The notes beneath the pieces are model-generated. The model had not been told where the DNA came from and made no database searches. It saw nothing but the letters and a program-made list of their open reading frames with translations. From NCBI GenBank assembly GCA_025201365.1, contig JAIXMF010000174.1:1-26801 (forward strand): a DNA stretch of 26,801 bases, written 5' to 3'. The position numbers and the translations under genes were made by a program. Shown here in pieces: positions 1-26,801 of this stretch (positions are counted from its first letter, which is position 1; each line of letters starts with the position of its first letter). Source of the stretch: Syncephalis plumigaleata (lineage: Eukaryota; Zoopagomycota; Zoopagomycetes; Zoopagales; Piptocephalidaceae).

Positions 1-1191
1 GTCAATCTCTCCCATGGAGCCATCATGTCCTTCAATGTCCAACTCCATACTAGTATCTTCTACACCGGTACTACTGACATCAAGTTTATGCATGGCTGGT
101 GCTATATCCTCTTGTTTAGCATCATCGTCGTCATCGTCACGACCGGCTGTAACCTTGCTACCGATGAAATGGCTATACAATTCCGTTTGCGTAATAAGAA
201 AGTTAAGTTTACGCGCTTGACGTTTCGCTTCCCTTTCTTCCTCTTCTTGGCGTAATTTTTCCAATGCTGCCTTTTCCGCCTTGCGTCGTTGTTCACGCTC
301 TTCCTTTTCGTTTCTCTTCCAAAACAGCAACATCTATCATTATAAATGCATTTCATCATTAGTGACACATGCTTTAATCAACATTAATCATTTGGCTTAC
401 CTCACGCATGGATCGACGAGCACGCACCGGTAGATCGCGCGTCAATCTTGCTCGAGTCACGGAACGACGTGCTTCACGATGACACGCAATGACTAGCTTC
501 TTACAATTACTCTGTCTCATCGCAGTCGATTGTACCATTAATCGATGTGCCTAATCAGAGCATCTGTTAGTATCGAGTCTTAGTCATTTGCTTGACATAT
601 TATTTAGCTGATTAGTTTACCTTAGGAATTTGACTATGACAAATTACGCGCCATATATGCTGACGCTGTAGCTCAAATTCATCTTCAGGCGACTGACATT
701 GTGCCATGCTCAATTGCTCTTCCGTCAACATATGCGTATCAGCGTAGGACGGATGATGAACGTTAAACTGATTCGTCGCTTGACCATTCTGCAGTTGTAT
801 GGCACGTCTTCGCTCTTCCTCGAGTTGTACTCGTTTCTTTAACGCGTGTCGTACAGCAATACGTTTCTCCAGTCTAGCTAGATACTTGGCATGCATAGAC
901 TGTTTCAATGCCTATTCGATAATAAGAGCGATAAAAGCGTGTTAGCTACCTTCAGTCCAATTGAGTGAATCTTATCGCTCCAATAATAAATACCTGATAG
1001 CGCGTTTCCTCTTCCACCTCCACTTCATGATGTCGTTGTTGCAGTCGTTTTGCATAGCGTGCCAGATGATCGCTCTTGTACTCTTTCACTGGTAGATCAT
1101 TGTGAAGTAACGATGAGATACCGTTAGTCAATGATTGCTTACGCTTCTCCGGAGGTAAACCGGACGACGGTATTGAATCTAAAGACGTCAT
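1..1191 (-). CDS. INO80: INO80 chromatin-remodelling ATPase, partial (N-terminal part with DBINO domain)
   Basis: Catalytic subunit of the nuclear INO80 nucleosome-remodelling complex; only the part before the Snf2 ATPase lies here and the gene continues beyond base 1. Exons on the minus strand are 1191-994, 911-624, 550-401 and 333-1, all joined in phase 0 by GT-AG introns, giving 323 residues. The last exon reads [16 protein letters not shown], the hallmark of the DBINO (DNA-binding INO80) domain, preceded by the usual charged helix ([20 protein letters not shown]) and followed by an acidic run of six Asp. Exons 2-3 carry the basic region leading into DBINO. The start is uncertain: ATG at 1191 is the first in-frame Met, but the frame stays open to a good acceptor (pyrimidine tract then CAG) at about 1251, so a further 5' exon may exist. 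Upstream lies a MITE. Identity is firm from DBINO; the N-terminus is weak. Confidence 0.92.
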
Positions 1192-1971
1192 TGACCGGTG
1201 GCTATATGAATACTCGTGAATCTGGTCAGTATCGTGCAATGTCACGATATTAAATCTGAATTTAAAGGGAAAAGAAAGGAAATGATAATAATAATAATAA
1301 TACAGGTTTATTCCAACCGATTAACATTGTTAGCCTTTAACTTTTATTTGTATTAATTACAGTTGTTTTTCCATCCAATTTGCGCATTTATCCTTTAACG
1401 TTTGCAGTTTATTAATAAATAGATTAACACAATTGTTAACACCATTATCACATTGCTATTATTATTGAGTAGTTGTTATGGCACTAGCAGTTGAGGGAGA
1501 TGTTAATGATCGCGATATCATATATTACAACTAGTGTTAGCTATTATTTATTCGTAAAGACAAAAGGCTAACTGCGCAAATTGGATGGAAAAAGCCTGTA
1601 GATTTCATCACATTGCAGTTGGAATGCAGCCATTGTGATATTTGAAGCGTAAAAAATAAACCCCCTTCTAATTAGCATACTATCATTTGTATATCATTAG
1701 ATAGAGAGGAATAGGCTTTACTATAATGAGTAATATGGATAAAACTGGTTGTTTATATGAAGTAATGGACAAAAGCGCAATAGGTTGGATAACATTCCGG
1801 GAGTAGCAGTTGTATGCATAGCTAGATGTCTAAAGGAATGGTCTTCAAGTGTGCTTTTGTCAAATAATTCAGAATACTTGCTTTTGTAAATTCTATGTGT
1901 GCACCATGTGTATTCGTAAACTGCTGAAGCTGTTGTTGCATAAGGCATAGATATGAGCGCAATACGATTTC
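1192..1971. other. Intergenic region between INO80 and the secreted kinase
   Basis: No convincing gene. It contains a pyrimidine-tract splice acceptor on the minus strand at about 1251, an (ATA)n run at about 1285-1303, the MITE described separately, and 373 bp between the MITE and the kinase stop codon. An open frame on the minus strand at 1721-1948 (75 codons) resembles nothing I recognise and probably lies in the kinase 3' region. Confidence 0.6.
1360..1598. mobile_element. Tc1/mariner-type MITE with TA target-site duplication
   Basis: A 239-bp non-coding element begins CAG and ends CTG and is flanked by TA on both sides (1358-1359 and 1599-1600). Its termini are inverted copies: 1366-1386 is the exact reverse complement of 1573-1593 (21 bp, core CCATCCAATTTGCGCA), preceded by CAGTTG on one side and CAGGC on the other. 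The similarity weakens inward for about another 10 bp (TTTATCCTTT versus GTTAGCCTTT). CAG...CTG ends plus a TA duplication are the pattern of Tc1/mariner/pogo elements. There is no transposase frame inside, so it would be non-autonomous. It sits just upstream of the INO80 5' end. A fragment resembling the inner terminus (GTTAGCCTTT) also occurs just outside at about 1329. Confidence 0.85.
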
Positions 1972-3310
1972 TTATTGGGATCCCAATGTGCCACTAGATG
2001 CAATGGGTACATTCCGTTGATTGTTGTTCCGCGATCCAGATCCTAATCTAATAGATCTTATACCTTCAGTAATTGTTTCTAATTGGGTGGATGTTCCCGA
2101 TGACATGGTTGGTTGCATTCTAGGTGATGAATTAGCTCCATTGATGATAGCTAAGCACTCGCTGGCGGATGGTCGTTTTGCAGGATCTGGCGTTAGCATA
2201 GCTTTGAGAGCTTTGACCAACGAACTCATTCCCGCTTGTTGATTTTGTGCTTTAGTAAAAACGAAATTTGTATCTGGAATTCCATAATCAAGTGTGTTAT
2301 AAATGTTAAGAGCAAGTTGAGTTTCACTCCTAGCATTAAATAGGAACGATTTCTTTAACAAGTGATAAAGTGTAATACCAGCTGCCCAGACGTCTTTCTT
2401 AGTAGGGTTTGCTTCCTGTTCGGCATAAACTTCTGGTGCTACATAATACGGGCTTCCTACAGGTCTGTTGGTCGGGACAATATTTTTGCCATTATAACGT
2501 ATTCTTTCTGAAATATCAAAGTCAATGATTGTGGCTCTTGGCTTGCTTTTGTCATTGGTATATGGGAATGAAATAACAACGTTCTGCAGCTTGATATCGT
2601 GGTGGACCAGTTGAGCATTATGCAAGTAAATAATTCCACTCAAGATATCAGTAATGAGCAGGCGTATCAGTGGGATGTTGTCCGACGATATACTGCGAAG
2701 GTAGGCATCTAGATCAATATCGCCATCGTATGAGTATACGAAACAATAATTATTCCCATATTCAAAATGCGTATAAGCACGGGAAACATTGGTATAGCCA
2801 ACTTGATTGTTGCTTCCCGGTCGAGCATCGGCCTTTTGAAGGATCTAGATAGAAAAGCAAAAAAGAAACATGATTAGTATGTGCATACAATAAATGTCAA
2901 GTATCTTACCGAGAATGCTTCCCTTTCCTTGGCTATTTCTGCCTCTCGATCAGATGCTGTTCCCCCGAATGGTTGCTGAGTTAAACATTTTATAAATGCT
3001 GCTGATTCTCCATATTTTCCATATGCAAGCGCAATATCTTTAGCATCATTGCCTCCAATTGTTTTGATAAGTGCAACTCCGTGTTGAGTAAAGTGGCGTT
3101 GTATACTTGTAATCTGTGCTCCCAGGAAGATATTGGATCGGATGTTACCTAATCAACTGCTACGTTAATATACGCACATCACAACATAATGACTGAATAC
3201 ATACCTCGCTTGATTTCAGACGCTATCGGACTTGCTAGTATAGTGGGCACGCTTAGGATAAGAGTAATTGCCTTCAAGGCAACAAGAAACGTAGCTGCCG
3301 ACTTGAGCAT
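1972..3310 (-). CDS. Secreted/secretory-pathway protein kinase with DFD in place of DFG
   Basis: Three exons (3310-3205, 3148-2910, 2844-1972; phases 1 and 0; GT-AG introns of 56 and 65 nt) encode 405 residues. Residues 1-27 form a clear signal peptide (short basic start, hydrophobic core, cleavage likely near LAS-PI). The kinase fold follows: Gly-rich segment YGKYGESAAF with Lys at about 89 (AFIKC), Glu-rich helix C (EIAKEREAF), catalytic loop HHDIKLQN at about 196-203 with Asp and Lys present, DFD at 223-225 where DFG is usual, and VAPE at about 250-253, then DVWAAG. The C-terminus from about residue 350 is Ser/Gly/Asn-rich. All residues needed for catalysis look present, so activity is plausible. 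A second, more degenerate relative with the same layout lies at 6776-8073 on the other strand. Substrate is unknown. An extracellular role is inferred only from the signal peptide; retention in the ER or Golgi is possible. Confidence 0.85.
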
Positions 3311-3819
3311 GATTTAATCGATCGTAAAAATGCAGATGAAGTGTAAGATGTCGAAAATTATACCGACTCGCAGCAATGCATCTAACAGCGCATGCTTAAA
3401 TAGCTTGCAGCAATGGCAAATGCTCCATCTTTTCTGTTCATTCGTCTTCCATATGCCACCGCAAGTTTACTTACCACGACGGTCCTCATGTAAGTGGTGT
3501 GTCTAATTTATTGAGCTTTCCAATTTAGTAATCACCATGATGTTATTTACTTGATTAAGGGAGAAGGTGGTGTGGCTTTAAAAACCTATTTTGTTTCTTC
3601 TTGAGTTCCCTAAGAAATTCCTGTATTGAATGAGAACTACCTCGGTACTGGTGTTATCATTCCAACAAACAGATCATCGAATGCTAACCAGCCATCATGC
3701 GCTGCCATGTTAAATAAACCCAGATGATGGCATTTACTTTTGTATATTGACACAACAACAGCTGTATTATTATTATAAATATACGAATGAAATAATGCTC
3801 GAATACATTGCTTTGCTTA
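3311..3819. other. Intergenic, no gene seen
   Basis: 509 bp between the start of the secreted kinase and the stop of the acyltransferase remnant, so it holds the kinase promoter and 5' UTR. Small open frames at 3684-3884 and 3747-3947 overlap the remnant's 3' end on alternative frames and lack family resemblance. No repeats or RNA gene recognised. Confidence 0.5.
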
Positions 3820-4223
3820 TTACAACGACTCAGGCCCATCACAAGCATCCAGTAGCATCTTTTGGAATGCTGTATAAATGCCATCTGCCATTACACGTGC
3901 TTGGTCCGGATACACGGGCAAGTCATCCGCGATGGTTCCTATTCTAACATCGCCATTATACGAGGCGATAGCAATACCGGTTGATCCTTCAAACAGTGCG
4001 GGCGGGTATAGGATACACAAGATGATACAATGCTTTTCAGCACCATTAGCAAAATAGAGCTCTCTCGGTGAACCAGGTACATTTGTGAGAATACCATGAG
4101 AGTTGTCCATGTAATGGTTTAAGCTATAATAAAGTAGATCAATTAGTATTGTATTATTATCATAATTTATCACGTATATCACTTACAATTTGTCTAAGAA
4201 GACTTGTGGCGCTTTGTTTGCAC
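3820..4223 (-). pseudogene. WS/DGAT-type acyltransferase, C-terminal remnant
   Basis: The minus-strand frame 4123-3820 reads HGILTNVPGSPRELYFANG, then GIAIASYNGDVRIGTIADD, matching the C-terminal domain (WS_DGAT_C, DUF1298) of wax ester synthase/diacylglycerol acyltransferases, which make neutral lipids. A preceding exon at 4223-4187 joins in frame through a GT-AG intron (4186-4124). Upstream, one frame meets a TGA within about 35 nt and another can be carried only about 40 nt further through a weak splice (donor near 4299) before a stop. No HHxxxDG catalytic motif or condensation-like N-terminal domain is found in the 2.5 kb upstream. About 115 residues remain of a protein normally over 400, so I call it a relic, or a fragment captured next to the kinase genes. 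The domain assignment is good; pseudogene status is inferred. Confidence 0.7.
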
Positions 4224-4991
4224 CTATTGATTCTGTTGTTGTAAGCGTGGTTCATAGGCTAGTCTGTGAATCGGTTTCAAGTTCTACCAGACGAGACACC
4301 TCCCACAAACAAATAGGCCTTATCCTTTCTTCGCGGTCTTTTATCGATAAGTTATGAACACACATATATACTTATGTATAATCGTCGTTATTGTGCCACC
4401 TCTTGTTGATAAGGGCAGCTCGTTCGTGAATGTGGACATGACAATCTATTTTCTTTTTTTTGCGGCTTGTCATCCCCATACTTTTCCGTACGATGTCTTA
4501 AACCCTTAATGTCATCACATGCATTATTGCTCTATTGTTTTCCATTATTAAACCCTTGCTCGTCTTGCGTGACGTTATAGTGTCTTGCTAAATCAAACGA
4601 ACAAGTACTCCATGTCATAATTGATGTTATGTTTATATGATTCGGTCAAGTTATAATATATTAAATACCCAGCATGTCTTTGTTCCAGATATCACTAGAT
4701 CATTAAATGTATATTTATTTATAAACTCATGCTTGCATGTAAGGAGAGTAAACCAGATATTAGATGTAAGTAAAGATTAATAAGGCTAAATCATTAATAA
4801 TAATTAAATAGATTGTTTATTAATAAACGTGTAGAATTTTGTAATTGAATGTTAACAAATCTATTGCCTTTTATTAATGCCATTCTTTATGATTTCACCT
4901 TACCCTTACCCTTCCCTTATTTTTTATTAACAAATAATGGCAATGCATAACACCAAGGACAATAAGACAATTTGAATGAAATTATTAATAC

Positions 4992-5374
4992 ATCTTTATT
5001 CACTAATTCTACTGCCCATTCCTCTACTATTCTACGCATTCCTACTGGAAAGCTGTCGTCACTCTACGGTATAATCCACAGCCCCTTAAAGCAAGTATCA
5101 CTAACCACATTGCAGTCGTTAGCGCACTCTGGGCAATCCACCGTACACGAATGGCGAGTATATATGGCGACAAGCCAACTGATCATACAACATCTTTCAT
5201 ACATGGCAATCCATACTTAAAGATATTATATACGCTAAACGCCGTACGGCAATTGTGCAATCCTCTCTTCAATCCTTCCATCAAAACTGGCAATGGCTAT
5301 TATTAACATTAAATTTTGTTATCTTTATTCACAATAATCAATAAACACTTTTCGCACACTATTCTACGCATTCC
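4992..5374. repeat. Duplicated two-word module (copies at 4992-5042 and 5321-5374)
   Basis: ATCTTTATTCAC followed about 22-25 nt later by ACTATTCTACGCATTCC occurs twice, at 4992-5042 and at 5321-5374, about 330 bp apart in direct orientation. The words are exact; the spacers differ. It looks like an old local duplication or two copies of a dispersed repeat. Confidence 0.6.
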
Positions 5375-5850
5375 ACTATACTCTTCTTGCTCTGCTCTAC
5401 CTGTCTGTACTATTCGATGTAATTGCTTGTTTACCATCACCATACTCATACCACTCCATTCCTACTATCTCTTCTTTTCTCAGTTGGTCTACTCGTCCAC
5501 TACTCTATTCATACACTCGTATCTTTATTGTTTATTTGTAATCTACACGGTAAGTGGTGTATACACGGTATTCACTCTATTCACTAGTTGCTGCTGCTGC
5601 TCTTTCTTGTCGTGTCAACTCTGTTTATTTGTTTATTTGTTTGTATTCTATAAGCATATGTGCTCATTCACTCTATTCACTCTTACTACTATCTATACTA
5701 CTTGTCCTTCTGCTTCTATTCTCATTCAGCCAATAAACACCATATCAACTTCATACATATCGCTGTATTCTCTACACTCTATTGAACATACTCTGCTTTC
5801 AACCAATACAACTAGCTAGCTACTACTACTACTGCTATTCCTATCATTCT
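5316..5850. repeat. Pyrimidine-rich, strand-asymmetric low-complexity tract
   Basis: The plus strand is dominated by C and T with irregular recurrences of CTCTATTCACT, CTACTACT and TTTGTTTATTTG. One frame stays open for 167 codons but encodes only Ser/Thr/Leu/Phe/Tyr/Cys-rich low-complexity sequence, as expected from composition. I regard it as a simple repeat expansion, not a gene. Confidence 0.6.
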
Positions 5851-6283
5851 TATTCAGTTATCAGCAGTATGCAATCAACTAGAATATATCACTCATCCAC
5901 TCACTGATTATGCATTAATATCAATGGATGGATATTTGCCTGTAGTCATTGTAATGAATTGTATACCAAATCATCGAACAACACAATAGATACCGATCAT
6001 CTGACGTGATCGTGCATGCATTGACATGGATACACTATTACTACCTAATACTTGAATCACGAACTATAACTGAATGACAGCATGGCTTACAAGTAGAAAC
6101 AATGGTTTAATGGTCATTGCCGTCATAGTTGGAGTGTATTCAATGACTTGTCTATTATCTCGTATGCTCTAATGTTAGCTAGTTGCATACCAATGCATCA
6201 TGTAGATTGAGCTATTGTTGGAACTAAATCGAATTCCATTCCATTTCAATATCAAGCATACACGTTTCAATTGCAGCTGAATT

Positions 6284-6640
6284 CAATACACTATTCCGGA
6301 TTTCGTTCACGTTAGCCGCAATATAATCAGGACCCTAATAGTATTCAATATCTATTATGGCCTTTATCCATGCTGGTTTGCAATAAAGTCAGTACCCTAA
6401 TGTCGTTCAATGTCTATAATTAGCGGCTACACATGGCGAACGATTCCATGGCTCGTTTATTTGATACTTCGTTTGAAAGACATTCCAATACACTATTCTG
6501 TATTCATTCATGTTAGTTGTAACAGAATCACAGCTGTAAATGAGTACCCTAATGCCATTCGATATCTATCATTCGAAATTACACATGGCGAACGGTTTCA
6601 TGGTTCGTTTATTTGCTATAACGTTTGAAACACTTCAATA
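6284..6640. repeat. Diverged tandem repeats upstream of the kinase-like gene
   Basis: CAATACACTATTC recurs at 6284 and 6485 (with a looser match near 6628), ACCCTAAT at about 6332, 6394 and 6546, and a 15-nt word ACACATGGCGAACG followed by CATGG(C/T)TCGTTTATTTG occurs at about 6430 and 6582. Together these suggest two to three diverged copies of a unit of roughly 150-200 bp, ending about 140 bp before the kinase-like start codon. Confidence 0.65.
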
Positions 6641-6775
6641 CCGCAAACATTGACTACTCACCTATAAATGAGCAGCCATTTGCCGTGAACAAGTCAATAG
6701 CTCACTATCATCTTCTCATTTACACGCACAATACAAGCGCCTTCACTTCTTTACTCTTAGACTATAGCGAACAAT

Positions 6776-8073
6776 ATGCGGATAACTCTACATTCTGCAT
6801 TGACTATTAGCACTTGTGCTTTAGCACTGTTATCCCAGCTACAGAGTGCTCACTCATATTTTGGTGGTGTTTTCAAAGAAGGCAAGCTATGCATATGTGA
6901 TCTATCCGATGTCTACTAACTTGTTTATAGGGAACTTTCCTATAACCACTTTTGCCCAGAAATATGTCGAAGCAAACAAGGATACGCTTGAACTATCGAA
7001 TATACGCTGGGGCGGAGGTCGTGGAGAGCTTAGGCTAGCTCGTGTAATTTGGAAACAGAAAGATGCCTTTATGAAATGTGATAAAGTACCTGACAATCCA
7101 CATCAATCCCATATAATCAATGAAGTAAAAGCATTCAACGTAAGTGTATCGATCTATTACTCAAATAGCCTACTTATCATACAACATAAAAACAGGCATT
7201 GATGACTGCAAAGAATAGTTTGACAAACGACTACGCAATAGGTCGAGAAAATGTCATGGATCCCTTGCATCGATTTGCCTTTACTGAGAACGGTCCGGCG
7301 GATATTAACTTGGCCGATCCCAAGCAGATGTACGTATGTCATCTTTACAGCTTCATTGGGGGAGTGATCCTAGAAGATTACATCAAAGCAAGCACCAATG
7401 CCCAGGCATATATTGCTGCTGCCAAAATACTACCTGATATTATAAAAGGTAAGCATCATGATAATTATTTGTATAACATATTTATTAAATGCTTTGTAGG
7501 TTTGATGTATCTTTACAATGCCGGTATTCTCTATAAAGATAAACTTATACATAGTAAGTAAAAATTTATTGTCATGAGACATGCTAACAATGGAATATAG
7601 ATGTTATGCTACAGCTAGATTCAGGTCGCAATGTAGTTGGTGCAAAGATCATTGATCTGGATGTAACAGAAGTATTTAAAAAGGAAGATGGTTGGCAACC
7701 TATAAACCTGAATGATCAAGAGCATTTATCGCTAAATCCACGCCAAAGATACAACAGCTGTGAGAAGTCTACGTTTGTGATGATAAGGTGCTTGAATATG
7801 GTTGTTGACTTCAGTAGTTGGAGTCCTTTTGGGAATGGCAATGTACTTTACGATTCAGCCGCTGTAAGCCATTTAAACCAATTTATCAAAATACTAGATT
7901 ATTATGATATAAGAAAGAAACCAGCAGGTGATTTAATGTCACTACCATCTGATGTAAGGCCAGCCCTTCCTGAAATGCTTCGCCTTGTACGAATGTTGTA
8001 CACATTAGACAAGGATCCATTCGCTTGCACATCTCCTATACGCGCATTAAGAGGACTACCACCACGCACTTAA
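6776..8073 (+). CDS. Secreted kinase-like protein, partly degenerate (probable pseudokinase)
   Basis: Five exons: 6776-6863 (or donor 3 nt later), 6931-7139, 7196-7448, 7500-7553, 7601-8073; about 358 residues. The first exon encodes a signal peptide (MRITLHSALTISTCALALL, cleavage near QSA-HS). A perfect TACTAAC branch site and TTTATAG acceptor at 6930 support the first intron. The protein aligns with the kinase at 1972-3310: AFMKC (Lys about 78) against AFIKC, DIIKGLMYLYNAG against DILSGIIYLHNAQ, catalytic loop YKDKLIHN against HHDIKLQN, and IIDLD against IIDFD. The catalytic Asp (about 197), Asn (202) and metal-binding Asp (220) survive, but the HRD His and the catalytic-loop Lys are changed and no APE or activation-segment motif is recognisable, so catalysis is doubtful. 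No frame break is seen, so it looks like a maintained gene rather than a dead one. Function unknown. Confidence 0.8.
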
Positions 8074-8513
8074 TAGTTATAATCGATACACTATTAGTGT
8101 ACGGTAAGTACCGAGCAATAACTGATTCATTCTACTAAAATGCTAATCTGTCATTGAATCAATTAGCAATCATATAGACAATGAGAATGTGATGACGCTC
8201 ACACAGCATGACCATACAACTACTGCTATCGCTGTATGATCTAATGATTTTATCATCAATAAAGCGTATTCACTATTTCATTATGGGTGCTATCAACATC
8301 AATACAGTGAAGCATTTTGTAGACGGTATGAGGACACTATCAGATCTAAAAATATATTCAAAACAGCCTTTACCTTCTTCTCTTCCAAGCCACTTCTCCT
8401 CGTTGGTTTTTCTTTTGCCATTTAAGAACTTTTTTCTACACTTTGACACTTTCTTGTACCAGAAATTACTACTTATGTAAGCTTCCTCCAACTGAGATCT
8501 CTCCTCAGACACA
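8074..8513. other. Intergenic / possible 5' flank of the LINE-type element
   Basis: 440 bp. No gene. From about 8340 the plus strand becomes pyrimidine-rich (TTCTTCTCTTCC) up to the ORF1 start and may be the element's own 5' UTR. I could not find a matching target duplication at the far end of the element. Confidence 0.4.
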
Positions 8514-9588
8514 ATGTACGCCGAGCGGACAAGAAGAGGCACGAACGTGGCGACCGCGACCTCTTCGCCCCAGTCTACTCGTCCTAGACGGCCTTCCCTA
8601 CGGTTACATTCTAAGAGTGTTTTATCATCCCGGATAGCAGATTCTTCAGCCAACCGCCCAGTCTCTCGTAACCCAAACGTACTTTACTTTAACTTCAGTG
8701 GAATTGATATTGAGGAATATGAAATTGTTGAACTCCTATATAAGCAATACCCAGAAGCCTGTAAGCTTTTTCCAACTCACCGTAAAGGGTTCTATGAACT
8801 CACTTTCGAACCGGGCATAGATGTGGAACAAGTCGCTAAACGAGACCTCACCTACAAAAATCATTCAATACCAGTATCAACCACCTTCAAACCACTGGAA
8901 AACTCTTTATTAGTAACTTTGATAAACATTCCAGTTTTAAGCGAGGAACCCTTAGCAAACCTGCTGGAAACAGAACTACTCAAATATGGTGAACTTCTAG
9001 ACTTACGCCTTACGTATTACCCCAATACTACCTTTCTCTCTCCAAAAGCATTGGCTTTCTACGACCTATCCGAGTCTCCGGAAGTAGCTAATAAGCTCCC
9101 AAAATCCATCATATTCGATACGATATCCAGCTCACCAATGTACCTCAGCTGGAAAGGTGCCCCACCACAATGTTCGAACTGCAAGGCAATGGACCACATT
9201 CGAGCCAAATGCCCAAAACTACATCCACACTCAACGTAACAGTTACGAAGGCAGCTATGCTCCCGACAGAATTACAACCACAAGAACTTTGTCATCCTCC
9301 TCCAAGCCAAACATCTCCGAGGATTCCAGTTCCTCAAAGACCACATCTAAAGTACCCACCACCTCTACCCTTAAATCGCAAGCTTCCCAGACGCCAAATT
9401 CTCAAGCAACGACTTCTACCGCTCCTGAACAAGCCACCTCCCAATCTCAGCCCCAGAGACGGCGCAGAAATAGGATGAGAAGGAGAAGAAAATCATCACA
9501 AACAACAAATCCACCGAGCGATCCATGGTGGCAACGCCAGCTAGAAGATCAATACGAATACAGGTTAAGTCTATTGCTAAATAACTGA
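8514..9588 (+). mobile_element. LINE-type retrotransposon ORF1 (CCHC zinc-knuckle protein), solitary and frameshifted
   Basis: 8514-9239 encodes 241 residues: a basic Arg/Ser/Thr-rich start, a central domain like the RNA-binding part of non-LTR ORF1 proteins of early-diverging fungi (LLVTLINIPV, LLKYGELLDLRL, YLSWKGAPP), then one zinc knuckle C-x2-C-x4-H-x4-C at residues 220-233 and CPKL. It stops at TAA 9237-9239. The next frame (+1) is open from 9157 to 9588 and encodes a Ser/Thr-rich linker and a strongly basic Arg tail, which looks like the proper C-terminus, so the copy has a frameshift between about 9216 and 9237. No ORF2 (endonuclease/reverse transcriptase) follows; 130 bp later the next gene ends. 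GC content by eye is higher than its surroundings, especially at 8510-8600. It is a truncated LINE or a stranded ORF1. No long poly(A) tail is visible. Confidence 0.75.
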
Positions 9589-9642
9589 AATCTTCTCCTC
9601 TTTACTATGACTGGCTGCATGTAAGTTTTAATATCCACTTGT

Positions 9643-9658
9643 AATAAATCCATTTATT
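9643..9658. promoter_or_regulatory. Back-to-back poly(A) signals for convergent genes
   Basis: AATAAA at 9643-9648 on the plus strand (after ORF1) and its reverse complement TTTATT at 9653-9658 (AATAAA on the minus strand, about 63 bp past the stop of the secreted gene at 9721) sit 4 bp apart. This is the usual fungal poly(A) element, though AT-rich DNA makes chance matches common. Confidence 0.4.
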
Positions 9659-9720
9659 CCATTCAATTTGCAATAATACTAGTTATTATCCGAGTACAAA
9701 TTACACCATTTACTATGAGA

Positions 9721-10850
9721 TTAAGGTCTATACGCTGGAAGTGTACCAAATCCTGGTTGACCATGATTTCCTTGCACTAGTAATGCTGGCATATTACTAC
9801 TTGGTGCCTGATAATCCGGTGGAATATCCGCCTCTCCCTTTGGTGTAATGAACAAATCCGAATATCGTTCCATATACATCTTTACTACAGGCACAGTAAT
9901 CGTGCCCTTATCGGCAATACCTGCTAGAATGCTAAAGAATTTGTTGTTAATCTCTGTCACTTTACCCTTCCTATTCGTAAAGATAGACGAAGGGAGTTCC
10001 GAGAAATCATTCGATATCACATCGGAGAGATCCGTGTATTTCAATAGTCCGTTATTATCGCATGCTTTATCGAGTAAATAGGTTAATCGATGGAGAAAAA
10101 AGAAACTAAGCGATACAACGTGTATGATGTACTTGCCTTTCTTCAGTGCACCTTGAATAAGCCATTTCCTAAGCAACATATAACGCGATACTGGTAGGAA
10201 GAGGAATAGGATTAATGACTACTTGCTATTGACACTTCTTTCGCGTATGCTCACCATCAATCACTTGACCGGCTAGCTTTCTTTCTTCATCTGATCTATC
10301 GTAATTGCGCTTAGAATCGGCTACTGAACTCGAGCATTGCCATGTAGTCATGTAGCAGATGAAACCACCATGGCTAAACAAATATTTAACATCTGGGAAA
10401 TGGCCCTTAATCTGAGGCGATGGAATGTCGTTACCCTTGCCAGCTATGTACTATTCAATGTATTGAATTGTCAACGCTGTTCACGTAGCAACCTATCTAC
10501 CCTACCTTTACTATCTGGAATGGTGCATATTTGTTATTATCGTTGCCACATATGATTTGATTGCCAGTGGTGGGTGGTACACCACTATTATAGGGTACAC
10601 CGATTGCCGCGAATCCTATTTTCTCGTTAAAAAGGACTTTTTCCAACTTGAAATTGATCGCTTCCTGTAGAGCGGATTGTTTCAAGTATTTATCCAGCGA
10701 ATCGACTTTATCTAATGGATGATATCAACGAACTAAGAACGTAATCGATATGGCATAATAGCACTTCTTACTGGGCATGCTTTGTACCATTGAAGCAAGT
10801 GACACAGCAGTTGCTACAATAGTTACAAATAATTTGGCGTTTGACAACAT
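9721..10850 (-). CDS. Secreted protein of unknown family
   Basis: Four exons, 10850-10772, 10711-10506, 10450-10255 and 10190-9721, with GT-AG introns and phases 1, 0 and 1, encode 316 residues. The ATG at 10850 gives a good signal peptide (MLSNAKLFVTIVATAVSLAS, cleavage near VQS-MP); an earlier in-frame start codon would add 24 residues without a signal. The mature part has four Cys (ICGN, FICYM, WQCSS, KACDN), a hydrophobic segment at about 181-194 (YIIHVVSLSFFFL), a charged middle (SKRNYDRSDEERK) and a Pro/Gly-rich end (GNHGQPGFGTLP). I do not recognise the family and see no kinase motifs, although the gene lies beside two secreted kinase-like genes and shares their plan of a signal peptide in a short first exon. 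Joint role with them is speculation. Confidence 0.75.
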
Positions 10851-11629
10851 CTTGGTGGGATGTAATCGTCTAAGGAAAGGAAGGTAAGGTTGCGTTAATT
10901 GTAGTTCGATGAGGAATGACAAAAGAGATATGGAGAAGGGTTTAATGACGACTAGCCGCTAACTAGTGTTCGATCTTTATAGTGGATTTCATGGCATAAT
11001 AGTCTCCTCATTTAAACAGCCGATTGCAGTATTTATGGCAATCTCGTTTCAAGTTGACATCGATTGGTATACATTCAGTAATTGTAATTCTAAATACAGT
11101 GTCATTAATCCTATTGGGAAAATCCCACATTTAACACTTTGCTGATTGGATCGAACAATCATCATGATCCTATGTCAAATGATGATTTATTTAAAACAAA
11201 TCAATCCGCATTCATACGATAACAACAAGCTAGAGTAAATACTAGTTGATGTATTTGTTTCTAGATAGTTGTAGCGGTATAATAATACATCGGTATATAG
11301 TGTATCCTGTTCGCTTCTGTCCACTTTCCATTCTACTCTAACCTACGCATTGTTGGATCTAGCGGTGGATTCGAAGGAACGAATAGAATGCGAACACGGA
11401 TTAGTATATGCCAATATTGTCTGCTGATGACCAACTGGCAGAGTATGGCCAGATTGGACAGATACCAGGCATACATCGAATGTATACATGATTTCTACAG
11501 GGTTTTGATTTCATAATCAGATGATCCTTGAAAATATAATGCGCCATTAAATGTAAGATGTATGAGTGTGTAATAAAGTGAGGTAACGATTTTACTTTTT
11601 TATTTTATTTCTTTCGTAATCTTAACGTT
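10851..11629. other. Intergenic, divergent promoters of the secreted gene and DUS3
   Basis: 779 bp between divergently transcribed genes. AT-rich, with several ATCATTTGA/ATCATGATC-like words but no repeat, RNA gene or credible open frame. The 40 bp before DUS3 are T-rich (TTTTACTTTTTTATTTTATT), common near fungal transcription starts. Confidence 0.5.
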
Positions 11630-14606
11630 ATGACACTCGATTCAACTATGGAAGCCACAGGAGAACGACAAAGAATCAAAGGTGTCGCGCCTATTAAGGA
11701 AGAGTAGGTTACGCTAGACTGACTCGTATAAAGGCATTAAACGTGTTTGTAGATATCTTCTCTATAAAGACCGAAAGGAAGTGGGTATACCCGAGAACGA
11801 GGCATCGTCTAAAACCGTGACGGAGAATACTACCACCACAGCGACTCCATCAACCGAGGTTGCCGAGACAAGCAATGACACCGCTAACAACAATAGCAAC
11901 AACAGTAATGAAGCAAGTGGTGGTAAAAAGCGTAAACGCGAGCGTGGTCAAGTGAAACTACGAGGCAAAGCGCATAGTAGTGATAAGTTTCAAGTAAGTT
12001 GTAGTTGAACAAACAGCTACGCGATAGGAGCATCGATGCTAACAGAGTATTTGATATGCTAGCTATGCAAGCATGTTGCTAACAATACAACATGTACTGC
12101 GGGCGAGCAGTAAGTAACAGTAATCATAACATTGGATATTGCCACTTTTCGATACTTACTCTATGTGATTCATAGTTGTCGATTTAGCCATGATATCAAG
12201 GAGTATATCGCGAAGAAAGGTGAAGATATCGGAGATCGATGTGTTAACTTTGAATTATTCGGAAAGTAAGTATGAATGATCATGTATAATATACAGTATA
12301 CAGTATACGATGTGTATATCGACTAACAAAATGATATAGATGTCGATTTGGTATTCGATGTCGGTATGCAGGCGCACATAGTAAAGAAGATGGCGAACAA
12401 ATAGTCAATGAAGAGGTATGCTACACGTATGATACCTATTAAGAAGCAAGCATGACCAATACAATGATGATTGAATAGAAAATGGCACAACCTGAACCTC
12501 CCGTCAAGAATGGTGTTCCATTTGATATCATGAAACAACTTCGTACGAACAGTGCAAGTATAATCTAACAAGTAGTTATTCCGCTAATTAACTAACCAAT
12601 ATACATGTATGCATATAGTACCCACTGCCTAATACAAAAAGAATACTTGATCAACAAATGAAAGAGTTGAAAGAAGCGGCAGCATCGTCCAATGCTGCTA
12701 AACCAGCAGAATCGATTGATATGCTATTGAATAATAGTACGAATGCCCCCACCTCGGAGGATCAACCCATGCAGCCTATCGAGAATGAACAAGTCACCGT
12801 TGGTGATGTGGGACCTGATGTGCCGTTGCGTGAAGTGGAGAAACGTTCTATCGACTTTAGAGGAAAGACCTACCTGGCACCATTGACTACAGTGGGTAAT
12901 CTACCATTCCGACGTATTTGCAAACGATTTGGCGTAGATATTACATGCGGTGAAATGGCCATGGCTACCAATCTACTTCAGGTAAGCGTAATGAACTCGT
13001 CTCTTTCCTTCTCATTATTCATACGATAACAGGGTCAACGAACGGAATGGGCATTGACTAAGCGTCATTATAGCGAGGATATATTCGGTATACAAGTGTG
13101 TGGCAATCGACCAGATCCACTCATTCGTCTAGCTGAAGTTATCGAGAATGAATTACAAGTCGATTTTGTTGACATTAATCTTGGTTGTCCCATGGAGATG
13201 GTCTATAAACAAGTGAGTTCATGTTTGTTAATTATTATTGTAATGATTTACTAAACAAGTATACCTGCTTTCCATCTAAATGAATAGGGTGCCGGTAGTG
13301 GTCTAATGGAAACTGCCGGTAAATTGGGTCGTATCGTACGTGGTATGAATCAGGTGAGGAGTAATTATTTTACATGATATTAGTACAAAATATACTACAA
13401 TATAAATTAATCTCAAGTTATTGGTAGATACTAAGCTGTCCATTGACCGTTAAATTCCGTATGGGTGTTTTCGATAATAAGAATATTGCGCATAAATTGG
13501 TACCAAGATTTGATAGCTGGGTAAGAGTTTCTTCTTTCTTTTTGAATAGAAGTTATTCATTAATAATTACATTAAACTTACGAGAATCATGTTGTATTTT
13601 ATAGGGTTGTGCCTTGGGTACAGTATGTGACAATGGTTATGTAATTTATTCAGTATCACAATGACTTATCTCTCTGTCTATGTCTATACATCTGTATGAT
13701 TAGCTGCATGGTCGATCAAGACAACAGCGCTATACACGTCGTGCTGACTGGGACTACATTCAAGAGTGTAATGGCCTGCGTACGAATATGCAATTCTTTG
13801 GCAATGGCGATGTTCTATCCTACGAGGAATATTACGAGCATTTGGAAAAGGAGAAAGTCGATGGTATTATGATAGGACGGTAAGAAGTGATAATGAATGA
13901 TGTTGAACAAGTTATTAACTTGTTAATGAATGAACAAATAATAATGATTAGTGGTGCATTGGTAAGCTACTTGTTATTTATTGAATGGAGAGACATTGCT
14001 CTAACTACATGAAATAGATTAAACCATGGCTGTTTGATGAGATTAAAACACGTCGTCATTGGGATATTTCCTCTAACGAACGTCTCGATATAATGCGTGA
14101 TTTCTGCAACTATGGATTGGAACACTGGGGATCTGATACTCAGGTGAGCGTCATAGAAAGTAGATTGTTATACATTTGTATAGCTAATAAATCAATATGT
14201 ATGTGTATGTCGATATTAGGGTGTTAATCAAACACGTCGTTTCTTATGCGAATGGCAATCTTTCCTTCATCGGTAAGAACAAGTAGATAGATGGATATAG
14301 ATGAATATAATTGACTAATAATAATGATAAATGGCATTAGATACATTCCAGTTGGATTACTTGAAGTGTTGCCACAACGTATTAATGATAGACCACCAGC
14401 ATTCCAGGGAAGAAATGAATTGGAAACATTATTGGCCAGTCCTCGAGCTAGTGATTGGGTCAAGATCAGGTAAGTAGACTAAGTGAACATCATTACTAAT
14501 TGATCATTAATACATTTGTACTAGTGAAATGTTCTTGGGACCATCACCAAGCGATTTTAACTTTATACCAAAACATAAAGCGAATGCCTATGATGTGGAA
14601 GGCTAA
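11630..14606 (+). CDS. DUS3: tRNA-dihydrouridine(47) synthase Dus3, complete
   Basis: FMN-dependent enzyme that reduces U47 in the tRNA variable loop. Seventeen exons: 11630-11703, 11753-11993, 12063-12109, 12176-12265, 12340-12415, 12479-12553, 12619-12981, 13033-13212, 13288-13353, 13428-13520, 13605-13622, 13704-13879, 13952-13961, 14018-14143, 14220-14272, 14341-14469, 14525-14606; 632 residues, close to family length. The N-terminus has the Dus3 signature [10 protein letters not shown]. Two CCCH zinc fingers follow (C107, C116, C122, H126 and C143, C152, C158, H164). The TIM barrel opens with [20 protein letters not shown]; the catalytic Cys is C374 in [11 protein letters not shown], and [23 protein letters not shown] and MIGRGALIKPWLF are typical. 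Exons 11 and 13 are only 18 and 10 nt. Intron 6 uses a GC-AG boundary. A poly(A) signal AATAAA is at 14628. Very sure. Confidence 0.97.
12554..12618 (+). other. GC-AG intron (DUS3 intron 6)
   Basis: Exon 6 ends ACGAACAGT and the intron starts GCAAGT, the standard GC donor. The only alternative GT donors nearby (12552 and 12558) give a phase that runs into a stop in the next exon, whereas GC-AG joins LRTNS to [10 protein letters not shown] in frame, as in other Dus3 proteins. Confidence 0.85.
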
Positions 14607-14863
14607 TGGAATAATGAGAATAAGCGTAATAAAATCTTGATGAATAGTCGTTGATATGAATACACTAGATTGATTGTGTATGTTACTAGCATCTCTTCTG
14701 CTAAAGAGAATGATTTGTGTAGATTAAAATAACATTGTAAATACAAAAATGTTACTAGTATCTCATTTTATTATCATCGCTTTATTCTATCTATCTATCT
14801 ACTGCAGTTACTCGTTAGTCTTTCGTGCAATATTACATAGCAGTATTGTCTAGTTGGTGTATC

Positions 14864-16256
14864 ATGTCAGATTCAGCAATTCCAAACTTGAAAGATACTG
14901 AAGAGAACGAGCAAAATAACAATAACCGTGATAACAATGACAATTCTACATTACGTAAACGTTCGTCTTCAGACGTTGAAGCTACTAATGACGATGCAAA
15001 TGACCTAGAAGAAAGCAGATACAAGAAACGACCATTATTATCGACAGATTCAGCGTCAGCATTAACTAATGACGAAACACAACAGGTAACACCTAGTGAT
15101 AGTGCTGGTATATTGTCAGATTCAAGTAAGACAACAGCGACGACGACTGCTACGACTGCTACTGCTGCTACTGCTGCCACCACCACTATTATTTCAGTTA
15201 CTTCACGCAAAACTACAGATAGTCAACAGGTGACCTCGACTACTGCACCTATTCCGTTGCCATCTACACTTGAGGCCACACTATTCGGTGGTAGGCCAGT
15301 CGATGATATGTTACATGTAGTATCGGATTTTATAACGCGTTACATTACTCGATCACATCTTGAGGTAGGCAGCTTAGTATCTAATAGATCATTTAGGATA
15401 ACAATGATCACCTACGTTAGATTGAACTTAAATTTGGACGATTAGTCGATAAACAGACAGGTCAACGTATACACTTGCCTGTTATCACAGAAACAGGTAG
15501 ACAAAGAAAATAGTTATAGCTAGTATCTAGTAGAGTTGTTGATCGATAGATTGTGTGCAGTAATCGCGCCTGGCGAGGATAGATGGATGCGATTCGAATC
15601 GAATATGCCTGCGGTAAATGATAAGCAATCCTTGATTGTCACTTTCATCGATCAATTAGTAATCGATAGACTAATAATAAATATCCATGTAGGAATGGCA
15701 TCAACATCTTAATACGCGACTTAATCGAAGGGTGGAGGAAACACAACAAACGAACTATCGAGTAAGTAGACAGCAACAGTGATGATAATAATGATACTAA
15801 TAATGATACCAATATTGATTAGGGTCATCGTCTTAGTTATCGACGTGTGCCCGAGTGTGATCGTTTCTATCCGGATGAATTGGGTCGGATACGCGTGTCG
15901 GTAGATTGGGAGACAAAGAAAGTTCTACCGAATGGTATTGTACGAAAGAATCGACTAGATAATCTACAGATTTACTCGCCGTTCAGTCCATTTGATTTTC
16001 GTATCTCTATTAATGAAGAAATACCAGGCGAGTATACTTTATTGAAATGATAATGCATACTCAATGAATACTAACGACAACCTCGCTTTTATTATGCAAT
16101 GTATAGTTGAAAAGATGCCCAGCGGTGAATGGGTCTCGGAGCGTAGGAAGAATCGTATCAGTTATAAGCATCAGCATTGTCAAGTGGATCTCACACAAGT
16201 GACTACAGAACGAGTGAGTATAACGGCATAGTTACTAGTTTGTATCGCGTCGAATG

Positions 16257-16296
<40 letters not shown>

Positions 16297-16476
16297 ACTG
16301 TGCTCCTCTGTATGGTATCGTTGTAGAACGTGACCACCCACGAATTAGAACTTGAGCTTTGGGATATCCCAGCATTGCAACGAGAATATCAACGTATGAA
16401 GCGACGTGAACATAACGTGTTCTCTGACCTAGTACGCGTCTTCATCGACAACGCTCGTGCAATGGCGAGAACTTGA
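14864..16476 (+). CDS. CET1: mRNA 5'-triphosphatase, capping enzyme beta subunit (Cet1 type), complete
   Basis: Removes the gamma phosphate of nascent mRNA 5' ends, the first capping step, in the nucleus. Seven exons: 14864-15364, 15421-15496, 15561-15613, 15693-15761, 15823-16027, 16107-16213, 16327-16476; 386 residues. The first about 140 residues are disordered (Asn/Asp/Ser/Thr rich with an Ala/Thr repeat); ATG at 14864 is the first. The metal-dependent tunnel domain begins at LEIELKFGRLVDKQTGQRI, with an ExE metal pair split across exon 1/2, then RFESNM, the KNRLDNLQIYSPFSPFDFRISIN segment typical of the family, RISYKH, and the second Glu cluster HELELELWD near the C-terminus. Tunnel-type triphosphatases occur in fungi and some protists, not animals or plants. 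Intron 5 is GC-AG and intron 6 carries an (ACT)n repeat. AATAAA lies 5 nt after the stop. Confidence 0.95.
16028..16106 (+). other. GC-AG intron (RNA triphosphatase intron 5)
   Basis: Exon 5 ends ATACCAG and the intron starts GCGAGT and ends TATAG at 16106. Using the GT three bases on (16031) gives an in-frame TGA at once. GC-AG yields NEEIPVEKMPSG, in keeping with the family. Confidence 0.8.
16257..16296 (+). repeat. (ACT)n microsatellite inside an intron
   Basis: Thirteen perfect trinucleotide units in the sixth intron of the triphosphatase gene. The array ends CTACTAACTG, so its last unit forms a consensus-like CTAAC branch site about 32 nt before the acceptor at 16326. Confidence 0.9.
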
Positions 16477-16480
16477 TTTG

Positions 16481-16498
16481 AATAAAATCGATTTTATT
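16481..16498. promoter_or_regulatory. Perfect palindrome containing the triphosphatase poly(A) signal
   Basis: AATAAAATCGATTTTATT is an exact 18-bp palindrome starting 5 nt after the stop codon. It presents AATAAA on both strands; only the plus strand gene ends here. Confidence 0.5.
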
Positions 16499-16645
16499 AC
16501 AGTTCATTATTAATGTTTTCCACACGCCGTACACACACATTCGCGTTTTAATAACAGATCGCTTCTTTCAATTCGTCACTCGTTCGTGTTGACGCTTCTT
16601 TTCCTCTCATTTTGTCTACTCTTCTTTTTAGATCGTTTTGCTAAT

Positions 16646-17493
16646 ATGGCTGAACATCTCGCTTCCATCTATGGTACAGAGAAGGACAAGTAAGTACTAG
16701 TGATGGCTATCGTTATTTACAGTCCATACTATGCACATACATATATATAGATATGCTAATCGTATCCCTTAAATCAACAGGGTTAATTGCTCCTTCTACT
16801 TCAAGATTGGCGCATGTCGACACGGAGAACGTTGCTCGCGCAAGCATGTTAAGCCTAATTTCTCGCAAACTATCTTGATCGCCAACTTTTATCAGAATCC
16901 CGCACTTGATCCTAATTGTAAATTGGATGCAGAACAGTTACAAGCACATTTTGACCTATTCTACGAGGATATCTTTATGGAATTCTGCAAATATGGAGAG
17001 GTAGAAGATATGCGAGTATGCGATAATGTTGGCGATCATCTAGTCGGTAATGTTTACGTACGCTTTGCCTATGAAGAAGATGCACAACGCGCGATGGAAG
17101 AGCTGAATAAACGATTCTATGCTGGTAAGTAGCATAACAGCAACAATGATATGACTGATAGTAACTATAATCTCTATTATAAACAGGTCGACCGTTGTTT
17201 GTTGAACTATCGCCAGTACTGATTTCGCTGAGGCTTGTTGTCGACAATACGAGAATGGCGAGTGTGATCGCGGTGGTTTCTGCAACTTTATGCATCTACG
17301 TCATCCGGGTCGTGCCATTCGACGAGAACTCGAGGAAGCACAACGATTATCGGTACGTGAAAAACGATCAGGACATAAATCGCGTTCGAAATCTCGTTCG
17401 AGGTCACGCTCACCATCATCGCATCGTCATCATCATCACCACCATCATCATAGTGGTAGTACTCATAGTCATCGTAGTAGTAGTAATCGATAA
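16646..17493 (+). CDS. U2AF1: U2AF small subunit (U2AF35), with one frame break
   Basis: Recognises the 3' splice-site AG in early spliceosome assembly. Exons 16646-16689, 16781-17124 and 17187-17493. MAEHLASIYGTEKDKVNCSF matches the family N-terminus almost residue for residue. CCCH finger 1 is C18, C27, C33, H37; the UHM (RRM-like) domain contains VCDNVGDHLVGNVYVRF and ends RPLFVELSPV. There the frame breaks: the expected Thr-Asp-Phe after SPV needs one more base near 17218-17220. After a shift the normal sequence resumes (DFAEACCRQYENGECDRGGF, finger 2, then an Arg/Ser tail with a run of eight His) to the stop at 17493. Allowing for the missing base the protein is 231 residues. No splice option repairs it: the other frame has a TGA inside exon 3. 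Since U2AF35 is normally essential, a consensus error is likelier than a dead gene. Confidence 0.92.
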
Positions 17494-17670
17494 TCTTCCA
17501 TTCATAGTCAATTCTATACGAATCAATATATCTATATCAAAATATAAATATAAACGTAAAATAAACATGATGATTTCAGTAGTATATGAATTTATTAAGA
17601 ATTACGTAATAATCACTAAGTGTTATATAGAATTTCACCATTTCTTTCTTTCTTCCAATTGCTAGTGCTA

Positions 17671-20600
17671 CTAATAGCGAACACGCATAGTAGTCTGTCC
17701 TTGAGCACGCTCCTTACTTGATAGATACATGTCACCATCCACGATGGCTGCATTAACACTACGTGCTGCTCGTTTAATTAGACCATCCCAATGCTCATCA
17801 TAGGATAGGTCTCGATATTACCGACGATAACGAGTAGACGGCGAGCACGCGTGATAGCAACGTTCAATCGACGCCAATCACTTAAAAAGCCTATTGTGCC
17901 ATTGACATTAGCACGTACCGTACTCATGATAATAATGTCCTTCTCTCGTCCTTGGAATCCATCTACGGTGTGCACCTCGAGTGTCTCCTCTTCACTCAAC
18001 ATGGAGGTTGACATTGCTCCATTACCGAGACGACGTACGTCACCACTACTATTATTGTTATTCATCGTTGATAATGAGTGACGATAAGAAGAAGAGGAGG
18101 AGGAGGAAGCCCACCATGTCGATGATTATTCGCAGATGGCAACGCTACTCGTAGTTTCTTGAGTAGGCGCGAGTCATCTTGTACAATATCATGAATGATT
18201 CGACGTTGTTCCGCGTAGGGTGTAATAATACCAATGTGCTTCATGGATAAATCGGAATTGTGATCGAATAGATCGTATATCAACTCCATGACCACTTTGA
18301 TCTCTTCTTCATTCTTGACCGATTTCGTACTTGCTCTTTTCTCGCACTTCGTTTCAAATCGATAAATAGCACGGGTGGCAAGACGGCACCTGCCATACCA
18401 CTACCAGGTAGACCGGGTAGGGCGGTAGGAATGGTACGGGTCGATCAAGCGGTTGAATACCATCACGTAGACGACCATCGTAGAACATTTCACTAGGAAT
18501 GGCACAAATACCGGGATGCATACGATATTGCGTTTCTAACATGACACTCGGCACCTCTATAATGATGATGGAGGGGGAGAAAAGTAGCGTGAATAACCCG
18601 TATAATATGATATCAATACGAATGAGCAATAAGAACAATGAAGCTTACCTCGTCGTAGTAAACGATCGAATAATGATAGACTAAGTCCTTGTCGTCCTGC
18701 CTCACCGCTCATAATCACCGGTGGCAGCTGACAATGATCACCCACAATAATCGCGTGTTGTGCTCCTTTAGCCAAGGGAATAATACATTCAGGTTCGGTA
18801 CATTGAGATCCTTCATCAATAACCACTAATGAGAAACGATAACCCTACATATATATGAATATTAACAAATATGTAAATATATGTAATTACTAAGAATTAC
18901 CTTTAGTTGACCTGATCCTGCACCAGTACATGTGGCACAGACAACAGGACCTTGATCCAGAATATCGCTGGCTATCTTCATACTCAAATGACGTACAGTA
19001 CTGGATGCCTTCTTAATATCCTTCAATACTATAACATCCTTATTAGTATGTATACATTGATCGCTTAGACTATAATCACGAATAGACTTACCTCGACTAG
19101 GTTGACGACCATTGTTGCCATACTTATTCATCTTTCTTAATGCCTCCCAACTTTCTTGACATTCCTTCAACTGACTATACTCAGGATGCTCTGCCATCTT
19201 GGCATCCATCGTGGCATGTTGTAAATCGGATCGAACACGTGCCGCCACACCAGTACGAATTGCATTAACACCGGCATTGAGTAGACCCTCAAGTACTAGT
19301 AGATGAATATGATGATTAATCAACTATCTATTGGCTAGTTTATCCCTTTCTCCTCTTTACTTGCTTACAATTATCTACGGCAACATTTGTTTTGGCACAC
19401 ACTAGAATCGGTATACGTCCATCGGTTAATTCACGTACAATTTGTACTAATTTCACAGTAGTCTAATAAATCAATCAATTAGAAGTTAATGAATAAATGA
19501 GTGATATTATAAACATGATTATTCATCATTTCTATTACCGTAGTTTTGCCTGTACCAGGTGGCTATTAACATACACACATATATATAAATACACATGATA
19601 GATTAGCTAGTATTAGTATAGGAATGATATAAACACTTACACCAACAATGAGTGAGAATCGATTGCGTAATGCCAACTTTACAGCGGATAACTGTGAATG
19701 ATTCAAGCCTTTTTCTTGCTTTCTTTGTTCGTGTCTACCCTCATTGTTACCATGTCGATTAGAAGGTGCAAGGATCGATTGTTCACTCTCTGAACTATTG
19801 ATCCAATCTAGTAAACGTGGATATTCATTGAATATATCCGATGGTTTACCTATAATAGTAGATATTGATCATACTCGTCATTAGATATATACTATGAATA
19901 CGAGATTGTTCTTCATTCCTTACCAGCTAGTGCTCTCGTATCATGCGACACAAGTACATCCTTCAATGTGGTACCAATAAATAGGGAGCCTTCATTCTTG
20001 AGTGCCCGTGGATTGTCCGCCTTCATCAAGTAGTCTCCTTCTAGATCATCACCGCGTTGCTCTTGATGACGCCGTTGCTTCTCTTGTCGACGAGCACCTC
20101 GTTCACGTACATCTTTACCGCTACCCTCTTGACACAGTGAGAGTAGAGCTTTCTCAATTCTATAAACAATAAGTGTTAGTATTATAATACACGTATAACA
20201 ATAATAATGCCACTTACCTTTGATAGGGCAACGACGAGAATGCCTGATCAATTCGCCAAGAACCTTCATCGATATCGGGTGGCACTTCTCGTGTTACCAC
20301 GCGTAACTCTCTTGGTGTCTTCTCCAACACGGTAACTTCGAATGCGTCCCTCTCCATGGGATGTTCTCGACTGATCTTTAACATGTCACCTTGCATAAAT
20401 GACATATACGGTAGATTGTGACCCCTTCTCGTGCGGAACACGAGTAGGTACATGCTGTAGAACTTGTCCTCCATTGTACCTATCATGTCAAGTAGAACGA
20501 GTCCTTCCTCGATAAGACGTTCCATACCCCATTCATTAAGTCTCACTTCCATTTGATTCTCTTCCTCTTGTAATTCCATATCATTCAATGCCAAGAAACT

Positions 20601-22586
20601 ATCATATAATGTCATTCATTACATTAAACAATCAATCATTCCTCATTCCTACTTACTGATATACGTATTTGGCCACTGTATCTTTGATATCCACACTGCC
20701 ATCCCATTTCGGAACACAATCATCCGGCTCCATGATATTGAAACCGCTTGCACCATTAGCATCGTACTGATTCTCCATTAGATTGTCATGGGCTGCATAA
20801 TCATAAGGTGCCGCTATAGATTGTGCAGGTGATCTATGACTCATATTACTCATAGTATCAGGAGGAGCAGTAACAACTTCGTTATAATGACGTGTTGGTG
20901 GTGGTCTATCATTACGTGGATACTCGTTGTATGGAGGACTCATTGAACGTGGTGGTTCTGCTTGATGATAATGATTACGTGATCCTACATTCGATGTTGC
21001 GTAAGTATCATTATGATCATACGACGATTGATCTCGTTCGTATTGTCTATCATAACCAGGTCTTTGTCTAGTGGATGGATGTGAATACTCATTTCTTGGT
21101 TCAAATGTAGATGGTGGTGGTGGTGGTGGTTGATGTCGCCGAGATAATGGTGCAGCAGATGTATTTGACATTGTATTACGTTCTAATCTACGTAGACCAC
21201 GACGTTCTGTTGGTAATGATGCCACTGGTGGTGAATGATCAGGTAATCCCCTAGATGTTATATTACTAGTTGTCGTGTTCATCATATTAGGTTGACGTGT
21301 CGTGTAAGATGATGAAGATTCATAAGATGGATTTATTGGCACTTGTTGATCAATAGGCGATGGTGATCTTTGATATACACGCTGTACTGGTTGGTGACGT
21401 ACAGGTTCCCTTTGTTGATCAATAGGCGATGGTGATCTTTGATATACACGCTGTACTGGTTGGTGTCGTACTGGTTCTCTTGGTTGATCATTATAACCAC
21501 TATCACTATAAGTGTTATTGTTATAGTTATCTCTATAACTATGATGTTGCTCTGATGGATGTGGATGATGTTGATGATGTTGATGTTGATGAGTAATATG
21601 TTCACTACTATAATTGCCATTACCATTATTGTATCCATTATTACTTCTCATATCAGAAGCCTCATAATAGGAACGATTATGAGGTGCAAGTCTTCTAGAT
21701 GATGGTTCCACTGGATACTCGGGTTCATTATCATCCATATTAGGTACTGCTTGATAAGTGTCACCATATCCATTATCATCATTATCGTAGTATTGTTGTT
21801 GATGTTGATGATGATGTTGTGGATGTTGATGTGGATGATTACTATAGGAATGATTATTAGTTATCTAATATTGTATATAATGTATTTGAATTACCTTGCT
21901 TTAGATGACATATCGTATCTATACGATTGATTCTCTGGTCTATCCTGAGTGACTACTTCATTAATGCGTGTATTCAATTTATCAAATTGATTCTTTAAAT
22001 CATCTATACCATCATCACATTTATGAATTGAAGATGGCAGTATTGGTGGAGATGGTGGCTGTTGCGGTGGCTGTGGATCTTTCCATGATGATGCTCTATC
22101 CTCCATGAATGGTTCCACTGTATTCGTAACAGCTGGTGTGTCACCCCATGGTGTACTAATTACATCTTTACTAACAGGACCCCAACCTGCATCTGCCACA
22201 TCCTCCTTGACTTGACCCCAGCCTGTCTCTACCGGTGAACTAGGTTGATTATAAGGATGACTACCCCAATCAGATGGTATATCCGATGATGGTAGTGGTT
22301 GATCATTGCCATCTGGATAATCTACATGATTAATCATTGTTATATTTTATAATAGAATAGAATATTGTTATAAGCAGTCATATATATATATATATATATA
22401 TACTGTAATTGACTTACCACTAGGTGACATATAGTTATTGCCTTTAGGCTGATTACGACCTCCACCACCACCTCCTCCTCCTCTTCCACGACGACGTCCA
22501 TTATTGTTATTGTTATTGTTGTGGTTATTACCTTTCATCGGTGTCGTATAACGACCTTTATTCGGTCGTGCTAATTGACTACTCAT
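17671..22586 (-). CDS. UPF1-like superfamily 1B helicase (SMUBP-2/Hcs1-like), with four frame breaks near the 3' end
   Basis: Twelve exons: 22586-22418, 22321-21895, 21841-20657, 20598-20218, 20159-19924, 19849-19641, 19562-19539, 19462-19369, 19295-19092, 19028-18901, 18844-18649, 18556-17671; about 1380 residues. The first about 570 residues are disordered (Asn and Gly runs, RGRGG, His/Gln-rich, repeated SPSPIDQQ). A SMUBP-2-like beta-barrel region follows ([23 protein letters not shown]). Helicase motifs: Q motif LNHSQLSAV; motif I PPGTGKTT (870-877), encoded alone on a 24-nt exon; NVAVDNL; motif [12 protein letters not shown] (about 1029); [31 protein letters not shown]. It would unwind RNA or DNA 5'-3'; the substrate is not readable. 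In exon 12 the frame changes near 18425, 18355, 18110 and 17793, each equal to one lost base; a 61-nt intron (donor 18404, weak) could replace the first two. C-terminus [13 protein letters not shown] to TAG at 17671. Confidence 0.88.
21343..21480 (-). repeat. 69-bp in-frame tandem duplication in the helicase N-terminal region
   Basis: Two nearly identical copies (21343-21411 and 21412-21480) encode twice a 23-residue unit containing [18 protein letters not shown]. Few differences between copies point to a recent event. It lies in the disordered N-terminal part, about residues 319-365, so the fold is not affected. Confidence 0.9.
22381..22402. repeat. (TA)11 microsatellite in the first helicase intron
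   Basis: Eleven TA units starting 16 nt inside the first intron (minus-strand gene, donor at 22417). Confidence 0.9.
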
Positions 22587-22859
22587 TGAGATATCAAGGT
22601 TATTTGAAAAGATATACTGCACAAGCACACACACACGGTCACTAAAAATAGACAAATAGAAAAAAGTGTAAAGAAAAGGTGTAATAGATAATAGAAAAAA
22701 GCGTTGCGTATTATGTAGTTGTTCACTTAACCAACCCTATCCAATCTCAATGGTGACACTCATTGATCTATTAATAGCTTATCACGCTTTTGATGTCTCT
22801 ACTTAATATCCCCCTATTTACAACGACGTGTATTCGTGTTCTTTTCTCTCTATTACACC
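22587..22859. promoter_or_regulatory. Shared divergent promoter region, helicase and COG4
   Basis: 273 bp separate the two start codons, so both promoters lie here. A CCAAT word (TATCCAATCTCA) is at about 22739-22750. The COG4 side has a pyrimidine stretch (TTCTTTTCTCTCTATTACACC) directly before ATG; the helicase side carries a short CA repeat at about 22622-22634. No TATA box stands out. Confidence 0.5.
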
Positions 22860-25800
22860 ATGAATATATTGACTGGAGTAGCAACAACAACAACAACAAG
22901 TGCAATGACAACACTTGACCACGTCAAACAGTTGACAACACTAGACGAGTTAGAAACCAATTGGTTACAAGTTGAACAACAAAAGCATTTATTGGTCAAG
23001 GCACTGGGTGAACAACAACAACAGTATGTCGTATTAGCGAGTGTACTCGATCAACTAAGTGATCTCAAGTAAGTGAATAGAATAGCTGTAATTGTAATAA
23101 TAAGATATATAACACACGCTTAGAACGAATATCGATGACTTGTATGGCAATACGGGTGAACTAGCCGAGGACATGCATAAGGCAGTGGAAAAGGGGCAAG
23201 CACAAATGGAGTCAGTACATAAACTGGATGAAGAGCAGGTAAATGATGCTTTACTACAAATGAACTAAATAGACCCTTGATAATAATAATGACCATCTCT
23301 CATTGTATATAGCGTAAAATAAAACAATCTATTCAGCAATTGCATGATATAAAGGAATTACAGGCAGGTAGATATATTCGATTCTAATGTAGACAATCAT
23401 TAAGCAAATGTGTATACACTTATCAGGATTGTATTACTGGTACTTTGGAGTGTTTATCGCTAAAGGATTATGATAAAGCAGCGGTACATTTATATCGTTC
23501 AACAAAGTTATCCTCTGTACTCGATAGTCATCTAGCTCATCTTGCTATGGTATGTAATAGATATTGTTGCTTTCTTAAATCGACTATGTTCTAATTAATG
23601 CTGTTGCAATGTTATTAGCCTATAGGACGTGAAGATGAATCGCCTAAAGATGTATTGAATCAGGCTCGAGTGGAACTACGTCGTATTATTCAGGATGAAT
23701 TCGCCGAGGCAGTACGTAATTACAATCAAGAGGCTATTCGTCGTTTCTTCAAATTATTCCCCATGATCGGTGAGGACACGCTTGGTCTAATTCTGTACGC
23801 CGACTTTCTATGCTCGTTAATATCCGATCGATGCAAGGAGCATCAAACAGATCGATCAGGTAAGAATGCACGATATACACACTCGATGTATGATACTTAC
23901 TAATGAGATGACTATTAGGACCGAAATCAACACAAGTGAAACTCACCGAATTATACGAGATGATTGCCATGATTATCGATCATCATTACCCGTTGGTCGA
24001 GACGAATTATGGTCCTGGTCGTATGTTGTACATTATCTATCGTATACAACGAGAAGTTGACACACAAGCGAGTATTCTGCTTGATAGTTTCCATGAAGAG
24101 TATAAGGTTGATCAATTGGTAGGTTATTCATTACGGATTAGATAAGTGACATATCTCATCTCATTGTATTGTATTTCATTCTTTTCTTAGTTAGCAAATA
24201 TTGAACAAGAAATGAAACAGCGTAAATTACCTAGTGTAAAGTCAGCATTTGAATTTGTTAGTGGAAAGAGTGCGAGTAATACACCTGCCGTGTCAGTCAC
24301 CAATGATACAAGTATTGATTTACGTCAATTGGATCGATTCCTTAAGGAGTTGACTACAATGAGTCAGAAAACCGAGATATATCGTCGATTCATAATAGGA
24401 AGAGCAAAGGTAACATCTAGCAAGTGAATAATGTTGTAGGAAGCATAACTAAGAAGCTTTATCTTGATTACTATTATATAGACTGAATTGGAAACACTAG
24501 CTGAGGATGAGATTGAACAACGTGCCGACTTGCAAGAGGCAAGCTTGGCCCTGGATACTACCGGCCTACTACAGAATAGTCGTCTTACCTCGAGTATGAC
24601 CACTTTACTGCGTCATTATTTACAAGTTGAACGTTACTTTGCACGTAAATCAGTGACTAAGGTAGGATTATAAGCAACATCATCATCGCTGTCTTTACTC
24701 CTATTCGTAGTTTTGCATATTGATCATGTAATTAGGTGTTGCAAATGGATGAGGCGAATGACACGGACAAAACATCGACTAGTCTTGAGGACGTGTTCTT
24801 TATCCTGAAGAATTGCTGTCGACGTGCCATTACACTGTGTCATGTTAACAGTGGTGTGCCAGCTCTTAAACTACTAGTACGGATTATTGAGGTTGACTAT
24901 CTACGTATTCTACATCAGCAACTCGATATGACAACCAGTCAACTGGATCCAAAAGATGCACGTCGAGGACATATGGCAAGTAACTACCATGATCAATATA
25001 CTTGAACATTCACTAATACATTCATTATTTACTATAGATATGTTTAAATAACATGGAGGTATCATGGTAAATAACATGACTATCTATTCATGACGTATTT
25101 ACTAATACAACATGTACAGTGAATATATGTCGAAACTAGCGAGTGAACTGCAAGATACTTTAACATCCCTAGAGAACATGTATACCACGGATGATTTTGA
25201 GGTAATGACACGTACTCTAGACATACTACCCGTATTAGAAAAGAAAACACGTACTATTCTCGAGGTGAGTAGGCATTGACATACATTATTCAATCAGTTA
25301 CTGATCATTATTATTAGGAAAGCGTTGAGGAATATTTTGAGCAACATTTGCAGAACAAGCTATACACACTAGTACAACGACTATTCAAACCGACTCGCTA
25401 CCTATTGACAGAGATCAGTTATGAAGAGCAAGAATTGAATGATAACACGGCATCTAGATTTATCGCAGAAGTTGAAGCATTACTAGCACCATACTACGTA
25501 AGTAATGAGTGTCATCGAATCTACACATAAACACTCGTAGAAACTAATGCTATATCGTATAAATATATATATATAGAATACACTTACTACTACGAATTGG
25601 TCAATAGTCTATCGATTAGTGTCATGTTCCATTATTGAGGCATTGGAATCGATACTCTACAATGCACGTATCAATCAGGTACTTTTTATAGTTGAGGAAT
25701 ATCTTCTTAGTCTTGTAATTAATCATCGTCATTCATTAATGCTAGCTGGGTGCATTGCAAGTGGACAAGGATATACGCGCGTTAAGCTCGTTCTTCATCA

Positions 25801-26163
25801 ACAAACGACCTATTAAATGTCCTATAGTGAATGAACGAGTAGAACGATTGAACGAGATCAACATGCTACTCACGCTGGATGACGTAAGTCATAGCATAGC
25901 GTAGTTACTATATGATAGTTCATTAGTATTAATACTTGATAATGATGCAATTAGATAGATGATCTTAAGGAGATGATGGATCCAGAGAGTAATCAACAAT
26001 TATGCGAACGGTTATCCGCTCATGAAATTCGTAGAACATTATCATTAAGGTGAATGAACTAGAATGACAAGCAATGATTTACTATGAATACATCTTACTA
26101 ATACAAACGATATCGAATAGAGTTGATTTTTCAAAGGATAAAATAGCCCAGCTATCTCTTTAG
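22860..26163 (+). CDS. COG4: Conserved oligomeric Golgi complex subunit 4 (COG4), complete
   Basis: Subunit of lobe A of the COG tether, which acts in retrograde vesicle traffic within the Golgi. Sixteen exons: 22860-23068, 23124-23238, 23313-23363, 23427-23549, 23619-23859, 23919-24118, 24191-24409, 24482-24661, 24736-24975, 25038-25066, 25120-25264, 25318-25497, 25577-25678, 25746-25883, 25955-26049, 26121-26163; 769 residues, family length. N-terminal coiled coil (LKTNIDDLYGNTGELAEDMH), then LEVERYFARKSV-like LQVERYFARK, LNNMEVSCEYMSKL and, near the C-terminus, QLGALQVDKDIRALSSFF, the most conserved COG4 stretch. The end VDFSKDKIAQLSL is also typical. Introns 3 and 9 are GC-AG; exon 10 is only 29 nt. 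An unspliced reading gives early stops at almost every intron, so splicing is essential. Divergent from the helicase with a 273-bp shared upstream region. No frame break. Confidence 0.96.
23364..23426 (+). other. GC-AG intron (COG4 intron 3)
   Basis: Exon 3 ends TTACAG and the intron starts GCAGGT. The GT four bases on (23368) would enter exon 4 in a frame with a stop (GGATTATGA). GC-AG joins IKELQ to DCITGTL in frame. The +4 base is unusual, so this is a little weaker than the other GC cases. Confidence 0.7.
24976..25037 (+). other. GC-AG intron (COG4 intron 9)
   Basis: Exon 9 ends CATATG and the intron starts GCAAGT. The next GT (24980) would give a TAA five codons into exon 10. GC-AG joins RRGHM to ICLNNMEVS, matching the conserved CLNNxEVS of COG4. 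Confidence 0.85.
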
Positions 26164-26750
26164 CGGATACATTGTGTATAGCATTTATTACATACTAATC
26201 TAGTAAATAAATTGATACCACTTTATGTATGTTCACGTGTCTATCAAATACGATAAGTAAAGCAGCAATGTATATGCTTGCCATTTTGATACAATGATTC
26301 GCTACTGCTCTAACATGCAAGCAGACCTATGCATCACATACTAGCGTGTCATTGATAAACGTGTATTCTGCGGAGATATGCTGTGGAACCATTCTGTATG
26401 TGCGCGGTTGTCGCGATAACAAGTCAAATCAACACGTTTGTTTGGTGGAAATGGTGAGACAAAGGTTTCACCCAATTCAACCGTGCTCGAATCAATCAAT
26501 GACATTCACTCACTCATTCAAATGTACGAGATGATAAGAGTATAAGGGAACGTGTCTCACTTTTATATGATTCACTATTATACTATTCAATGTCTAGTGA
26601 TGAGATGACTGCATTAATAACCTTGGATAATAGCAATGAATAGACTCAGTCGATTGATGACACACACACACACGACTACTAGGCCATGATTGTCATTGAC
26701 ACCATAAAAAGAACGGCAAATGTGACGTGCTGCCCGCTTTTTCCCACTTA
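26164..26750. other. Intergenic, no gene seen
   Basis: 587 bp after COG4. Holds AATAAA at about 26205 as a possible COG4 poly(A) signal and a (CA)n run at about 26660-26673. The open frame 26346-26534 has no start context, splice support or family resemblance. Confidence 0.5.
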
Positions 26751-26751
26751 C

Positions 26752-26801
26752 CACTTGTCCGTTTATCCCATCATCATCATCATCATCACCGTCATTGTCA
26801 T
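26752..26801 (-). CDS. Possible Asp-rich exon of a gene beyond the right edge
   Basis: On the minus strand the edge reads Asp-Asn-Asp-Gly, a run of six Asp, then GINGQV, followed directly by a strong donor GTAAGT at 26751-26746. The acidic run and donor are suggestive, but I found no continuing exon within the next 500 bp, and the Asp run is just a (CAT)n repeat read on this strand. Very tentative. Confidence 0.2.

Follow-up and report, generated by a model that had tools for sequence, protein, structure and literature searches.

Two branches of an expanded kinase-like family with predicted signal peptides in a fungal genome

It is rare for a conventional protein kinase to be made for export. 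Among the systems that come closest to the locus described here, the ROP kinases and pseudokinases of Toxoplasma gondii form a paralogous secreted family in which complete members stand beside altered ones, the genes lie in clusters, and many members carry the marks of diversifying selection (PMC3635977, in excerpt). FAM20C and FAM20A represent a kinase fold of the secretory pathway together with a pseudokinase relative (cf. PMC4421793). The fungal FunK1 kinases (Pkinase_fungal, PF17667) are a lineage-specific expansion with a serine at the position of the catalytic lysine, and none is predicted to be secreted according to the excerpt of PMC3203195. Among the species-specific genes of Batrachochytrium salamandrivorans (Bsal), the protein-kinase domain shows the strongest enrichment (PMC5364385, in excerpt). 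Of the entries listed by searches of an open-access literature collection, which lacks most subscription papers, none describes a secreted kinase family that has expanded in fungi.

Here we describe two genes, A and B, in a stretch of 26,801 nucleotides (the window), and their relatives in the same genome. Like the ROP family, the A/B family would mix complete with altered secreted kinases (PMC3635977, in excerpt), and the best reading of the analogy is that the repertoire may work like the ROP kinases while being presumably unrelated to them. The protist kinases are injected from rhoptries (same excerpt) and the comparison is one of organisation only; a further difference is that an excess of amino-acid change is here found in A and absent from B. 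The FAM20 proteins share with A and B a kinase fold, a place in the secretory pathway (for A and B a predicted one) and an altered relative, whereas A is a conventional PF00069 kinase and the two genes show no conserved pairing. The kinases enriched in Bsal are not called secreted in the excerpt of PMC5364385. FunK1 is likewise a lineage-specific expansion, and weak PF17667 matches extend over the C-lobe of A and B, but A and B carry predicted signal peptides and the serine is absent from all 17 A and 26 B models, A having the lysine and B other residues. Against a PF17667 cut-off of 24.1 bits the window genes score 15.9 (A) and 19.0 (B); at E <= 0.1 the profile matches five of five A members (best 9.9e-7) and ten of ten B members (best 1.6e-5). 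Genome-wide, nine of 12 matches pass this cut-off; three of the nine lie at close A loci, where the C-lobe matches by a narrow margin. Two of 14 control prokaryotes pass it as well.

Gene structure and catalytic residues

The initial annotation described two genes on opposite strands that diverge from start codons 3.5 kb apart, each with a signal-peptide-like first exon and with the shared motif pairs AFIKC/AFMKC, DILSG/DIIKG and IIDFD/IIDLD, all of which the spliced models retain. Gene A encodes 405 amino acids in three exons on the minus strand (3310-1972), with splice sites placed by comparison of paralogues. Exon 1 (3205-3310) encodes the putative signal peptide MLKSAATFLVALKAITLILSVPTILASP and has a mean DNA identity of 94% across 12 A genes. 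Exon 2 (2910-3148) supplies the N-lobe with the IGGND loop, AFIKC (Lys89) and Glu110, and exon 3 (1972-2844) the remaining kinase (HHDIKLQN, IIDFD, APE, DVW) and a Ser/Asn-rich tail, matching PF00069 at 2.9e-31. The whole protein scores 108.7 bits against PF00069 (Pkinase) in a Pfam scan, above the curated cut-off of 31.7, and PDB profile matches of A fall on Ser/Thr kinases (best 2.4e-17). As had been claimed, the catalytic set (Lys, Glu, HxD, Lys, Asn and the DFG Asp) is complete; the catalytic-loop lysine is present in 17/17 A models, the third DFG residue is Asp in the same 17, and the sequon NVS is retained in all 13 close A models. Structure prediction of exon 3 alone gave a pLDDT of 33.7 and no usable fold model. 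From these residues we infer that gene A encodes a conventional, probably active kinase.

Gene B, modelled in the same way, encodes 359 amino acids in five exons on the plus strand (6776-8073). Exon 1 (6776-6866), one of 50 copies in the genome, encodes the putative signal peptide MRITLHSALTISTCALALLSQLQSAHS; exon 2 (6931-7139) contributes the WGGG loop, AFMKC (Lys79) and Glu95, and exon 3 (7196-7448) the middle of the kinase with a conserved Cys148, which its motif places in beta5. Exon 4 (7500-7553) terminates in an altered catalytic loop (YKDKLIH), and exon 5 (7601-8073) resumes with the catalytic-loop Asn, IIDLD and the C-lobe. The loop thus reads YKDKLIHN, without the histidine and the lysine, as annotated. 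Loss of the lysine is family-wide (26/26 B models), its place being taken by Leu (7), Tyr (5), Phe (5), Ala (4), His (3), Ile (1) or Asp (1); the histidine persists in 17 models, is Tyr in eight and falls in a gap in one. The label 'inactive' is not established, since the ATP Lys (26/26), catalytic Asp (24/26), Asn (25/26) and DFG Asp (26/26) are almost always kept, and B may act as an atypical kinase or a binding protein. Window gene B scores 24.2 bits against PF00069, under the cut-off of 31.7; ten of ten B members match at E <= 0.1, the best at 1.7e-10.

The proposed common descent of A and B as kinases is upheld by their family profiles, whose alignment spans 161 columns and has a probability of 99.3%. 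Both branches share two N-lobe cysteines, one after the ATP Lys (17/17 A and 26/26 B models) and one in beta5 (16/17 and 24/26). The former is absent from the six other kinase loci with a readable Lys motif (L001, L003, L004, L005, L006, L008) out of ten compared, the motif being unreadable in L007, L036, L037 and L038. The pattern fits an oxidising compartment, in which the two residues would presumably pair as a cross-strand disulfide, judging from kinase geometry.

Family size, cassettes and repeats

Numerous paralogues bearing signal peptides, which the annotation had proposed looking for, are indeed found: the genome holds 14 close A loci and 50 B signal-peptide exons, haplotype duplicates included, and a kinase exon comes next in 50/50. 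In the converse check, which used 60 of 124 kinase-exon rows, three lacked a listed signal-peptide exon ahead (C1:249888, C57:374239, C113:53014). Most modelled paralogues repeat both the signal-peptide exon and the arrangement of exons, which are therefore not due to chance.

The A gene lies in a repeated unit (1671-4780, minus strand) with 84-94% identity at other loci, its copies partly tandem and each comprising different portions of the unit. B occurs in dispersed cassettes with a conserved 5' flank (5358-6640, plus strand), of which the part 5814-6640 is 81-95% identical at the 39 other best-scored places, and a conserved 3' flank (8067-8279, plus strand). Some cassettes sit inside long inverted repeats (L071, L074, L075); short inverted stretches occur at L052, L055 and L067. 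Two cassettes (C373 and C46) are kinase-less with an identical junction, and several family copies carry stops. A classical transposon was considered and is unsupported: the B cassette has no fixed ends with terminal inverted repeats of the kind that define a TIR DNA transposon, and its 3' ends are staggered at several points. A cursory look for target-site duplications at two copies yielded a five-base match of chance length (L077) and none (L076). One cassette is flipped between C112 and C353, perhaps through an assembly error, because the repeats span about 1.38 kb at 97-99% identity. A telomere repeat was found on C316 only.

Amino-acid change and predicted export

Across 12 of the 14 close A loci (L019, with a stop, and the truncated L022 were omitted), divergence is 0.161 at codon positions 1 and 2, 0.047 in introns, 0.057 in the 5' flank and 0.095 at fourfold sites. 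Divergence at positions 1 and 2 is thus 3.4 times that of introns, and it is the higher of the two in 64 of 66 pairs, which are not independent; counted by variable columns, positions 1 and 2 exceed introns (p 1.1e-4), flank (p 2.8e-7) and fourfold sites (p 0.011). Residues 28-115 have a pooled dN/dS of 1.11 over the 66 pairs. Fourfold sites exceed introns in 51/66 pairs, not significantly by columns (p 0.32); an apparent fourfold excess of synonymous sites over introns, obtained with a codon-path method, shrank with clean fourfold sites and was set aside. The A pattern reads as a sign of diversifying selection. In 19 B genes (18 of 25 modelled loci and the window gene) amino-acid change shows no excess over introns (0.290 vs 0.258), nor do two B subsets (p 0.52, 0.55), and mature B has a pooled dN/dS of about 0.7, below 1.

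Signal-peptide-like N-termini were scored in 40 of 40 family members, amounting to about three independent families, compared with 26 of 292 ATG readings from the background, under a simple rule of our own that was fixed after the sequences had been seen; the count leaves out three B models that lack a start Met (L041, L054, L063), the fragment L026 and the distant L027-L034. Five of these distant loci were scored apart: L029, L032 and L034 pass when read from some Met, and L027 and L030 fail. Since each gene has its own signal-peptide exon, its product is expected in the secretory pathway. Beyond residue 30, a 19-residue segment with a mean hydropathy of at least 1.6 occurs in two of 41 models, both odd exon chains; on this measure the maxima of the window proteins are 1.58 (A) and 1.19 (B). 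The A/B proteins have neither a clear second membrane segment nor a KDEL-type tail and so most likely leave the cell; we infer secretion as a prediction from these features.

Candidate roles

Our preferred reading of the sequences, with a probability of about 0.5, is that A and B constitute an independently expanded, secreted repertoire of protein-kinase-like proteins, likeliest used on the proteins of another organism. They would form two branches of one lineage-expanded family, A a conventional kinase whose protein is driven to change and B the larger branch with an altered loop and retained nucleotide-binding residues. The likeliest targets would be proteins of a host, a competitor or prey, much as with the kinases and pseudokinases that Toxoplasma injects. 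Fast amino-acid change in a catalytically complete family suggests dealings with other organisms; the association itself is a guess, because relatives were sought in viral contigs only, and none was found there. More tentatively, the assembly's gene copies, which number over 60, might be a fungal arsenal of secreted kinases and altered kinases, arisen independently of the apicomplexans and delivered to another organism, in which a conserved cassette of signal peptide, promoter and 3' flank surrounds a faster-changing kinase body and inverted repeats help to spread and shuffle the cassette. If A and B act outside the cell, phosphorylation would be a candidate language in which the organism and a partner communicate; the A exons that change fast would then point to the surfaces in contact with the target.

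The signal peptides, the conserved cysteines and sequon and the complete catalytic set of A would also suit kinases that act on the fungus's own secreted proteins within the Golgi or the cell wall, as animal FAM20C does. We regard such luminal housekeeping as unlikely: 50 B signal-peptide exons are unlike housekeeping, as are the universal loss of the B catalytic lysine and the fast change in A, and none of 15 members scanned (10 B, 5 A) gave a Fam20-type Pfam match at E <= 0.1. Somewhat less probable again is that the genes multiply with their flanking repeats and have little function of their own. The dispersed copies with conserved flanks, the long inverted repeats, the kinase-less cassettes, the copies with stops and the lack of excess change in B would all be expected of such passengers, yet the genes retain their signal peptides and catalytic residues, dN/dS in mature B lies below 1 and the A pattern is non-neutral.

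Diversification in A, together with the 41 amino-acid-changing and 17 synonymous differences that separate window A from its C351 counterpart over 351 codons, could also mark self/non-self or mating recognition molecules that differ between strains. This is improbable, as a kinase fold is unusual in that role and no mating or incompatibility gene was recognised among the eight window ORFs scanned. The active/inactive partnership that the initial annotation envisaged, with B as a dedicated pseudokinase activator of A in the style of FAM20C/FAM20A, fared worst and is now very improbable. It would account for the missing His and Lys of B and for the adjacency of A and B, but that adjacency recurs only on C351. 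Among the other 12 close A loci, eight, all on C112, have their nearest 250 kb free of B signal-peptide exons, and four lie without B on short contigs (C341, C358 twice, C371), where a B gene may lie past the contig end; the copy numbers of A and B also differ widely.

As to the organism, a search of the genome for IFT57, run without a eukaryotic control, gave no match and speaks weakly against a flagellated fungus. A site for the ITS primer was looked for too and is missing from the genome. The genome size reported for Bsal, 32.6 Mb, is near that of the present genome (PMC5364385, in excerpt).

Kinase fold and catalytic residues of genes A and B

The two kinase-like genes of the window lie in a eukaryotic nuclear contig, in which five of the eight ORFs scanned have a Pfam match at E <= 0.01 (DBINO of the INO80 type, RRM/CCCH, AAA_12, a weak Dus and a WS/DGAT fragment). 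The host is likely a fungus, as the initial annotation had it, and a search of the genome (32.6 Mb in 383 contigs) for IFT57 gave no match, which weakly disfavours a flagellated fungus. Spliced protein-to-DNA alignment models gene A on the minus strand with three exons (3310-3205, 3148-2910 and 2844-1972; 405 aa) and gene B on the plus strand with five (6776-6866, 6931-7139, 7196-7448, 7500-7553 and 7601-8073; 359 aa), separated by introns of 47-65 bases. This exon layout recurs in most of the close paralogues modelled, and its conservation is what supports the predicted splice sites.

Gene A matches Pkinase with 108.7 bits, well over the cut-off of 31.7, and a profile built from five A members matches Ser/Thr kinases in the PDB (best 2.4e-17). 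Gene B itself scores 24.2 bits and thus falls under the same cut-off; however, Pkinase is matched by all ten aligned B members at E <= 0.1 (best 1.7e-10), with weak matches to Kdo, APH, EcKL or RIO1 in three of them, and the B profile also matches PDB kinases (best 3.2e-8). The A and B profiles align to each other at 99.3% probability. Taken together, these matches support at the sequence level the proposal that both proteins adopt the same kinase fold. Structure prediction for exon 3 of gene A alone, run without an alignment, yielded no usable model (pLDDT 33.7).

The view that gene A retains a full catalytic set is borne out across its family: the His, Asp, Lys, Asn, DFG Asp, APE and DxW residues and the ATP-binding Lys are present in 17/17 models, and the helix-C Glu in 16. 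Gene B had been considered inactive, and the residue losses behind this view are confirmed. The catalytic-loop Lys is missing from all 26 B models and the HRD His from window gene B, one of eight models with Tyr at this position (His in 17/26); the remaining nucleotide-binding and catalytic residues are nonetheless mostly kept (ATP Lys 26/26, Glu 25/26, Asp 24/26, Asn 25/26, DFG Asp 26/26). Phosphotransferases with a kinase fold, such as those of the aminoglycoside/choline kinase type, function without the catalytic-loop Lys, and by this analogy B may therefore be an atypical rather than a dead kinase.

Both families carry a Cys directly after the ATP Lys (26/26 B and 17/17 A models) and a second in beta5 (24/26 and 16/17). 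By kinase geometry the two presumably lie opposite one another on adjacent strands of the N-lobe, and such a conserved pair fits folding in an oxidising compartment. The first Cys occurs in none of the six other kinase loci with a readable Lys motif, among ten looked at.

Family size, predicted signal peptides and the question of a pair

The paralogues are, as anticipated, numerous and equipped with predicted signal peptides. In the A family there are 14 close loci, one of them in the window and the others at 66-89% aa identity, and three further loci at 36-38%, while the B signal-peptide exon occurs in 50 copies over 31 contigs (E <= 1; weakest 0.035, with a stop), each followed within 1.5 kb on the same strand by a B kinase exon; these counts are lower bounds of places, yet distinct genes are fewer because haplotype-like duplicate contigs are included (e.g. 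C351 and C84, the contig of the window). A simple hydrophobicity-plus-cleavage rule devised for this analysis called a signal peptide in 40/40 N-termini (22 B loci, 16 A loci and the two window genes), which represent only about three independent families, and in 26 of 292 background ATG readings (8/109, 3/13 and 15/170). Past residue 30, a 19-residue stretch with mean hydropathy >= 1.6 is found in 2/41 models, both with odd exon chains; the maxima for window genes A and B are 1.58 and 1.19.

The initial annotation had further likened A and B to a kinase–pseudokinase partnership. The shortest distance from an A to a B is 3.9 kb in the window; on C351 it is 3.2 kb, and these are the only such neighbours seen among the 14 close A loci. 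Of the remaining twelve, eight are on C112, where no B signal-peptide exon lies closer to them than 250 kb. The other four reside on contigs of 42-50 kb devoid of this exon, and in two of these cases the contig ends less than 4 kb from the A locus. A conserved pair is thus not supported.

Sequence divergence and proposed role

Twelve A genes, compared in 66 pairs, diverge by 0.161 at codon positions 1+2 and by 0.095 at fourfold sites; the value is 0.047 for introns and 0.057 for the 140-base 5' flank. Positions 1+2 exceed introns in 64/66 pairs, and fourfold sites do so in 51/66. Counted as variable columns, positions 1+2 (246/644) surpass introns (15/84, p 1.1e-4), flank (23/139, p 2.8e-7) and fourfold sites (13/58, p 0.011), and fourfold sites and introns do not differ significantly (p 0.32). 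This excess points to diversifying change of the A protein. Pooled dN/dS by a codon-path method, a measure that we trust less, is 0.74 for whole mature A and highest in residues 28-115 (1.11). Between window A and its counterpart on C351, 41 of 351 codons carry an amino-acid change and 17 a synonymous one. No excess of positions 1+2 over introns was found in B (19 genes, 171 pairs: 0.290 at positions 1+2, 0.294 at fourfold sites, 0.258 in introns, 0.136 in the 5' flank); pooled dN/dS of mature B is 0.70 and surpasses 1 in one of seven stretches (residues 300-345, 1.16).

The most likely reading is that the A and B proteins are exported and act on another organism's molecules. The A branch, with its complete catalytic set, would phosphorylate these, and for the B branch either atypical catalysis or binding is proposed. 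This organisation resembles, in working and not in membership, the injected Toxoplasma ROP kinases and pseudokinases. These are described as a paralogous and polymorphic family, many members being under diversifying selection and most being predicted pseudokinases (PMC3635977). FunK1, the known fungal kinase expansion, has a Ser at the catalytic-loop Lys position and was not predicted to be secreted in the study cited (PMC3203195), whereas A and B lack this Ser and have predicted signal peptides. The kinase enrichment reported for Batrachochytrium salamandrivorans (PMC5364385) is a coincidence to bear in mind, no more.

Repeated units around the kinase genes

A DNA search of the genome with window 1-8000 revealed a repeated unit that contains B. 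Across 19 genes, mean similarity is 0.76-0.86 in most of the 5' flank and 0.90 in the first 150 bases of the 3' flank, and falls to 0.64 over most of exon 5. At one locus (L071, C112) a 5.1 kb unit is flanked by 1.38 kb inverted repeats of 97% identity; L074 (C353) shares these outer flanks but carries the middle in the opposite orientation, and L075 (C271) has long inverted repeats too. For the inverted-repeat block, 203 candidate places were obtained, of which 40 were scored, so that it has matches in 40 places or more. On C373 and C46 the cassette flanks are joined without a kinase at an identical junction. On the 3' side the copies end at staggered points, and cursory inspection of two of them revealed no convincing target-site duplication; the spread of the cassette therefore looks like dispersed duplication and not like a classical transposon with fixed ends.

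The unit around gene A is repeated as well, in places in tandem, and includes a WS/DGAT C-terminal domain fragment (3823-4182, minus strand; PF06974, 9.9e-7) that is probably a carried-along gene remnant. Directly 3' of gene A, the C351 counterpart has about 15 kb extra (C351:392546-408104 against window 1766-2128). A 31-base inverted repeat pair (1366-1396 and 1563-1593) has surroundings that recur elsewhere in the genome, and a stretch of about 315 bases (5043-5357), inserted in the 5' region of B when compared with other copies, recurs on C112 and C358. Downstream of gene B, an ORF with a zinc-knuckle-like Cys motif (8496-9239, plus strand) has no Pfam match at E <= 0.01 and by eye looks like a retroelement remnant. 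Near the kinase-less cassette on C46 (L077), a minus-strand open frame of 502 residues has a hydrophobic stretch close to its likely start and tentatively resembles a secreted PLC-X-type phosphodiesterase. Elsewhere in the window, a Pro/Gln-rich open frame contains overlapping direct repeats of 82 bases with 94% identity (21343-21493).
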